A stretch of 64,000 nt of DNA from Deltaproteobacteria bacterium (lineage in GTDB: Bacteria; Myxococcota_A; Polyangia; HGW-17), in NCBI GenBank assembly GCA_016937155.1, contig JAFGWM010000015.1:1-64000 (forward strand), given 5' to 3'. The stretch's first letter is position 1, and every line of letters begins with the position of its first letter. The notes beneath the pieces are model-generated. The model saw only the letters and a program-made list of their open reading frames with translations, was not told the origin of the DNA and made no database searches. Shown in pieces: positions 1 to 64,000 of this stretch. A program made the translations under genes and the position numbers.

Positions 1-231
1 AAGCAAAAGGAACGTCCAATAGCAGTAAAAAGTTCACCGGAAAAAAGTCGCGAAAAGCCCCGGCAGCAGGCAGAAAAAGAAGTTGAGAAGCAAAAGGACC
101 ATCCACCTGAGACACAAACTCCCCTGGAGAAAAAGATCCCTGAAGCCCCATCAGAGGGTAATAAAAAGAGTAGACGCAACTGGAGGAGACCGGCAAACAG
201 AAAATCCGGAAAAGAGAATGAACAAAGGTAA
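1..231 (+). CDS. C-terminal tail of a charged protein (5' end outside window)
   Basis: The frame beginning at base 1 is open to a TAA at 229-231. It encodes 76 residues that are almost all Lys, Glu, Arg, Pro and Gln, with no hydrophobic core, ending in a basic Arg/Asn/Lys-rich stretch. Such disordered basic tails are common on RNA helicases, RNases and other RNA-binding proteins, but nothing here identifies the family. The gene continues upstream of the window. It is followed after 10 bp by the convergent ClC channel gene. Confidence 0.6.
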   Translation, partial: KQKERPIAVKSSPEKSREKPRQQAEKEVEKQKDHPPETQTPLEKKIPEAPSEGNKKSRRNWRRPANRKSGKENEQR

Positions 232-241
232 AAAATAAAGA

Positions 242-2308
242 TTAGAGCTTTGTTACATTTCTTATTTTATCCCTTTCTCCTGCCACAAGGAGAAAATCCC
301 CCTCCTTCAAAATATCGGTTACTGCAGGAACTCTTCGTGCTCTGACTTTTCTGCCGGTTTCGTCTGCAAGTATTCTTGAAACAAGAACAACCTGAATTCC
401 GAGTTTTTTTCTGATATCCAGTTCCAGCAGTGTTTTTCCCACAGCGTGCGGTGGAACCTGAATCTCTACAAGTGCATGATTGTCTCCGAGATCTATTTCA
501 CCAAGTCTTTCGGTAATTGAAATAGCATCAACAGTCGATGAGGGTAGATCCATATAAATTATGTTATTGTTATATGACTCTATAATATCAGCCATAATCA
601 GATCCCCCATGTATTTTTCGTTTTCGTCTGTTACCGGCAAAGAGGGGACTTTTCCTGAACCTATTAACTGTACAGCAATGCTCAAATCATCAGAAGGATT
701 CAATGTTCCTTTTATAGGGCGGGCCAGATCAATAGCTAAAACCACGTCATCCAGCCATGTTCTGTTGACAATACTGTATCTCAGATCTTCCCCGGCTATT
801 GAGGCGATGGCTTTTTCTCCTGTATCATCAAGGATATAACCCCATGATGCGCCGGTTCTGAGAAATTCATCAATAACTTCTGCCAGAGAAGAGCCTCTTT
901 TAAGTCGTGGTGCTCTATTGGGTTGATAAACCTCTGAGACTGTTATGTTTTTCAGAATATTTCTTTCCAGATGTCTTTCCAGTTTTACTCCTTTCAAAAG
1001 AAGTTTTACGTGGTAAATGCTTTCTCTTTTAAGGTATGCACTGAATATTGTTGCTGGAATACACGCTGCCATTAGAGGAAGTATTACACTAGGGTGAGAG
1101 GTCATCTCAAAAATCATAAGAGTTGCAGTAATTGGGGCTCTGGTCGTGGCACTTACGAAGGCTCCCATGGCGATCAGTGCATATGCTCCGGGCTGAGCAA
1201 CTGATGATGGCCAGAACATCCCGGCCAGAACGCCTGTGATGTAACCGGTCATTGCTCCTAGGAAAAGTGAAGGTGCAAATACTCCACCGCTGGCACCACT
1301 TCCTATACTTACAGCTGTGGCAAAAAGTTTCGCAGAAAAGATAAAAGCTGCTCCCCCAAGGGTGATTACTCCCCCTGCACCAAGAGCTGAATTTATTTCA
1401 TCATAACCCACACCGAAAGTGTAAGGAGTAGTCAGCACCGTAATTCCAACAAGTAAGCCTCCTATTGCCGGGTGAAAAATTTCATTTACTGGAATTTTGG
1501 AGAAAAGTTCTCCTGATTTTTGAAGAATTCTGATAAAAAACGCGCCTGCAGCACCGCTGAGTAGACCCAGCAGCAGGTAGATAATCAATTCAAAGTTACT
1601 GACCATCGAAAAATTAATATGTGCCAGAGCTGGGAAGTTTCCAAGGTAATGGTGTGATACAACGGTTCCTACAACACTGGAAATTACGATCGGACCTATT
1701 TTTGCGCTTCCAAAATCCCCTACTACAACTTCAACCGCAAACAAGGCTCCCGCAAAGGGTGTATTAAAGGTTGCGGCTATTCCGGCTGCGGCTCCACAGG
1801 CAACAAGTGTCCTCAACTGTTTTACGCTGGCTCTGAGAAACTGTGCAATGGTGCTAGCTATACTGGCTCCAATCTGAACAATTGGACCTTCACGTCCTAC
1901 GCTGAACCCGCTTCCAAGGCTTATTGCAGCAGCAATAGCTTTCACAAAAGCCACTCTTTTCCGAATTACGCCACCAGTTGTTGCACAGCTTTCTATGACT
2001 TCAGGAATACCGCTACCCCTGACTTCCCATGAAACATATCTAATAATAGGTCCAAGAAGCAGTCCTCCAGTAACAGGCAGAGCAAGTATTCCCCACCAGG
2101 GTAGTGAAGAAAATTCAGAAGAAGAAATAGTGCCTGAAAAAGGAAGCATAAAGAAAAATGCCGCATATTTAATGAGATATCTGAAACCAATTGCTGCGTA
2201 TCCACCGGCAATTCCAATAAGAACACTGGCGGCAAGCATGATTGCAGCCTCAGTTGTCAGAGCACCTTTCCAGATACCCTGAAGAGTCAAGTATCTTCTG
2301 ATTTTCAA
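242..2308 (-). CDS. ClC-family chloride channel/transporter with CBS pair and C-terminal TrkA-C (RCK_C) domain
   Basis: This 688-residue membrane protein has all the ClC signature motifs: GSGIPE at about residues 98-103, GREGP at 138-142 (Glu140 is the gating glutamate) and GGVFAP at 341-346. After the roughly 12 membrane segments come a cytosolic CBS-pair-like region (about 450-580) and a terminal RCK_C/TrkA-C-like domain (about 605-688). It should move chloride across the inner membrane, gated by a ligand bound to the cytosolic domains (inference). The motif that in E. coli ClcA carries the internal proton glutamate (IEEM) reads AVEV here, so proton coupling may differ. It is monocistronic and divergent from the cas6 operon. 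The ATG start fits the first helix. Confidence 0.93.
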   Translation of the reverse strand: MKIRRYLTLQGIWKGALTTEAAIMLAASVLIGIAGGYAAIGFRYLIKYAAFFFMLPFSGTISSSEFSSLPWWGILALPVTGGLLLGPIIRYVSWEVRGSGIPEVIESCATTGGVIRKRVAFVKAIAAAISLGSGFSVGREGPIVQIGASIASTIAQFLRASVKQLRTLVACGAAAGIAATFNTPFAGALFAVEVVVGDFGSAKIGPIVISSVVGTVVSHHYLGNFPALAHINFSMVSNFELIIYLLLGLLSGAAGAFFIRILQKSGELFSKIPVNEIFHPAIGGLLVGITVLTTPYTFGVGYDEINSALGAGGVITLGGAAFIFSAKLFATAVSIGSGASGGVFAPSLFLGAMTGYITGVLAGMFWPSSVAQPGAYALIAMGAFVSATTRAPITATLMIFEMTSHPSVILPLMAACIPATIFSAYLKRESIYHVKLLLKGVKLERHLERNILKNITVSEVYQPNRAPRLKRGSSLAEVIDEFLRTGASWGYILDDTGEKAIASIAGEDLRYSIVNRTWLDDVVLAIDLARPIKGTLNPSDDLSIAVQLIGSGKVPSLPVTDENEKYMGDLIMADIIESYNNNIIYMDLPSSTVDAISITERLGEIDLGDNHALVEIQVPPHAVGKTLLELDIRKKLGIQVVLVSRILADETGRKVRARRVPAVTDILKEGDFLLVAGERDKIRNVTKL

Positions 2309-2514
2309 AATGTCCTCACTAATCAGGCTGAAGCAGGGATCTCTACTTTCCTTCAGATAGAGTACTTTAAATGAATAAATCTTCCCAAATGTTTTTTCTG
2401 GAATTTCGTTCAGGGAAAAATCGAAAAATCAACAAAATTACCGGGAGGATAGAAAAAAACAATAAAAGTGTAAATAAAAGTATGCCACTATCACTATTTG
2501 AGAGTTTGATGAAG

Positions 2515-2520
2515 TATAAT
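2515..2520 (+). promoter_or_regulatory. Candidate -10 box for the csx20-cas6 operon
   Basis: A perfect TATAAT lies 46 bp upstream of the first ATG of the operon, in the 258-bp divergent gap with the ClC gene. No good -35 hexamer is present at 16-18 bp spacing, so this is only a weak promoter call. The rest of the gap shows no repeats or hairpins. Confidence 0.35.
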
Positions 2521-2566
2521 TACTGAAAGCAGATGAATTTCTGAATTCAGAAAAGAGGAGTAGTTG

Positions 2567-3307
2567 ATGTCTGATAAAGTTGTTTTCCCATTTATTTCAG
2601 ATGACAGTGAATTAATACCTCCGGAGAAAGGGGCTGACAGTTTAGTCCATTTTGGCCCGGAAATACTTTTCCCCAGATGGGCTATGGGACAGATTATGTA
2701 TTTTGAAGTCACTGATAATACACCCGAAGTTACAGCCGGCAGCAGAGGTCATATTACTTACGGACCCGGTGTTACCATGTATGACTGGCATAGAGAAGTT
2801 TCCCTAAACGGATTTGGTGTTCCATGGGATAAACTGGCTGTTTTAGAAAGGCGTCTGGATGGCTCTTTAAAATATACTCAATACAAAGAGTGGCTCGAAT
2901 ATACCGGGCTTAGGGTAAACTGCCTCTGGTGTGGTCAGGATCTCCTGAAAAATTATAATAAACCATGCTCAGTCAGGGAGAAAAACCTTGAGAAAATCGA
3001 GAAAGAAGAATTAGTTATAAGACGCAGTGACAGAAAAAAACATGCAAGGAAAGCTGGAAATATAAAATTTGCACTGGTGGATACCGAGCCTGCAGAAAAA
3101 ATCAAACTTCATATAGCAAGTGTAAAACTGTTGAGTAAGTTAGTTCGTGAATACGATTTTGATTATGAAGACTTTATTATTTATCAATTTAAAGGCAGTG
3201 AATATGGTGTGCTGTATGCCAATCGCAGGAAGGGATTTCCCTTTGTTACTGAAGAATTTCCAGTTATTGATAAGATGTTTTATTTATCTGATATGAGAAA
3301 TATCTGA
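2567..3307 (+). CDS. Unknown protein, first gene of the csx20-cas6 operon
   Basis: This 246-residue protein is not recognised. It is soluble, has no signal peptide, and carries a CLWCGQ motif with another Cys about 13 residues on (C-x2-C...C), which could bind zinc. After that comes a strongly basic/acidic linker (about 135-165). The N-terminal part is rich in aromatic and Gly residues. The ATG at 2567 is preceded by GAGGAG; a TTG directly in front is a less likely start. It lies 42 bp upstream of csx20 in the same orientation, and csx20 in turn overlaps cas6, so it is probably co-transcribed with them. A role in the type III CRISPR accessory context is inference from position only. Confidence 0.75.
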   Translation: MSDKVVFPFISDDSELIPPEKGADSLVHFGPEILFPRWAMGQIMYFEVTDNTPEVTAGSRGHITYGPGVTMYDWHREVSLNGFGVPWDKLAVLERRLDGSLKYTQYKEWLEYTGLRVNCLWCGQDLLKNYNKPCSVREKNLEKIEKEELVIRRSDRKKHARKAGNIKFALVDTEPAEKIKLHIASVKLLSKLVREYDFDYEDFIIYQFKGSEYGVLYANRRKGFPFVTEEFPVIDKMFYLSDMRNI

Positions 3308-3349
3308 CTTGAGTATTATCCGGAGTATTAAAGAAATCGGAGATTGCAT

Positions 3350-3766
3350 ATGAAAATATTTGTTCTGTTTAACCATGAACTTACAAATGAACAAAAGACT
3401 GACATTCAATCAATGGGAATTGATGAAATTATTATTCCCTCCGAAAAAGTTACTTCATACTGGAAGAATATTAAACCATCAGGGGAAATTGATACAGACT
3501 TTCTTAAGGAAATTTCTGTAGATATAGACCGTCGATTGAATAAAGGCGACTATATCCTTATCCAGGGGGAATTTGGAAACACTTTTTATATGGTTGAATT
3601 TGCATTCAGTAGAGGTTTTATTCCGGTTTATGCAACCACCACAAGACAGTATGAGGAAACAAAGTTTCATGATGGAAGTATTCTCACTGGACATGTTTTC
3701 AGACATGTAAGTTTTAGAAAATATATTAGATTCAGTACAAACAGTGATGGAGGCCCGGTAATCTGA
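3350..3766 (+). CDS. csx20: CRISPR-associated protein Csx20
   Basis: The 138-residue protein matches the Csx20 pattern as I remember it: an N-terminal strand 'FVLFNHELT', a central segment 'GDYILIQGEFGNTFYMV' followed by 'IPVYATTTRQ', and a C-terminal HVSFRKY. Csx20 is found with type III CRISPR systems and is grouped with CARF-related proteins; it has been proposed to bind or degrade cyclic oligoadenylate second messengers (ring nuclease). ATG 3350 has GGAG seven bases upstream; an upstream TTG in frame is less likely. The stop codon overlaps the cas6 start (TGATG), indicating translational coupling. No Cas10, Csm/Cmr or CARF effector is in the window. Confidence 0.8.
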   Translation: MKIFVLFNHELTNEQKTDIQSMGIDEIIIPSEKVTSYWKNIKPSGEIDTDFLKEISVDIDRRLNKGDYILIQGEFGNTFYMVEFAFSRGFIPVYATTTRQYEETKFHDGSILTGHVFRHVSFRKYIRFSTNSDGGPVI

Positions 3767-4602
3767 TGATGGTCTGGCTTGAAAATTCAGTTTTTATGGA
3801 AATGGAGCAGAATTCACCAAACGAAGAGTTTCTGCCGATTATTTTCAGAAGTGTAATTGGTAAAGAACTCAGAGAAATGTCATGTATCATGAAAAACACC
3901 AAATGTGCCGATTGCGGTGTTTCGGAGGACTGCCCGTATGGTGCAGTTTTTGAGAGATATGGCAGCTATATGAATAATAACAGTAAGCAGAGAATCGGTG
4001 CGGATTTTATTCCTGAAGTGGAGATAATTAACAACACAACTCTACAGTTCAAATACAGAATGCCCGAGAGAAATTTTCGTTTTTCAGGTGCCGTGGAAGC
4101 TGCTCTTGAAAATGCCGGGAAATCAGGGATTGGCAGGTCGAGAAAAAAATATGTAGTATCTGCACATGAAAGCAGACTGCATAATTTTGATTTTTCAGGT
4201 GATTACATATATCCGCGAAATATTGAAAATGTTGAATTTGTTTCTCCATTGAGGCTTCAATCAAAAGGTAGACTGGTTTTAGAAATGACTGTCGAATTAT
4301 TCTTCAGGGCTGCCTTAAGACGTCTTCAGTTTTTAAGTCCTGATGGAAAAATCAATTTGCAGGGATTAAACAGTTTTGACGATGAGCTTTTAAAACTTAA
4401 TGCTGAGATAATTGCAAAGTGGATGAATATTGATTATTTTTCCGGAACTCAGAGAAAACTTCTGAAAATGGGAGGATTGATTGGCCATATGGTATTTGAT
4501 GCACAGCTACCACCACTCCTTCAGGCTCTTCTGGAGTTTATGGAGTTTTTTCATATTGGTAAAAATATCAGTTTCGGGTTGGGTCGTATCCGGATATCAT
4601 GA
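3766..4602 (+). CDS. cas6: Cas6-type CRISPR pre-crRNA endoribonuclease
   Basis: This 278-residue RAMP-fold protein has the zinc-binding-like motif of the DUF2276/Cas6 subgroup seen with type III systems: a CADC pair, then CPYGAVFE at about residues 46-62. It ends with the glycine-rich RAMP loop NISFGLGRIRI. Cas6 cuts the repeat RNA of a CRISPR transcript to release crRNAs. Its ATG overlaps the csx20 stop by one base. The gene ends 28 bp from the convergent aminotransferase gene. No CRISPR array adjoins it, so the RNA substrate must be encoded elsewhere or the gene is a remnant. The catalytic residue cannot be assigned by eye. Confidence 0.85.
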   Translation: MMVWLENSVFMEMEQNSPNEEFLPIIFRSVIGKELREMSCIMKNTKCADCGVSEDCPYGAVFERYGSYMNNNSKQRIGADFIPEVEIINNTTLQFKYRMPERNFRFSGAVEAALENAGKSGIGRSRKKYVVSAHESRLHNFDFSGDYIYPRNIENVEFVSPLRLQSKGRLVLEMTVELFFRAALRRLQFLSPDGKINLQGLNSFDDELLKLNAEIIAKWMNIDYFSGTQRKLLKMGGLIGHMVFDAQLPPLLQALLEFMEFFHIGKNISFGLGRIRIS

Positions 4603-4630
4603 TGGATTAAATTTTGGGTGCGGGTCTAAA

Positions 4631-5794
4631 TCAACTGAATACAGATACTATTCTATCAATTGCCCCCAACAACTGACTTTCCGGGTGAGCACAGTTTATT
4701 CTGAAAAACCCCCTTCCTGCCTCCCCGAAAAATGAACCATTTCCCAGTGCAACGGATGCTTTTTTAAGAAGAATCTCCATTATTTCACTTTCTGTCCCCA
4801 GTTTGTTAAAATCTATCCATAAGAGGTAGGTAGCTTCAACTGGAAGAACGGAAATATCCCTGATTTTTAAAAGTCTGGTTCTTGCCTCCAGCATATTCTT
4901 TTGTATATAGTCCAAAACTGAATTTCGGTGCTCAAGTCCTTTGGGGGAAAAAACTGATGTTATAACTGTTTTTCCGAACAGATTTATATCTCCGGTATGA
5001 GTATTTCTCTGAGCATCAGAGAATTTTTCCATTAACTCAGGATTTTTTATCATTGCAAAAGAAGCCTGTATTCCACTGGTATTGAATGTTTTTCCTGGAG
5101 AGTGTGCAACGATGGAAATTTTATCTGCATTTTTTACTGTGAAAAGTGAAGTGTGCTTGTGTGGGTGGAAAACTATATCGGAATGAATTTCATCACAGAA
5201 TATTTTCATGTTGTATTCAATACTGATATCAACCAGTTTTTTGAGTTCATCCGGAGTATAAACCCTGCCCCCAGGGTTTTGTGGATTACACATCATAAGC
5301 ATTGATGGTTTTTGTTGTTCAATTACCTGACGAAGAGCATTGAAATTAAATTCATACCTGTTATCAATCAGTTCCAGCGGAAAATCTATTATTTTTCTTT
5401 TCTGGTTTTTAACTGAAGAAAAAAAGGGACCATAAACAGGCGAAAGTATGACAATACTGTCATCGGGTTTTGAGAGTATGCTTATTGCGTGATTGATTGT
5501 TGTTACAACTGAAGGTGAAAGAAACAGATGCTCCCTGCTAATTTCAAGTTGATGGAGTGTCTTCATCCACCAGATGATCGATTCATAAATTTCATCATAA
5601 TGGGTTGTGTACCCATAAATTGGATGATTTACCCTGTTAATCAGGTCCTGAGTAAGGAAATCTGGTGATGGTAAATTCATGTCGGCAACCCAAAAGGGTT
5701 CTGCCTCATCAGTGCCGAAAATAGAAATTCTTGAGTCATATTTTTCAGTGTGCGTTCCCGAACGATCAATTATTTTTGAAAAATCATTTTCCAA
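4631..5794 (-). CDS. PatB/MalY-type PLP-dependent cystathionine beta-lyase (C-S lyase)
   Basis: This 387-residue fold-type I aminotransferase-like enzyme matches the usual length of MalY/PatB. Visible family segments are FWVADMN near the N-terminus, 'MMCNPQNPGG', 'FCDEIHSDIVF' and the PLP-lysine segment 'AHSPGKTFNTSG'. Members cleave the C-S bond of cystathionine, cysteine or related thiols to give pyruvate, ammonia and a thiol, in the cytosol. It stands alone on the minus strand, downstream of two lipoprotein genes with a 37-bp gap. The ribosome site is weak (AAGGAAAG about 13 bases upstream). Confidence 0.93.
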   Translation of the reverse strand: MENDFSKIIDRSGTHTEKYDSRISIFGTDEAEPFWVADMNLPSPDFLTQDLINRVNHPIYGYTTHYDEIYESIIWWMKTLHQLEISREHLFLSPSVVTTINHAISILSKPDDSIVILSPVYGPFFSSVKNQKRKIIDFPLELIDNRYEFNFNALRQVIEQQKPSMLMMCNPQNPGGRVYTPDELKKLVDISIEYNMKIFCDEIHSDIVFHPHKHTSLFTVKNADKISIVAHSPGKTFNTSGIQASFAMIKNPELMEKFSDAQRNTHTGDINLFGKTVITSVFSPKGLEHRNSVLDYIQKNMLEARTRLLKIRDISVLPVEATYLLWIDFNKLGTESEIMEILLKKASVALGNGSFFGEAGRGFFRINCAHPESQLLGAIDRIVSVFS

Positions 5795-5831
5795 TTTTAC
5801 TTTCCTTTCAATTTAAGGGGAATTCAGGAGA

Positions 5832-7136
5832 CTAATCGATAATGTTTGGGGTTGTACATTTTTGGAGTTCCATCAGCAGGTACAGCATGATTTTCTCCTG
5901 AAGAATCAATTTGTAATTTATGTCAGATTTGTCATCCGCGTGAGTATGGTAAACGGTGTACAGTACTCTTCCGCAGTAATATTTCCAGGAGACGGTCATG
6001 GGATTTTCCACATAATCCAACCAGTTTCCAGATAACAACACTTTTGGTTTTCCCACGAGTTTCCCATTTAAGCAGTGGGGTGACTCCAGATCGGTGCACT
6101 CGCCCTGAACACCTTCTCCCAAGGTATGAATAACATTACATCCGTATTTGAGCGAAATTCCATTTCCTGTGTTGACTTTGTCAACCCATCTGCTGATCTG
6201 CTCATCCTGGATTACTCCCTGAGCATCGTAGCACTGATAATTGACACACTGGCCTATTTCAGAAGGGGCACTCAGACCGTTTCCACAGATACCGGTTTCA
6301 AAATCCAGTGTGTTTTCAACTTTGAATGATAAAAACTCAGGCCAGATCTGTTCGGCCCAGTCATATGCAAAATCATCAATATAGAGGCGACCACCTTCTT
6401 TTACATACTGCTTTAGATTAGCTTTAACCTCAGGTTTTTTAAGGAATAATGCTTCGTCACCACAGGTGGCTATGATTATATGATATTTTTTTAGTTCAGA
6501 AAGATTTTCTGCGATGAAACCTGCATCGGAATCCTCAATTTCATGATAATCAACTCCGTAAACCATTCCCAGAGCATCAAACAGATCCCCCATAAACAGT
6601 TCTCCCCTGCCCACAATTATGAGAATTCTTGGAACAGTATCTCCGAGCATGGGATCATCATGGTTGGGAAGGGTGAACATGGATGGTTTTACAGTATCCG
6701 TATCAACATCAAAGTTTGTGCTGTCTCCTCCCTGACCGCTGTTGTATTCAGTGATTCTGAAAAAATCACCCTTTCGAATTGAAATGAAGTATTTCGTTTC
6801 AGGTTTAAGCTTAAGAATAAAAGTTCCATCTGTGGCAGAAACTGCCGTGGGAACACCATTTGGGATTTCCTCACACTGATTACATCCTCCTAAAACCGGA
6901 GGAGAAATCTCTTCACTCCAGGCAGAAATTACCGCACCGGAAATTGGAAAGTGATTTTCTGTCATTGTCGAAGGATCGTCTGCACCTGGAGACCAGATTC
7001 TACCTCTAAGAAAGAATGTATTGGGTGCTACAGGAATGAAGCCTTCAGTATCATTATTGAAATGCTCAAATTCCTGCTCCGAAGTATTGCATGATGAAAG
7101 GAAAAGAAATATTACAATAAATGAAAAATTTTTCAT
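5832..7136 (-). CDS. Secreted lipoprotein with glutamine-amidotransferase-like fold segment
   Basis: The 434-residue protein starts at the ATG preceded by CAGGAG, which overlaps the stop codon of the upstream gene; an in-frame start 30 bases earlier lies inside that gene and is unlikely. Residues 1-20 form a signal peptide ending in the lipobox LSSC. A region at about 65-150 resembles a carboxypeptidase-regulatory/Ig-like domain. From about 175 ('RILIIVGRGELF', then 'HIIIATCGDE' and 'GGRLYIDDFAYDW') it resembles ThuA/class I amidotransferase-like folds. The C-terminal third has several Cys likely in disulfides. Function unknown; it forms an operon with the DUF7151-type lipoprotein upstream. 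Confidence 0.8.
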   Translation of the reverse strand: MKNFSFIVIFLFLSSCNTSEQEFEHFNNDTEGFIPVAPNTFFLRGRIWSPGADDPSTMTENHFPISGAVISAWSEEISPPVLGGCNQCEEIPNGVPTAVSATDGTFILKLKPETKYFISIRKGDFFRITEYNSGQGGDSTNFDVDTDTVKPSMFTLPNHDDPMLGDTVPRILIIVGRGELFMGDLFDALGMVYGVDYHEIEDSDAGFIAENLSELKKYHIIIATCGDEALFLKKPEVKANLKQYVKEGGRLYIDDFAYDWAEQIWPEFLSFKVENTLDFETGICGNGLSAPSEIGQCVNYQCYDAQGVIQDEQISRWVDKVNTGNGISLKYGCNVIHTLGEGVQGECTDLESPHCLNGKLVGKPKVLLSGNWLDYVENPMTVSWKYYCGRVLYTVYHTHADDKSDINYKLILQEKIMLYLLMELQKCTTPNIID

Positions 7137-7140
7137 GGTA

Positions 7141-7884
7141 TTACTCCTGACATACATAGGCTTCATCAGTTATTTCTTCGTCCTGAAGAATTCCATCATC
7201 ATTGAGATCGGGGCCCGAAAAAACTGTAGTACCACCGTTGATGCAGTATGTACCATCTTCCTCTTCGAGTCTGATTAGACTGTCATGACCATCAGTTCCA
7301 TTGCAGACGAAATCCTCGGAATCAATTTCTTCGGTAGACAGTATTCCATCGTAATTTTCATCAACACCGGTGATAATTCTCTTTCCACCGTTTGAACAAT
7401 CACCACCATGGGTAATCTCTTCAATTTCAATAAGAGTAGGAGGGCCAATTTCTCCATTACAGACATATTCCGTTCCTGTTATTTCAGATACGGTTAGAAT
7501 TCCATCATCGTCAAGATCCAACCCCCATCGAATTGATTTTCCACCATACCTGCAGTTGCTGCCGGGATCTTCATCCAGAACCAGCATAAGTGTATTGTGG
7601 CCATCAGTACCATCTTCTCCATCCTCACAGTTACATAAAATATCAGGTTCAGCCTGACAAAGGTACGAAATATCATCAACTTCATCGGGATCAAGAATAA
7701 GATTTTGATTTCGATCCAGACCTGTCTGAACAACAAATCCACCGAATATGCAGTGTTCACCTTCCGGTTCTTCAATCAGTCTGAGAAGAGAATTATACCC
7801 ATTGAGACCATCTGATGACTGCTGATCACAGCCAGCAGAAAGTATAAGTGAAAATATCAGGATTGTAAGTTGATTTAATTTCAT
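7141..7884 (-). CDS. Lipoprotein of four DUF7151-like repeats
   Basis: After a signal peptide with lipobox SAGC, the 247-residue protein is four repeats of about 50 residues. Each has the order: short 'G.[DN][ST]L' strand, a Cys followed by 'NGG' or 'YGG', then a Ca-site-like loop D-x-[ND]-x-D-G-I-L followed by E-[IE], and finally YVC. This matches repeat lipoproteins common in Myxococcota and related bacteria (DUF7151 as I recall). The acidic loops look like calcium sites. ATG 7884 has GGAGGT upstream. It is the first gene of a two-gene operon. Probably surface-exposed or periplasmic; the ligand is unknown. Confidence 0.82.
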   Translation of the reverse strand: MKLNQLTILIFSLILSAGCDQQSSDGLNGYNSLLRLIEEPEGEHCIFGGFVVQTGLDRNQNLILDPDEVDDISYLCQAEPDILCNCEDGEDGTDGHNTLMLVLDEDPGSNCRYGGKSIRWGLDLDDDGILTVSEITGTEYVCNGEIGPPTLIEIEEITHGGDCSNGGKRIITGVDENYDGILSTEEIDSEDFVCNGTDGHDSLIRLEEEDGTYCINGGTTVFSGPDLNDDGILQDEEITDEAYVCQE

Positions 7885-8083
7885 GTTTATACCTCCAGAT
7901 GTTTCAGAATGTATTCCCTTCAATGGGAAATCCAAACAAGTGAAATGGTATTACAAGTAGTATGCCATTTGGTCTAACTGTATGTAAAATAAAAAAAAAT
8001 GCAAATCAGGAATTTAACAGTTGTTGAAAATTATGACTTTTCTGTCATATCAGAAAAAGAAATAGATTAAATAGTAGGTGAGG

Positions 8084-8500
8084 TTATAAATCTACGATAT
8101 ATAGTGAAGTGACACCCTCAAAATTCCATGGCTTTGCAATTGAGTGACGAATTCTGAAGACTGTAAGGTTTGGACTTAGCTTGGAACCCACGAGATATCT
8201 GCTGAGAAAGGGCAGCTTTTCTATTGCTTCCATTTTTACTGCTTCATTATCTTCTACAGTTGCTACTCCTCTTATTCGGATCTGATTGTTAAGTTCCTTG
8301 TTAAAAAAGCACAATTCAACATTTGGATTTCTTAATATTTCAGCATGAAGTTGTTTTCTTGTATCTGTAGCAAAATAGATACCTGTGGAATCAGCTTTGA
8401 AGGTTATCATCATTCTTACAGATGGAACTGTTTCATTCGATGTGGCAAGGGAGAAGACTTTATTGTTATTTATATATTCCAAAATTTCTATTGCTTCCAT
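8084..8500 (-). CDS. Pyridoxamine 5'-phosphate oxidase-like FMN-binding protein
   Basis: The 138-residue protein has the PNPOx split-barrel pattern: 'NNNKVFSLATSNETVPSVRMM', 'IYFATDTRKQLHAEI..NPNVELCF' and 'IRIRGVATV'. Small members of this family bind FMN or F420 and reduce diverse substrates; the substrate cannot be read. The start at 8500 is preceded by GGAGGG, which decides against an in-frame ATG ten codons earlier. It is monocistronic and divergent from the histidine kinase gene with a 297-bp gap, in which I see no convincing operator. Confidence 0.88.
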   Translation of the reverse strand: MEAIEILEYINNNKVFSLATSNETVPSVRMMITFKADSTGIYFATDTRKQLHAEILRNPNVELCFFNKELNNQIRIRGVATVEDNEAVKMEAIEKLPFLSRYLVGSKLSPNLTVFRIRHSIAKPWNFEGVTSLYIVDL

Positions 8501-8797
8501 TTGATTTCCCTCCGGCTTGCTATAATCCACTGAAGTGGAATAGCTCTAATAGTTTTAGTCCAATCTTATGCATTGGCAACAACTCTTTTTTTTAATGACC
8601 GGGAATTTATTCCCCGCAACCCCTGACTGTCATGACATAGGGTAATTTTTCTCCAATTTTTTAATTATTTGGTTTTATTCAGAAAATATTCGGGGTATTA
8701 TCCTATACCGAAGATAGTAAACTTTATTTTAAAATCCAGTGATGCTGTGCAGAATCATTATCTACTTAAGCAGTCGTATGTCTGAGGAGAGACTGAA

Positions 8798-10486
8798 ATG
8801 GGATTTGACACGTCAGGTATAAAAACTGTCGACTCTGAACAATTCAGAAATCTTTATGACCGCATTTTCCACCTGTCGGACAGTGGACTGGCCAGATACG
8901 ATTTTGTGAGAGAGATTGGCCCTGATCTTCTGTCTATTTTTGATTGTAAATTTCTAGAGTTTCGTTTTTTAAATGACGAAAATATAATTTCTTATTCTCT
9001 TAAATATCTCCGGGGGAAAAAAACATCAATAACGAGGGCAAAAACTCGTCTTAATCAGGACTCTTTCGATTGGTTCTGTATGAATATTCTTACTTCAAAG
9101 TTTGTTCTTTCCAGACCTTTCATTATTAATAACGGGGTTATAAAATCAAACAATATATCTGACATTCTGACCTCAGGTACTGTAACCAGAAATGTAGATT
9201 CCAGCAATTCTCCTCTTCAGATAGATGTCAGAACCCCCTATAAATCGGATTCTACACTGTTTATTCCTATGGTAGAGGGCAGAGCTGGAATTCTGGTTCT
9301 GGACAACTTCAGGAAAACCAAAATATCATCACTTGATTTGTATACGTATGAGCTTATCGCTCAAAGTCTTGGGACTGCTTTTCAGAATCAGGCTATTCAC
9401 AGCCAGTTAAAAGAGCGTGTGAAAGAGCTCACCTGCCTTTACGGAATAACAAAAGTCAGTGAAAATCCGGGAATCAGTCTGGAGGCAATGCTGCAACTTG
9501 TGGTCGAAAAACTTCCACCAGGCTGGCAGTATCCGTCAATAACCGTTGCCCGACTGATTCTTGACGGAATTACATATGCCACATTTAATTTTGATTCAAC
9601 AATCTGGTCTTTGAAGTCAGATATTATTGTCAGGGGGGAGATCAGAGGTTTTGTTGAAGTGGTTTATCTGGAAGAGAGGGAAACTCTGGACGAAGGACCT
9701 TTTCTTCGTGAAGAAAGAAATTTGATTAATGCAGTGGCTAATCAGGTGGGGTCAATAGTCGAAAGAAGACAGGCGGAGCAGGATAAAATTCTTTTACAGG
9801 AACAGTTAAGACATGCCGACAGACTGGCAACAATAGGACAACTTAGTGCTGGTGTTGCACATGAACTGAATGAGCCTCTTGCCAATATCCTGGGATTTGC
9901 CCAGTTAATAAGAAAAAACAATAAACTGGAATCTGAGGTGGATCACGATATTGAAAAAATTATTAAGGCATCCCTTTATGCCCGTGAGATAATTAGGAAA
10001 CTAATGGTTTTTTCACGTCAGACATCCACGAATAAACTGGAAATCAATCTGAATGATGTTATTTCGGAAGGTATGGGTCTTCTTTATTCCAGATGTGAAA
10101 AAGCAGGAATTGAAGTTGAGATGAAACTTGAGGAAAATCTCCCGCTGATAACTGCAGATCCCAGTGCGATAAATCAGGTTCTTGTCAACCTTGTTGTCAA
10201 CGCAATTCATGCCATGCCTGCAGGGGGAAAGCTTACAGTGAAGACTTCTTCAAGTTCTGAACAGCTTTCGATAGAAGTTTGCGATAATGGAGTGGGTATG
10301 CCCAGAGAGATAATGAGGCAGATTTTTATTCCATTTTACACTACCAAGGATGTCAATAAGGGCACCGGTTTAGGTTTACCTGTAGTGCATGGTATTGTTT
10401 CATCTCATGGTGGAGAAATTCTTGTGGAGAGCCAGGTAGGAAAAGGTAGCCGTTTCACAGTAAATCTACCTTTTGGAAAGGACTAG
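8798..10486 (+). CDS. Soluble GAF-domain sensor histidine kinase
   Basis: This 562-residue kinase has no membrane segment. Two GAF-like sensor regions (about 40-200 and 215-325) lead into a HisKA domain with the phosphoacceptor His355 in GVAHELNEPL. A HATPase domain follows with N-box 'NLVVNAIHAM', G1 DNGVGM and G2 GTGLGLP. It should autophosphorylate in response to a cytosolic small molecule or redox cue and pass the phosphate to the NtrC-type regulator encoded eight bases downstream. The ATG has GAGGAG nine bases upstream. Confidence 0.95.
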   Translation: MGFDTSGIKTVDSEQFRNLYDRIFHLSDSGLARYDFVREIGPDLLSIFDCKFLEFRFLNDENIISYSLKYLRGKKTSITRAKTRLNQDSFDWFCMNILTSKFVLSRPFIINNGVIKSNNISDILTSGTVTRNVDSSNSPLQIDVRTPYKSDSTLFIPMVEGRAGILVLDNFRKTKISSLDLYTYELIAQSLGTAFQNQAIHSQLKERVKELTCLYGITKVSENPGISLEAMLQLVVEKLPPGWQYPSITVARLILDGITYATFNFDSTIWSLKSDIIVRGEIRGFVEVVYLEERETLDEGPFLREERNLINAVANQVGSIVERRQAEQDKILLQEQLRHADRLATIGQLSAGVAHELNEPLANILGFAQLIRKNNKLESEVDHDIEKIIKASLYAREIIRKLMVFSRQTSTNKLEINLNDVISEGMGLLYSRCEKAGIEVEMKLEENLPLITADPSAINQVLVNLVVNAIHAMPAGGKLTVKTSSSSEQLSIEVCDNGVGMPREIMRQIFIPFYTTKDVNKGTGLGLPVVHGIVSSHGGEILVESQVGKGSRFTVNLPFGKD

Positions 10487-10494
10487 TTTAGGAA

Positions 10495-11847
10495 ATGATG
10501 GATAAAGAGTGGAATGAAACTATTCTTGTAGTTGATGACAGTCCTGATACGCTTGAAATAATCGCCAGAAATTTAAAATCAGTTGGGTTTGTTGTGTATA
10601 CTGCCAACAGTGTTACTGAAGCTATATCAGTTCTCGATGAGATCGCTGTCAATCTGGTTATTACGGATTATAAAATGCCGCGGATTACAGGAATGGATCT
10701 TATAAGGCATGTCAGAGAAAACTATGAATCCACTCAGGTTATGATGATCACAGGATATGCGACTATTGAAGGTGCTGTTAAGGCAGTAAAATATGGAGCG
10801 GAAGAGTATCTGGCAAAACCCTTTACTGATGAAGAGCTTATTGAAGCGGTGAAAAGGGTTATTTCCAGAGCCAGATTGAGAAAATCCGGTTCAATGGATG
10901 ATTCCAGAGACGGAATGAGCAATTTTGGTCTTCTAGGGGAAAGTGACCCTATGCAGAAGGTTTTTTCCACTATTCATAAGGCTGCGCAGATCAGCGCCAC
11001 AGTACTGATCACAGGAGAAAGCGGCACTGGAAAAGAACTTGTTGCAAGGGCGATTCACTATTCTTCAAAAAGGGCCAGTGCAACCTTTGTTCCAATAAAC
11101 TGTGGTGGAATACCTGAAGGTCTTCTGGAAAGTGAGCTTTTTGGGTACGTAAAAGGAGCGTTTACAGGTGCTTCTGAAAGTCGGGCTGGATTTTTCCAGA
11201 CTGGAGACGGTGGTACGATTTTTCTGGATGAAATAAGTGAAACATCGCTTGCCATGCAGGTTAAACTCCTTCGTGTACTTCAGGAAAAAGAAGTCTGTAT
11301 GGTGGGTTCTCATAAGAGCCGTAAAGTAAATGTAAGAATCCTTGCTGCAACCAACAAGGATCTTTTAAAACTGGTGGAAAAAGGAATCTTCAGAGAGGAT
11401 CTCTTTTACAGGTTGAATGTTATCACAATTTACATTCCTCCGTTGAGAGAGAGGGAGGGTGATATTGTTTTACTTGCCAGACACTTTGCTAAAAAGTTTG
11501 CCCGGGAAATGAACATCAATCCTCCAAAGTTCACCGGTACATTTATGGACGTTTTAATGGGATATCATTGGCCTGGTAATGTCAGGGAACTGGAAAACCT
11601 TATTCAGAGGCTTATTGTTATGGTTGATAAGGCAGTTATCGATGTTACGGATCTGCCTCCGCATATGAGATTCAGTGCAGTAAGGGGCCAAAGTGGTCCG
11701 TTAAGGACCCTTGCAGAGGTTGAAACAGAGCATATCAGAAATGTACTGGCGGCATCAGGGGGCAATAAAACCAAGGCTGCTCAGATCCTTGGAATAGATC
11801 GTAAAACACTGAGAAACAAGCTTGGCTCTTCTGAGTTGGATGAATAA
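10495..11847 (+). CDS. NtrC-family sigma-54-dependent response regulator
   Basis: The 450-residue protein has a receiver domain (about 1-125; phosphoacceptor Asp58 in ITDYKMP, Lys in LAKPF), a sigma-54 activation AAA+ domain (about 150-375) with Walker A GESGTGKE, the GAFTGA loop that contacts sigma-54, and a Fis-type helix-turn-helix ([16 protein letters not shown]) at the end. It is paired with the kinase directly upstream. A perfect -24/-12 promoter stands 160 bp downstream in front of a small Cys-rich gene, the obvious local target. Two adjacent ATG codons (10495, 10498) can serve as start. Confidence 0.96.
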
Positions 11848-11852
11848 AAAAC

Positions 11853-11887
11853 CGGGTATTAATTCCCCATTGGAGGATTAATACCCG
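11853..11887. terminator. 11-bp perfect hairpin behind the NtrC gene
   Basis: CGGGTATTAAT and ATTAATACCCG form a perfect 11-bp stem with a 13-base loop, five bases after the regulator's stop codon. On the plus strand it is followed by TAAAATTATG, a poor T tract. On the minus strand it is followed by TTTTTTATTC, a good one. It could therefore also stop minus-strand transcription coming from the M28 peptidase gene. Confidence 0.6.
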
Positions 11888-12006
11888 TAAAATTATGTAT
11901 TCATGAGTCAAAATCTGAATTGAAATTTTATAACAACATCTCTTAGTTAATTGAAATCAAAAAGTAATATCCGGGGGATTTGATTTGACCGACTTTATGT
12001 GAATTC

Positions 12007-12021
12007 TGGCACACAGATTGC
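12007..12021 (+). promoter_or_regulatory. Sigma-54 (-24/-12) promoter
   Basis: TGGCAC-N5-TTGC is an exact match to the RpoN consensus. It ends 58 bp before the ATG of the small Cys-rich gene. It is adjacent to an NtrC-family activator gene, which supports function. Upstream sequence 11888-12000 should hold the enhancer sites but I see no clear palindrome there. Confidence 0.85.
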
Positions 12022-12079
12022 GATTATGTACATCAGAAACACTAACTGCCTTTTATGGCAATTATAAAGGAGTATTAAA

Positions 12080-12349
12080 ATGGTTCTAAATCCGGTAATC
12101 AGTGGAATTTGTGTCAGTTGTTCCAAATCATCTACCTGCAGTTTTCTCAGAAATTCAAAAACGCCAGTTCAGTTCTGTGAGGAATTCGAAACTCTCAGTG
12201 CTAATTCACCCAGCAGTTTATCCACCTCGAATTATATAAATTATGAACATGCACGTGCACTGGGTGTATGCTTCAATTGCGATCATCGGGACAGTTGCAG
12301 TAATTTGTCCACAACAGATATTAAATACAGCTGTGAAAATTATCAGTGA
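12080..12349 (+). CDS. Small Cys-rich protein with two C-x2-C-x5-C motifs, sigma-54 controlled
   Basis: The 89-residue protein holds two tandem copies of a pattern C-x2-C-x5-C...C-E-[EN]-[FY]: the first begins CVSCSKSSTC and ends FCEEFE, the second begins CFNCDHRDSC and ends SCENYQ. Eight spaced cysteines suggest two metal or Fe-S sites. There is no signal peptide, so it is cytosolic. It follows a perfect sigma-54 promoter and has AAAGGAG upstream of ATG. It is probably the output of the adjacent kinase/NtrC pair. I do not recognise the family by name; a redox or metal-linked role is inference. Confidence 0.82.
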   Translation: MVLNPVISGICVSCSKSSTCSFLRNSKTPVQFCEEFETLSANSPSSLSTSNYINYEHARALGVCFNCDHRDSCSNLSTTDIKYSCENYQ

Positions 12350-13293
12350 TTCTGAAGATTTCTGATTATATCTGTCACAGCCTTTGCCGTTGCTACAATT
12401 TTATCAAAGTTGATTTTATCTATTGTGTCGCTTTCAGCATGATAATCTTTATGAAGACCAGTGGAAAAAAAGATTGTGGGTATCCCTTTTTTATTGAAGG
12501 GTATGCTGTCGTAATAATAATCTGCACCGAAACTACGGATAAGTGATTCTCCAAGAAGTATTGGAGATAACATGTTTTTTTCACAGTTTGTGGTTATCGT
12601 TTTTTCAACGTTTTTAGAAATTCCATCTGTTATTATTCCAATACCCATCGGTGAGGATTTTTTCATAATTATTCCAAAAAATTCCCGTCCCACCATATCA
12701 AGGTTAATCATCAGTTTTGTTTTTTTAACAAGACTTTCATTTTCCTTTACGAATGCTTTTGATCCCTTCAGTCCCATTTCTTCACCACTGAAAAAAATGA
12801 AACAAACATTCAATTTTTCTTTTGAAGAATTAAGTAACCGAATGATTTCCATGACTGCACTTACGCCTGAAGCGTTATCGTCTGCTCCTGGGAAGAGATG
12901 ATTTCCAGATTTTCCAAGATGATCAAAGTGAGCTCCTACCAGAACGAACTTTTCAGAAACAGGGTTTAAACATCCAAAAACATTCTGTTCTGTTCCTCTG
13001 GAATCGGAATATTTGATCATAAAATCATTTTTGAAAGGAATCATTTCCATAGTCTGCATGAATTTCTTTAAAAATTCTGCAGTTTTCAGACTATCGGCGG
13101 TGAATGATTTTCTACCGTTAAGGGAAACCAGATATTTCATATCGTCCTTAACCCTGTCTACAGATGTTTTCTCAGGATTTTTCCTTAGGACATCAGATTT
13201 TTTTTCCCTGCTGACTTCTTCCTCACGAGAACATCTTGATTGTGCAATAAAAAGTATCACTATTGTTACATTGAAAAATTTCTTAAAAAACAT
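12343..13293 (-). CDS. M28-family zinc aminopeptidase, exported
   Basis: The 316-residue protein has the M28 di-zinc peptidase signatures: VGAHFDHLG (first His-Asp), 'GADDNASGVSA' (bridging Asp), 'FSGEEMGLKGS' (catalytic Glu-Glu), 'MINLDMVG' (Asp) and 'DYHAESDTID' (last His). An N-terminal hydrophobic segment ends near a Cys (AQSRC), but this is a poor lipobox, so it may be a signal anchor or a periplasmic protein. I chose ATG 13293 because it starts at the signal segment; an in-frame ATG 19 codons earlier adds a charged extension. It overlaps the Cys-rich gene by 7 bp, convergently. Confidence 0.92.
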   Translation of the reverse strand: MFFKKFFNVTIVILFIAQSRCSREEEVSREKKSDVLRKNPEKTSVDRVKDDMKYLVSLNGRKSFTADSLKTAEFLKKFMQTMEMIPFKNDFMIKYSDSRGTEQNVFGCLNPVSEKFVLVGAHFDHLGKSGNHLFPGADDNASGVSAVMEIIRLLNSSKEKLNVCFIFFSGEEMGLKGSKAFVKENESLVKKTKLMINLDMVGREFFGIIMKKSSPMGIGIITDGISKNVEKTITTNCEKNMLSPILLGESLIRSFGADYYYDSIPFNKKGIPTIFFSTGLHKDYHAESDTIDKINFDKIVATAKAVTDIIRNLQNH

Positions 13294-13434
13294 AGAAAGG
13301 TTCCATTCTGTGTTTAAGTTTACTTTCCTGTCAAATGATTTGTAATACATATTACAATATATATCCAGTTGACGTATGGATAAAAATATATATTCCTCTA
13401 AATTATACTTATTAGCCTTTTTAGGGAGCAGATG

Positions 13435-15609
13435 ATGAAAAAAATTGTTTTATTCATGTTTTTTATTTCTGGCTGTAGTTTTAATTCAGGTGTTCCCTCT
13501 GGAATCTTTGATGATTTTGATGAGATTTGTGGAAATGGTAAAGTGGAGGGGAGCGAAATTTGTGATGGTTCAGACCTGAATGGAAATTCATGTTACATTT
13601 TAGGTTATGAATCCGGTGATTTAGGGTGCTGGAAGAATTGTACTTTCAACACTTCCCGCTGTACAGGGATAATTCCGACCTGCGGAAATAATGTCAAGGA
13701 ACCAACCGAAGACTGTGATGGAATTAATATTCCTGATGTTTCATGCGATGAACTTGGTCTCGGAGAGGGAACCATAAAGTGTACTGATACCTGTCGGTTG
13801 GATGTTACAGCGTGCAGTGGGTATACTCATGTCTGTGGAGACAGCATGATAACAGGTGAAGAGGAGTGTGATCTTTCTGATATTGGAGGAAATACCTGCG
13901 AAGATCTGGGATGGTATGATGGTATTGTTACATGTAACTCAGAATGCAGACTTGACATAACAGACTGTGAGGATAACGGCTGGTGTGGGAACGAGATAGC
14001 TGACACCCCTTTCGAAGAGTGTGAAGGTTCTGATATGGCAGGTGAAACCTGTGAAAGTCTGGGCTATTATGGTGGAAATTTAAGCTGTTCAGATAACTGC
14101 ACTTTTAATATAAGTGATTGTGAAAATTATGGATGGTGTGGGGATAATATACTTGATTCAACTGAGGGTGAAGTTTGTGATGGAGAAGCTGAGATTTCTG
14201 ACACCTGCCAGGATCTGGGCTATTATGGAGGGGAATTATACTGCAATAATGACTGCCAGTATAATACATTACTTTGTGAAATCGAGGGGAGATGTGGCGA
14301 TGGCGCTGTTCAGGAGGATTATGGAGAAGACTGTGACGGTGTTACAGGAAATCTGGGTACCTGTCAGATCGCAGGTTTTTTCGCAGGAGTAATCGGGTGC
14401 AGGTTTGATTGTGCTTTTGATGTTTCTACCTGTGTTCGCACTGCTCAGTGGGGTACATCCAGTGGAGACAAGCTTTATGATATTATAAAGGATGAGGAGG
14501 GAAGAATTCTCGTTTCAGGCAGAACTCAGGGTGATTTATATGATGAGAATATTGGCGGGCGAGATGCTGTTGTCGCTAAGTTTGACATTTATGGCAATAT
14601 TATCTGGGGGGTACAGTACGGAAGCACTGGTGATGAAAGGGCTTATGGAGTTACTGTGGATGATTCAGGGGATATTTTTGTTGCCGGCAGAACCAATGGG
14701 AATTTTGATGGAAATACACGAATAGGTGGAGATGATATTTTTCTTTCGAAAATATCGTCTGACGGATCAGTTATCTGGAGTATTCAGGAGGGAAGTGACA
14801 GTAACGATTATGCTGTTGATGCTTTTTCGGATGATGGCAATGTATATATTACCGGTCGGACTCAGGGTGATCTTGCAGCACATGAAAATGCAGGTGGCAA
14901 CGATGTGTTTCTGTTGAAATATGATAATTCAGGTAACAGGATCTGGGCATTTCAGGATGGCACTTCTGATGATGACGAGGGATATGCTCTGACAGTAGAT
15001 GTAGCTGGGGATATTTTAGTTTGCGGGCGAACACAGGGAGATTTTCATGAGAATATCAGTTCCGGTGGAGATGATTTTTTTATTATGAAAATTAATTCTG
15101 ATGGTTATCTTGTGTGGGCAAGGCAGTATGGTACGAGTGGAAATGATGTTTGTAGTACTGTTTATGCTGACTCTCAGGGCTTTATTTATGTGGCAGGATA
15201 CACAAATGGTAGCTTTCCAGGATTCACGGCAGCGGGTAATAACGACTTATTTGTAGCAAAACTTTCTATTTCCGGTGATATCTTGTGGTATCACCAAAAT
15301 GGAAACAATCAGGTTCAGAGTGCTACTTCAATAACTGGTGATTCCCAGTTTGTTTATGTATCTGGTAGTACTGTTGATGGAATTGATGACATTCCTGATG
15401 AAGGTCAAAGTGATGTTTTTATCTCAACTCTCACAGTAGACGGGTCTCCGGTAGAGTCAGTTATATACGGTGGACCCAATAACGAATATGGTAATTCAAT
15501 GGTCAGGATGGAGAACGGAAATTTGTGTATTGCCGGATATACAAACGGTTTATTTGGAGAATCTTCTTCGGGCGGAGATGATATGTTCGTTTTTTGTCAT
15601 CACAATTAA
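13435..15609 (+). CDS. Surface lipoprotein: six Cys-rich repeats plus SBBP beta-propeller
   Basis: A signal peptide with lipobox ISGC is followed by six repeats of about 45-50 residues (residues 30-325). Each has the pattern CG[ND]..[-]x(4-8)E-x-CDG...C..LG[YF]..G.L.C...C.[FL]D..[ST]C, the Myxococcus-type Cys-rich repeat. The second half (about 335-724) contains about seven beta-propeller repeats: a start like 'YGVTVDDSGDIFVAGRT.G.F', then 'GGDD.F..K...DG...W..Q.G'. Such proteins are exported and probably surface-bound. ATG 13435 is preceded by GGGAG; the adjacent ATG 13432 is possible. Monocistronic. Confidence 0.88.
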   Translation: MKKIVLFMFFISGCSFNSGVPSGIFDDFDEICGNGKVEGSEICDGSDLNGNSCYILGYESGDLGCWKNCTFNTSRCTGIIPTCGNNVKEPTEDCDGINIPDVSCDELGLGEGTIKCTDTCRLDVTACSGYTHVCGDSMITGEEECDLSDIGGNTCEDLGWYDGIVTCNSECRLDITDCEDNGWCGNEIADTPFEECEGSDMAGETCESLGYYGGNLSCSDNCTFNISDCENYGWCGDNILDSTEGEVCDGEAEISDTCQDLGYYGGELYCNNDCQYNTLLCEIEGRCGDGAVQEDYGEDCDGVTGNLGTCQIAGFFAGVIGCRFDCAFDVSTCVRTAQWGTSSGDKLYDIIKDEEGRILVSGRTQGDLYDENIGGRDAVVAKFDIYGNIIWGVQYGSTGDERAYGVTVDDSGDIFVAGRTNGNFDGNTRIGGDDIFLSKISSDGSVIWSIQEGSDSNDYAVDAFSDDGNVYITGRTQGDLAAHENAGGNDVFLLKYDNSGNRIWAFQDGTSDDDEGYALTVDVAGDILVCGRTQGDFHENISSGGDDFFIMKINSDGYLVWARQYGTSGNDVCSTVYADSQGFIYVAGYTNGSFPGFTAAGNNDLFVAKLSISGDILWYHQNGNNQVQSATSITGDSQFVYVSGSTVDGIDDIPDEGQSDVFISTLTVDGSPVESVIYGGPNNEYGNSMVRMENGNLCIAGYTNGLFGESSSGGDDMFVFCHHN

Positions 15610-15730
15610 TTGAAATATTAAAAAAAACAACGCAATAAACTATTATGGAACGCTGCTTCCGATTTTTTCTTCCAATGTTACTTGTGTTGTGGTAATTTTT
15701 TCAGGATGAAGTTATTTAAGGAGGTGTTTG

Positions 15731-16195
15731 ATGAAAAGCAGTAGAAAACTTGTAGCAGGAGTTATAATCGCGGTATTTGCGGTTACAGCAGGATGTGGAT
15801 ATTTTTTGCATCCTGAACGTCGAAACAGAGGAGTTGCCGGTGGCCGAATCGATACAGGAGCTCTGGTTATGGATATCCTGTGGCTTATTCCGGGAATTGT
15901 TCCGGGTGTAATTGCTCTTTTAGTTGATTTCACTACAGGAGCAATCTATGGACCCTCATCTTTGGCTAAAACTTCTAAGGACGGAAACACTCTTTACCTT
16001 ACTGCAGGGCGAACAGTCAGGTTTTCACAGAAAAAAACAGATCGTTTCAACCTGAAACTTGTTTCAGGGGAAAGGATCATTGCCGAGGGTAGTGATTTAA
16101 TACGAATTCCAAAAGAGAAAGGGAAAAACCTGCAGTTAATTGCCACAAATTCTATTGGTAAGACTGCTACTTTCAGCGTTGTAATAGTTGATTAA
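15731..16195 (+). CDS. Small lipoprotein with two membrane-like segments
   Basis: The 154-residue protein has a signal peptide with lipobox TAGC, a 'HPERRNR' stretch, then a long hydrophobic region (about 45-75) ending in VDFTTGAIYGP. That layout recalls a family of predicted lipoproteins with a GAIYxP motif in Gram-negative bacteria. The C-terminal part is a small beta-rich domain. Function unknown. The start is decided by AAGGAGGTG seven bases before ATG 15731. Confidence 0.75.
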   Translation: MKSSRKLVAGVIIAVFAVTAGCGYFLHPERRNRGVAGGRIDTGALVMDILWLIPGIVPGVIALLVDFTTGAIYGPSSLAKTSKDGNTLYLTAGRTVRFSQKKTDRFNLKLVSGERIIAEGSDLIRIPKEKGKNLQLIATNSIGKTATFSVVIVD

Positions 16196-16277
16196 CCCGC
16201 CTGTCTGTTGTTTTTCCTGACCTGAAATCCCCGTTTTTATATATTGCATATTGACATCTGTGTTTTTTTCGATAATT

Positions 16278-16306
16278 TAACACTGTTAAATATTTTAACA
16301 GTGTTA
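16278..16306. promoter_or_regulatory. Perfect 13-bp palindromic operator of the flavodoxin/TetR operon
   Basis: TAACACTGTTAAA-TAT-TTTAACAGTGTTA is a perfect inverted repeat whose right arm ends just before the ribosome-binding GGAG of the flavodoxin gene. A consensus -35 TTGACA stands at 16251-16256; the -10 is unclear (TAATTT at 16-bp spacing). The size and perfection fit a TetR dimer site, and a TetR gene is the second gene of this operon, so autorepression is likely. Confidence 0.75.
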
Positions 16307-16315
16307 GGAGTTGAA

Positions 16316-16798
16316 ATGAAAACCCTGGTTATTTATTCATCAAAACATGGTTCATCTGAGGAATTTGCTAAAATTATTTCTGAAAAAATCAACAATTGTG
16401 AGATTACAAGTGTTGAAAATGTGAGTGAAAAAAACCTTTGTGATTATAACCATTTAGTTATTGGGAGCAGCATTTATGCTGGCAAATTTTCAAAGAAATT
16501 TAATAATTTTATTCAGGAAAACCTGAAAATACTGCTTGATAAAAAACTGGGAGTATTTGTAATTGGGGGCATTGAAAGTCAGTATCTGAAAACCGCCTCT
16601 TCACAACTCCCTGAATCCATAATCAACCATGCATGTGCTGTTGTATACGGTGGATATAAATATGATTTCAACAGAATGAATTTTTTTGAAAAATTTATTG
16701 TTAAAATTGTATCCAAAACCGGGAAATCTATTGATGCACTGAAACCGAAAAATGCTGATGCATTAATTGCTTCATTGAATGGTGAAAAAAATGCATAA
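16316..16798 (+). CDS. Flavodoxin-domain protein (HemG/flavodoxin-like)
   Basis: The 160-residue protein starts with the flavodoxin FMN-phosphate loop 'VIYSSKHGSSEEFA', followed by 'LVIGSSIYAGKFSKKFNNF' and 'KLGVFVIGG'. These fit the flavodoxin/menaquinone-dependent protoporphyrinogen oxidase (HemG)-like group. It should bind FMN and carry electrons in the cytosol. ATG 16316 has TTAGGAG upstream and is preferred over an ATG 24 codons earlier that lies before the operator. It is the first gene of an operon with a TetR regulator and an FMN-binding membrane protein. Confidence 0.88.
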   Translation: MKTLVIYSSKHGSSEEFAKIISEKINNCEITSVENVSEKNLCDYNHLVIGSSIYAGKFSKKFNNFIQENLKILLDKKLGVFVIGGIESQYLKTASSQLPESIINHACAVVYGGYKYDFNRMNFFEKFIVKIVSKTGKSIDALKPKNADALIASLNGEKNA

Positions 16799-17408
16799 CG
16801 GGGAAGAAAGAGCCAGTAGTCTGAGGGGAGTATTTTTAGCGGCAGCAGACAGGATAATTGAAAAATATGGAGCAGATGGACTAAGTGTACGCAAAATAGC
16901 CGCCGCTGCCGGTTACTCCTATGCTGCAATTTATTCATATTTTGAAAATATAGGTGTTTTAAAGGCATGGCTGGTAAAAGACTATCTTGAGGAGTCTGCG
17001 GATTATGTTGAGAAACAGTACACCAAAGGACATGAAACCTACTGTGACCTTAAGAAAATATTATTTTCTTACTGTGATTTTTTCTATAAGAACCCTGAAA
17101 AATTTTCCATTATTTTTGTATCCGGAAACATTGATAATAATCAGTTATCATTGCCACCTGAACTGATTGATTTTTTTTCAAGACCTCCTCGTGTTTCACG
17201 TATGCATTTCAATGTTATATATTCAATTCTTTCTCAAAAGGGGTATAAAAAGAAGGATATTGAAGTTTATTCTGATATTTGCAGTTCTTATCTTCACGGA
17301 AAACTATCGTACTATCTATATCGTGAGAAAAATAAGAAATTAGAAGAGTTTATGGATGATATTTACACTGGATATTCTTTAATTTTAAGGGAGGGTACTT
17401 CCATATGA
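16779..17408 (+). CDS. TetR-family transcriptional regulator
   Basis: The 209-residue protein has the N-terminal TetR helix-turn-helix ('AADRIIEKYGADGLSVRKIA', then 'GYSYAAIYSYFENIGVL') and an all-helical ligand domain. It overlaps the flavodoxin gene by 20 bp; an ATG four codons in (16791) is an alternative start. Its stop overlaps the next gene's ATG (ATGA). It probably represses its own operon through the palindrome before the flavodoxin gene. The ligand may be a flavin, quinone or other redox compound (inference). Confidence 0.93.
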   Translation: MVKKMHNGEERASSLRGVFLAAADRIIEKYGADGLSVRKIAAAAGYSYAAIYSYFENIGVLKAWLVKDYLEESADYVEKQYTKGHETYCDLKKILFSYCDFFYKNPEKFSIIFVSGNIDNNQLSLPPELIDFFSRPPRVSRMHFNVIYSILSQKGYKKKDIEVYSDICSSYLHGKLSYYLYREKNKKLEEFMDDIYTGYSLILREGTSI

Positions 17409-17830
17409 AAAAATGGAAAAAAGTACTATTAATATCGGTTGGTGTAACTGCTTTAGTTTTGGGCTCAATGAGAATTTATCTTCATGTGATCGCAATAAAA
17501 TATGCTTCAGGTGTAAGAATTGATCATGCAGGTTTTTCTAAAGCATTAAGTGGAATTTCTGATGGCAAATATATGTCTTCTCTGGAAAATCCTCCTTTTA
17601 TGAAAGTTAAACTGAATGTGGAAATTTCCGGTGGTAAAATTAAATCCATAAATATTTTAAGCCATGAAACCGGGAAGAAAAAGTCTGAGGAAATTGTCGG
17701 TAGAATAATCAAAAGGCAGTCACTGAAGGTTGATTCTGTTTCGGGGGCAACAGCTTCATCAAAGATGATACTCAAAGCCGTTGAGAAGGCTGTGATAAAT
17801 AATTATTCGCAGAATTCCTCACGAAACTGA
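17405..17830 (+). CDS. Membrane-anchored FMN-binding domain protein
   Basis: The 141-residue protein has one N-terminal membrane segment (about 7-28) and an FMN_bind domain ending in the motif VDSVSGATASS. In RnfG/NqrC-type proteins the Thr of SGAT carries covalently linked FMN. It would sit outside the inner membrane and exchange electrons with another carrier, plausibly the flavodoxin of the same operon through a membrane partner (inference). The ATG overlaps the TetR stop. The 3' end overlaps the convergent lipoprotein gene by 28 bp. Confidence 0.88.
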   Translation: MKKWKKVLLISVGVTALVLGSMRIYLHVIAIKYASGVRIDHAGFSKALSGISDGKYMSSLENPPFMKVKLNVEISGGKIKSINILSHETGKKKSEEIVGRIIKRQSLKVDSVSGATASSKMILKAVEKAVINNYSQNSSRN

Positions 17831-19305
17831 TTTGGAGAATAATCTTCATAGTTGACAATATAGACACCGTTTAAATCATTGGTGTTTTCCATGATTTTGC
17901 CGTTTATGGAAAAATAAAATTCCATTGGTAGAAATGCTCTTGTTTCACCGGATGCTGTGGTTATTATTTCCGGCTCAACTGGAGGACACGTGTACATCAT
18001 AAAAGGATCCATCCTTGAAAGGTTGAAACTGTATCTGGCATTGTTACCGTTAAAATCAATAAAATTCACATATTCTGATGAAAAATCTAATCCGGGGAAC
18101 CGGTAGTAAACTCTGGCATCATAAATTTTCCATATTTCATCATTCTGAAAATCGGTTACTCCCGGTTGCCATGCTTCAAAACAGAAGTTTCCTGCTACAG
18201 TCCTTGTTCTTTCCCAGGAATCCCAGGTGACAGGTTCTGAATATTCAATAGCATAGTCACATGGAGTTGAGTCATCCCTGCTTATTTTGACACTGCCATT
18301 TCCAATCCAGGATGGTTGCATAAGAACTTCAAAATGATAATTAGCTCCATTTACAGAATCCCATTGAATACAGGTGCTTCCTCCATATTCAGAATTGGAA
18401 AACCATATTTCAATCTCTTCAGTGCCTGATGGAACTGTAAACTCAGGAATAACTTTTTCTGCTGTGTTTGTAGGATAACCATTTTCAGTAATGAAAGAAC
18501 GTACGCTGGACTGGTATAACTGTTCAGATGGATGAAATTTCACAAAAACTGAAATATCCCAGGCCGGATAACCATTATGTGTTCCACGACAGTTACTCAG
18601 TCTCTGTAGATCGTAGTCAATTCTTATTTTTCCATTTTCAACAGGAGTCTGTTCCAGTGTAACTGTATTGTCACCGGAAAAAACTATTGCGGATACAGGT
18701 TGAACCACAGGTTTTTGAGATAAAACTTCTTCGAGACTACAAAGACCGGAATCCTGTTCCACCATGAATGAATTATCAATAGTAAGGCTGTAACTATCAA
18801 ATATTCCAGCAATTCTGTTATGGTCAAAGACTCTGTACTGATCTTTCGACAGGTAGGGTATAAGGTTGATTACAGTATTCGTTATTGACGTTCCACTCAT
18901 GGAGGGGCCAATCAGTCCTTCATACATTTTGAAAACAAAATAAGAATAGTTGTTATCAGTTCTGTCCAGAACTGTTTCGAGTTCCACCCACTGGTGGGAA
19001 GCAGGTTTCAGATAGAGAACTTTCGGAATCCACCCACTTTCAACTGATTCATTTGATGCCTTTAACTCTCCAAACCAAATCCATTCATTGTTTTCAGATG
19101 TGATATAGCCACCAGTGGAGTTACTTTTTCTCGCAGCAGATATCAGCATAATGTTGCAATCCATATCTGGAAGGTCTTTGTCTGAAGAATTCTCAATCAT
19201 TGGAGCATTAATGATTGCTTCAGGTAAGGGAGAATTTTCAGTAATACAGGAATTAATAAAAAATGGAGGGATGCATAAAATTAATAATGTAATTATCTGT
19301 TTCAT
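17803..19305 (-). CDS. Large lipoprotein of unknown function
   Basis: The 500-residue protein begins with a signal peptide and lipobox INSC. The remainder is beta-rich with many Trp and Tyr and scattered Cys, and has no motif I recognise. It resembles adhesin or carbohydrate-binding-like extracellular proteins only in composition. ATG 19305 places the signal peptide at the terminus; a TTG seven codons earlier is possible. Neither has a strong ribosome site. It stands alone. Confidence 0.72.
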   Translation of the reverse strand: MKQIITLLILCIPPFFINSCITENSPLPEAIINAPMIENSSDKDLPDMDCNIMLISAARKSNSTGGYITSENNEWIWFGELKASNESVESGWIPKVLYLKPASHQWVELETVLDRTDNNYSYFVFKMYEGLIGPSMSGTSITNTVINLIPYLSKDQYRVFDHNRIAGIFDSYSLTIDNSFMVEQDSGLCSLEEVLSQKPVVQPVSAIVFSGDNTVTLEQTPVENGKIRIDYDLQRLSNCRGTHNGYPAWDISVFVKFHPSEQLYQSSVRSFITENGYPTNTAEKVIPEFTVPSGTEEIEIWFSNSEYGGSTCIQWDSVNGANYHFEVLMQPSWIGNGSVKISRDDSTPCDYAIEYSEPVTWDSWERTRTVAGNFCFEAWQPGVTDFQNDEIWKIYDARVYYRFPGLDFSSEYVNFIDFNGNNARYSFNLSRMDPFMMYTCPPVEPEIITTASGETRAFLPMEFYFSINGKIMENTNDLNGVYIVNYEDYSPNQFREEFCE

Positions 19306-19442
19306 GGCAGTGTGTATAGCCTTCAATGTAAAAAGTTCAAGGAAATTTGTGAAAGTGTCCTGGTTTCCTAAAAATTTATCTGTAGTCAGAAATTCCTTAA
19401 GTTTGATTTGTAGTTTATCTGAAAATTGCTAAAAATAACCAC

Positions 19443-20015
19443 ATGAAATTTGAATACAGAATTGGTTATGCAGTAAAGGTTACAGGAATCACAGTTGCCA
19501 TTTTATGGGGAGTCTTTTTTCTGGATATTATAAACCAGAATGCGAACTTCATGAGGGATATCAAATCTTTCGGAATTCTTCCACGTCAAATTCCCGGCCT
19601 TATTGGGGTTTTAGTGGCTCCATTTATTCACGGAAATTTGTTTCATCTGGTTGGAAACAGCGTTTTACTGGCTCTTTCCATGTTTCTGGTTTTTCTTTTA
19701 TATCCGAGAAAAGCCTGGGAATTGTCTTTCACTGTGGTTTTTATCGGTGGACTTTTAGTTTGGCTTGTTGCTAGAAAGGGACTTCATATTGGAGCCAGTG
19801 GTGTGATTTTCGGTTATATTGGCTTTCTTGTTGCGGCGGGTCTCACAGGAAAAAGGATTGTCCCTTTTTTACTGAGTCTTATCATCCTGTTTCTGTATGG
19901 AGGAACACTTCTGACAGGGTTAATGCCAACTGAAGGTATAAGCTGGGAAGGTCACCTTGCCGGTGCTTTAAGTGGTATGAATTACGCTTGGTTTACCAGA
20001 AAGAAAAATTACTGA
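19443..20015 (+). CDS. Rhomboid-family intramembrane serine protease
   Basis: The 190-residue protein has six predicted membrane segments and the rhomboid signatures: HGNLFHLVGN in helix 2, the catalytic Ser in GASGVIFG, and the catalytic His in GHLAGALSG. It should cleave membrane protein substrates in the inner membrane. Its stop lies one base before the ATG of the CocE-like gene, so the two are probably co-transcribed. No clear ribosome site precedes the ATG. Confidence 0.92.
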   Translation: MKFEYRIGYAVKVTGITVAILWGVFFLDIINQNANFMRDIKSFGILPRQIPGLIGVLVAPFIHGNLFHLVGNSVLLALSMFLVFLLYPRKAWELSFTVVFIGGLLVWLVARKGLHIGASGVIFGYIGFLVAAGLTGKRIVPFLLSLIILFLYGGTLLTGLMPTEGISWEGHLAGALSGMNYAWFTRKKNY

Positions 20016-20016
20016 A

Positions 20017-21738
20017 ATGAATTTAATAAATACTGTTAAAATTGTTGTAGCGTTTCTGGCTGTGTTTGTCTCTTTTGGTTGTGATGATTCCAGTTCAGGT
20101 AAGGATGTTAGTGATTCAGGTACCAATGATGCTGATGTTTTAACTGATAAAATTGATGTAGACGCTGAAGTTCCAGATTGTACAGAGCATTTCTTTGAAA
20201 CGGTTATGATTCCCATGGATGATGGCGAAGAATTGAGTGCCATCATCAGAAGGCCACTTGATGAAAACTGTGTTTTACCCACAATACTTATCCAGACTCC
20301 GTACGGAAAGGATAATGCTAAATACACATGGTTTGAGGGAACTCCCGGGCTATTGTTTGCCAGTACTGATTACAACTTTGTAATTCTAGACTGGCGTGGA
20401 TTCTTCGGTTCTTCAGATGCCGAGCCAAATAATTCCAGACCCCATCCAGGTTATGATGGTGCCGATACAATCAGGTGGATTTCAAATCAGCCATGGTCAG
20501 ATTCAAATGTAGGTACCTGGGGTGTTAGCGCCCTTTGCGTGGTTCAGTATCAGACAGCACAGGAAGCTTCGTCATCTCTTAAGGCTATGGTGCCAATTTT
20601 TTGCAATATGAATGCTAATTATGAGCAGTCATATCCCGGGGGGGTTTTAAGGCGCGAATATATAGATTTTATACAGGCATATTTTGGTGGTGATCCTGCT
20701 CTATACGAAGCTCATCCATATAAGGATCTTGCGTGGGATTATCTAGGCTCACTTTATAAATATACACTGATAAAAACTCCGGCTCTGGTAGTTGCAGGTT
20801 GGTATGACCTGTATAATCCTGGTGCATATAACGATTTTGAAAATCTGGTTTTACACAGCGCTCAGGAGGTTCAGGATAAGCATCGGCTGTTAGCGGGACC
20901 CTGGATACATCATGCTACAGGTGGAGAAATGGCAATGGGCCGTTTGCTGACTGAGCAGGAAAAGCTGTACCTTGATACCGAGTTCATTATTCAGGCGAAT
21001 TCTCTTGCATTTTTCGATTTGCATCTGAGGAATTCAGGAGAGCCTCAGATTAAGAAGGTAAAATTCATTCCTGATGGAGAGTTATCTTTTTTCTATTCAG
21101 ATGAGTGGCCTCCTGAAAATGTGGAAAATAAAATATTTTATATCAATTCGGAGGGACTTGGTGAAAGTCCGTCCACTGATGGTAATTCATTATCCTGGCA
21201 AAGCGATCCTGATTCTCCGGTTCCAACTGTGGGCGGACACACTCTTGTTGCCCAGTATACACATGGCCCTGACTGGCAGGATGAATTGCTGGAAAGATCT
21301 GATGTCATTTATTTTGAATCTGAACTTCTGGGGAAGATGACTGTTGCCGGTAGAGTTAAGGTTTTTCTGGAAGTTTCAACGGACGCTCCGGATACCGATT
21401 TCGTTGTAAAATTAACAAAAATTGGGGAGGATGGCAGACATTTGCTCATCACAGATGGTGTGAGAAGGCTGAAACTAAGAGAGACATTTGCTACACCAGT
21501 TGAAGTAACTTCAGGAGAGCATTATATTATCGAGATTGAGATGACAAATAATTCATCTCTGACTCTGGAGGAAGGGGATCGTCTGGGGCTTATTTTATCT
21601 TCGTCAAGTTTCTCCAGATTTGATATTAATCCCCAGAATGGAAATGATTTTTATTATGATGGAGACACTACATATGTTTCATCAAATTATGTTTTTTTCA
21701 ATGAAAATACAAGAATTGAAATTCCGGTTCTGCAGTAA
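20017..21738 (+). CDS. CocE/NonD-family (X-Pro peptidase-like) hydrolase, lipoprotein
   Basis: The 573-residue protein has a signal peptide with lipobox SFGC and an Asp/Ser-rich linker. It then has the S15/CocE alpha/beta hydrolase: 'IQTPYGKD', 'LDWRGFFGSS', nucleophile region WGVSALC, 'VAGWYDLYNPG' (Asp) and 'GPWIHHATGG' (His). A C-terminal jelly-roll domain begins at about 400. The usual elbow G-x-S-[YW]-x-G lacks its last Gly here (Cys instead). It should hydrolyse an ester or amide outside the cytoplasm. The last base of its stop codon is the first base of the next gene's ATG. Confidence 0.88.
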   Translation: MNLINTVKIVVAFLAVFVSFGCDDSSSGKDVSDSGTNDADVLTDKIDVDAEVPDCTEHFFETVMIPMDDGEELSAIIRRPLDENCVLPTILIQTPYGKDNAKYTWFEGTPGLLFASTDYNFVILDWRGFFGSSDAEPNNSRPHPGYDGADTIRWISNQPWSDSNVGTWGVSALCVVQYQTAQEASSSLKAMVPIFCNMNANYEQSYPGGVLRREYIDFIQAYFGGDPALYEAHPYKDLAWDYLGSLYKYTLIKTPALVVAGWYDLYNPGAYNDFENLVLHSAQEVQDKHRLLAGPWIHHATGGEMAMGRLLTEQEKLYLDTEFIIQANSLAFFDLHLRNSGEPQIKKVKFIPDGELSFFYSDEWPPENVENKIFYINSEGLGESPSTDGNSLSWQSDPDSPVPTVGGHTLVAQYTHGPDWQDELLERSDVIYFESELLGKMTVAGRVKVFLEVSTDAPDTDFVVKLTKIGEDGRHLLITDGVRRLKLRETFATPVEVTSGEHYIIEIEMTNNSSLTLEEGDRLGLILSSSSFSRFDINPQNGNDFYYDGDTTYVSSNYVFFNENTRIEIPVLQ

Positions 21739-22850
21739 TGTCAGTTTATAGAAAGTTGCAGCAGCATCTGGATAAATACCCGGTGGGTTTTCCGGAAACT
21801 GAAACAGCAGTAGAAATTGAAATTCTAAAGTCTTTTTTTTCCCCTCTGGAGGCTGGCATTGTTTTGTGCTTAAGTATTACTCCAAACAGTATTTTCCGGA
21901 TACTTGTAAGGTATAGGCTGATGTGGGAAAAACGAATTACCTTCACCGAATTGAGAAAATCACTTGAAAAACTGTACATGGAAGGGAGTATTATTAAAAG
22001 TTCCAATGGAAAGTATTCATTGGCTTTTCTCGCAATTGGTATGTTTGAATTTCATGTTGATGATTTAACTCCAAAACTAATGAAACTGATGCACTCTTAT
22101 TTTGAAGAAGGTTTTGGAAATGAGTTTTTTAGGGGTGGAATCCCCCAGTTACGGACATCCCCTCATCTGAAAGCGCTTTCCCCTGAATACAAGGTTGATA
22201 CTTATGATAACATCCGACAGTTCGTTTCAAACTGGGATGACAAAATTGGAGTTGCCAACTGTGTTTGTAAACAGGGTGAAAAGGAACTTGGAAAATCATG
22301 CAAGCAGGTTACTGACTTTGAGATCTGTTTATTTTTCGGGGAGAGTCCTTATATTGAAAGAGATAGAGGCCGGTATATTTCCAAAACTGAGTGCCTTGGT
22401 ATTCTGGAACGCTCTGAGCGAGATGGACTTGTTATTCAACCTGGAAATACATTGAAACCTTTTTGTATTTGTCTTTGTTGTGGTTGCTGCTGCGGTGTTC
22501 TAACCAGTGCTAAAAAGAGAAAGGATCCTTCTTCACTTTTTGCCACCAATTATGCAGCTGATTTTAACAAGGATTTGTGCATAAACTGTGGAATATGTAT
22601 TTCCAGATGTCAGATGGATGCTTTCTCAAAATCTGATGGCACTATAATATTTTCATCGAATAAATGTATTGGATGCGGTCTTTGTGTTACAACATGCCCG
22701 GTCGGTGCTGTTAAGTTGAAAAAGAAAAAAAAACCTGTCAGACCTCCTTTAAGCATAGAACTTTTATATCTGAAAATTCTTGCACAAAAATCATCAAAAT
22801 ATGAATTCACAAAGAGCTTGATAAAACTGGCTCTTGGAATGAGACTGTGA
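21738..22850 (+). CDS. 4Fe-4S ferredoxin-type protein with extra Cys clusters
   Basis: The 370-residue protein has an N-terminal region (about 30-105) that looks like a winged helix-turn-helix. A middle region has Cys motifs CVCKQGE...CK and CICLCCGCCC, and two classic 4Fe-4S motifs follow: CINCGICISRC and CIGCGLCVTTCP (about 280-325). The CICLCCGCCC run is the kind of cluster motif found in a group of deltaproteobacterial and clostridial ferredoxin-like proteins. The protein is soluble and probably transfers electrons; the partner is unknown. It overlaps the previous gene by one base (TAATG). Confidence 0.85.
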   Translation: MSVYRKLQQHLDKYPVGFPETETAVEIEILKSFFSPLEAGIVLCLSITPNSIFRILVRYRLMWEKRITFTELRKSLEKLYMEGSIIKSSNGKYSLAFLAIGMFEFHVDDLTPKLMKLMHSYFEEGFGNEFFRGGIPQLRTSPHLKALSPEYKVDTYDNIRQFVSNWDDKIGVANCVCKQGEKELGKSCKQVTDFEICLFFGESPYIERDRGRYISKTECLGILERSERDGLVIQPGNTLKPFCICLCCGCCCGVLTSAKKRKDPSSLFATNYAADFNKDLCINCGICISRCQMDAFSKSDGTIIFSSNKCIGCGLCVTTCPVGAVKLKKKKKPVRPPLSIELLYLKILAQKSSKYEFTKSLIKLALGMRL

Positions 22851-22866
22851 TCTGGAGAAAAATGAA

Positions 22867-23367
22867 ATGAACAAAATTATTGCGGTTTTACTTTTTGTTA
22901 CCACAGGATGTGCTTCAAGTGTTGATGATGGTGGTGATTTTACCCCAACTCCTGAACCCAGAACAGCCAAGGGAATAGATTCAAAAGAACCAACGGCTCC
23001 CGCAGCAACGGATGATTTGAAAATGTCAGGAGTTACATCAGGCGGAGTGAAATATGAAATACTGAGAAAAGGAACAGGTGTTCTTCCGTTGCCCGATGAT
23101 ACACTTGAATGTCATTACGAGGGTAAACTTGAAAATGGCACAGTTTTTGACAGCTCATATGTTAGAGGAACCACATTTAAGTTTAAAGTAAATCAGGTTA
23201 TTAAGGGGTGGAAAGAAGCACTGCTTATTATGCCCCTTGGCTCAAAATGGAAAATAACGGTACCTCCTCATCTGGCATATGGAAAGAAAGGGGCTGGTAA
23301 ACTGATTGGGCCTGATGAAACTCTTATTTTCACAATAGAGTTGTTATCAGTTCAGAATTCAAAATAA
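22867..23367 (+). CDS. FKBP-type peptidyl-prolyl isomerase, lipoprotein
   Basis: The 166-residue protein has a signal peptide with lipobox TTGC, a Pro/Thr-rich linker and an FKBP domain (about 60-163). The domain has 'CHYEGKLENGTVFDSSY', 'FKVNQVIKGWKEAL', 'MPLGSKWKITVP' and 'LAYGKKGAG', then 'LIFTIELL'. It should catalyse proline isomerisation of exported proteins in the periplasm. It follows the ferredoxin gene by 16 bp and is probably the last gene of the rhomboid-CocE-ferredoxin-FKBP run. Confidence 0.94.
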   Translation: MNKIIAVLLFVTTGCASSVDDGGDFTPTPEPRTAKGIDSKEPTAPAATDDLKMSGVTSGGVKYEILRKGTGVLPLPDDTLECHYEGKLENGTVFDSSYVRGTTFKFKVNQVIKGWKEALLIMPLGSKWKITVPPHLAYGKKGAGKLIGPDETLIFTIELLSVQNSK

Positions 23368-23472
23368 TTCTCTGAAATACTTTTATCGTCACAGTGATAC
23401 AGAGCAAAGAGTCCCACAAACATCGAGCATCAGGGTGTATAGAACAAATGAAATTCTCGCATTTATTCCTGT

Positions 23473-23500
23473 TTGATATTTGCATAACTATGCATATAAT
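23473..23500 (+). promoter_or_regulatory. Sigma-70-type promoter with palindrome in the spacer
   Basis: TTGATA (-35) and a perfect TATAAT (-10) are 16 bp apart, 30 bp upstream of the DUF2207-like gene. The spacer contains a perfect palindrome TGCATA-AC-TATGCA (23481-23494), positioned where a repressor would block polymerase. Confidence 0.6.
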
Positions 23501-23529
23501 GTCATGTCCTGAAATACACGGGTGAAAAT

Positions 23530-25560
23530 ATGAAAATAAATATATTTATTCTTTTGACACTGCTCTTTTCCGGCGTTAGTTGCACTAAAAAAATACAACG
23601 GGATAAAAATGAGTACACCACATTAAATTCAAAGGCAATTCTAAGAAATGGAAATGGTATTTTTACAGAGGAAATTAATATTTACTCAGAAAAAATATCA
23701 GGAATTATTCTCTCCAGAAATTTGGATCTTAAGCCGCTAAACTTTTTGACCCGGCAACAGATTAAGGATGTATCGGTCAAAGACAGCAAAGGTCAGAATT
23801 TGAAATTTCGTGTTCGTCATTATATGAACTGGGGGAATATTGATTTCCTCGAAATTCCAGGGGATGGAAAGTTATTTCTGAATTACACTATTTTGGGTTT
23901 TGCTGATTTTCACAAGTCTTTGAGTTTTGATATTGTTGGAATTCAGTGGAATATTGCAATAAAAAAAATTCATTTTGAAATGCAATTCCCACAAGAGATT
24001 CATCAGGAAAAGACCCAGGCTATTATTGACTACCAGGAGGATAAAAAGGGCCGTTTTATTATTGATGGAAATACTCTGATTTATGAATATAAAGGCACAC
24101 TGAAACCTAAAACACCTGTAAATATCAGACTGGAAATGAAAAAACCTCTGCCTCAGGAAAACAGGTACAAAACGGATTTAAAAGAAATTATTCAACAGAA
24201 TAAAATTGTAATTATATTTGCTGTATTTTTTCTGTTCATGTCACTGATTTTTATTTTTCTCCCGGCAGATATAGTTCATAAGTGTACATTTTTAATGAAT
24301 TTTTTAATTATAGTTCCGGCTGCTGTAATAACTTTTCCAGGAATTTTATACTGGATTCATGAAAGTAAAATCAGGGGAGGGGACTGGGGAAATGTTATTT
24401 CAGATATTGCTTTCTTTGCAGGTTTTCTCTTTATTCTTGTGGGATTTATTATCAAGCTTAACAGGGATTTGCTGGGATATAAAAAATCAGCCTGGTACAT
24501 GCAGCTTGCAATGGGAGCTGTACTTTTCACACTCATTCCAATTCCACACTCCTCAGCAATTTTACTACCACTGATGGGGTATTCTCAACTTTTATACTGG
24601 CTGCGGAGAGATATTTCTTTTAAATTCGGAATAGGACTAAACAGAATCTCCGAATATGTTTGGAATGAGGGTGAGGTGGGTTTTGATGATATTTCCAAAA
24701 AATTCTCAATGAGTAAGAAAAATGTAACAAACCTCCTTGAGAAAAATCGGAATCTTCCTTTTATCATAGATTATTCAACATCAACAGCAATGTCTCCTGA
24801 AAACGCTTCATTAAAGAATAATATGATAGTGTGTCCATACTGTAGTGGAGCCGGAACAATCTCCGGTGGTGCCGGGAAGCTAGAATGCGTTTATTGTGGT
24901 AGGGAATTTCACAGCTCACTGAAGGAAGAAAAAAGACCTAAACCGGTTCCTGTATTAATCGAGGCCATAGCAACAGTATTTTTATCACTGGGTTTTTCGA
25001 TTGGAGGTTTTGGTTTATTTTTATCCCTGATTTTCTTCTTCCTTGGAATAATTGATGGAGACGGAGTTACTTCATCATTAACACTCAGTCTTGTAACTGC
25101 AGCAATATTTTCAGGAATAAACTATCTGTTTTATATATTTTCCGGTTCCTTAAAAAAGGGGCAGAGCTTATCAGTTCTCAAAGTGATTCTTGTTGTTACT
25201 GCTCCACTAATCATTCCATTAATTGCCCTTTTTAAGCTCGGAAATAAGCGGGTAAAACTTCATTTTGGTGAAATAAGTGATGATGAAATAAAGAAAGAGA
25301 TTACGAACAGGGGTCAGATGACTGTTGATGAGTTCAGTAAGTGGCTTGGATGCAGTATTGATGAAGCAACTGATGTAATTCTTTATCTAACGGGTAATGC
25401 TCTGATAGATGCTGTATTTGATCGTAAAACCGGTTCTCTAGTATCCAGAGAGCTTTACAGAAAAATTGCAACCGAGGGAGAATGTATTAATTGTGGTGGA
25501 TTATATGGTTTCAGAGATGGAGCTTTAATTTGTCAGTACTGTGGGCATAAACCAGAATGA
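23530..25560 (+). CDS. DUF2207-like membrane protein with zinc ribbons
   Basis: The 676-residue protein has a signal peptide with a lipobox-like end (GVSC), an extracellular beta-rich N-terminal domain as in DUF2207 (about 30-205), four membrane segments (about 225-360), then a cytosolic stretch with a zinc ribbon (CPYCSG...CVYCG, about 435-460). Two more membrane helices, a helical segment (about 575-650) and a last zinc ribbon (CINCGG...CQYCG) follow. Function is unknown. A clear promoter with a palindromic spacer precedes it. Convergent with cheB, four bases apart. Confidence 0.8.
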   Translation: MKINIFILLTLLFSGVSCTKKIQRDKNEYTTLNSKAILRNGNGIFTEEINIYSEKISGIILSRNLDLKPLNFLTRQQIKDVSVKDSKGQNLKFRVRHYMNWGNIDFLEIPGDGKLFLNYTILGFADFHKSLSFDIVGIQWNIAIKKIHFEMQFPQEIHQEKTQAIIDYQEDKKGRFIIDGNTLIYEYKGTLKPKTPVNIRLEMKKPLPQENRYKTDLKEIIQQNKIVIIFAVFFLFMSLIFIFLPADIVHKCTFLMNFLIIVPAAVITFPGILYWIHESKIRGGDWGNVISDIAFFAGFLFILVGFIIKLNRDLLGYKKSAWYMQLAMGAVLFTLIPIPHSSAILLPLMGYSQLLYWLRRDISFKFGIGLNRISEYVWNEGEVGFDDISKKFSMSKKNVTNLLEKNRNLPFIIDYSTSTAMSPENASLKNNMIVCPYCSGAGTISGGAGKLECVYCGREFHSSLKEEKRPKPVPVLIEAIATVFLSLGFSIGGFGLFLSLIFFFLGIIDGDGVTSSLTLSLVTAAIFSGINYLFYIFSGSLKKGQSLSVLKVILVVTAPLIIPLIALFKLGNKRVKLHFGEISDDEIKKEITNRGQMTVDEFSKWLGCSIDEATDVILYLTGNALIDAVFDRKTGSLVSRELYRKIATEGECINCGGLYGFRDGALICQYCGHKPE

Positions 25561-25564
25561 TTTT

Positions 25565-26701
25565 TCACTTCTTTCGTAAAAGTCTGGGAAGACGAACTAT
25601 AGTTTCAATCCTGTTGGCCAGCTCGTTTAATGGAATTTGTTCATTGCTCAGTCCTGCCTGATCCACACTTGCAGGCATTCCATAAACCGTGCATGTCTCG
25701 GAACTCTGGGTTATTATCCAGGCAGATCCAGCTTCAACAATATTGGCCACACCTTCTTTTCCATCGCTTCCCATACCAGTCATAACAACTGCAAGAGTAT
25801 TTCCTCCATAGCTGCGAGAGATACTGCGGAAAAGAACATCAACTGATGGTCTGCAGCTGTTTTCCGGAGGATCATCATTCATCTTCAGGTATCTTTTTCC
25901 GGAACCGTCCACTTCTGTTACTATCATATGTTTTCCACCTGGGGCAATATGCAGTACTCCTGAGGATAGCTCCATCCCATCTTTTGCTTCAACAACTGTG
26001 ATTGCACTTTTTTTATTAAGTGAATCTGCCAGTGATGCCGTGAAAAGGGGAGGCATATGTTGAACCATAACCATAGGTACCGGAAATTGAGCAGATAATT
26101 TGGGAATTACTTCGCCTAATGCATTTGGCCCACCAGTGGAAACTCCAATGGCAACAATATCTATCCTGGTAGGATATACCACTTTTGACGGTTTTATTAT
26201 TTCTCGCTGTTTTTCTATTTTCACAATGGGATTTTTTGCTTCAACAAGTGGTTTTTTAGCTATGCTTTTGAGTGGTTGATTTTTTTTATTTCTCTGCTGG
26301 GAATTGAAAACAGAAACTACATTTGATATCTGTTCTTTTAAATATTCTTTATTCTCAACTATGTTGTTTCCATCGGGCTTAACAATAAAATCCAGAGCTC
26401 CAAGATCCAGAGCTTCCAGAACAATACCTGCATTATGTTTTTGAGGTGAAGAAACCATCACAACTCCTTTTTCAGGATATTTCTGTTGAATGGCTTTTAG
26501 TGTATCAATTCCGCCCATGACTGGCATTTCAACATCACACAACACAACATCACAGTGTGTTACTGCAAGTCTTTTGAGTGCAAGATCCCCATTGGCGGTA
26601 GTACCGACAACTCTGATATCATCCATTTCCTCAAGTACATCTTTGAGTATTTTTCTGTATATAACACTGTCATCTACTATTAAGACTGATGTCTGATCCA
26701 T
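25565..26701 (-). CDS. cheB: CheB-type protein-glutamate methylesterase/response regulator
   Basis: The 378-residue protein has a receiver domain ('LIVDDSVIYRKIL', phosphoacceptor in LCDVEMPVMGG), a linker rich in Lys and Gln (about 135-180), and a CheB methylesterase domain with the catalytic Ser in GVSTGGPNAL, His in VQHMPPLF and Asp in MTGMGSDG. It demethylates chemoreceptor glutamates when phosphorylated. No other chemotaxis gene is in the window. ATG 26701 has AAGGAC upstream; a TTG six codons earlier is less likely. Confidence 0.93.
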   Translation of the reverse strand: MDQTSVLIVDDSVIYRKILKDVLEEMDDIRVVGTTANGDLALKRLAVTHCDVVLCDVEMPVMGGIDTLKAIQQKYPEKGVVMVSSPQKHNAGIVLEALDLGALDFIVKPDGNNIVENKEYLKEQISNVVSVFNSQQRNKKNQPLKSIAKKPLVEAKNPIVKIEKQREIIKPSKVVYPTRIDIVAIGVSTGGPNALGEVIPKLSAQFPVPMVMVQHMPPLFTASLADSLNKKSAITVVEAKDGMELSSGVLHIAPGGKHMIVTEVDGSGKRYLKMNDDPPENSCRPSVDVLFRSISRSYGGNTLAVVMTGMGSDGKEGVANIVEAGSAWIITQSSETCTVYGMPASVDQAGLSNEQIPLNELANRIETIVRLPRLLRKK

Positions 26702-26865
26702 GTTTTGTCCTTCTTCCAATAACTAGTATATCGAAAATTTTACGAATCCCTTTAACTGGAAATTACCTGATTTAAATCTATAATCGTCAGGTTCACAAAA
26801 TTTCACCTTCATTTCTATGCATATCTGGAATAGTATCATATATGTATCATTGATTGGAGGCCTGA

Positions 26866-28140
26866 ATGATTATCAATAAAATTGTTGGAGTATGTCTGCT
26901 TTTTTTATTTTCCAGTTGCACAAAAACAAATACAAAAGTTCATTCAGGCAGGAAAATTCAAAAAACTCAAAATGCAAAAGAGATTGCAGCACTAGGCGAC
27001 ATTACTGTACGAATTGATAACTTTTCTGAAATGTATGATGATACATCTAAACCCACATCCTCTTCCAGTGCTTTGCTTAAAACATTGCGAGAATACTGGA
27101 ATTCCTCAGGGAAATTTCCCCGTTACAGTCGTGGCTTGAGTAAAATGGCTGAAAAACTGATTGGATTCAGAGGGCAACCAGTTGAAAATGCATCATTGAG
27201 TAAACTTGCAGCTCAGTATGGCATCACAAGCCCATGGATGGCACAGACCAGTATTCTGGCAAAGGGAGCTGACAATAATTATTTCTTGAAAAGAGGAGCC
27301 CGAATTCTTGGAACGTTTGTAGAAAAAAGCGAAATAAATCACTTCGGTTTCGCTCTCATGGAAACAGGAAAACCACATGAGAAACTCCTTGTTCTTTTGA
27401 TGCAGACAAGAAAGTTTACTCATTCTCCATTTTCAAGACTACTCCAGACTGGTGAAAAGACGGAGGTGTCGGGAACAGTCGACAATGATATTACAGGAAT
27501 TGAAATATTTATAACCATGCCTTCCGGTGAGATTGTAAGGAAAAAGATTGGGCTGGAAAAAAGGAATTTCAGGTTTGCTCTGGATATCTGCAGAAATGAG
27601 AAATCCAGAGGTCTTTATAGTGTTGAAATAATGGGAAAAGATTCTGGCGGTCCTGTTGTATTGGGTATTTTTCCAATCATCTGTTCAGGAAAGCTAGTTG
27701 CAAGCAGTATAGTTCTTAAACCTATGCAGATAAAAAGCAAAATATCTGAAAAGGATTTTTCAAAAACTGTATTTAATAAGATAAATGAGCTACGGAAAAA
27801 GAGGAATTTGCCGAAGCTTATCTGGAGCAACGATCTGGCAAAAGTTAGTAAATCCCACTCCTCTGAAATGTGTAAGAAATCCAATATATATCATGTGAGC
27901 ACTATCACCGGTACTCCAGCTGGCAGGGCTAAAAAAGCAGGTCTTGATCCTGATTTAATAGGAGAAAATGTTGCAGCTGGTCCTACTATAGACAGCGTGT
28001 TCAACGGATGGATGAGGAGTGAAGGGCATAGACTTAACATGATTCATAAAAAAGCGAAATACGGTGCTGTGGGAAGCTGTAAAAGTCTTTCAGATAATGT
28101 TTTAACCTGGTATTCAACATTTATGATTGGAAACTGGTAA
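26866..28140 (+). CDS. CAP/SCP-domain lipoprotein
   Basis: The 424-residue protein has a signal peptide with lipobox FSSC, an uncharacterised central region (about 60-290) and a C-terminal CAP (SCP/PR1) domain (about 300-424). The CAP domain is recognised by 'NKINELRKKRNLPKL', 'SHSSEMCKK', 'IGENVAAGPT' and 'WMRSEGHRLNMIH'. The His of EGHRLN is the CAP cavity residue. It is exported, probably to the periplasm or surface. GGAGG precedes the ATG. Its role is unknown. Confidence 0.9.
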   Translation: MIINKIVGVCLLFLFSSCTKTNTKVHSGRKIQKTQNAKEIAALGDITVRIDNFSEMYDDTSKPTSSSSALLKTLREYWNSSGKFPRYSRGLSKMAEKLIGFRGQPVENASLSKLAAQYGITSPWMAQTSILAKGADNNYFLKRGARILGTFVEKSEINHFGFALMETGKPHEKLLVLLMQTRKFTHSPFSRLLQTGEKTEVSGTVDNDITGIEIFITMPSGEIVRKKIGLEKRNFRFALDICRNEKSRGLYSVEIMGKDSGGPVVLGIFPIICSGKLVASSIVLKPMQIKSKISEKDFSKTVFNKINELRKKRNLPKLIWSNDLAKVSKSHSSEMCKKSNIYHVSTITGTPAGRAKKAGLDPDLIGENVAAGPTIDSVFNGWMRSEGHRLNMIHKKAKYGAVGSCKSLSDNVLTWYSTFMIGNW

Positions 28141-28151
28141 CTTAATTTAAA

Positions 28152-29198
28152 TTACATCCATTTTTTTCTTCTGAACATTACAAAAAGACTTGAGATTACA
28201 AGTGCAATAACAACAACTACAAGGGGGTAGGCATAAGGGAGATTAAGTTCTGGCATATATTTGAAATTCATACCATAAAAGCCAACTATGAAACTGGCAG
28301 GTATGAACATAGTTGAAATTAAAGTAAGAAACTTGATTATTTCGTTCATTTTCTGATTTAGCTTAGAAAAATGCAGATTAATGAGACCATCCAGATTCAT
28401 AAAATTGAAGTCAACAGACTCAATAACCTGAACAAGATGATCAAAACTATCCCTGAGAAAGAATTTAAACTCGGAGTTTTCGGTGACACTATGCTTCATC
28501 AGTCCCGAAAGAGTTTCTCTGGTAGCATTGAAAGTTTTTCTCAAGTATAGAATATTATTTTGTATTTCCAGTATTCTCTCAAAAGTTATACTATCATCTC
28601 TGGTCATTGAAATCCGCAGGTCAAAAAGATGATCATCAATCTCAGATGACAAATCAATGTAGTGGTCTACGATGATATCAAGAATTGAAAAGAGAAGATA
28701 AGCAACCCCGTTTTTGCGTATAGTCTTTGCTGGATCTCTCAGGCGGTTAAACAGAGGTTCCCACAGGTCTGTTTCAAATTTCTCAGAAATAAGTATGACT
28801 GTATTTTCAGTAAGAAAAAGATTGATATTGTACTTCTCGTATCTGTTGTCTGAGGAAGTGACAATGGGAAGAACCAGAAAAATCATTTTACCGAATTCTT
28901 CCATTTTGGGTCGCTGACTTATATTCATCACATCTTCAAGGGCCAGACGATGAATATTGAAGAGCTTTCCAAGCTGCTCAAGTGCATTTGAATCATGCAC
29001 CCCTTCAAAAATAAGCCAGTTGGTTTTTTCCGGGGAAATCTTCAGGTTTTGAATAGATGACTTTGATTCATTGAAATCTTTTGATGAATATTCAACTTTC
29101 AAAATTTCAGTATGATTACCAGGTGTTTTAGTTCCAGTATAAACCAGACTTCCTGGTGGAAGCCCGAATTTCCTGTTCCGTCTTTTTGTGGTTCCCAT
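28152..29198 (-). CDS. corA: CorA-family Mg2+/Co2+ transporter
   Basis: The 348-residue protein has the CorA layout: a large cytosolic N-terminal domain, a long stalk helix and two C-terminal membrane segments joined by the signature YGMNF (GMN motif) followed by 'MPELNLPY'. It forms a pentameric divalent-cation channel in the inner membrane. The ATG at 29198 is preceded by GGGGGTG; that GTG two codons upstream could also initiate. Convergent with the CAP gene. Confidence 0.95.
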   Translation of the reverse strand: MGTTKRRNRKFGLPPGSLVYTGTKTPGNHTEILKVEYSSKDFNESKSSIQNLKISPEKTNWLIFEGVHDSNALEQLGKLFNIHRLALEDVMNISQRPKMEEFGKMIFLVLPIVTSSDNRYEKYNINLFLTENTVILISEKFETDLWEPLFNRLRDPAKTIRKNGVAYLLFSILDIIVDHYIDLSSEIDDHLFDLRISMTRDDSITFERILEIQNNILYLRKTFNATRETLSGLMKHSVTENSEFKFFLRDSFDHLVQVIESVDFNFMNLDGLINLHFSKLNQKMNEIIKFLTLISTMFIPASFIVGFYGMNFKYMPELNLPYAYPLVVVVIALVISSLFVMFRRKKWM

Positions 29199-29318
29199 GT
29201 TCACCCCCGTTCAGATAGTAAATGTTTTTAGGCAGTTTTAAAGTTGAATTTTAGAAAAAATTAAAATGGGAGTTGAAATGTTGAAAGAAGCAACTAAAAT
29301 ATAAAGAGGAGTCTAACA

Positions 29319-30068
29319 ATGGTTGCTTTTAAAGGTGATAAATCTGGTGATTCCCGTAGATCATTTCTTAAGTGGCTGGGTGTTGGAAGTGTAATTGCCT
29401 TGTCAGAATGTACCAGAGATGAAAATTCCTCAATGGATGCAGGTTTTGATATGACTGATTCAGTAAATACTGATGTTACTGATGCTAAGGAGTTTCCATT
29501 TGTGGAAGGTTCTGGAGATGATGATATTTTCCGGTTATGGGGAGAACGTACTATTGATCCTCAGAACATAAAAAGAATACTAAACAACTGGAATTTAACT
29601 GTAGATGGTATGGTCGCCAGATCTGGAGTTTTTAAATTTTCTGAAATTGTTGATATGGAGAGGGTTAATCAGGTAATGGATTTTCACTGTGTTGAAGGCT
29701 GGTCCATATGGGATGTTCCATGGAATGGCGTCCACATGAACAGAATTTTCTCCATTGTTCAACCGGAAAAACAGGCAAAATTTGTTACCTTTCACACTAT
29801 TGATGGAAAATACAATGAATCAGTTCCCATGGAAATTGCAACTGAACCTCATACTATTTTAGCGTATGGTGTAAATAACTCGACATTGCCTCTAAAACAT
29901 GGATTTCCTCTCAGACTTGTTATTCCAAGGCTTCTTGCTTACAAGAGTGCAAAATATATAAACCGAATTGAACTGACTGATCACCCGGTTAACGGTTTCT
30001 GGGTAGAACGCGGTTATCCCTATGATGCCCCGGTTCCTGAGTCCCGACTTCGTGATGGTAAATACTGA
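29319..30068 (+). CDS. Tat-exported molybdopterin-dependent oxidoreductase (sulfite oxidase fold)
   Basis: The 249-residue protein begins with a twin-arginine signal RRSFLKWLG, ending near a Cys (LSEC) that could be lipidated. It has an Asp-rich linker and a sulfite-oxidase-type Mo-pterin domain with the Mo-ligand Cys in DFHCVEGWS, 'DVPWNGV', and the conserved 'KHGFPLRLVIP' and 'YINRIEL'. Members such as MsrP and YedY-like enzymes reduce sulfoxides or similar substrates in the periplasm. GAGGAG stands before the ATG. It is followed by a long-loop terminator-like repeat whose left arm is in its own 3' end. Confidence 0.92.
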   Translation: MVAFKGDKSGDSRRSFLKWLGVGSVIALSECTRDENSSMDAGFDMTDSVNTDVTDAKEFPFVEGSGDDDIFRLWGERTIDPQNIKRILNNWNLTVDGMVARSGVFKFSEIVDMERVNQVMDFHCVEGWSIWDVPWNGVHMNRIFSIVQPEKQAKFVTFHTIDGKYNESVPMEIATEPHTILAYGVNNSTLPLKHGFPLRLVIPRLLAYKSAKYINRIELTDHPVNGFWVERGYPYDAPVPESRLRDGKY

Positions 30069-30120
30069 CATCTGCTTTTCGTTCTTCTTCTTCTTCTCTG
30101 AAACTGATCCGGGGCATCAT
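30022..30120 (+). terminator. Long-loop terminator-like inverted repeat
   Basis: ATGATGCCCCGG at 30022-30033, inside the end of the oxidoreductase gene, and CCGGGGCATCAT at 30109-30120 are perfect 12-bp complements, and the right arm is directly followed by TTTTTTT. The 75-base loop is far longer than in standard intrinsic terminators. A translating ribosome near the stop codon at 30066-30068 would cover or approach the left arm, so termination could depend on translation (inference). Confidence 0.5.
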
Positions 30121-30176
30121 TTTTTTTGCAATGGTGGTAATTCTGTATAAAATATCTGTATTTCCGGAGAATTATC

Positions 30177-31064
30177 ATGTTAGCGGTATTGGTTGTGGAA
30201 AACTGGTGGGTTGATTTTCACCGATTCAATTCATCATCTGGCATTTTGAGTTACTGGTCACCACATGTACGTCAGATCAGAAGCTTAAAAAATGGTTCCA
30301 GGATATATTTTTTACTGAAATCCCCAATACGACAAATTGCAGGACATGGAATATTTATGGGCTTTAATGGTCAGACAGTTAAATCATCCTGGGAAAAGTA
30401 TGGAAATTCACTTGGTGTCGGGGATCTCAGGCAATTAATCTATCTTTGGACAAAACGAAATGATATTAAAATTTCTGAAGAAGAATGTCTTTCTTCCGAT
30501 ATGGGAAATATTCTTCTCTCAGAATGTATTTTCTTCAATGAAAGTGATTATTTTGAACCCTCTGCCGGAGGTCTTGAAATACCTCTCCCCATGGGAGGTA
30601 TAAAATATTTTGAAGATGATTATATGTTTGTGGAAAGCAGACGCAACCAAAGGCTTCATAGTCAAAAACTTCTATTTTCACTTCTCAAAATTGGAGTGCC
30701 TGTTTTTCCGGTTCAGGGATATGAAGAATTCCAGCACTCAGTTTTTAAAGCATACAGTGGTAAATGCGCTGTTACCGGGGAGTCCTCTCCTGAACTTTTA
30801 AAAGCAATTAATATTCAGCCTTTTCTTTCCCCTGAAAGTAATCATGTTCAAAATGGGATACTTTTGAGAGTTGATCTGGGAGTGCTGTTTGAGAAAGGTC
30901 TGATTTCGATTGATGAGGAAAACAGACTTCTCATCAGTTCCCGGCTTATCAGTGATACATACAGAATCTGGGAGGGAGTGCAGTTTAAACTACCTGATGA
31001 CAAATTCAGATCTCCCACGAAAAATACACTGGAGTATCACAGGAATTATGTATTCAGAAATTAA
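30177..31064 (+). CDS. EVE/PUA-like plus HNH_2-like protein with altered catalytic residues
   Basis: The 295-residue protein appears to combine an N-terminal EVE/PUA-like domain ('WWVDFHRF', later 'SRIYFLLKSPIRQIAGHGIF') with a C-terminal HNH_2-type nuclease domain: 'YSGKCAVTGESSPELLKAI', 'NHVQNGILLRVDLGVLFEKGLI'. In related enzymes the first part reads EAAHI and the second DLHxLFD; here the His are Asn (AINI) and Gly (DLGVLF). EVE-HNH proteins are known or predicted modification-dependent nucleases. Loss of the metal/catalytic His suggests it binds modified DNA without cutting, or is decaying. It stands alone. Confidence 0.75.
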   Translation: MLAVLVVENWWVDFHRFNSSSGILSYWSPHVRQIRSLKNGSRIYFLLKSPIRQIAGHGIFMGFNGQTVKSSWEKYGNSLGVGDLRQLIYLWTKRNDIKISEEECLSSDMGNILLSECIFFNESDYFEPSAGGLEIPLPMGGIKYFEDDYMFVESRRNQRLHSQKLLFSLLKIGVPVFPVQGYEEFQHSVFKAYSGKCAVTGESSPELLKAINIQPFLSPESNHVQNGILLRVDLGVLFEKGLISIDEENRLLISSRLISDTYRIWEGVQFKLPDDKFRSPTKNTLEYHRNYVFRN

Positions 31065-31081
31065 ATACTTATAAAGGTGAA

Positions 31082-31744
31082 TTATCCAGCTGCATAAATG
31101 AGGAAATCAATAAAATTAATTACATTGGGAATATCGATTGTCAGATTTGCTGTACTTGTGTGCCATAAGGGATGAACGACTTTTGTCATCGCAGTAACTC
31201 CTTTTGTATTCTGAATAAATTCATTGAAGTCATCGCTAAAAGTAAGAATTCCGTTTTGCATTTTCAGGTTCATCCAACCAAATGAAGCAATGAACTGAAA
31301 GTCCTGATGTGTGAATGAATGATTGCCAGATATAGTTAGTATATTGTCAAATTCGACTACTCCAGTGGGCTTGGTGACCGGTTTGGAAATGGGTGAAATA
31401 ACCCAGTTTTCAGATGTTTTTTCTCCTTTGATGGAGATATGATTGTCAATCAGATACTCCATAACATTTTTTCCCAATTGATACTTTATCTTGGTATAGG
31501 AAAACCATATTATTTCGATATCATGATTTTTATATTTTCCGTATATTTTTGTACCACCACCGCTGACGATATCTTTTCCATCAGGCTTTTCAATTTTCTC
31601 ATAATTCAATCTTAATGCATCTGCCAGTATTTGAGCATTTCCTTCCATTACTGCTGAAGCATTTTCTGTCATGTTTTTCTGCATTTTCTGAATAAAAAAG
31701 AAAACGGCGATAAATATGATAAATATGACAATATAGATAGCCAC
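31082..31744 (-). CDS. Unknown protein with one N-terminal membrane segment
   Basis: The 220-residue protein starts at GTG with AGGAGGAAC in front. Residues 2-19 are a strong membrane helix (Ile/Phe-rich); the rest is a soluble domain with a Gly triplet (SGGGTKIYG) and alternating hydrophobic strands. I do not recognise a family. It lies 68 bp downstream of the MtfA-like gene and has the same topology (N-terminal anchor, cytosolic domain), so the two may act together. Confidence 0.7.
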   Translation of the reverse strand: MAIYIVIFIIFIAVFFFIQKMQKNMTENASAVMEGNAQILADALRLNYEKIEKPDGKDIVSGGGTKIYGKYKNHDIEIIWFSYTKIKYQLGKNVMEYLIDNHISIKGEKTSENWVISPISKPVTKPTGVVEFDNILTISGNHSFTHQDFQFIASFGWMNLKMQNGILTFSDDFNEFIQNTKGVTAMTKVVHPLWHTSTANLTIDIPNVINFIDFLIYAAG

Positions 31745-31812
31745 TGAATGTTCCTCCTGTTTAGAGTTAAAATTACGTTTATCAGAAATATTTCTTATCT
31801 GTTGTCTGAACC

Positions 31813-32685
31813 TTATTTGTTTTTTGAAATACTTACTATATAAGCTGGATCCTGTTTGTAAAAATCCTTCAACTCATTATAGAGTCCCGGGAATTCTTTT
31901 CGGAACTGAACTGGAACCTCAAAAAATAATTCGGTGGTTGCAGCAAAAAACTCAGCTAGTGAATTTGCTGCATGAGGATTAATCAGACTTGATTTCCCGG
32001 AATTAATTGAAGTTTGAAACTTCTGAAAATAACTCGAAAAAATTCCTATCCATTTTTCCGGATTATCCAGGTATAACGAAGGAATTCCGTCATCAGAAAA
32101 ATCATCCTGATCAAGTTGTCTGGCAAACTGGTAAAAGACAGGATTGTACCCATCTTTTCCATCTTCAATACCTCTTGATACATCAGGCCATGAAAGATGT
32201 ACTTCCCCTGATATTACACTTTCACTGTCATACCATGGTGGCGCACTTAAGCCGTCAACCATGATTCCACTGTAGTAATCCGGGGGAAACTTGTCAGGAT
32301 AAAGGTAAATACTTTTATGGTTGGGATAACATTCCAGTTTTTGATCAATTTTAAAAATAAGTGTGCATGCCTGAGCTGCCACCAGTAGTCTTATTTCATC
32401 TGTTATTTCAAGATTATCTATTCCATAAAAATCTTTTTTCGAAAGAAATACCTGAATCGAATTCTCAAGCTTTTCTTTATCTCTCACATTTAAATTTCTG
32501 TAATACTGATACTTTCCTGTCAGTAGCTTTTTCCATGGCACAGGAAATGGAATAGATGTAATTTTCTTAACAGGACTGTTTTTCCCTCTGGTGAAAATAA
32601 TGAGGAGTAAAAAAAAGCCGGCAAGACTTCCAAAAACAATCAGTTTCCCGTTAGTTGTAGCTAGAAATGTGGTTATTTCAGTCAT
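31813..32685 (-). CDS. MtfA-like protein with degenerate zinc-protease motif, membrane anchored
   Basis: The 290-residue protein has an N-terminal membrane helix and an MtfA (DgsA anti-repressor)-type domain. This is recognised by the IPFPVPWKKLL start, the middle 'IRLLVAAQACTLIF', 'ISGEVHLSWPDVSRG' and 'EFFAATTELFFEVP...FPGLYNELKDFYKQDP'. In MtfA peptidases the metal site is HEFAHQLD followed by the Glu of EFFA. Here the motif reads YQFARQLD: both His and the catalytic Glu are replaced, so zinc peptidase activity is not expected. It is followed by a small unknown membrane protein gene. GAGG precedes the ATG. Confidence 0.82.
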   Translation of the reverse strand: MTEITTFLATTNGKLIVFGSLAGFFLLLIIFTRGKNSPVKKITSIPFPVPWKKLLTGKYQYYRNLNVRDKEKLENSIQVFLSKKDFYGIDNLEITDEIRLLVAAQACTLIFKIDQKLECYPNHKSIYLYPDKFPPDYYSGIMVDGLSAPPWYDSESVISGEVHLSWPDVSRGIEDGKDGYNPVFYQFARQLDQDDFSDDGIPSLYLDNPEKWIGIFSSYFQKFQTSINSGKSSLINPHAANSLAEFFAATTELFFEVPVQFRKEFPGLYNELKDFYKQDPAYIVSISKNK

Positions 32686-33261
32686 TTGAGCCTCTAAAAA
32701 TTGGTATTACAATACGATGGGAACGATACTACATTGAACTAAAAATTAAAATAAAATGATCCGTCCGGGAAATCAGGGAAAGAAAAAAAGATGATCTAGA
32801 CAGCAACAAAAGTTGCAAGATTCGATTAGAAAAGAAAAGGGACAAAACAAAGAAGATGCCGAGTCCCCGGACAGAACCAAAAGTAATTTACCACTGGAAT
32901 TTATAGTTTCAAGTATTTATAAAGTAAAAAATGTTAAATTTTATTGACAATGTAAATAAAGTAAGAAAACCAGTAACTTATAAAATTTATAAGTACAGCA
33001 TGTTTTTCATGGTATTAAAAAATGACAGTATTTATGGAAAAAATTGCAATATTTCAGTAAAATAAAATTGTTAAAAATATTAATAAATACAAATAGATAT
33101 TTGTATGTGATGGAAGTGAAGAAAATTTATATCACAGTGGAAAATTCCGATGGCAGTGTTCCTTCTCCGGAAAAACTCTGAAATGCATGGATGTTGCAGT
33201 TAAATTCGAACACGGTTTTACCTGTTGCGTGAAATCTGGTTCAATACACTGATCATTCATT
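32686..33261. other. 576-bp gene-free stretch with possible structured RNA
   Basis: No credible gene is seen. The first third is purine-rich and contains nested complements: GTCCGGG (32763-32769) with CCCGGAC (32866-32872), enclosing a small hairpin GCAAC-AAAA-GTTGC (32803-32816). The middle is very AT-rich with a palindrome CTTATAAATTTTATAAG-like element near 32978 and a TTGACA near 32943 lacking a good -10. The rest holds nothing recognisable. It may contain a leader or a small RNA, but this is weak. Confidence 0.3.
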
Positions 33262-35523
33262 TTGTTTATAAAAGTAGGTTTAAAAAAATATAATCCTGTT
33301 TACAATGCAGGGAGATCCAAACTGGAGTATCTCTTGCCATTATTCAGACACAGATGGAAAATACTACTTCTTGTTTTTGCTATTGTTATTCCATGTATGA
33401 CAAGTGTTTTTCATTTAAAAACTGATAATTCTATTTCTGCACTGGCATCACCGGATCCGAAACTACTGAAGTTCAGACAACAACTGAAGGAGAATTTTGG
33501 AAATGACAGATTTATTATGGTTGTTTTCCCGTTTAAGGGAAACATCACACCTGGTTTCTTAAAACGAATAGATGAAATACAAAAAAATTTAAATGGTGTT
33601 TCAGGAGTTGAAAGAACAGATTCTATTCTTAGTATCCTTGACTCAGTACGATTATTTCGAATCTCAGATATCATCCTTCGGGCAAAGACAGTGAATGAGA
33701 TTTTAAACTCCGGAAAAGGCTTCTCTGAATCAGGTCTGGCGAAAAAAAATGAGTATCTATCCATTGTAATCAGCATTAGTGATGGGGAATCTGCTGACAT
33801 ACTTAGTAGTATTATGGGGATTATTGAAAAATCCGGAATCCCTTATCATATATCAGGAGAACCGGTTATTAACAATTATCTTAAAACCGAGGGACAGCGA
33901 ATAGGAAAAAAGTTTATTCCCCTTTATGCACTGTTTTCTGTAATTATCCTGTTTATTATTTTCAGATCATTTTTAACTGTGATGGCGATGATGCTTACAA
34001 TGGCTGTCGCTCTGGTTGTTTCACTGGGTGTAATTTCATTTTTTGGCTTCACTCTGACCATTGTTTCAAACATTCTTCCTCTGATAATTATGGTAGTCAG
34101 TGTTGAAACCATGATTCATACAGGTATTAATCTCAGGACGACATCTACTGACGTCTTTGCAGGAAGAGTGAACCAGAGCTACACTCTGACAAGAAATTCA
34201 ATCTTTTTTTCTGTACTGACTACTCAGGCCGGGTTTTTATCATTTTTGGTTTCTCCAATGAGCGCAATGCTGGAAATGGGAGTAATGGTCGTTTTTTCCC
34301 TTGTTATTGTGTTTTTATTATCCGTTTTTTTTCTTCCGGTACTTTTGTCTTTTACTCACCTCTCAGGAGGTGATGATAAAAAAGAAAATATTGAAAATAC
34401 TGCTAAAACATCGGAATCATATGTTGGGGATTTTATAATTGTCACAATTGCTGGTTTATTAATTGCCGGAGGTGTTTGGCGTTTTGCAGGAATGACTATG
34501 GAGACGGATAACAGTGGTTATCTGGGTGTGGGGTCAAAATTAAAAAGAGATACGTTGTATATTCGGGATAATGTATCTCCGATTGATACAGTTGAGGTTA
34601 TTATATGTGCAAAAACCGGGACTTTTAACAAATTTGATAATTTAAAAAAAGTTGAAAACAGTCTGGATGTTTTCAGAGAATCAAACGTTCAAAACGTGGG
34701 CGGTCCATTTCAGACTCTCAGGGTTTTTTCGGATGTAATGGGTAATCCAGGGAATATTGATAATGAACTGGTATTCAACCTTATATACAGGATGGATACC
34801 ATTAAAAGGTACATTAATAAAAATGCAGATAAACTCAGGCTTTCTCTATTCATTCGAAATTCAAAATATAAAGATATTGAAGAAACAAGAAAAATTGCTG
34901 AAAGAGATTTGAGCGAAAAACTAATGGCTCAGGGTTTGAAGAATACAGTCATTACGGGGGGAATAAGCCCTGAATATTCTGGAGTGATGAAAAATCTGGT
35001 AGTTACACTGATATACACTACTCTTATTTCTCTGCTGTCTGTTATGGGGCTTCTTTTTGTTCAATTCCGGAAAATGAGTTTTGTATTTCTGGGGATATTT
35101 CCAAGTGTGTTCAGTGTGCTTATGATGTATGCGCTTATGGAAATTTTAGGTGTTACTCTGGACGCCGGCAGTGTTCTGATAAGTGCTGTAACTATTGGAA
35201 TTAGTGTTGATGCTACGATTCATCTTTTAAAACATATTGAATATAATATTAGAATCCATAAGAACATAAAAACTGTGGTGGATACTGCTGTGAGGGAGAT
35301 ATTTAAGCCGGTTATTTCCAGTTCACTGGTTATATCAAGTGGATTTGCTGCTTTTGCATTTAGTTCTTTTCCTCCTCTCAGAAAACTGGGTATATTTACA
35401 GGTGCAGCAATTTTAACCAGCTTTTTTGCCACCATGTTTATTGTTCCTGCATTGTTCAGATTAATCAGAGTGACCGGGAGGAAAAAAAATTATAAGAATT
35501 TAGACATTACCAGAGTAGAATAG
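33262..35523 (+). CDS. RND/MMPL-family exporter
   Basis: The 753-residue membrane protein has the typical RND-superfamily internal duplication: one membrane helix, a large extracytoplasmic domain, a bundle of five to six helices, then the same again. It matches MMPL-type lipid or hydrophobe exporters rather than HAE1 drug pumps in length. It probably moves lipids or hydrophobic molecules out of the inner membrane using proton flux. No ATG lies near the N-terminus; translation may start at TTG 33262 or at TTG 33334, which has GGAG six bases upstream. The 3' end overlaps the convergent GNAT gene by 34 bp. Confidence 0.9.
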   Translation: MFIKVGLKKYNPVYNAGRSKLEYLLPLFRHRWKILLLVFAIVIPCMTSVFHLKTDNSISALASPDPKLLKFRQQLKENFGNDRFIMVVFPFKGNITPGFLKRIDEIQKNLNGVSGVERTDSILSILDSVRLFRISDIILRAKTVNEILNSGKGFSESGLAKKNEYLSIVISISDGESADILSSIMGIIEKSGIPYHISGEPVINNYLKTEGQRIGKKFIPLYALFSVIILFIIFRSFLTVMAMMLTMAVALVVSLGVISFFGFTLTIVSNILPLIIMVVSVETMIHTGINLRTTSTDVFAGRVNQSYTLTRNSIFFSVLTTQAGFLSFLVSPMSAMLEMGVMVVFSLVIVFLLSVFFLPVLLSFTHLSGGDDKKENIENTAKTSESYVGDFIIVTIAGLLIAGGVWRFAGMTMETDNSGYLGVGSKLKRDTLYIRDNVSPIDTVEVIICAKTGTFNKFDNLKKVENSLDVFRESNVQNVGGPFQTLRVFSDVMGNPGNIDNELVFNLIYRMDTIKRYINKNADKLRLSLFIRNSKYKDIEETRKIAERDLSEKLMAQGLKNTVITGGISPEYSGVMKNLVVTLIYTTLISLLSVMGLLFVQFRKMSFVFLGIFPSVFSVLMMYALMEILGVTLDAGSVLISAVTIGISVDATIHLLKHIEYNIRIHKNIKTVVDTAVREIFKPVISSSLVISSGFAAFAFSSFPPLRKLGIFTGAAILTSFFATMFIVPALFRLIRVTGRKKNYKNLDITRVE

Positions 35524-36032
35524 AAGTTTTCTTTTATTTTCAGGTCTTTCATCAGGAGTCCTTCCTGAACAAATCCGCATTTCTTATAAAGAGCAATAGC
35601 GCTTGTGTTATTTTCATGGACTTTTAAAGTGACTTTTTTAATGGATCTCTGGTTCCGGATTGTTGAAAGTATTGAATTCATCATCTCAGTTGCTATGTGT
35701 TTTCGCCAGAAAGATTTTTTTACACTAAGACCTAGCTCGACTATGTGCTCTCTTCTTTTTAGAAAAGCACCTCTTATATCAACAATTGAGCACAGTTGAT
35801 TATTAAAAAAACCAGCAACAAGGATACTGTTTGGTGTTTTATCAAAGGATTTGATAAATGAGATTTCATCTTCTAGGGACAATGGTCTGTCCTCAGGACC
35901 AGAGAGGAGAAAATCCGTTTCTCCGATTATGCAGTTAAAAAAATCAAGAATCCATGGAGCATCAGAAACCTCTACCCTCCTGAGAGTAAGGGTATCCTCA
36001 CCTAAACTAATATACCTTGTTTCAAAATTCAT
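35490..36032 (-). CDS. GNAT-family N-acetyltransferase
   Basis: The 180-residue protein has the RimJ/RimL-type GNAT pattern: 'LTLRRVEVSDAPWILDF', 'VELGLSVKKSFWRKHIATEMM' (acetyl-CoA loop) and 'VTLKVHENNTSAIALYKKCGFVQEG'. The substrate may be a protein N-terminus or a small amine. ATG 36032 has AAGG seven bases upstream, starting two bases after the tRNA-Val 3' end; a longer in-frame start would lie within the tRNA and is rejected. It is probably read from the tRNA transcript. Confidence 0.92.
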   Translation of the reverse strand: MNFETRYISLGEDTLTLRRVEVSDAPWILDFFNCIIGETDFLLSGPEDRPLSLEDEISFIKSFDKTPNSILVAGFFNNQLCSIVDIRGAFLKRREHIVELGLSVKKSFWRKHIATEMMNSILSTIRNQRSIKKVTLKVHENNTSAIALYKKCGFVQEGLLMKDLKIKENFYSTLVMSKFL

Positions 36033-36044
36033 AATATTACCTTG

Positions 36045-36116
36045 TGGGCGCGGCTGGGTTCGAACCAGCGACTTCAACCGTGTGAGGATTGCACTCTTCC
36101 GCTGAGTTACGCGCCC
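36045..36116 (-). tRNA. tRNA-Val (anticodon CAC)
   Basis: The minus strand folds into a standard cloverleaf: acceptor GGGCGCG/CGCGCCC, D arm CTC...GAG, anticodon stem CAATC/GGTTG with loop CTCACAC (anticodon CAC, reading GUG), and T arm GCTGG-TTCGAAC-CCAGC. The discriminator base is A. The CCA end is not encoded. A TATAAT box stands about 45 bases upstream on the minus strand. Confidence 0.95.
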
Positions 36117-36219
36117 TTTTAAAAGTCTGTGTTCCCATCAGATGGAAACCAGAGAAGATATTATATATTATTTTGAATCAGAAAAATCCAGTTGATATTG
36201 AGTCACTTTTCAAAAAATA

Positions 36220-37899
36220 TTAATAATGGAAAATGCTCTGGCCTATGAATTCCCGTATTATTGAATTTGGTGGTACATTAGCTTTGGAAATTGGCATCAC
36301 AAGCCTGAGAAAACGGAGCAGTCTATATGCTTCGGAAAATGATTCACTTTCAGGATCTACTTCCAGCAGGGCTCTTTCACATACTGTTTTCAGAACACCG
36401 GGCTCATAAAACAGTGCACTGTTGAACATGACATCACATTTTTCCTGAAATGGAAAAATATGTTTAAGTTCTCCTTTTCTCACACTTGGCCAGCGTTTAA
36501 TTGTGTCTGCTGCACTATAGCCTCTGAAGTTACGATCCCTTACTATTCTTCTGATGAGTCTGACATCTGACGTGAAAATTCTGTTGTGATCATCAATACA
36601 GAGTTGAGTCAAAGCGCTTATATAGATTTTGAACTTCCTGTGACCCATCACTGATGTTGTCAACTTGTCATTTAACCCATGAATGCCTTCAACAATCAAT
36701 ACTGCATCTTTTTCAAGTTTTTTTGGTATCCATTTATCCTTTGGGAGTTTTCCCCCTTTTTTAAAATCAAACACTGGTGTTTTAACGGTTTCCCCATCCA
36801 TTAATCTGACAAGGACATCATTGAAAAGAGGAATATCGATGGCATCAATACTCTCAAAGTCATATTCTCCGTTTTTATCTCTGGGAGTCTGCTCTCTTTC
36901 GACAAAGAAATTATCCATTTCAAGAGTCATGGGTCTGATGCCATTAACCTGCAATTGTATTGCAAGCCTCTTTGAAAATGTTGTTTTTCCGGATGATGAT
37001 GGTCCTGCAATAAGAATGAGTTTAACTTCTGGTTGTCTGGAAGCTATTGTGTCAGCTATTGAAGCAATCTTTTTTTCATGAAGACCTTCAGATATGGATA
37101 TCAGATTATGAATATCATTACTGAGAATAGCTCCATTAAGTTCCCCAAGATTCTGAACACCCAGCATTGAATTCCATGATCTCGTTTCCATATAAGTCTG
37201 AAACAGTTTCGGATACTGATTTGTTTTTCCGGTAATTTTTGTTGACCCTCTGGCAGGAAATCGGAGAACCATTCCAGGCCAGTAGGACGCGAGTTCAAAA
37301 GTATCAATATAACCAGTTGACGGAGCATAGGGTGTATGAAAAAGATCAAATGTATTTCCAACCCGGACTATTCTTACCTGAGGCTCATAATGTATTCTCA
37401 ATAGATTTACCTTCTCAGGTTGTTCCACCTCGAGAAGCATTTTTTTTACCTGATTGACATGAAGTGACTCTATTTCAAATTTCAAGTTCTCTTCAACAAT
37501 CTTTTTCATTTCCAGCTCGATATCCCTGATTATTTCCTTTGGAACTCCATCTTTCATCTCGCGGATCTGGTAAAAATATCCATCCTGTATACTTTGTCCA
37601 ATTACAGGTTTGTGTCCTGGTAGAATCCTCTTCATTGCCTCCAGCATTATTAGTGAAGCGCTTGCCCTGTATACGGTGGTTCCCATTCGATCTGCAACAG
37701 TAAGTGGTTTTATTACGGAATCTGTTCTGATAGGTGCGTTCAAACCGTAAAGTCTGTTATTAACCTCAGCTGCAATAAATTTTTTATAGTCATTAGGCCA
37801 TGATTTGGATAAGAATTCCAAAACAGTTGTATTGTTTTCCACTGAAAATTCTTCAGTACCGACTAAAACCCGATGGCTTTTTTCTTCAGTAACTTTCAT
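36220..37899 (-). CDS. Nucleoside (uridine) kinase-like protein with threonyl-tRNA-synthetase-type N-terminus
   Basis: The 559-residue protein matches the long uridine-kinase-like proteins of many bacteria. It has an N-terminal TGS-like segment, a ThrRS second-additional-domain-like region (about 60-250, with 'PGHKPVIGQSIQDGYFYQI'), then a kinase domain with P-loop GPSSSGKTTFSKRL at about 296 and 'EGIHGLN'. The C-terminal motif 'RLIRRIVRDRNFRG' is conserved in uridine kinases. It likely phosphorylates a nucleoside in the cytosol; the real substrate is untested. It is the last gene of the RNase J operon, its ATG overlapping the previous stop (TAATG). Confidence 0.92.
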   Translation of the reverse strand: MKVTEEKSHRVLVGTEEFSVENNTTVLEFLSKSWPNDYKKFIAAEVNNRLYGLNAPIRTDSVIKPLTVADRMGTTVYRASASLIMLEAMKRILPGHKPVIGQSIQDGYFYQIREMKDGVPKEIIRDIELEMKKIVEENLKFEIESLHVNQVKKMLLEVEQPEKVNLLRIHYEPQVRIVRVGNTFDLFHTPYAPSTGYIDTFELASYWPGMVLRFPARGSTKITGKTNQYPKLFQTYMETRSWNSMLGVQNLGELNGAILSNDIHNLISISEGLHEKKIASIADTIASRQPEVKLILIAGPSSSGKTTFSKRLAIQLQVNGIRPMTLEMDNFFVEREQTPRDKNGEYDFESIDAIDIPLFNDVLVRLMDGETVKTPVFDFKKGGKLPKDKWIPKKLEKDAVLIVEGIHGLNDKLTTSVMGHRKFKIYISALTQLCIDDHNRIFTSDVRLIRRIVRDRNFRGYSAADTIKRWPSVRKGELKHIFPFQEKCDVMFNSALFYEPGVLKTVCERALLEVDPESESFSEAYRLLRFLRLVMPISKANVPPNSIIREFIGQSIFHY

Positions 37900-38342
37900 T
37901 ATTTTCCTGCCTTTTCCTTTCCAAAAAGTTTTTTTCTGGCCTTTATCAGTTCACCATTGATACATTTTCGTAAAACTTTGCACTCGCTGTTTCTATGTTT
38001 ACCAAGGCATAATTTAAATGCCTCAGTTTTTATCAGTCCTGTTTCTGTTTTATCATAGGTACATTGTCTTATACACATTCTGAGTTGCTGTTTTCCAGAA
38101 TTACTATTTCGGTCACAATACAAAAAATGATTACAGATATTTTCACAATTCAGAGGATCCTTTTCTCCGATTTTTTTCCCGATATTTTGGGAATTGTTTT
38201 TCGGAGGATTTACAGTACGGTTATCACCATTTTTTTGTGTTGCGGGATCCTTCTTTACAACAGGGGCGTTAACGCTTTTCCTGTCTTCAGTGTTTTTGCA
38301 TCCAGTGGATAGAAATACTGTAATAAATATAAATATTCTCAT
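37899..38342 (-). CDS. Cys-rich small lipoprotein
   Basis: The 147-residue protein has a signal peptide with lipobox STGC, a Lys/Asn/Pro-rich linker, and a C-terminal domain with about eight Cys (patterns CENICNHFLYC, CIRQC, CLG...C, CKVLRKC) probably paired in disulfides. The layout, lipobox then linker then Cys-rich domain, resembles the Lys-rich lipoprotein encoded near 57.2 kb. Function unknown. Its ATG overlaps the RNase J stop (ATGA). Confidence 0.78.
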   Translation of the reverse strand: MRIFIFITVFLSTGCKNTEDRKSVNAPVVKKDPATQKNGDNRTVNPPKNNSQNIGKKIGEKDPLNCENICNHFLYCDRNSNSGKQQLRMCIRQCTYDKTETGLIKTEAFKLCLGKHRNSECKVLRKCINGELIKARKKLFGKEKAGK

Positions 38343-39940
38343 TTTTCTTCCTTGTCTTTAATCATAACTATTACAAACGGTTTTTTCCCGTATATTTTCT
38401 TGAATATTTCAGAAACTGTCTGTCTGCTCAATTCCGTCAGACGTTCTCTCTTCATGAGTGGATCATAATTTTTGATAAGTTTTCTTTCAACAGATTCCTT
38501 AAGTAAAACGTCGACTTCAGGATTACCAATTCCAGCGAATTCAAAATTTACAGAGATAGAGTTTTTTAACCTGTAATAACTTACAACAGCGATACCTTTT
38601 GCAGCAATTTTTCTTCTTTCCTTGAGGTGTCTTGTACTGAGGATACTACCACTAGGTGTATCAATGATAACCGGGGTTGAACCCTCACCCTTCAAAATCG
38701 AGAATTCTGAATCTGAAAATACTATTTTATCAGAATTTTCTATGATTACAGTGTCCTGAACGCCCTGCTTATCAGCTATTTTGGCAGCTTCGCACATATG
38801 ACGGTAGCTCCCATGGTGTGGAATGAAAATCCCAGGATTAACCGAATTGATTAGATCTGTAATATCCAGACGATTACCATGACCACTTGAATGAAGTGGA
38901 ATATTATTCAGTGAATCAACTATTTTTGCCCCAAGTTTAAGAATTCGGTCACACATTCTTGAAATAGCAACCTCTCTTCCGGGAATTGCCCTGGAAGAAA
39001 AAACTACAGTGTCATCTGGAACAATTTTAAAATCGTTAAATGTTTGAAGGCTTAATCTGTTTAGAGTGCTGAACAGCTCAGCCTGAGAACCGCTTATTAC
39101 AAACACCTGTCTGCTTTGTGGGTATGAGGAGACCATTTCCGGAGGCAGATGCTCAGTAAGTGGCAAAAAGCCTCTCTCAACTGCATTATAAAAATGCGTT
39201 TTCAAACCTCGACCGATAAGAGCGACTTTTCTTTCTGTGAATTCAGCTGCCTTGAGTATGAGATTCAGCCGATCTATATTTGATGAAAAGAGAGTGAAAA
39301 ATACTCTGCCGGAAGATTCCCTGAGTATTTTAGTGAAACTTTCCAGAATCATTTCTTCCTGAGGTCCTTCATGGAATTCCATTGAAGCAGTAGAATCGCA
39401 GAACATAAAATCTACACTCATTTTGTCATCTGCAAAACCAGGAAATTTAGAACCGTTCCTGAAATCCCCTGAGATGAAAAAAGAAAATTCTTCTATTTCC
39501 ATTCTTATGGAGCAGCTGTCAGGAATGCTGTGTTCCATTTCATAGACATTAAAAGAAATTGCCTTATTAACAGAATATTTTTTCCCCTCCTGAACAGGAA
39601 TAATTTTTCGATGAATTTTAGCTTCATCGAGTTTATATCTTACAAGATTGATGGTGTAATAGGTACAATATACCGGGCACTTTAAATTAGTCATAAGAGC
39701 ATCGATGGCGCCAATATGATCCTCATGAGCATGGGTTATGATTACTGCATCAATTATGGTGTCCTCTTCTGATTCAATCAGAGAGAAATCCGGGAGAAGT
39801 TTTTCAATACCATCAAAGTCATTTCCTGAGAATTTTACTCCTGAGTCAATTACCACACCGTGACCATTTACACTTATCAAAGTACAGTTGGCACCAAATT
39901 CTCCATACCCGCCTATTGCCTTAATAAAATTTTCAGCCAT
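38339..39940 (-). CDS. Ribonuclease J-type metallo-beta-lactamase
   Basis: The 533-residue protein has the RNase J / beta-CASP layout: 'IGGYGEFGANCTLI', metal motif ITHAHEDHIGA, 'MEHSIPDSCSI', 'ISGDFRNG', the beta-CASP insertion with 'VFVISGSQAELFSTLNRL', 'SGHGNRLD' and 'IPHHGSYRHM', and a short C-terminal domain. RNase J degrades or matures RNA as 5'-exo and endonuclease using two zinc ions. It overlaps its neighbours on both sides, the 108-residue gene by 8 bp and the lipoprotein gene by 4 bp, so it is translationally coupled in a minus-strand operon. Confidence 0.94.
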   Translation of the reverse strand: MAENFIKAIGGYGEFGANCTLISVNGHGVVIDSGVKFSGNDFDGIEKLLPDFSLIESEEDTIIDAVIITHAHEDHIGAIDALMTNLKCPVYCTYYTINLVRYKLDEAKIHRKIIPVQEGKKYSVNKAISFNVYEMEHSIPDSCSIRMEIEEFSFFISGDFRNGSKFPGFADDKMSVDFMFCDSTASMEFHEGPQEEMILESFTKILRESSGRVFFTLFSSNIDRLNLILKAAEFTERKVALIGRGLKTHFYNAVERGFLPLTEHLPPEMVSSYPQSRQVFVISGSQAELFSTLNRLSLQTFNDFKIVPDDTVVFSSRAIPGREVAISRMCDRILKLGAKIVDSLNNIPLHSSGHGNRLDITDLINSVNPGIFIPHHGSYRHMCEAAKIADKQGVQDTVIIENSDKIVFSDSEFSILKGEGSTPVIIDTPSGSILSTRHLKERRKIAAKGIAVVSYYRLKNSISVNFEFAGIGNPEVDVLLKESVERKLIKNYDPLMKRERLTELSRQTVSEIFKKIYGKKPFVIVMIKDKEEK

Positions 39941-40259
39941 TTTCTCTCCCTGGAAGTTTTTTGCCCAATGATTCCAGCTCTGTCTGTCTTCGGTCCAGAG
40001 TATCTCTCAGGGCCGGTTGAATGAAAATAGTTTCCCTGTCAAAAAGGGCAAGATTGTCCAGTAAAAGAAGATATTTTTCCTCAACAGTTGTGTGGCGGTC
40101 AATAATGAGTTTCCATGTCCCTTTGATTTTAAAAAGAGCAGATTTTCTGGGATGATGGCTCTGGATTTTTTCATACTTCAGATCCACATTCAGGAATTCA
40201 CACATGGTTTCCAGTTCCTGAATCAGTTGCCCGTATGAACTTTTTTTCAATTTACTCAT
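39933..40259 (-). CDS. Small unknown protein of the RNase J operon
   Basis: The 108-residue protein is soluble and charged, with a central 'FKIKGTWKLIIDRHTTVEEKYLLLLDNLALFD' segment suggesting an alpha/beta fold. I do not recognise a named family, though similar small proteins with an ID[RK]-x3-x-E pattern occur in deltaproteobacteria. It overlaps the kinase-like gene upstream by 8 bp and RNase J downstream by 8 bp. Confidence 0.75.
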   Translation of the reverse strand: MSKLKKSSYGQLIQELETMCEFLNVDLKYEKIQSHHPRKSALFKIKGTWKLIIDRHTTVEEKYLLLLDNLALFDRETIFIQPALRDTLDRRQTELESLGKKLPGRENG

Positions 40260-41796
40260 CAGAACTTCTCAGTAAATCAACTATTTTAGCCTGTCCTACA
40301 TATTTTCTGGTTTCAAATCGGGTTATATTTCCGATTCTTTTTACAATTTCAGCCATTCTTTCTGACTCATTGGCTATATGATTTACAGCTCTTTCAAATT
40401 TTTCTCTTCCAAGGGATGGATTTGAGAGGAGCTGGCTGTATCCGAGTATGGACATGAGGGGCTGATTCAATTCATGTGCCAGAGCTCCTGCAAGTTCACT
40501 GATCATTGCCTGTTTTTCCTGCTCTGCAAGTTTTTGCTGATAAATAGAAAGTTTTTCTTCCAGTTCTACCTGAGTTCTCATATCCGTAATAAATAAAACG
40601 GTATTGGGTGGATGAGAATCAATGCCTGGAACCAGGAAAGCACTGATACTTACCGGAATTTCTTCTGACCTGCTATTAAGCATACTGGTTCTGAAATGTT
40701 TAATGTTTGCTGACTCCATAGGTTCGCTGAGTCGTTTTATTATCATGAACCAGTGTTCTGGATTATAAAACAGATCCATAATATTTATTTTGTTAACCAC
40801 CTCGGAATGCTCATAACCAAACAATGTTTCAGCTGCTGGATTAAATAAGGTGATGTTTTTATGAATTTCCATGGAAACGATAGCCACAACACTGTTGTCT
40901 ATCAGATTTATCAGGAAGTCAGCTGTTTCCCTGAGTCTTTCTTCAACAACTTTAGTTTCAGTTACATCTCTACACACGAGAACTGTCAGTCCGTTTTCCG
41001 AAAGAAGATTGCTCCTTGACACCCCCATACAAACAATTTCGTTTGATGTAGTGGTTATGTCCATATCAAAAAACTGTGGAAGATCATCTGATTTGACACT
41101 GAAAATATTTTTTGAATGTAGCGCTACTATTTCAGTTATATTTCGATGGGACAGAGACTGAAAATTATAGCCTGTCATAGATTCTGCACTTTTATTCAGG
41201 TAAATAATTTTATTATCGTTATCCAGTATAAAAATACCATCACTGCTGTTTTCAAAAAGCTCTCTGTATGTTTCAATATAACTGAAATGAGCTTCTTCAA
41301 GTATTTCATCAAGTTTTATTCTGTTTGTAATTTCTTTTCTGGAGTTGAGATTGAGAGAATTACGAATTGAAGAAGCCATAAATCTGACTGCAGTTGTGAA
41401 ATCCACTGCCTCAAGATAGGATTTTACCCCAAACATAACAACAACCAGATTGGCAACACTTCCAGGAATTTTAAGTCTGCATAGCAATGCGCATTCTTCA
41501 TTTTCCACTTCCATATCAAGAAGATGGGACAGATTTCTAAGAAAATCATTGTTTTCGATGAACACAGACTCATCCAATGGGGTCTCAGGGAGTTCAAGGT
41601 TAAGCTGGAGCCCATATACACCGGGATCCTGACTTGACGCAAGATAACTGTATGATTCACTCAGCGGTGATTCAATAAGTAATGCAATGCCTTCAATTTC
41701 CCACTCAACTTCCAGCCAGGTGAGAAGAGATGCAATGCCAGTGTTAATATTTGTTTCTGTGAGATATTCAGCAATTTTGTTGTAATTAATTGTCAT
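40252..41796 (-). CDS. GAF/PAS sensor protein with HisKA but no ATPase domain
   Basis: The 514-residue protein has a GAF-like N-terminal region (about 15-165), two PAS domains (about 190-300 and 305-420: 'NSSDGIFILDNDNKIIYLNKS', 'LIDNSVVAIVSMEI'), a short coiled coil and a HisKA domain with the phosphoacceptor in GALAHELNQPL. It stops about 40 residues after HisKA, with no N, G1 or G2 box, so it cannot bind ATP by itself. It may be phosphorylated by another kinase or act as a decoy. The ATG at 41796 is preceded by AGGA. It leads into the RNase J operon with 8-bp overlap. Confidence 0.88.
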   Translation of the reverse strand: MTINYNKIAEYLTETNINTGIASLLTWLEVEWEIEGIALLIESPLSESYSYLASSQDPGVYGLQLNLELPETPLDESVFIENNDFLRNLSHLLDMEVENEECALLCRLKIPGSVANLVVVMFGVKSYLEAVDFTTAVRFMASSIRNSLNLNSRKEITNRIKLDEILEEAHFSYIETYRELFENSSDGIFILDNDNKIIYLNKSAESMTGYNFQSLSHRNITEIVALHSKNIFSVKSDDLPQFFDMDITTTSNEIVCMGVSRSNLLSENGLTVLVCRDVTETKVVEERLRETADFLINLIDNSVVAIVSMEIHKNITLFNPAAETLFGYEHSEVVNKINIMDLFYNPEHWFMIIKRLSEPMESANIKHFRTSMLNSRSEEIPVSISAFLVPGIDSHPPNTVLFITDMRTQVELEEKLSIYQQKLAEQEKQAMISELAGALAHELNQPLMSILGYSQLLSNPSLGREKFERAVNHIANESERMAEIVKRIGNITRFETRKYVGQAKIVDLLRSSDE

Positions 41797-41810
41797 TTTC
41801 ATCCTGAAAA

Positions 41811-43349
41811 TTATCGATGACACCCGCCAAGATGCGGAGATGGTGAAATAATACCTGAATTAATAAATGATATGCAATCTCTAATTGTTATTCGTCCTGT
41901 TCCAGCGCCACCGCCACCGGTTCCATCATTACCGTCCGCATCGGAACCTGATGCCGGAACTGAAGCATTTAAACTGGCGCCATTTCCGCCTGTATTGCAG
42001 TCTGAACACTGTGCACCATCAGCAGGGGTTGCGTCAAAGTGTCCGTAATTACCATCTGCACCATCCTTACCCGCGCCACCACCACCACCATTGGCAGCAA
42101 GTGTTGAGCCAGGGAATAACTGGATGTGAGGAGCTTCAATGATAACAGCACCGCCACTACCGCCGCCACCACCACCACTGTTTGCATAGGAGTCATTTCC
42201 ACCACCACCAGCACCTGATGCTTTGATGCCGCAGGGTGTGCCAACTGAGTTGCCAACTGAAACAACTGATAATGCTGTCAACTGAACTGCTCCGGCACCG
42301 CCACCACCAAGGCCCTGTCCATTATTTTCGTTACCAAGTTCATAATGACCGCCGCCACCACCACCACTGCCACCGACAAGTGGTTCGTTCATTTCATTGC
42401 CATAAATACTTCCTGCAGCACCACCGGTTCCACCACCACCGGAAGCTCCTTCGCAGTTGAAACCTGCTCCCCCACCTCCTGTTTCATCCTCGTCCCACCA
42501 GTCCTCAATTCCTTTTTTGCCTGCGCCTGGTCCCTGTCCATCAGAATTTGTACTGCCCCCCCCAAATCCTCCGGGGCCTGGACATCGGCGGTTAGCAGCT
42601 TCACAATTCTGGATATTTGCACTTACATCGAGAATGCCACGTATATAGATGGACTCTGCAAGAAAAATTACAGGGATGTCCCCGATAACCCTTACAATTC
42701 CTGTTGGTTGCACAGTAAATGATGTAAATGCAAAAACCCCGGCAGCTCTGCCATCAGACATCGCGTGTTGTGAATAGATTATTCCATTTTCGAGATCCAT
42801 TCCTTCACCAGGGGCCCTCAGTTGAACACCATCAACAGTTATTTCACCGGTTGAGGAGTTGAATACAGCAGTTGCTGAAATCTCAAAAGGTAAAAGACCG
42901 GACGTGGAAAGAATTGTTTTATCCAGTCCATTGGACGGAATGAAGTCAAGACAGCCATTAGGAGTTAATGTATGGTCACAACCGAATTCACATACTGAAG
43001 TGTCAAATTCTCCCGAACTATTGCAGAACTGAAGAGTAAAATCATCAAGACATGTTGAATCATCTGCTTCACATTCAACCCCGGAATCAATGACATCATC
43101 CCCCGAATCCAGTATATCATCAGAGCCGCTGTCTGAAACATCGGATGCATCCTCGATATCCGAGATATCAGAAACATCAGAAACATCAGAGATATCAGCA
43201 ATATCCCCGGAGTCTGTGATGTCATCCGATGCATCGGGGATATTATTGCTGGTATTCTGACCGGATGGTCCTGAAACATCAAATGTGCATCCAGCAAAGA
43301 AAACTGAAAATATTATAAAAGATAGTAATATAAGTCGTTGTACAGGCAT
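41811..43349 (-). CDS. Asp/Ser- and Gly-rich surface lipoprotein
   Basis: The 512-residue protein has a signal peptide with lipobox FAGC, an Asp/Ser/Ile/Val repeat linker (DISDVSDVSDIS type, about 35-90), a Cys-bearing segment, a beta-rich domain, and a long Gly-rich region (about 250-490) with runs of four to six Gly, ending in TGRITIRDC. Such Gly-rich lipoproteins are frequent in Myxococcota and are thought to be surface exposed. The start at 43349 puts the signal peptide at the N-terminus; ATG codons further up are unlikely. It ends 14 bp before the kinase-like gene and may head the same operon. Confidence 0.83.
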   Translation of the reverse strand: MPVQRLILLSFIIFSVFFAGCTFDVSGPSGQNTSNNIPDASDDITDSGDIADISDVSDVSDISDIEDASDVSDSGSDDILDSGDDVIDSGVECEADDSTCLDDFTLQFCNSSGEFDTSVCEFGCDHTLTPNGCLDFIPSNGLDKTILSTSGLLPFEISATAVFNSSTGEITVDGVQLRAPGEGMDLENGIIYSQHAMSDGRAAGVFAFTSFTVQPTGIVRVIGDIPVIFLAESIYIRGILDVSANIQNCEAANRRCPGPGGFGGGSTNSDGQGPGAGKKGIEDWWDEDETGGGGAGFNCEGASGGGGTGGAAGSIYGNEMNEPLVGGSGGGGGGHYELGNENNGQGLGGGGAGAVQLTALSVVSVGNSVGTPCGIKASGAGGGGNDSYANSGGGGGGSGGAVIIEAPHIQLFPGSTLAANGGGGGAGKDGADGNYGHFDATPADGAQCSDCNTGGNGASLNASVPASGSDADGNDGTGGGGAGTGRITIRDCISFINSGIISPSPHLGGCHR

Positions 43350-43480
43350 TGCTTTATCCCGGTTAGTACATCCTGTGTTGAATAATACTTTGAATACACT
43401 ATAATGCAATGAAGATTTATACGTCTGTAATCTTAACAAACAGTATTACCGGGTGTTAAACTAACCTAATGGAGGTAACT

Positions 43481-43744
43481 ATGACTGTATTTGAAAAAAT
43501 TGACAGGGCGCTTAAAAAGATTGAAAAGGGAAAATTTGCCATGAAAGTTCTCCCTGTGGCAGCTGCAGCAATTATCGGTGTATCAGCAACAGCCTGTTAT
43601 GCTGCTCCTCCTCCCAGAGAAAAACCACAGCCTGAGGAGACTAAAAATACGCCGGAAAATTCTCCGGAAAACACTGCCCCTGTAAACAATGAAGTACCAT
43701 CTGAAACGGTTAAACCTTCAGATAACACTGCACCTGCACAATAA
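43481..43744 (+). CDS. Small exported Pro/Glu-rich protein
   Basis: The 87-residue protein has a charged N-terminus, a hydrophobic segment (about 25-42) with a TAC cysteine, and a disordered Pro/Glu/Asn/Thr tail. It may be a small lipoprotein or an anchored periplasmic peptide. The N-terminal region before the hydrophobic part is long (about 23 residues). GGAGGT lies four bases before the ATG, which decides the start. Function unknown. It is followed after 100 bp by the FAM20-like kinase gene. Confidence 0.7.
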   Translation: MTVFEKIDRALKKIEKGKFAMKVLPVAAAAIIGVSATACYAAPPPREKPQPEETKNTPENSPENTAPVNNEVPSETVKPSDNTAPAQ

Positions 43745-43844
43745 AGATAATCAGAAACATAAAATTGAAAGAAAATTTGCGTACATGTCCGGTGTGTGGT
43801 ACCAATGTAGTATATTGTGGCATTTTTACACACCGAGGAATGTG

Positions 43845-44831
43845 ATGTATGTTATCTGTTTTTTTGCAATAATCATAAATGTTTTTTCTGGAAGCAACGG
43901 AAATCCCTGGACAGAACCACTGTCTCATGGGGACGATCCTGAAATTAAAAAGTATGTGGGTAACAATCCCGGTCAATGGTCTGGAAAAATTGACGAAAAT
44001 CTTTTGGCAAATATCCGAACCGCAAAGATAAAGAGTATCTCATTCAATAAAGGTGGATCCACAATTTCCCTCCGATTACATTTTACAAACAACACCGATG
44101 CCGCATTTAAACCTGATCAGTTTCATGAACAGACTGTGCCAAGGTATGAAATTGCTGCGTATCGAATAAACAGATTATTGGGTTTCAGCAGGGTACCTCC
44201 GGCTACTCATCGTACTATTACGAAGAAAGAACTTCTTGCAAAACTAAAGGATGTATCCTGGCCAGAAAGAGTAAGAATCCTCAGAGAAGTAAAGTTTACT
44301 GAAAATGGTCTTGTACATGGGGAGGTGAGTCATTGGATACCTGTTATAAAAAGTATTCCTTTGGAAAATCTCAGTTGGAGGAGAAAATGGATGCAATGGC
44401 TTGCACCATTTGATTATCTTCTCAAGGATGACTATATATTATCAAGCCAGATTAGTGATATGGTTCTTTTTGATTTTATAATCAATAATCCCGACAGATT
44501 TACGGGATTCAACACTCTGGCAAGTAAAAGTAAAAAGAGACTGTACTTTATGGATAACACCTTTTCTTTTTTAAAATCTCCCAAGGGGCATACAACAGCA
44601 AGAATTTATATGAATCTTGTGAGGCGTTTTTCTCAAAGTACTATTTTGAAAATAAAGGCTTTGACCACTGAGAAAATAAAAAAGGAGCTTGCAAAAGAAA
44701 AGAATCCACCATGGACAATTTTGACTGATGACGAAATTAAGATGGTTATTAAGCGGAAAGAATATCTCATGCACTATATTGTTAAAACAATTGCCCAGTA
44801 TGGATGGAGCAAAACGGTTGTATTCCCATGA
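43845..44831 (+). CDS. FAM20/four-jointed-like atypical kinase, exported
   Basis: The 328-residue protein has a short signal segment followed by an atypical kinase domain like those of the FAM20/Fjx1 group: 'DAAFKPDQ' (ATP-binding Lys), 'RYEIAAYRINRLLGF', 'VLFDFIINNPDRFTGFN' (catalytic loop) and 'LYFMDNTFSF' (metal-binding Asp in DNT). Relatives phosphorylate secreted proteins or glycans outside the cytoplasm. ATG 43845 is chosen for GAGGA upstream and the signal segment; earlier in-frame codons run into the previous gene. Its stop overlaps the HEAT gene's ATG. Confidence 0.82.
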   Translation: MYVICFFAIIINVFSGSNGNPWTEPLSHGDDPEIKKYVGNNPGQWSGKIDENLLANIRTAKIKSISFNKGGSTISLRLHFTNNTDAAFKPDQFHEQTVPRYEIAAYRINRLLGFSRVPPATHRTITKKELLAKLKDVSWPERVRILREVKFTENGLVHGEVSHWIPVIKSIPLENLSWRRKWMQWLAPFDYLLKDDYILSSQISDMVLFDFIINNPDRFTGFNTLASKSKKRLYFMDNTFSFLKSPKGHTTARIYMNLVRRFSQSTILKIKALTTEKIKKELAKEKNPPWTILTDDEIKMVIKRKEYLMHYIVKTIAQYGWSKTVVFP

Positions 44832-46015
44832 TTAAATGTCCGGAATGCCACAGAAAATTCCCAGTTTACCGTGCCGGTGATCATTTTATTACCGAAAAGG
44901 GAATTGTATTTTTCTGTTCTTCTCAATGCTGCCAGAGATATTCAACTAATATTGTCCCTACATATGTATATAAAAAATCACTGATTAGTATTCTTATTAC
45001 TGTCCCAATTCTGCTGATGGTATATTTATTTACTGTTTTTGAAATAGAAAAAAAATCAATCCAGACAGGTTATAAACAATATATTAATTCATTTTCAATG
45101 TATTTTCCTGACAAGATTAAAATACGTAATGCTATAAAATTTCCTGAAACTGCAAATCAGGATCTTCATCATGATCCCCTTGCTGCAAAAAATATATCAC
45201 TTAAGATTCTTGAGAAAACAATACATGGAAATCTTGTAAATATCTGGGAAATACAGGCAGCTGAAGTTCTGGCTCAGACTGGAAATAAAATTGCGATAAA
45301 AAAGTTGATTCAGGCCGCCAGAAATGCCATTCCCTCACACAGAATGAGGATTTCTGAGATCCTGGCAAAACTCGGAGATGAAGAATCTTATAATTTTCTA
45401 AGAAAGCATATGAATAACAGAACAAGTCCACTGCACATACTTAGTACATTTGCTCTTGGACGCCTTGGTGATAAATCATCAATAAAACATTTGAGAAAAC
45501 TCATGATGATGACAGAGACCCGTTTTGCGGCGAGTGAAGCGATCGCTGCCAGCGGAGACAGCGGAGGTCTTGCCTGGCTGTATGCCAAAGCCAAAAATTC
45601 AAGGAGACAGGGAGACCGTGTTAAGGCTGCATGCGTTCTTGCACGGCTTGGAGATAAGCGGGTTAAAATTATTCTAAAAACTGCGCTGGAAAAAGGAAGT
45701 TTTAAATTTGCAAGTGCCGTGGCGCTGGGGCATCTGGGTGATAAGAGTGCTGTTCCTGTTTTAGAGAAAGCTTTGAAACACCCGGGTTTAAGAATTGAGG
45801 CTTCTTATTCTTTAGCTGATCTTAAAAGTTTCAACAGTTATACGATAATGGAGAAGGATTTAAGTTCTGATGTATATGAGAACAGGGTAAGCGCAGCAAT
45901 AAGCACCTTCATTCTTTTAAACGCCAGACCGGCAGAAATTTCATCTAATTGCAGTTTTTCATCAGTTTCTAACATTAATGAATATTATCCGATTTTGAAG
46001 GGTACACTGATGTAA
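44828..46015 (+). CDS. Membrane-anchored HEAT-repeat protein with zinc ribbon
   Basis: The 395-residue protein starts with a treble-clef-like Cys motif (CPECHRKF...CSSQCC, residues 3-40), then one membrane helix (about 52-70), then a region of about eight HEAT/PBS-lyase repeats (about 130-360) with the recurring 'LGRLGDKSS...L' and 'LGHLGDKSAVPVLEKAL' pattern. The repeats would form a protein-binding solenoid. Its start overlaps the kinase stop (ATGA) and its stop overlaps the MFS start (TAATG). It is probably a scaffold working with those two proteins. Confidence 0.83.
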   Translation: MIKCPECHRKFPVYRAGDHFITEKGIVFFCSSQCCQRYSTNIVPTYVYKKSLISILITVPILLMVYLFTVFEIEKKSIQTGYKQYINSFSMYFPDKIKIRNAIKFPETANQDLHHDPLAAKNISLKILEKTIHGNLVNIWEIQAAEVLAQTGNKIAIKKLIQAARNAIPSHRMRISEILAKLGDEESYNFLRKHMNNRTSPLHILSTFALGRLGDKSSIKHLRKLMMMTETRFAASEAIAASGDSGGLAWLYAKAKNSRRQGDRVKAACVLARLGDKRVKIILKTALEKGSFKFASAVALGHLGDKSAVPVLEKALKHPGLRIEASYSLADLKSFNSYTIMEKDLSSDVYENRVSAAISTFILLNARPAEISSNCSFSSVSNINEYYPILKGTLM

Positions 46016-47217
46016 TGGTTCAGACACTACGATTATACTACCTATTCAGAGGATTGAGCAGCGCCTTTCTATTCAAGGTTTTCCTTGTTTTTTTCTATCT
46101 GGAGAGGGGTCTTGCTTTTACTCAGATTGGAATATTACAGGCTGTCTTTGCTGCAACGGTTATTATTTTTGAGATCCCTACCGGGATCTACAGTGATCGT
46201 TACGGAAGAAGAAGTGCTATGGCATGGGGAGCTCTGCTAATGAGTCTTGCATCTCTGGGGTACTATTTCGCCTGGTCCTTTGCTGTTTTTGTCAGCCTGG
46301 AATTTTTACTGGCTTTAGGTCTTACATTAACCAGTGGTGCAGACAGCGCTTTTTTATATGATATGTTGAAAAAATCCGGAAAAGTGGAGAAATATCCCGA
46401 AATGGAAGGTAAAGCTTCCATGGCAAAGCACTTTGGAATGGCTATTTCCAGTGCAGTCGGTGGTTTGATCGCAACAAAAAGTCTTGCTCTCCTTTTTCCT
46501 CTCACATCCATTATTATTTTTCTTTCATTTCTGGTTTCTCTTCTTCTTGACAGGAAAAAATTCCTTAGAGGTCTTAACTCAAGAACAAGAGAGACTCCTC
46601 TGCAGTTTTCCAGAGATTCTAAAATATTCCGTGGGCATGGTTCAATATGGTGGGTTATTTCATATTCTTCTCTTATCTTTCTCCTTATCAGGGTGACCGA
46701 TACTCTTTTACATCCAGTGCTGAAAGCAAATGGATATTCTTATATGGTTATAGGTTTTATTGCATCCGGTGGTGCAATTTTTGCGGCCCTCAGTGCGTTT
46801 TATTTCAGCAGATTTCTTTCAACAAACCGCAGTATTCTGGTGGTCTGGATAATTCCTGCCATACTTATTTTGAGTATGATAGTATTTGTTTATGGAAATG
46901 GTGTAATACTGGCTTTTATTTTATTGGCCAATCTTGGAATACAGGGAATTTATAGTCCCTTGACCAAATCGGTGCTCAATGAACAGATTAGTCGCAGTGA
47001 AGTCAGAGCCACCGTATTGAGTCTTGAAAGTAGTGTAAAACGTCTGATTATTGCACTGGTAATGCCTCTCGCCGGGTACATAATTGATCAGTCAAGTATA
47101 AGCGGTGGGTTGCTTTTCATTTCATCCATAGCCGGTTTGTTACTCTTTGTTCTGATGTTTTCGAATCCGGTCGGGATGAAGTCAAAAAATGTAGCGGAAA
47201 CCAGGTTAGATCAATAA
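46015..47217 (+). CDS. Major facilitator superfamily transporter
   Basis: The 400-residue protein has 12 predicted membrane helices and the MFS loop 2-3 signature 'GIYSDRYGRRSAMAWG'. The substrate cannot be told from the sequence. It is the third gene in an operon with a FAM20-like kinase and a HEAT-repeat protein. It ends five bases before the convergent ArsR-type gene. Confidence 0.9.
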   Translation: MVQTLRLYYLFRGLSSAFLFKVFLVFFYLERGLAFTQIGILQAVFAATVIIFEIPTGIYSDRYGRRSAMAWGALLMSLASLGYYFAWSFAVFVSLEFLLALGLTLTSGADSAFLYDMLKKSGKVEKYPEMEGKASMAKHFGMAISSAVGGLIATKSLALLFPLTSIIIFLSFLVSLLLDRKKFLRGLNSRTRETPLQFSRDSKIFRGHGSIWWVISYSSLIFLLIRVTDTLLHPVLKANGYSYMVIGFIASGGAIFAALSAFYFSRFLSTNRSILVVWIIPAILILSMIVFVYGNGVILAFILLANLGIQGIYSPLTKSVLNEQISRSEVRATVLSLESSVKRLIIALVMPLAGYIIDQSSISGGLLFISSIAGLLLFVLMFSNPVGMKSKNVAETRLDQ

Positions 47218-47222
47218 TTCAG

Positions 47223-47612
47223 TTATTTTTCCTGAATTCTTACAGCACAAATATGATAGTTGGGGCATTTCTCGCAACAGTTGCAGTTATCTGAGGCGCA
47301 TGCTGTGGTATTGAATATTATTTTTCTCAGGGAAGCAATGAATGAATCTGCATCCACCTCATAGTACCGGTGACGGTCTTCCCTTGATACCTTCAAAATC
47401 CCGGCTTCTTTCATCATGGAAAGATGACGGCTAACCACTGATCTATCCTGAGGAAAAGCGTTACTTATTGTATTGACATCACTTTTTCCATTTTGAAGTA
47501 AAAATAGAAGAATTGTTGATCGTACCGGTTCGCTGAATACCTTAAAAAGGCGGTGATCAAGTGCTTGTTTTAAAATCTCCACTGAAGATAATTCTACAAC
47601 TGAATTGGACAT
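47223..47612 (-). CDS. ArsR-family regulator with Cys-rich C-terminus
   Basis: The 129-residue protein has the ArsR/SmtB winged helix ('FSEPVRSTILLFLLQNGKSDVNTI', 'SVVSRHLSMMKEAGIL', 'YYEVD') followed by a Cys-rich tail with CNCCEKCPNYHIC. Six Cys in 18 residues suggest a metal or Fe-S site that could control DNA binding. GGAGGG precedes the ATG. It is divergent from the hydrogenase operon across 325 bp, and a TGTTA-N8-TAACA inverted repeat lies just upstream of its start. Confidence 0.9.
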   Translation of the reverse strand: MSNSVVELSSVEILKQALDHRLFKVFSEPVRSTILLFLLQNGKSDVNTISNAFPQDRSVVSRHLSMMKEAGILKVSREDRHRYYEVDADSFIASLRKIIFNTTACASDNCNCCEKCPNYHICAVRIQEK

Positions 47613-47639
47613 GGTCCCTCCGAGAAGCTAAAACCCAAC

Positions 47640-47657
47640 TGTTACATGCTGATAACA
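47640..47657. promoter_or_regulatory. Inverted repeat upstream of the ArsR gene, candidate operator
   Basis: TGTTA-CATGCTGA-TAACA lies 28-45 bp upstream of the ArsR start codon. Its spacing (8) differs from the Rex consensus (6), so it may be the ArsR protein's own site. Confidence 0.5.
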
Positions 47658-47848
47658 TAGCCACACAAAACCTGTACATACTTCCTTATTTTTGTTTTGC
47701 AGGACAATAATTCTATTGTATGCAGAAAACTATTGTTGTTCAAGAATAAAAATTTAATAGAATCTCAAGGGATATGTGTAATATATCAATATGTTGAGAA
47801 ACTCTTCTCTCAACTGTGAAAAAAAAATCAAAAAAAACTGTTTTGCTG

Positions 47849-47877
47849 TTGACAAATACTACTGTTACCTCTATATC
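47849..47877 (+). promoter_or_regulatory. Sigma-70-type promoter of the rex-hydrogenase operon
   Basis: A perfect -35 TTGACA (47849-47854) and TATATC (47872-47877) are separated by 17 bp, 60 bp before the rex start. A CTGTTAC element lies inside the spacer. Confidence 0.75.
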
Positions 47878-47902
47878 ATAGTTAGCTGTTACAAATTTCA
47901 CA

Positions 47903-47921
47903 GCGTTAAATGTGTAACAGC
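47903..47921. promoter_or_regulatory. Rex-type operator
   Basis: GCGTTAA-ATGT-GTAACAGC matches the Rex consensus TTGTTAA-N4-TTAACAA at 10 of the 14 defined positions, including both GTTA/TAAC cores with the correct six-base spacing. It lies between the promoter and the rex start codon, a position suited to NADH-relieved repression. Confidence 0.65.
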
Positions 47922-47937
47922 AAAATGGAGATTGCTT

Positions 47938-48579
47938 ATGAACGCATCAGATAAAGTTATCGGTCGGTTAAGTCATTACCGGCTACTTCTTTCAAAGTTG
48001 GAATCTCAGGGAAAGACTTTTGTTTTTAGCAGAGAACTCGCCATCATGGCGGATGGAACGAGTGCACAGGTTAGGAGAGACCTTATGGTCACCGGCTATG
48101 AGGGAAATCCTAAACAGGGATACAACGTCAGTGATCTTCTTGATGAGTTGAATAAGTTTTTTAATTTCAGCCGTGGGGTAAACGCAGTTCTGATCGGTAC
48201 AGGAAGTCTTGGCAGGGCATTACTGTCCTATTTCATGCCAAAAAAATCCCGATATAACATTATGGCTGCATTTGACTCTGAACTTTCAAAAACAGGACGC
48301 ATTATCGCCGGAACCAGATGCTGCCATATTAATGAACTGGAGTTTGAACTGAAATCCCTTGGTAGTGTTGTTGCTATACTGACACTTCCCGCTGAGGCTG
48401 CTCAGACCATGGCAACAAGACTTACTAATTGTGGAATAAAAGGAATTCTGAATTTTGCACCAGTCAGGCTCAGAGTTCCGGACGATGTTTATGTGGAAAA
48501 TATTGATGTGACCATGTCACTGGAAAAAGTTGCATTTTTTGCAAATCAAAAATCAGAGGATCGGGAGAAAGAGGTTTAA
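47938..48579 (+). CDS. rex: Redox-sensing transcriptional repressor Rex
   Basis: The 213-residue protein has the Rex winged helix ('RLSHYRLLLSKLESQGKTFV', 'TSAQVRRDLMVTG..GNPKQGYNV') and a Rossmann domain with VLIGTGSLGRALL, binding NAD(H). Rex represses fermentation and hydrogenase genes until NADH rises. ATG 47938 is preceded by GGAG and by the promoter and operator; an upstream in-frame ATG is rejected. It leads the operon: hydC follows two bases after its stop. Confidence 0.95.
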   Translation: MNASDKVIGRLSHYRLLLSKLESQGKTFVFSRELAIMADGTSAQVRRDLMVTGYEGNPKQGYNVSDLLDELNKFFNFSRGVNAVLIGTGSLGRALLSYFMPKKSRYNIMAAFDSELSKTGRIIAGTRCCHINELEFELKSLGSVVAILTLPAEAAQTMATRLTNCGIKGILNFAPVRLRVPDDVYVENIDVTMSLEKVAFFANQKSEDREKEV

Positions 48580-48581
48580 TT

Positions 48582-49058
48582 ATGAGTAACATTTCTCTAA
48601 CGGATATTTTAAAGGAGTTCAGGGATCCGGCACGTGATTCCCTTATTCCCATTTTACAGAGAGAACAGCAGCAGCGTGGTTTTATAAGCAAGGAGGCGAT
48701 GATTGTCATAGGTGAAAAATTAAATCTGCCTGTGAGCAAAGTTTACGGTGTTGCATCTTTTTATAACCAGTTTCGGTTCAATGCTCCGGGTTTGCATCAG
48801 ATACAGGTCTGTAGAGGAACCGCATGCCATGTAAAAGGAAGCAGCACAGTTCTTGATTCTCTTGAAATGGATGTTGGATGTAAAAGTGGGGAAACCTCAA
48901 AAGATGGATTGTTCAGTATAGAAGTGGTTGCATGTGTGGGAGCATGTTCTCTCGCTCCGGTTGTTGTTGTTGATGGTGAATTCCATGCTGGAATGGATAG
49001 CACGAAAATGCGAAAAATTAATAAAACGTTAAGGAAGGTTCATAATGCTGAAAGATAA
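48582..49058 (+). CDS. hydC: NuoE-like [2Fe-2S] subunit of [FeFe]-hydrogenase
   Basis: The 158-residue protein is a thioredoxin-fold ferredoxin like NuoE/HydC/HndA: helical N-terminus ('LIPILQREQQQRGFIS', 'PVSKVYGVASFYNQF'), then the four Cys of the 2Fe-2S cluster in CRGTACHVKG and VACVGACSLAP. It passes electrons between the NAD(P)H-oxidising subunit and the hydrogenase. It overlaps the next gene by 14 bp. Confidence 0.95.
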   Translation: MSNISLTDILKEFRDPARDSLIPILQREQQQRGFISKEAMIVIGEKLNLPVSKVYGVASFYNQFRFNAPGLHQIQVCRGTACHVKGSSTVLDSLEMDVGCKSGETSKDGLFSIEVVACVGACSLAPVVVVDGEFHAGMDSTKMRKINKTLRKVHNAER

Positions 49059-51042
49059 CCTTTTTTCCAGATGCTGTGATAAATGCTGGCATAGCAGTGA
49101 AAAGGCATGTCCTGATTATATTTCATGTCTGACTCAGGGCCCACTTTGTCATCATGATGAGAAATGTGAAAACAAAAAAAAAGAAAATATCTCCAGAATC
49201 ACATTGAAAAGTATGGAAAAACCAATGATCTTCATGGGCCTTGGAACCTGTGGGATGGGAGCAGGAGCTTTAAAAACTCTTGAAGAGCTGGAAAATGTAA
49301 TAAAAGAAGAAAATATTGATGTGGAAATAAGGAAGACCGGATGTATTGGACTATGTACTCTGGAACCGCTTCTGGATATAAAAATGCCCGGAAGAACCAG
49401 GCTTTCATATGGCCATGTTACTGAAAAGAATGTTCGCAAAATCCTTAATTCGGTAATTAATGGAAAGCCCGAGGAAGAAAATCTAATAGGGCAGCATTTT
49501 TCAGATGGTGACGAAAACTGGAAGAATGTTCCTGGATTTTTCGACCATCCGTTTTTTATCAACCAGAAAAGATGGGTTTTAAAAAACTGCGGAATAAACG
49601 ATCCCGTGGATCTTGAGCAGTATTTAGCAAATGGCGGTTTTCTTGCATTTGAAAAAATTCTAAAAAATGAACTGCAGGCCAGTGTGTGTGATGAAATTGA
49701 AAAAAGTAATCTCAGAGGTAGAGGCGGTGGAGGATTTCCCACAGGGAAAAAATGGAAATTTGCATTGAATACTCCTGCAGATCAGAAATATATGATTTGT
49801 AATGCTGACGAAGGGGATCCGGGCGCGTTTATGGACAGGGCACTAATCGAAGGGGATCCTTACCGCCTGCTGGAAGGGCTTATGATAGCGTCCTATGCAA
49901 TTGGAGCAACTCAGGCCTATGTATACATTAGAGCCGAATATCCACTGGCCATTGAAAGACTTATTGAAGCGATCTCAAATTTAAAAAAATTTGGTTTTAT
50001 TGGTGAAAATATTCTCGACAGTGGTTTCTCTCTGAAAATTAAAATAAAGAAAGGGGCAGGGGCTTTTGTCTGTGGTGAAGAAACAGCCCTAATCCATTCA
50101 ATTGAAGGTAAAAGAGGAATGCCCAGGGTGCGACCTCCATTTCCGGCAACTCGTGGGCTTTTTGATAAACCGACAATTATCAACAATGTCGAAACACTCT
50201 GCAATATACCGGACATAATAACTAATGGATACGAATGGTTTTGCGCTGCTGGTACTGAAACATCCAAAGGAACCAAGGTATTCGCACTGAGTGGAAATCT
50301 CAATTATACGGGACTTGTTGAAGTGGAGATGGGAACTCCAATAAGAGAGATAATATTTCAAACCGGTGGTGGTATCCCGGATAACAGAGAATTTAAAGCT
50401 GCTCAGATTGGTGGTCCTTCTGGTGGGTGTATACCTCCTCAGCACCTTGATATAAAAGTTGATTATGAAAATCTGAAAACTGTGGGCGCTATGATGGGTA
50501 GCGGCGGACTGGTCATTATGGATGACAAGGCATGTATGGTTGATGTTGCTAAATTCTTCATGGATTTTATCCAGCGGGAGAGCTGTGGAAAATGTATTCC
50601 ATGCAGGGAAGGCACCAGAAGGATGCTTGAGATTCTACAGATGGTTACATCAAATCCATCATCAGATAGCTCCATGAATTCTCTTGAGCGGCTATCGGGT
50701 ATTATTACTCTGGAAAAACTGGCTGAAATAATTAAGTCGACAAGCCTATGCGGACTGGGACAAACAGCACCAAATCCAGTTATTAGTACTCTCAGATATT
50801 TTCGCAGTGAGTATGAAGAGCATATTTTCAACAGGAAATGTTCAGCTAAGGTCTGTAAAGAGCTTCTCACCTATCAGATAGATGAAGATAAATGTACTGG
50901 ATGTACTCTTTGCGCAAGGGTTTGTCCTTCTGAGGCCATTAAGGGTGCCGTGAAGAGTCCCCATTATATAATTTCTGAAAACTGTGTCAGGTGCGGTAGT
51001 TGCCTTGTGGCATGCAGACAGAATGCAATTAGCGTTTATTAA
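49045..51042 (+). CDS. hydB: NuoF-like NAD(P)H/FMN subunit of [FeFe]-hydrogenase
   Basis: The 665-residue protein has, in order: a Cys-rich N-terminal extension (CCDKC...CPDYISC...CHHDEKC, residues 8-42), a thioredoxin-like 2Fe-2S domain ('GTCGMGAGA', 'TGCIGLC'), the NuoF domain with FMN/NADH motifs ('LRGRGGGGFPTG', 'CNADEGDPGAFMDR', 'VCGEETALIHSIEGKRG'), an SLBB segment, the 4Fe-4S site (CGKCIPCREG), and two terminal 4Fe-4S motifs (CTGCTLCARVCP, CVRCGSCLVACR). It oxidises or reduces NAD(P)H. Such trimers are often electron-bifurcating. AAGGAAGG precedes the ATG. Confidence 0.95.
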   Translation: MLKDNLFSRCCDKCWHSSEKACPDYISCLTQGPLCHHDEKCENKKKENISRITLKSMEKPMIFMGLGTCGMGAGALKTLEELENVIKEENIDVEIRKTGCIGLCTLEPLLDIKMPGRTRLSYGHVTEKNVRKILNSVINGKPEEENLIGQHFSDGDENWKNVPGFFDHPFFINQKRWVLKNCGINDPVDLEQYLANGGFLAFEKILKNELQASVCDEIEKSNLRGRGGGGFPTGKKWKFALNTPADQKYMICNADEGDPGAFMDRALIEGDPYRLLEGLMIASYAIGATQAYVYIRAEYPLAIERLIEAISNLKKFGFIGENILDSGFSLKIKIKKGAGAFVCGEETALIHSIEGKRGMPRVRPPFPATRGLFDKPTIINNVETLCNIPDIITNGYEWFCAAGTETSKGTKVFALSGNLNYTGLVEVEMGTPIREIIFQTGGGIPDNREFKAAQIGGPSGGCIPPQHLDIKVDYENLKTVGAMMGSGGLVIMDDKACMVDVAKFFMDFIQRESCGKCIPCREGTRRMLEILQMVTSNPSSDSSMNSLERLSGIITLEKLAEIIKSTSLCGLGQTAPNPVISTLRYFRSEYEEHIFNRKCSAKVCKELLTYQIDEDKCTGCTLCARVCPSEAIKGAVKSPHYIISENCVRCGSCLVACRQNAISVY

Positions 51043-51053
51043 GGAGTATCCTG

Positions 51054-52772
51054 ATGTTAGAACTGATAGTTAATGATAAACCGGTAAAGGCTGATAAAGG
51101 TGAAATGCTGTTAAGTGTTCTTCGGCGCCAAGGCATTGACATTCCCACATTATGTCACGTTGAAGGTCTAACTCCTACAGGTGCCTGCAGGCTTTGTGTA
51201 GTTGAAGTGGAAGGACAAAGCGGACTGGTTCCAAGCTGTGCCTGTCAGGTTTACAACGGTATGAAAGTTAAAACCCATACAAACAGACTGATTGAAGCGC
51301 GTCGGACACTTCTGGAACTTATTATGAGTTCTCATCCTGATGACTGTTTGTACTGCCAGAGGAGAGATACATGCGAACTTCTGGAACTTGCAAGCAAACT
51401 GGGAATTAAAGAACGCCGCTATAAAAGTGTCAGGAGTAATCCTTCTCTTGATATTTCAAGCCCTTCTATAGTAAGGGATCCTTCTAAATGTATTTTGTGT
51501 GGAAGATGTGTGAGGGTTTGTGAGGAAATTCAAGGTGTTGGAGCAATTGATTTCATCGGAAGAGGTTCTGACTGCAGTGTGGGAACAGCATTTAATGAAG
51601 GATTAAATACTTCCAGTTGTGTTAACTGTGGTCAGTGCATAACGGCATGCCCGGTTGGAGCTCTTACGGAAGCACGTCACATAAACCGTGTTTTAAATGC
51701 TATGAGTAATCCCGAATTGACAATAGTGGTTCAACACGCTCCAGCGGTTAGTGTAACCCTAGGTGAGATGTATAATCTTCCATCCGCTGCGGATGTCCAG
51801 GGAGTTATGATTGCCGGACTCAGAAAAGCAGGTTTCGATTTTGTGTTTGATACAGGATTTAGTGCTGATCTTACAATAATGGAGGAGGCAAGTGAGCTGG
51901 TATCAAGAATATCAAATGGCGGTGTTTTGCCGATGATGACCAGTTGTTCCCCTGCCTGGGTAAAATTTGTTGAGCAGTACTATCCGGAAATGATTCCTTC
52001 ACTTTCCACATGTAAAAGTCCAATGCAGATGCTTGGAGCAATTACAAAATCCTGGTGGGCTGAAAAGAACAAATTAGATAAATCAAAAATATTCAGTGTA
52101 GCGGTAATGCCTTGTACAGCAAAGAAATTTGAAGCATCAAGACCGGAAATGGGTATCGGAATACCTGATATTGATGCTGTTCTTACAACCAGAGAACTAT
52201 ACGATTTATTTAACATAAAGGGAGTAAAGCCTTTCGAATTAAAACCCATGAATAATGATAATCCTTTTGGGCAGCGAAGTACTGCAGGAAAGCTTTTCGG
52301 AGCAACTGGTGGGGTTATGGAAGCCGCTATCAGAACGGCGCATTTTTTAATCACCGGGGAAAATATGAAAAATCCTGTAATAACTGAACTTCGTGATATG
52401 ACAGGAATAAAAGAAGCCAGAGTGAAAATAGGTGAACTTGAAATCGGTGTTGCTGTTGCCAGTGGACTGTCCAACGCGAGAAAACTGCTTGATGAAATAA
52501 AGATGGGAAGAAAAGATATTCATTTCATAGAAATAATGTCCTGTCCCGGTGGATGCATAGGAGGTGGTGGGCAACCATATGGAACTGATTTTGAGAGTGT
52601 CCGTAACCGTATGTCGTTACTTTATAAAATTGATAAAGAAGAAACTGTAAAATATAGTCATGAAAATCAAAGTATTTCCGAACTTTATCGTGATTTTCTT
52701 GGAAAACCATTAAGCGGGAAAAGTCATACTCTTCTCCATACAGAGTATATGAACCGTGTTGTGATGAAATAA
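51054..52772 (+). CDS. hydA: [FeFe]-hydrogenase catalytic subunit
   Basis: The 572-residue protein has an N-terminal 2Fe-2S domain (Cys34, 45, 48, 61/63), a His-Cys 4Fe-4S site (H94, C98, C101, C107), two 4Fe-4S motifs (146-156 and 189-199) and the H-cluster domain with L1 TSCSPAW (about 296-302), L2 MPCTAKKFE (about 352-360) and L3 CPGGCIGGGG. It interconverts protons and H2 in the cytosol. L1 has Ser where the common motif is TSCCP. Maturation genes hydEFG are not in the window. It follows hydB by 11 bp. Confidence 0.95.
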   Translation: MLELIVNDKPVKADKGEMLLSVLRRQGIDIPTLCHVEGLTPTGACRLCVVEVEGQSGLVPSCACQVYNGMKVKTHTNRLIEARRTLLELIMSSHPDDCLYCQRRDTCELLELASKLGIKERRYKSVRSNPSLDISSPSIVRDPSKCILCGRCVRVCEEIQGVGAIDFIGRGSDCSVGTAFNEGLNTSSCVNCGQCITACPVGALTEARHINRVLNAMSNPELTIVVQHAPAVSVTLGEMYNLPSAADVQGVMIAGLRKAGFDFVFDTGFSADLTIMEEASELVSRISNGGVLPMMTSCSPAWVKFVEQYYPEMIPSLSTCKSPMQMLGAITKSWWAEKNKLDKSKIFSVAVMPCTAKKFEASRPEMGIGIPDIDAVLTTRELYDLFNIKGVKPFELKPMNNDNPFGQRSTAGKLFGATGGVMEAAIRTAHFLITGENMKNPVITELRDMTGIKEARVKIGELEIGVAVASGLSNARKLLDEIKMGRKDIHFIEIMSCPGGCIGGGGQPYGTDFESVRNRMSLLYKIDKEETVKYSHENQSISELYRDFLGKPLSGKSHTLLHTEYMNRVVMK

Positions 52773-52783
52773 GGGGAATAACT

Positions 52784-54787
52784 ATGAACTTCCGACACCT
52801 TGAGCTTGTCCGGACAATAAAAGATAAATGCCGAACCTGCTATACATGTGTAAGAAATTGCCCCGCAAAGGCCATTCGAATTTTCGATGGACAGGCCGAG
52901 GTGATCGGTGACAGATGCATAGGTTGTGGGAATTGTGTGAGAGTCTGTACACAGAATGCAAAAGAAGTGATCAGTTGTTCTGAAACAGCTGAAAGACTGT
53001 TGGAAAACAGGAATATCAGGACAGCAGCACTTGTGGCACCTAGTTTTCCGGCTGAATTTAATGATTTTGGTCATGAAGTTTTTGTTGGGATGCTAAGGAA
53101 GCTTGGTTTCGATCTGGTTATCGAAGTTGCTTTTGCTGCTGATGTAGTAGCTGAAAAGTATAGAGAAATATATGAGAAGGGTGAGCTCAACCCATGTATA
53201 GAAGCATCCTGTCCCGGGATTGTCAGTTATATTGAGAAATACCATCCTACTTTGATTAAGAATCTTGGCCCGATTGTTTCACCTATGACAGCATCCTCTC
53301 GAATTGTGGATAAACTTTACGGGAAGGGAATCAGGAAAATCTTCATAGGGCCATGCATTGCAAAAAAAGGAGAGGCGAGTGATCCAGATACCGGGATTAG
53401 CTGCTCAATACTATTCAGTGAGCTCAGGACGATGTTTAATCGTAAAAATATCTACGCTGATAATATTGAAGAGTCTGATTTCGACCAACCTCATGGTGCT
53501 ATGGGACGGATATATGCACTTAATCATGGTTTTCTCCAAACCGCAGGAATTGATGAAAGTCTTCTTAGAAGTGATGTGATCAGTGCTGCTGGACAATCCA
53601 ACTTTGTTGAAGCCATCAGGGAGTTCGAACAGGGTAATCTCGATGTTAAACTACTTGAAATACTCTGCTGTCAGGGATGCGTTATGGGAGCAGGATTCAC
53701 TAATTCCAGTCCTCTTTTCCATCGCAATGCAAGGGTCAGTGAATATGCCAAAAAACGTCAGGAATCCTTTGACGAAGATGTATGGAAATCATACGTCGAA
53801 ATGGTTAAGGACCTGGATTATTCGAGGAAGTATGATGAAGATGACAGCCGCCTGGAAAGTCCCAATGAAGAGCAATTGAGAGCTATTCTTGATTCCATGG
53901 GCAAAATGGGACCTGAGGATGAACTCAATTGTATGGCATGTGGCTATGAAACTTGTGTGGAACATGCTGCTGCAATTCACAAGGGACTAGCTGAACGTGA
54001 AATGTGTCTGCCATATGTAATTGAACGGCTGAAAAACACTGTTACCGAACTGGAATTTAGTAGCACTGAACTGGCAAACACTCAGAGAGCATTGATGCAT
54101 TCAGAAAGACTCGCATCCATGGGGCAGTTAGCCGCTGGTATTGCCCATGAAGTCAACAATCCTCTAGGGGTTATCCTGTTATATTCACATTTATTACTGG
54201 AAAAGGTTGAAAGTATTGGAAATAAAGAAGAACTCCAGATGATAGTTCAGCAGACTGAGCGATGCAAGCGTATTGTCTCAGGTCTGCTTAACTTTGCCAG
54301 ACAAAATAAAGTTGCCAGACAACCGGTTCATATTTTGAAGCTTTGCACTGAGGTGACCGAATCATTGCATGTCCCGGATAATATAAAAGTTGTAGTCACT
54401 CAGGCGTGCAGTGATCCTGTGGCGGAGGTTGACAGGGATCAGATTGCTCAGGTGATAACCAATCTTATCACCAACTCAATTGATGCAATGAGCGATGGTG
54501 GTGAAATTTTAATCAGAATGGAGGGAACTGAGCAATCAGTAAAAATCATTTTCAGAGATACCGGGTGCGGGATTAGTCAGGACAATCTCCCAAAGATTTT
54601 TACACCATTTTTCACGACAAAAAAGATTGGCAAGGGTACCGGTCTTGGTTTGCCTGTGACTTATGGAATTATCAAAATGCATTTGGGACAAATTAATGTG
54701 GAAAGTAATACTGATCCTGAAAAAGGAGCAGTTGGAACGGTATTTACCATTAAATTTCCTAGAAATGAATCGCCTAACGGAGCATAA
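52784..54787 (+). CDS. [FeFe]-hydrogenase-like domain fused to a histidine kinase (H2/redox sensor)
   Basis: The 667-residue soluble protein has two ferredoxin motifs (C16-C26 and C45-C55), a hydrogenase large-subunit-like domain (about 75-345), a further 4Fe-4S motif (CMACGYETC...C, about 383-410), a coiled coil, a HisKA domain with the phosphoacceptor in GIAHEVNNPL (about 450) and a HATPase domain (NLITNSIDAM, DTGCGI, GTGLGLP). The L1 region reads EASCPG, with Ser at the proton-relay Cys position but the cluster ligand retained; L2 (IGPCIAKK) and L3 (CCQGC) keep their Cys. It likely senses H2 or redox state and phosphorylates the receivers downstream. Confidence 0.92.
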   Translation: MNFRHLELVRTIKDKCRTCYTCVRNCPAKAIRIFDGQAEVIGDRCIGCGNCVRVCTQNAKEVISCSETAERLLENRNIRTAALVAPSFPAEFNDFGHEVFVGMLRKLGFDLVIEVAFAADVVAEKYREIYEKGELNPCIEASCPGIVSYIEKYHPTLIKNLGPIVSPMTASSRIVDKLYGKGIRKIFIGPCIAKKGEASDPDTGISCSILFSELRTMFNRKNIYADNIEESDFDQPHGAMGRIYALNHGFLQTAGIDESLLRSDVISAAGQSNFVEAIREFEQGNLDVKLLEILCCQGCVMGAGFTNSSPLFHRNARVSEYAKKRQESFDEDVWKSYVEMVKDLDYSRKYDEDDSRLESPNEEQLRAILDSMGKMGPEDELNCMACGYETCVEHAAAIHKGLAEREMCLPYVIERLKNTVTELEFSSTELANTQRALMHSERLASMGQLAAGIAHEVNNPLGVILLYSHLLLEKVESIGNKEELQMIVQQTERCKRIVSGLLNFARQNKVARQPVHILKLCTEVTESLHVPDNIKVVVTQACSDPVAEVDRDQIAQVITNLITNSIDAMSDGGEILIRMEGTEQSVKIIFRDTGCGISQDNLPKIFTPFFTTKKIGKGTGLGLPVTYGIIKMHLGQINVESNTDPEKGAVGTVFTIKFPRNESPNGA

Positions 54788-54797
54788 AGGAGAATTT

Positions 54798-55196
54798 ATG
54801 AATTATTTTAATAAGAACGTATTGTTGGTTGATGATGATCCGGATGTACTTGAGCAGCAAAACGTGCTTCTCAAAAGTCTGGGATTCAATACTGTCTGTG
54901 CATCGGGAGAATCAGAAGCTATGGATATTTTAAAAAGTTTTAAGCCTGATCTGGCTGTGATTGATCTGATGATGGAAGAGATGGACGGTGGTTTTATACT
55001 GGCATATGAAATTAAGAAAATCAGCAATGATATTCCTGTGATAATGACCACCGCGGTTACAAATGTAACGGGTATGGAGTTTGAAAACTCTTCATTGGAA
55101 GAAAAGAACTGGATTAAAGCTGATGTGATTCTTCCTAAACCAGTGAGATTTGAACAATTAAAAGGCGAAATTCAACGCCTTTTCATGGAGGACTGA
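54798..55196 (+). CDS. Single-domain response regulator
   Basis: The 132-residue protein is a lone receiver: acidic pair in LLVDDDPD, phosphoacceptor in VIDLMMEEMDGG, Thr in MTTAV and Lys in LPKPV. The start is set by AAAGGAG before ATG 54798. It follows the hydrogenase-like kinase by 10 bp and ends one base before the next gene, so it is a likely phosphate acceptor from that kinase. Confidence 0.92.
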   Translation: MNYFNKNVLLVDDDPDVLEQQNVLLKSLGFNTVCASGESEAMDILKSFKPDLAVIDLMMEEMDGGFILAYEIKKISNDIPVIMTTAVTNVTGMEFENSSLEEKNWIKADVILPKPVRFEQLKGEIQRLFMED

Positions 55197-55197
55197 C

Positions 55198-56349
55198 ATG
55201 GATAACACCAGCCAGAAGCTCAAAGTATTTGTGGTTGATGATGAACCTGGAATTTGCCTTGGGGTTGGTGCGATTTTACGTGATTTTAAAGTGAATGATC
55301 AGACTTCAAATTCTCAGGTGGAATTTGAAATTTTTACATTCAATGACGGTGAATCGATGATTGAATCACTGGAAAAAGAGGTACCTCATCTTTTGTTACT
55401 TGACTGTAAGCTTCCAGGAATTGATGGTATGGAAATACTCGAAAATTATCTTAATCCTGAGAATGAAATTCTTACAATCATGATAACAGCCTATGCAACA
55501 ATCGAAACAGCAATAAAGGCCACAAAACTTGGAGCATATGATTTTCTGGCAAAACCATTCACTCCTGACGAACTCAGATACACAGTTAGAAAAGCAGTCA
55601 CTCATATAATGCTTAGAGGGCAGGCTAAAAGACTGGAAGAGGAGAAAAAAAGGATTCGTTTTGAATTCATCAGAGTGCTGGCACATGAATTGAAAAGTCC
55701 AATCAACGCAGTGGACGGATATCTTGATCTTATTAAAAACAGAATTTTAGGTGATGAAATAGAAGCGTATGATGGTCTCGTTGAAAAATCTGTAATCAGA
55801 ATTGACGGAATGAGAAAAATGATAGGGGATCTGCTTGATCTTACAAGGATTGAATCAGGTCAGAAAAAGAGGATGATAGAAAATATTGACATTATAGAAA
55901 TCGCAAAAAATTCCATTGAGCTAAATTGTCTGTCTGCAGAAAAATCAAACATCAATATTGAGTTGTTTTCACCAGATTCCCTCTTTATGTCAGCTGATTC
56001 CGGGGAAATACAGATTATTTTTAACAATCTTATTAGTAATGCGGTGAAATATAATATTAAAAATGGTAATGTTTTTATACGAATAAGCGAAGATAATAAT
56101 TTAGTAAACATTGAGGTGGAGGATACTGGAATCGGGTTGACTTCTGATGAACTTAGTAAACTGTTTAACGAGTTTTCAAGGATAAAGAATGAAAAAACCA
56201 GAAATATCCAGGGAAGTGGTCTGGGGCTTTCAATTGTTAAAAAGATATCAGGTCTCTATGGTGGAGATGTTGATTGTTCAAGTACTTCAGGTAAAGGAAG
56301 CATCTTTTATGTGACTTTAAATAAAACTACTGTGGAGGGTCAATTATGA
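55198..56349 (+). CDS. Receiver-histidine kinase hybrid protein
   Basis: The 383-residue protein has an N-terminal receiver domain ('VVDDEPGICLG', LDCKLPGIDG, MITAYAT, LAKPF), a short coiled coil, HisKA (phosphoacceptor in LAHELKSPINAV) and HATPase (NLISNAVKYN, DTGIGLT, GSGLGLSI). Its receiver first in order means its kinase activity can be controlled by phosphorylation from the upstream sensor. Membrane segments are absent. Its stop overlaps the ATG of the next receiver gene. Confidence 0.93.
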   Translation: MDNTSQKLKVFVVDDEPGICLGVGAILRDFKVNDQTSNSQVEFEIFTFNDGESMIESLEKEVPHLLLLDCKLPGIDGMEILENYLNPENEILTIMITAYATIETAIKATKLGAYDFLAKPFTPDELRYTVRKAVTHIMLRGQAKRLEEEKKRIRFEFIRVLAHELKSPINAVDGYLDLIKNRILGDEIEAYDGLVEKSVIRIDGMRKMIGDLLDLTRIESGQKKRMIENIDIIEIAKNSIELNCLSAEKSNINIELFSPDSLFMSADSGEIQIIFNNLISNAVKYNIKNGNVFIRISEDNNLVNIEVEDTGIGLTSDELSKLFNEFSRIKNEKTRNIQGSGLGLSIVKKISGLYGGDVDCSSTSGKGSIFYVTLNKTTVEGQL

Positions 56350-56828
56350 GTTCTTCACATGAAATTTTTTCTAACCTGCAAAATGCAAAAGGAGAAGACA
56401 TCATGGCAAAAATTATCTGTATCGACGACGATTTGGACGTAACAGAATTCCTCAGAATCACACTCGAAGCAAAAGGTTATGAAGTGGAAACTGCTCATAA
56501 CGGAGAGGATGGGTATGAAAAAGCATGCTCTTTTAAACCTGATATGATTATTCTGGATGTAATGATGTCAAATACAACTGAAGGATTCCACACAGCCTAT
56601 AAGTTCAGAAAGAATGAAGAGTTAAGCCTTGTTCCAATTCTGATGCTTACAAGTATTAATCAGGAGTTTAATTATAACTTCAGCATGGAAAAGGATGGGG
56701 AATTTCTTCCAGTAGATGATTTTGTTGAAAAACCAATCAGTTCAAAATCCCTACTGGAAAAAACTGAGAGGCTATTGACACTTCCCAAAGAAGAAATCAA
56801 CATCAAAGGAATCAAAAAAGTCATCTGA
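56346..56828 (+). CDS. Single-domain response regulator, last gene of the hydrogenase operon
   Basis: The 160-residue protein is a receiver domain ('ICIDDDLDVTEFL', phosphoacceptor in ILDVMMS, 'MLTSIN', FVEKPIS) with a short insertion before the final Lys region. The ATG at 56346 overlaps the upstream stop and has GGAGGG; a second ATG at 56403 with AAAGGAG starts exactly at the domain, so the true start is uncertain. It has no output domain and probably acts by protein contact. Confidence 0.9.
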   Translation: MSSSHEIFSNLQNAKGEDIMAKIICIDDDLDVTEFLRITLEAKGYEVETAHNGEDGYEKACSFKPDMIILDVMMSNTTEGFHTAYKFRKNEELSLVPILMLTSINQEFNYNFSMEKDGEFLPVDDFVEKPISSKSLLEKTERLLTLPKEEINIKGIKKVI

Positions 56829-57019
56829 TTTCTACCCTTCAACTTCATTATAAGTAACTACCCCACCTATGTTTTTTCACTAACCGATGTTAGTTTGCTT
56901 TATAAATTATATGAGGATAAGTGATGAGTAGAAGTGACGAAATACTACACACATAAACATCAGTTTTATTTTTTTCTGTGTCTGGGAATTAAATTCAGGA
57001 GAGCGAGAAATCACTAATA

Positions 57020-57490
57020 TTATTTCTTGGCTTTTTCGTCTTTTTTAGCATCAGCCTTTTTTTCGTCTTTTTTAGGCTCTACTTTTTTCTCGTCTTTTTT
57101 CTCGTCTTTTTTAGGCTCTACTTTTTTCTCGTCTTTTTTCTCGTCTTTTTTAGGCTCTACTTTTTTTACATCAACTTTTGCAGGGATACCGAGGCATTTG
57201 GTAACAGCTTTGCAGTCACCTTTTGTTGCGATAACGCAATCATGAAGTTTTTTGCCTTTTTCATAACCGGGAGTCTTGGTGTCGTTACCTTTGGTGTTAC
57301 ATTCAGAGATTGCTTTGTCTTTTGGTAAACCTTTGGCCATATCAGGAATACATTTGTACATGTAATTTACCATGGTTTTGCAATCGATTCCGCCAGCCTT
57401 GGCTTCGCCGCCTTTTTTCTCATCTTCTTTTTTACAGCCAACGGCCATGGTGAATGTTCCTACTACTAGTAATACGATAAATTTTTTCAT
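57020..57490 (-). CDS. Lys-rich repeat lipoprotein with Cys-rich core
   Basis: The 156-residue protein has a signal peptide with lipobox AVGC, a core with six Cys (about 35-105) and a Lys/Asp/Glu/Pro-rich C-terminal tail with tandem VEPKKDEKKDEKK units. It should be anchored in the outer membrane or facing the periplasm with a positively charged tail that could bind peptidoglycan or LPS (inference). AAGGAG before ATG 57490 sets the start. Confidence 0.8.
   Translation of the reverse strand: MKKFIVLLVVGTFTMAVGCKKEDEKKGGEAKAGGIDCKTMVNYMYKCIPDMAKGLPKDKAISECNTKGNDTKTPGYEKGKKLHDCVIATKGDCKAVTKCLGIPAKVDVKKVEPKKDEKKDEKKVEPKKDEKKDEKKVEPKKDEKKADAKKDEKAKK
57074..57160. repeat. Tandem 39-bp repeat inside the Lys-rich lipoprotein gene
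   Basis: Two full 39-bp units beginning AGGCTCTACTTTTTTC at 57074 and 57113 and the start of a third at 57152 encode the 13-residue repeats on the minus strand. Near-identity at DNA level points to recent slippage or unequal exchange, so copy number may vary between strains. Confidence 0.8.
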
Positions 57491-57727
57491 TGTTTTTCTC
57501 CTTCCAAAACAAGTTATAAACACAGTGATTCTGAACCAATCATTGGAACAGTGGGGGCAATATAAACTGTAAATTAAAAAATATCAAGTTTAGAGTAAAT
57601 ATTGCTCAAACAGTTGTATAACAACAAATTAACGATAAATTTACTTTTTTGGTAATTGATATATACCTTGAGGCGGATTCCATTAATTGTTTTATGTGAT
57701 CCAACATAATTATGAGGACAGGACATA

Positions 57728-59113
57728 TTGAACATCAATACAGATCAACTTAAAATACTGACTGATATTTTAAAGGAAAATTTTGTAGGCGGTCGTTTAT
57801 CAAAAATTGGTGAAATTGAAAAAGGTGTATTTTATTTTGAAATAAAAAAGAAGTTGTTGATCTTTACCTCACAGCCAAATTGCAGCTATCTTGCCCTGTC
57901 TGAAAGAATTCCTTCCAGGGGTGAGATATCTTCATTTGGAATGCTGCTCAGAAAGCATCTCAATGGGGCATTTGTAATAGATATTGGTTTGGTAAATCCA
58001 GATGATAGAGTTGTAGAAATTTCTTTTTCCAGAGAAAACTTTTTGATAGTTGAGCTTTCAGGTCGTCATGGAAATATTTTCATTTTGGATGAAAAACGTG
58101 TAATACTTGGCTCTTGGGTAAAAAACAAATCCCAAAAAAGGGATTTAAGAACAGGTAATGTCTATGTAGCACCTGACCATGTGTTTTCTCATGAAACCAA
58201 GTGTGATTGCTTAACCCTGCGTGAACATCCTGACTATTTTCTTCGAATGCATCTTTCTGAGATAAAAGAAAGTCTTATTCAAAAGGTAACCAGGGAAAAT
58301 GAGAAAATTGTTAAGAGGAAAAAGAAATTACTATCCAATCTTACCATGGATATTGAAAAGGCAGAGATTGAACTGTTGTGGAAAAGACATGGTGATTTAT
58401 TCCTTATGACCATAAATGAATGGTCAGGTAATGTTAGGGAAAAATATTTTTCAAATCCTCCTGATGGAATGGAGCCTCTGACTTTAAAGTTACCTGTAGG
58501 AATTCACAGTGCCAGTGCTGCCGCGGATTTTTTTTATCGAAAATATAAGAAGGCCCGTCGTACCATTGATGTGTTATCAGAGAGAATAGAAATTATTAAA
58601 AATGATCTGGAAACACTGGAGAATGACTTTGATGCAGAAGAAGCAGTAACCAATATAATGAAGGAGTCTGGAAAACAATCTTCTACTGCAAAATCTATAA
58701 GAGCAGATAGAAGTTCAAAGGGGAAGACTTCTTCCCACTTCAGGGAGTTTTTATCTTCTGACGGTATAAAAATTATCGTCGGTAGAACTGCTGTTGAAAA
58801 TCATAAGCTAACATTCAGAGTTGCAAATGGTGAGGATTACTGGTTCCATATAAGAGATTTCAGTGGCCCTCATGTTATTGCTCTGACCGGAAAAAAAGAA
58901 TTGACTCAAGAAACTCTTCTGGATGCTGCATCTCTGGCGGTATTTTACAGTGATGCACGAAAAAATGGTGGTGGAGATGTTATTTATACCAGAAGAAAAT
59001 ATTTGAAGCCAGTGAAGGGAAGTCCTGGAAAGGTTACCGTCGCTTCTTCATCCAACAGAAGTGTGAAACTGGATGACATCCGTGTGCAGAGAATTTTTAA
59101 AAGTAGACTCTAA
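57728..59113 (+). CDS. rqcH: RqcH/NFACT-family ribosome quality control protein
   Basis: The 461-residue protein has an NFACT-N domain (about 1-180) with the DR pair required for Ala-tailing in B. subtilis RqcH (here Asp93-Arg94 in NPDDRVVEI), a coiled-coil middle region (about 195-310) and the NFACT-R domain ('YWFHIRDFSGPHV', 'AASLAVFYSDARK', 'VIYTRRKYLKPVKGSPGKV'). It should bind stalled 50S-peptidyl-tRNA and add a C-terminal Ala tail. It is shorter than the about 570-residue Firmicutes proteins. Start is a TTG after GAGGACAGGA; no ATG lies nearby. Confidence 0.9.
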   Translation: MNINTDQLKILTDILKENFVGGRLSKIGEIEKGVFYFEIKKKLLIFTSQPNCSYLALSERIPSRGEISSFGMLLRKHLNGAFVIDIGLVNPDDRVVEISFSRENFLIVELSGRHGNIFILDEKRVILGSWVKNKSQKRDLRTGNVYVAPDHVFSHETKCDCLTLREHPDYFLRMHLSEIKESLIQKVTRENEKIVKRKKKLLSNLTMDIEKAEIELLWKRHGDLFLMTINEWSGNVREKYFSNPPDGMEPLTLKLPVGIHSASAAADFFYRKYKKARRTIDVLSERIEIIKNDLETLENDFDAEEAVTNIMKESGKQSSTAKSIRADRSSKGKTSSHFREFLSSDGIKIIVGRTAVENHKLTFRVANGEDYWFHIRDFSGPHVIALTGKKELTQETLLDAASLAVFYSDARKNGGGDVIYTRRKYLKPVKGSPGKVTVASSSNRSVKLDDIRVQRIFKSRL

Positions 59114-59128
59114 AATTTAATATTATTG

Positions 59129-59578
59129 TTATCCAACACTGTTTTTCCTTGATAATAGAAGGTGTTTCAGGTGTTCTGGCACATGAGATGCAAATTTCAA
59201 CTCCCGAACAGCCCGATTCTTTAATCCTGAATTGAGTGCCATTTCAACTCTTTCCAGACGCTCTTCATCAGGCATTTGAATGTTTTCCGTTTCTTCCATA
59301 ATATTTTCAAATTCCTGAAAATTACCGAAGTGCAGGCAAATTCTCGCTCTTAGTGTTGAAATAACCATATCAGATGGATATATAGCTGTAGCTCCATCAA
59401 TTATGTTCATTGCATCATCCCTATTACCATACATAGCACTGAGAAGAGCAAGGGATGCAAATGCGTGGGCTTCAGATTTTGAAATGTTAAGTATTTCACC
59501 TGGATCAGCCTTTTCATTAACCAGATCCATCGCTTTTCTGATAATTTCCTGTTCAGTTGTCTCTGCTGTTGCGTTCAT
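59129..59578 (-). CDS. Small TPR protein
   Basis: The 149-residue all-helical protein contains about three TPR-like units ('HAFASLALLSAMYGNRDDAMNIIDGA', 'MVISTLRARICLHFGNFQEFENIM'). Size and layout resemble type III secretion chaperones of the HrpB1/YscG or SycD groups, but no secretion apparatus gene is here, so that is only a resemblance. It is the last gene of a minus-strand cluster, eight bases after the 193-residue protein. Confidence 0.75.
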   Translation of the reverse strand: MNATAETTEQEIIRKAMDLVNEKADPGEILNISKSEAHAFASLALLSAMYGNRDDAMNIIDGATAIYPSDMVISTLRARICLHFGNFQEFENIMEETENIQMPDEERLERVEMALNSGLKNRAVRELKFASHVPEHLKHLLLSRKNSVG

Positions 59579-59586
59579 TTTTCTAC

Positions 59587-60168
59587 CTATACCCTTATGT
59601 TGGAAATCATTGCTTTTTTTGTTGTGTGCATTGACTGAATTAAGTTAGAGGCGGTGGTCTGCATTCTATTCAGGCGCCCCATAAGAACCTGAATTTTATT
59701 TTCTGTAATCTGACTGTTGTTTCCGGCAGAACCTGTTCCGGAAGCAGCCTGTGATTGCTTTTTTAATTCGTCCTCCAGTTCGCCGTTAAGTTTATCTGAT
59801 ATTAATCCGGCGATCATTATTATTTTTTCTTCAATGGACATGTTTGATGAAAGGATTTTATTTATTTCGCTATTGTAGTTGGTAGTGCCTTCAGATTTAT
59901 CATTTGAACCAATTCTTTTGCCATGAGGGCGGACTTTGTTCATTCCCATAAATTTTTCAAGAAATTTTCGGGCTTCATTGACAATATCCGAATAAGGTCC
60001 ATTTTGAGCTGTGAGAAATTGAGACGCAATACCTGCAATCACAGGGTTACCACCACTGACTAAAAATGGTAGTACTCCTGAACTTACTGCGGAATTTCCC
60101 ATTAACTGGGTTGCTATAGGTAATGCGGTCTGTACTAATCCTGTTAATCCTGAAATATTGAAACTCAT
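59587..60168 (-). CDS. Unknown Gly/Ser-rich then helical protein
   Basis: The 193-residue protein has a weakly hydrophobic N-terminal third (Gly/Ser/Ala/Val-rich, about 5-55), a basic linker and a helical C-terminal half. It has no signal peptide. AGGAGG directly precedes the ATG, the strongest ribosome site in this cluster, indicating high expression. The composition recalls secreted or needle/translocator-like proteins, but no family is recognised. It is cotranscribed with the small TPR gene. Confidence 0.7.
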   Translation of the reverse strand: MSFNISGLTGLVQTALPIATQLMGNSAVSSGVLPFLVSGGNPVIAGIASQFLTAQNGPYSDIVNEARKFLEKFMGMNKVRPHGKRIGSNDKSEGTTNYNSEINKILSSNMSIEEKIIMIAGLISDKLNGELEDELKKQSQAASGTGSAGNNSQITENKIQVLMGRLNRMQTTASNLIQSMHTTKKAMISNIRV

Positions 60169-60237
60169 AATAACCTCCTTAGTGAGTTATTATATTTTCA
60201 GCTTTTTGTTTCAGATGTTTCAGGAAAAATTACTGAA

Positions 60238-62112
60238 TTATTTTACTTCCCTGATTTTAAAGAGAATATTTTTTTTAGTTTTCAAATAGGGTGGGTATGA
60301 TGGTCTTGATACTAATGCTCTGCTGATTTCGTACCAGGCTTTTTTGTAAAATTTCGATCTGTATAAAATGACACTTCTTAGCCAGGCAAGATGACTTGAA
60401 TATTGCATAGTTGTCATTAGCCTAATGCTTAATTCCCAGCTTTCAATTTGCCATTGGCCAAATCTGACCAGGATATCAAGCAGTTTTATTGAAGTTTCGG
60501 GATTTAGATGAGCCGCTTCAAGTGCCCTGAGGATAAATACAGTTCCTGTATGTTTTTTCATCATGGCAGCCTTTACTGCCAGTATCCCCCATGCCGCAGC
60601 ACTGTAAGAGCTGTAAAGAGAACCACGCAAAACGCTGTATATATCATTCCATGTGCTGTCACCCGCAAGTAATATTTCACCTGCAAGTATTGCCGCTTCA
60701 TGTTTGTATTTACTATCTTTTTTAGAAAATTCCAGAAGCTTTTTATACCACGTTCTGTCTCCAAGCATCAGATGCGCCTTAATCTGTAAAAAATAAAGCT
60801 TACCGGATGATTTTAGTTTTTCAGAAATTTTTAAAAGCTCTTCAAGCCTGTCCTTTTGATTATACTCAATGGCATATTCCAGTTTTGCCATTAATTCCTC
60901 TTTTGAGACACCCATATCCCCTGAAAGACCATTCCGCTTAGTAAGAATAAGATATGTGTAATATTCGAGAGCATCGAGTTTTCCAACTTCCTGAGCTTCT
61001 CTCAGGGACACTTCAGCTTTATCCCAGACTTCCTCCCTGAAGAATGCTTTACCTCTGCTAAGCATAACATTGCCAAGATCTTGATGAGCATTTCTGGCAA
61101 GAAGTTCAGATGCTGCAGCAAATCGTCTTAGAGATATTAACTCGAAAACCCTGTCAGCAAGGGATGGAATCAGTTTATTTACCAGAGATTTACCTCCATA
61201 CCAGTTGGGCATTGTCCTGAATGCAGTAATCACAGACATAATATCATGTTGAATCTCAGGAGGATTAAACTTCCACTGAATTGAGGAAATATATGGAAAC
61301 ATCCACACAATATTTTTCCTTCCAAGTGGAGTGAGTTTTACCGCTCCTATTTTAGAGTCCCCCGCAAACATGCAGCCATAATGAAATGCTTTCTCAAAAA
61401 ACGGACGTGCCAGAGGAGGAGCACCCAACTGTGGAAGGGAAATTCGCAGTGCCCATTTCATCCAGAATTCGTGTAATTCAGACACATTAATAATCTGTCG
61501 TGTCCATGTTGTTTCCCCCTTGTTTAATTTTCCTATGAGAGAAACAGCTTTAGTGATGGCTTCACTCTCCTGAATTCCATCAGAGTTCCGCCCGATTCCA
61601 TTAAAATAGGTTCTGATTGAGCGGGCAGCTTTGGAAAAATCGTTGTCCAGCAAATATAGAAGAGTCAGATAGTATTGTTTTTCCAGTCCTCTTCGTCTGG
61701 AAAGAGTTTTTATCATTTCACGTATGTCTTTTATACCTGATATATTTCTCATTACCAGTGGTGTAAAGAACTTGAAAAGTTTGTTAGTAAGAGGTGCAAG
61801 ATTAAAATTCTTCATTGTGTATTTCATAAAAAACGGGTCGGCACCCCGAGTAAGAACTATTTCTTCCAGTGCTGTCATCATCTTGTCAGGGCTTGATGCA
61901 TCAAGGAGCTGTTTGAAATATGGGGCTGGAGACCGTGCACTGAAAAGTATTACGGATTTTTTATAATCTCCAGGTGAGTCAAGCACCTTTAACGGGACAG
62001 TTTCAGAAAGTGACAGACAATCAAAAGGAAGTACAGGATGTGTTGGCTGCATCCGCCGCTCAAATATCCTGATTATTTTAGCATAAACAAGCCGGTTTGA
62101 TCCCTGATACAT
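60238..62112 (-). CDS. Large helical-repeat (TPR-like) protein
   Basis: The 624-residue protein is almost wholly alpha-helical with paired amphipathic helices of the TPR/SEL type ('AEVSLREAQEVGKLDALEYYTYLIL', 'AAAWGILAVKAAMMKKHTGTVFIL'). No signal peptide or membrane segment is seen. The region near 30-80 has a short segment ('VILFSARSPAPYFKQLL') that differs from the repeats. The ATG at 62112 lacks a clear ribosome site; an ATG 20 codons in (62052) is an alternative. Function unknown, in a cluster with PilZ and GAF proteins. Confidence 0.75.
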   Translation of the reverse strand: MYQGSNRLVYAKIIRIFERRMQPTHPVLPFDCLSLSETVPLKVLDSPGDYKKSVILFSARSPAPYFKQLLDASSPDKMMTALEEIVLTRGADPFFMKYTMKNFNLAPLTNKLFKFFTPLVMRNISGIKDIREMIKTLSRRRGLEKQYYLTLLYLLDNDFSKAARSIRTYFNGIGRNSDGIQESEAITKAVSLIGKLNKGETTWTRQIINVSELHEFWMKWALRISLPQLGAPPLARPFFEKAFHYGCMFAGDSKIGAVKLTPLGRKNIVWMFPYISSIQWKFNPPEIQHDIMSVITAFRTMPNWYGGKSLVNKLIPSLADRVFELISLRRFAAASELLARNAHQDLGNVMLSRGKAFFREEVWDKAEVSLREAQEVGKLDALEYYTYLILTKRNGLSGDMGVSKEELMAKLEYAIEYNQKDRLEELLKISEKLKSSGKLYFLQIKAHLMLGDRTWYKKLLEFSKKDSKYKHEAAILAGEILLAGDSTWNDIYSVLRGSLYSSYSAAAWGILAVKAAMMKKHTGTVFILRALEAAHLNPETSIKLLDILVRFGQWQIESWELSIRLMTTMQYSSHLAWLRSVILYRSKFYKKAWYEISRALVSRPSYPPYLKTKKNILFKIREVK

Positions 62113-62189
62113 GTCGTAATGATGTGAACTGCCTGAGGAATCGACTATAGTCAGATTTCCAAACCGGGGAGGTCCACACGGAGGAAAAT

Positions 62190-63056
62190 TCAGTTTTTTT
62201 TTTCAACTTTATCCAGCTCGGCGAATAGCTTCTGAGTGAAAGCTGGATCCTTCCTGAGTTGTTTTTTCTCAGGTGGGTTTTTGCCTATACCATGATAGTA
62301 ATTAAGAGACCCATTTCTGCCTGCTTCAAGACTGTATGTATGATTAATACCACCATTCGATATAGTGTATGAGTACTTTGCTTTTAAATTTGCCATCGAA
62401 TAAGAAGGAAAAAACAGTATCAGGGTGAGAGGAACAATCCATAACCCATTCTTTAATCTTCTGATAAATTCCTTTAATAAACTATGTATTCCTTTTTCCC
62501 GAGTTAGCCATTTAATGCCGTATACCCCTGATTCCGGGGTGTTAACCACTTCTGCCAGCAGAACTATGGGTCGTAAACTATGAATTGATTTTATTTCAAT
62601 GGAAATTGTTTTTCCTACGAGTTCATTTTGGGGTTTGGTTTCTATTCTTGCGCCGCCTTCAGCAATATCAAGTAACCTGGCAGAATATTTCGGCGGAGTT
62701 CCGGTGATTCTGAAAAGTACATCCAGAGTTACACTAAGTCTGGGATATCGTCTTCTTCTTGATGCCCCCTGCTTGAGATAAGTCTCAATAAAGAAAGAAA
62801 CCTTTTCCTCTTCAGGATTATCCAGAGATACAAAGTACCCACCACGGATGCCTTTCCTTGGTATTGATTTTTGATAGAAATCAATTTTTCCGAGAACCAG
62901 AAGATTTTCGCTGAATCCCTGAGTGTGAATTTCAATTGTTGCATTACCGGATTCCGGTGTTTTTAACGATATTGGACAGAACAATGAATGGTTTTCCTTG
63001 TCAAAAGAATCCAGAAGTTCTTCTATACCTGAATACTGAGATTTAAAAAAATACAT
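62190..63056 (-). CDS. PilZ-domain protein with membrane segment and C-terminal tail
   Basis: The 288-residue protein has an N-terminal YcgR-like beta domain (about 1-95), a PilZ domain with the c-di-GMP signature RRRRYPR at about 97-103 and DIAEGGARIE at about 126-135, one membrane helix (about 205-222) and a C-terminal region of about 65 residues. It probably binds c-di-GMP in the cytosol and relays to the region across the membrane. It lies between a GAF gene and the TPR gene. The ribosome site is weak. Confidence 0.88.
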   Translation of the reverse strand: MYFFKSQYSGIEELLDSFDKENHSLFCPISLKTPESGNATIEIHTQGFSENLLVLGKIDFYQKSIPRKGIRGGYFVSLDNPEEEKVSFFIETYLKQGASRRRRYPRLSVTLDVLFRITGTPPKYSARLLDIAEGGARIETKPQNELVGKTISIEIKSIHSLRPIVLLAEVVNTPESGVYGIKWLTREKGIHSLLKEFIRRLKNGLWIVPLTLILFFPSYSMANLKAKYSYTISNGGINHTYSLEAGRNGSLNYYHGIGKNPPEKKQLRKDPAFTQKLFAELDKVEKKN

Positions 63057-63063
63057 GTTTTTT

Positions 63064-63678
63064 CTACCATTTATCCTGCTGTTCCAGCCTAACAGCCAGA
63101 TTTTGTGTCAGATTTCGGAACAACGCCACCTCGGTGGGCTTCCATGTTCCCAATGGATTTTCCGAACAATAGGCCACGCCTCCCCAGAGGCTGCCATTTA
63201 CAAATAATGGAATTACTATGATACTGTCAATACCAGAATTTTGAAAAACAGACTTAATTTCAGGAGGTAATTTGCTGCAGTCACTTATTATCAATGGTTT
63301 GCCTTTTAGTAAAACATCTGTGATATATTCATGAGTCTTTTTGTTTTTTTTGCTAAAGAGAAAGTTTTCTTCCTCTTCATAGACTTTAGGGAACTCAAGG
63401 TGAATATCTGCTGTTTGATCAAAGTAAAAACAATATAATTCACTTGCACGGGTTTCCCTGACTACAGCATCTATTACTGCATTAAAAGCTTCACATGGTT
63501 TATCAGACTTAAGGAGAGCTTCAACAAATGCTGCCCTGATTTCCAGAAATTTATGAACATCAGTGCTGCTGCGATGGAAAAATGTTCCTACAAAGGAACT
63601 GGATTTATCATAGAGTCTTGCTAATCGATTTTTCGGTGATGTCAGCAGTTTATCCCTTATTCTGGCCAGTTTTTTCAT
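63064..63678 (-). CDS. GAF-domain protein
   Basis: The 204-residue protein is a single GAF domain (about 45-200) after a helical start, with 'KPLIISDCSKLPPEI', 'IDSIIVIPLFVNGSLWGGVAYCSEN' and 'ALFRNLTQNLAVRLEQQ'. It has no output domain and likely signals by protein contact. It is the first gene of the minus-strand cluster, seven bases before the PilZ gene. Confidence 0.88.
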   Translation of the reverse strand: MKKLARIRDKLLTSPKNRLARLYDKSSSFVGTFFHRSSTDVHKFLEIRAAFVEALLKSDKPCEAFNAVIDAVVRETRASELYCFYFDQTADIHLEFPKVYEEEENFLFSKKNKKTHEYITDVLLKGKPLIISDCSKLPPEIKSVFQNSGIDSIIVIPLFVNGSLWGGVAYCSENPLGTWKPTEVALFRNLTQNLAVRLEQQDKW

Positions 63679-63844
63679 TTCTACCCTAAGCTTTCAGTAT
63701 ATTTTCTCCGGAAGTTTTTCTACAACAAATTGGTGCACAATTGAATAAAAATCCGTCATATGATAATCATAATGAAATATTGAACTTTATATGCCTTATA
63801 TAACTGTCGAAGTTATGGAAGGTTTGGAACTATGAGGTGTACAT

Positions 63845-64000
63845 ATGTTGAGAATACAGCTGATTTTTACAGTTTTACTTTTATCTGCAACAGGATGCAG
63901 GCCAAAGTGTGATCCTTGTCCAAAATTTTCTTTTTCTTCGAAAAAATGTGTAGATAACACGAATAGTACAGTTAAAAATAATAAACTTAAAACTTCCAAT
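63845..64000 (+). CDS. Start of a lipoprotein gene (3' end outside window)
   Basis: An open frame of 52 codons runs to the window edge. It begins with a signal peptide and lipobox SATGC, followed by a short Cys-containing segment (C-x2-C-x2-C, then more). GAGGTGTACAT precedes the ATG. The gene continues beyond the window, so family and length are unknown. Confidence 0.75.
   Translation, partial: MLRIQLIFTVLLLSATGCRPKCDPCPKFSFSSKKCVDNTNSTVKNNKLKTSN

Follow-up and report, generated by a model that had tools for sequence, protein, structure and literature searches.

A hydrogenase-like sensor of group C type fused directly to a histidine kinase in a rex-hydCBA operon

Two putatively sensory [FeFe] hydrogenases, TmHydS of Thermotoga maritima (group C; PMC10055695) and TamHydS (group D; PMC8163306, PMC10407848, PMC13104023), bind the H-cluster and are capable of turnover (PMC10055695, PMC8163306), and the sensory role of both is described as putative. 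TmHydS has two N-terminal 4Fe-4S clusters, an H-domain, a C-terminal cluster and a PAS domain, while TamHydS has neither a PAS nor a kinase domain; the C-terminal cluster motif Cx2Cx4Cx16C has been published for groups C and D alike (PMC8163306). The RaHydS-type sensor of Ruminococcus albus (WP_013483411.1, pRUMAL01) also lacks a kinase, and its gene is followed by one for a SpoIIE phosphatase. PMC11406978 reported kinase fusions of two sorts, a histidine kinase domain in group C3 proteins and HATPase_C in group C1 proteins, with many of the proteins adjoining group A3 genes. It names HydDB relatives with kinase domains (the best HydDB hits cited are WP_006928132.1 and WP_005996231.1), assigns kinase-domain relatives to C1 and C3, and places PAS-type and kinase-type proteins both under C3, so a PAS domain is not required there. 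Among these is BfuT (group C3, sub-type V bfu clusters, Hydrogenedentota), an H-domain protein with a fused kinase encoded beside bfuABC (hydCBA). The paper also notes a resemblance between the gene order of sub-type V and the one in Caldithrix abyssi, where rex is followed by the hydrogenase subunits in one operon (Cabys_3675-3679); a kinase fusion is not described for this operon in PMC5317091. In the literature searched, we found no purification or assay of a member of the kinase-fused clade and no study showing the route by which a sensory [FeFe] hydrogenase transmits its signal, and the latest TamHydS paper lists finding an interaction partner as future work (PMC13104023).

Here, we describe HydS-HK, which is encoded in a window of 64,000 nucleotides, the whole stretch of DNA that was analyzed (Table 1). 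HydS-HK itself is unexceptional: the family to which it belongs is widespread, has been described before and accompanies hydrogenase genes of the electron-bifurcating type, and PMC11406978 already covers kinase-fused group C proteins next to group A3. Our analysis adds a constraint on the linker ahead of the kinase, a shortened P3 motif and the conservation of the receiver genes, although earlier descriptions may exist elsewhere. We found none of these three described for BfuT, a protein from a different phylum, in the available text of PMC11406978, and the literature searched gave no description of the P3 shortening. In this family, a helix of fixed phase joins sensor and kinase within a single polypeptide, so that H2 sensing could be read as autophosphorylation, which makes the question of how a sensory hydrogenase signals directly testable. 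The family is also large (at least 588 relatives), extends over many phyla and accompanies group A3-type hydrogenases, which are central to fermentation.

Table 1. Positions of the operon genes in the window and of the domains and motifs of HydS-HK
Feature	Positions	Strand	Basis
rex, redox-sensing repressor, first operon gene	47938..48579	+	NCBIfam Rex subfamily, above cut-off
hydC (NuoE/HoxE-like)	48582..49058	+	
hydB (NuoF-like, CCxxC prefix, C-terminal ferredoxin)	49045..51042	+	
hydA, catalytic [FeFe] hydrogenase, group A3/A6	51054..52772	+	NF040763, 779 bits (cut-off 765)
HydS-HK, [FeFe]-hydrogenase-like sensor histidine kinase, 667 aa	52784..54787	+	Pfam domains and orthologues
Two ferredoxin-type 4Fe-4S motifs (residues 16-55)	52829..52948	+	Fer4 matches (about 15-59)
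H-domain, PF02906 Fe_hyd_lg_C (residues 80-303)	53021..53692	+	Pfam, E 2.7e-43
P1 motif EASCPG	53201..53218	+	Alignments to PDB chains
P2 motif GPCIAKKGE	53348..53374	+	G189, C191 and K194 invariant in 64 sequences
P3 motif EILCCQGCVMG, shortened C-x2-C (C296/C299)	53657..53689	+	Alignment
C-terminal FeS module PF04060, Cx2Cx4Cx16C (Cys span residues 383-408; Pfam 381-410)	53930..54007	+	
Putative coiled-coil signalling helix (residues 409-454)	54008..54145	+	Conservation, fixed length, predicted helix
HisKA (residues 446-507), phospho-acceptor H455	54119..54304	+	Pfam; H455 invariant
HATPase_c (residues 550-660), DTGCGI and GTGLGL boxes intact	54431..54763	+	Pfam
Stand-alone receiver RR1	54798..55196	+	Response_reg
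Receiver-HisKA-HATPase protein RR-HK	55198..56349	+	Pfam
Second stand-alone receiver RR2	56346..56828	+	Pfam

The first-pass annotation had proposed that a hydrogenase-like domain is fused directly to a histidine kinase in the operon of a catalytic hydrogenase and receivers, and our analysis bore out both points: Fe_hyd_lg_C, HisKA and HATPase_c lie in a single open reading frame, with hydCBA (A3/A6) upstream and receiver genes downstream. The Pfam matches of Fer4, Fe_hyd_lg_C, PF04060, HisKA and HATPase_c were each above the cut-off, and orthologues aligned over the full length with 42-70% identity. No PAS domain was matched by Pfam in HydS-HK; in its place, HisKA and HATPase_c come after the FeS module. 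The AlphaFold2 model (mean pLDDT, 89.2; pTM, 0.68) resembled solved [FeFe] hydrogenases in a structure match. The kinase is complete, with the HisKA phospho-His and conserved N, G1 and G2 ATP-binding boxes (N560/N564, D592-x-G-x-G and G618-TGLGL), and autophosphorylation is predicted. Judged by its domains, HydS-HK combines a hydrogenase-like sensor of H2 or redox state with a signalling kinase in direct fusion.

HydS-HK has the two N-terminal 4Fe-4S motifs, H-domain and Cx2Cx4Cx16C motif that define group C (M2f) (PMC8163306). It also lacks the relay Cys and carries Gly at the position of CpI M353 (S142 and G189), as does TmHydS with A131 and G177 (PMC10055695). However, it differs from TmHydS in having a kinase and no PAS domain, and in having Leu294 rather than Ser267 at the position of CpI M497. 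TamHydS shares the C-terminal cluster motif, the missing relay Cys and the Leu at M497, but it carries Ser at M353 and Glu252 at CpI V423, where HydS-HK has Gly189 and Phe250; the comparisons with TmHydS and TamHydS rest on published residue positions. RaHydS has the same pair of Fer4 motifs, H-domain, PF04060 module and GPC in P2. Membership of group D (M2e) was rejected on the basis of Gly189, Phe250 and the kinase, as opposed to Ser/Thr at M353, Glu at V423 and the lack of an output domain. A catalytic group A assignment was rejected as well, with EASCPG, GPC and EILCCQGC standing against TSC(C/S)PxW, MPC and ExMxCxxGC, and the protein scored far below the TIGR02512 cut-off (101 versus 406 bits). 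Overall, the sequence supports the reading of HydS-HK as a sensory [FeFe] hydrogenase of group C type in direct fusion with a histidine kinase.

A scan of genome contigs gave at least 588 confirmed relatives, 80 of which were kept for analysis. Among the matches listed, relatives were found in Bacteroidota, Ignavibacteria, Planctomycetota, Lentisphaerae, Kiritimatiellota, Acidobacteria, Myxococcota, Deltaproteobacteria, Hydrogenedentota, Actinomycetota, Melainabacteria and others, and a search of viral contigs gave no match. All sampled kinase-fused proteins formed one clade (SH-aLRT, 99) with two Bacteroidota PAS-type proteins (L159 and L160) nested inside, while the PAS-type RaHydS, an MCP-like protein and group D-like proteins fell outside; the maximum-likelihood tree was made by a quick method with SH-aLRT support only, and its long outgroup branches leave the deeper order unsure. 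The clade includes a protein (L049) from a metagenome-assembled genome figured in PMC11406978 (CSSed162cmA_463), which may be the BfuT gene product. Two related H-domain proteins (L161 and L162) had chemotaxis-receptor-like or PAS-like C-terminal regions, as judged by eye, which suggests that several signalling outputs occur on the H-domain scaffold. Within the phylum of the window, a strong match to the sensor profile was obtained in 26 of 379 sampled genomes, and some of these matches were PAS-type or group D-like proteins without a kinase. Presence is patchy, and transfer together with the hydrogenase cassette may reasonably be supposed.

As the first-pass annotation had stated, the four Cys ligands of the H-cluster are kept: C143 (P1), C191 (P2), and C296 and C299 (P3) were invariant in 64 aligned relatives. 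Gly189 and K194, the equivalent of CpI K358, were also invariant, and E197 was more than 90% conserved across the 64 proteins. Cys143 aligned with the CpI ligand C300, and Ser142 aligned with CpI C299, the proton relay, in alignments to PDB chains. That annotation had pointed out this Ser correctly, but its reading of the residue as a signature of sensing did not stand. In relatives, the relay position was occupied by D (26), T (24), S (23), A (11), P (4) and N (1), with 20 changes on the tree; Asp is the single replacement said to spare prototypical enzymes, and restoring the Cys in TmHydS (A131C) lowered activity (PMC10055695). Because the residue varies among relatives and the A131C variant lost activity, Ser142 carries little information on function. 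The conserved P1 Trp is absent from HydS-HK, and both Met residues that frame the diiron site (CpI M353 and M497) are replaced, by Gly189 and Leu294.

The P3 motif of the kinase-fused clade reads xCxGC, with the ligands spaced C-x2-C, one residue under the canonical C-x3-C, and this spacing was seen in 87 of 88 first-set kinase-fused proteins among the matches listed. HydS-HK has all four cubane-ligand cysteines and lacks the canonical P3 spacing, which was kept in L106 and L170, probably one gene, and in L172, and also occurs in RaHydS, the group D-like L128 and L165, and HydA. More than half of the sequences, including HydS-HK (Cys295), carry an extra Cys before the P3 pair (CCxGC), for which a C-x3-C reading is possible; the invariant cysteines are the two downstream ones. 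In CpI, one of the P3 ligands is the Cys that bridges the cubane and the diiron subsite. As nearly all kinase-fused members lack one residue of the canonical P3, they may or may not assemble a normal H-cluster. The shortening may also explain why, according to PMC11406978, P1 to P3 were hardly found in its C1 set. The nested PAS-type paralogues L159 and L160 have lost the Lys equivalent to K358 (GPCIGAK and GPCIEAK) and may have ceased to bind the diiron subsite. A tentative and somewhat unlikely extension of these results is that the kinase-fused clade has a modified site, with the two P3 ligands one residue closer than in characterized [FeFe] hydrogenases and holding an electronically or structurally altered H-cluster or the cubane alone, that is dedicated to heptad-phased coiled-coil signalling into a receiver-only phosphorelay.

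The 4Fe-4S module that the first-pass annotation had described as an addition between hydrogenase and kinase is present as Cx2Cx4Cx16C; however, since kinase-less group C/D proteins such as RaHydS carry PF04060 too, it is no peculiarity of HydS-HK. Its cysteines (C383, C386, C391 and C408) and the phospho-acceptor H455 were invariant in the 64 relatives, as were the eight Cys of the N-terminal ferredoxin-type motifs, so that all twelve accessory-cluster cysteines are conserved. The distance from C408 to H455 took only two values, 47 residues (96 proteins) and 40 residues (10 proteins). The first 90 proteins divided into 80 with a distance of 47 and 10 with a distance of 40, and all 16 further kinase-fused proteins had 47; a few of the 106 entries are the same gene obtained by two routes. 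The difference of 7 residues equals one heptad, and parsimony placed three changes between the two lengths on the tree, or maybe two, as one branch was poorly supported. The heptad positions L409, I413, L416, V420, L423, L430 and L437 were occupied by L, I, V, M or F in 92-100% of sequences. AlphaFold2 predicted a single helix from 409 to 456 that starts directly after C408, with confidence below 50 at residues 440-458, the junction of the helix and DHp. The spacing, fixed at 47 or 40 on a near-invariant leucine heptad, suggests coiled-coil signalling, in which helix 409-454 would link the FeS module to the DHp helix.

The genes form an unbroken run, rex-hydC-hydB-hydA-hydS-HK-receiver-receiver-kinase-receiver. 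The likely start of rex is the ATG at 47938, and the NCBIfam Rex match begins at residue 51 of a longer open reading frame. The hydA product passes the cut-off of NF040763, the NCBIfam model of NADH-dependent [FeFe] hydrogenase group A6, and its best PDB match was T. kivui HydA1 (8a6t); a second close solved relative is 7q4v, which we take to be A. woodii HydA1. Among the matches listed, HydA was directly upstream of the sensor in 64 of the 72 loci with enough flanking sequence, a receiver-kinase lay downstream in 68 of 70, a single receiver adjoined the sensor in 61 of 70, and Rex was within the retrieved stretch in 30 of 80. None of the receivers of the operon (54798-56828) has an output domain, leaving Rex as the sole DNA-binding protein encoded there, and RR1, RR-HK and RR2 look like a phosphorelay without an evident target. 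No output or DNA-binding genes were present among ten neighbors of the receiver-kinase from ten relatives, which encoded maturase-like radical-SAM enzymes, FAD synthetase, peptidases and a regulator propeller protein, with one giving no match. A Rex operator within 2 mismatches was found in Caldithrix abyssi, whereas upstream of rex in the window there was none within 3 mismatches. A weak Rex-like palindrome with four mismatches, CTGTTACAAATTTCACAG (47886-47903), is only a lead; it is overlapped by an inverted repeat, GCTGTTACA...TGTAACAGC (47885-47921), just 5' of the rex start. Promoter and terminator scans gave no more matches than shuffled sequence. The genome encodes three H-domain proteins, and HydF and HydG genes lie on one of its contigs with a third radical-SAM gene, consistent with HydE, between them; in several relatives, radical-SAM genes consistent with maturases come after the sensor cluster.

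We consider it probable that HydS-HK is a soluble H2/redox-sensing histidine kinase of group C type that signals via its FeS module and coiled coil to the adjacent receivers. HydEFG of the same genome would assemble an H-cluster in the H-domain, and H2 or the state of an electron carrier would set the redox state of this cluster and of the N-terminal clusters. A conformational change would then pass through the C-terminal FeS module and a dimeric coiled coil of fixed heptad phase to the DHp helix, set autophosphorylation or phosphatase activity at His455, and direct phosphate to the neighboring receivers and receiver-kinase, which would adjust the output of the Rex-associated HydABC hydrogenase. 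We infer H-cluster assembly, H2 as the signal, the direction of the response and coiled-coil transmission, and synteny points to the receivers as the phosphotransfer targets. The H-domain might instead hold only a [4Fe-4S] cluster, as in Nar1/NARF-like proteins, with HydS-HK sensing redox, O2 or Fe-S status rather than H2. The shortened P3, the loss of the P1 Trp and of both diiron-framing Met residues, and the missing Lys in L159 and L160 are in line with this idea, but the conservation of the four Cys, K194 and E197, the maturase genes carried by the genome and, in relatives, lying close to the cluster, and the binding of [2Fe]H by group C/D relatives without both Met (PMC10055695, PMC8163306) make it fairly unlikely.

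How the signal would leave the H-domain allows another reading, in which H2 reduces the C-terminal [4Fe-4S] cluster and the redox state of this cluster sets kinase activity, much as the first-pass annotation had suggested. The invariant cluster motif directly ahead of the kinase helix would suit such an electron-transfer relay. However, the C-terminal cluster of TamHydS was not reduced under 1 atm H2, and the H2-induced structural change was independent of its redox state (PMC13104023), which by analogy weakens a purely redox relay and leads us to regard it as unlikely; the analogy is imperfect, as TamHydS belongs to group D and has no kinase, and its charged C-terminal residues E392, D393 and D403 are unmatched in HydS-HK. 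A mechanical relay via the helix that begins at the last cluster Cys fits the sequence better. HydS-HK might also serve the neighboring HydABC complex, either as one of its partner subunits or as a redox-coupled reporter, and sense the electron flux of the complex and not free H2. The very tight linkage to hydCBA in most loci (among the matches listed) and the patchy presence in the phylum, which is compatible with transfer as one cassette, agree with this, but it is distinctly unlikely, as the protein comes with a full H-domain and ferredoxin clusters of its own, and a few loci among the matches listed lack hydA directly beside the sensor. Finally, the altered relay, M353 and M497 positions could mark a vestigial hydrogenase fused by chance to a constitutive kinase, yet ligands and kinase boxes invariant across many phyla and a linker length fixed modulo 7 make this very improbable.

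Two further features of the genome concern neighbors of HydS-HK. The catalytic HydA (51054-52772) carries TSCSPAW, with Ser at the position of the CpI C300 cubane ligand; the second HydA of the genome has the same motif, and TSCSP also occurs in PDB chain 7q4v_A and in many neighboring HydA genes. For group A3, a Ser in this place of P1 has been reported before (PMC11406978). Just after the operon, on the minus strand (57020-57523), there is a small lysine-rich, lipoprotein-like open reading frame with repeated VEPKKDEKKDEKK units.
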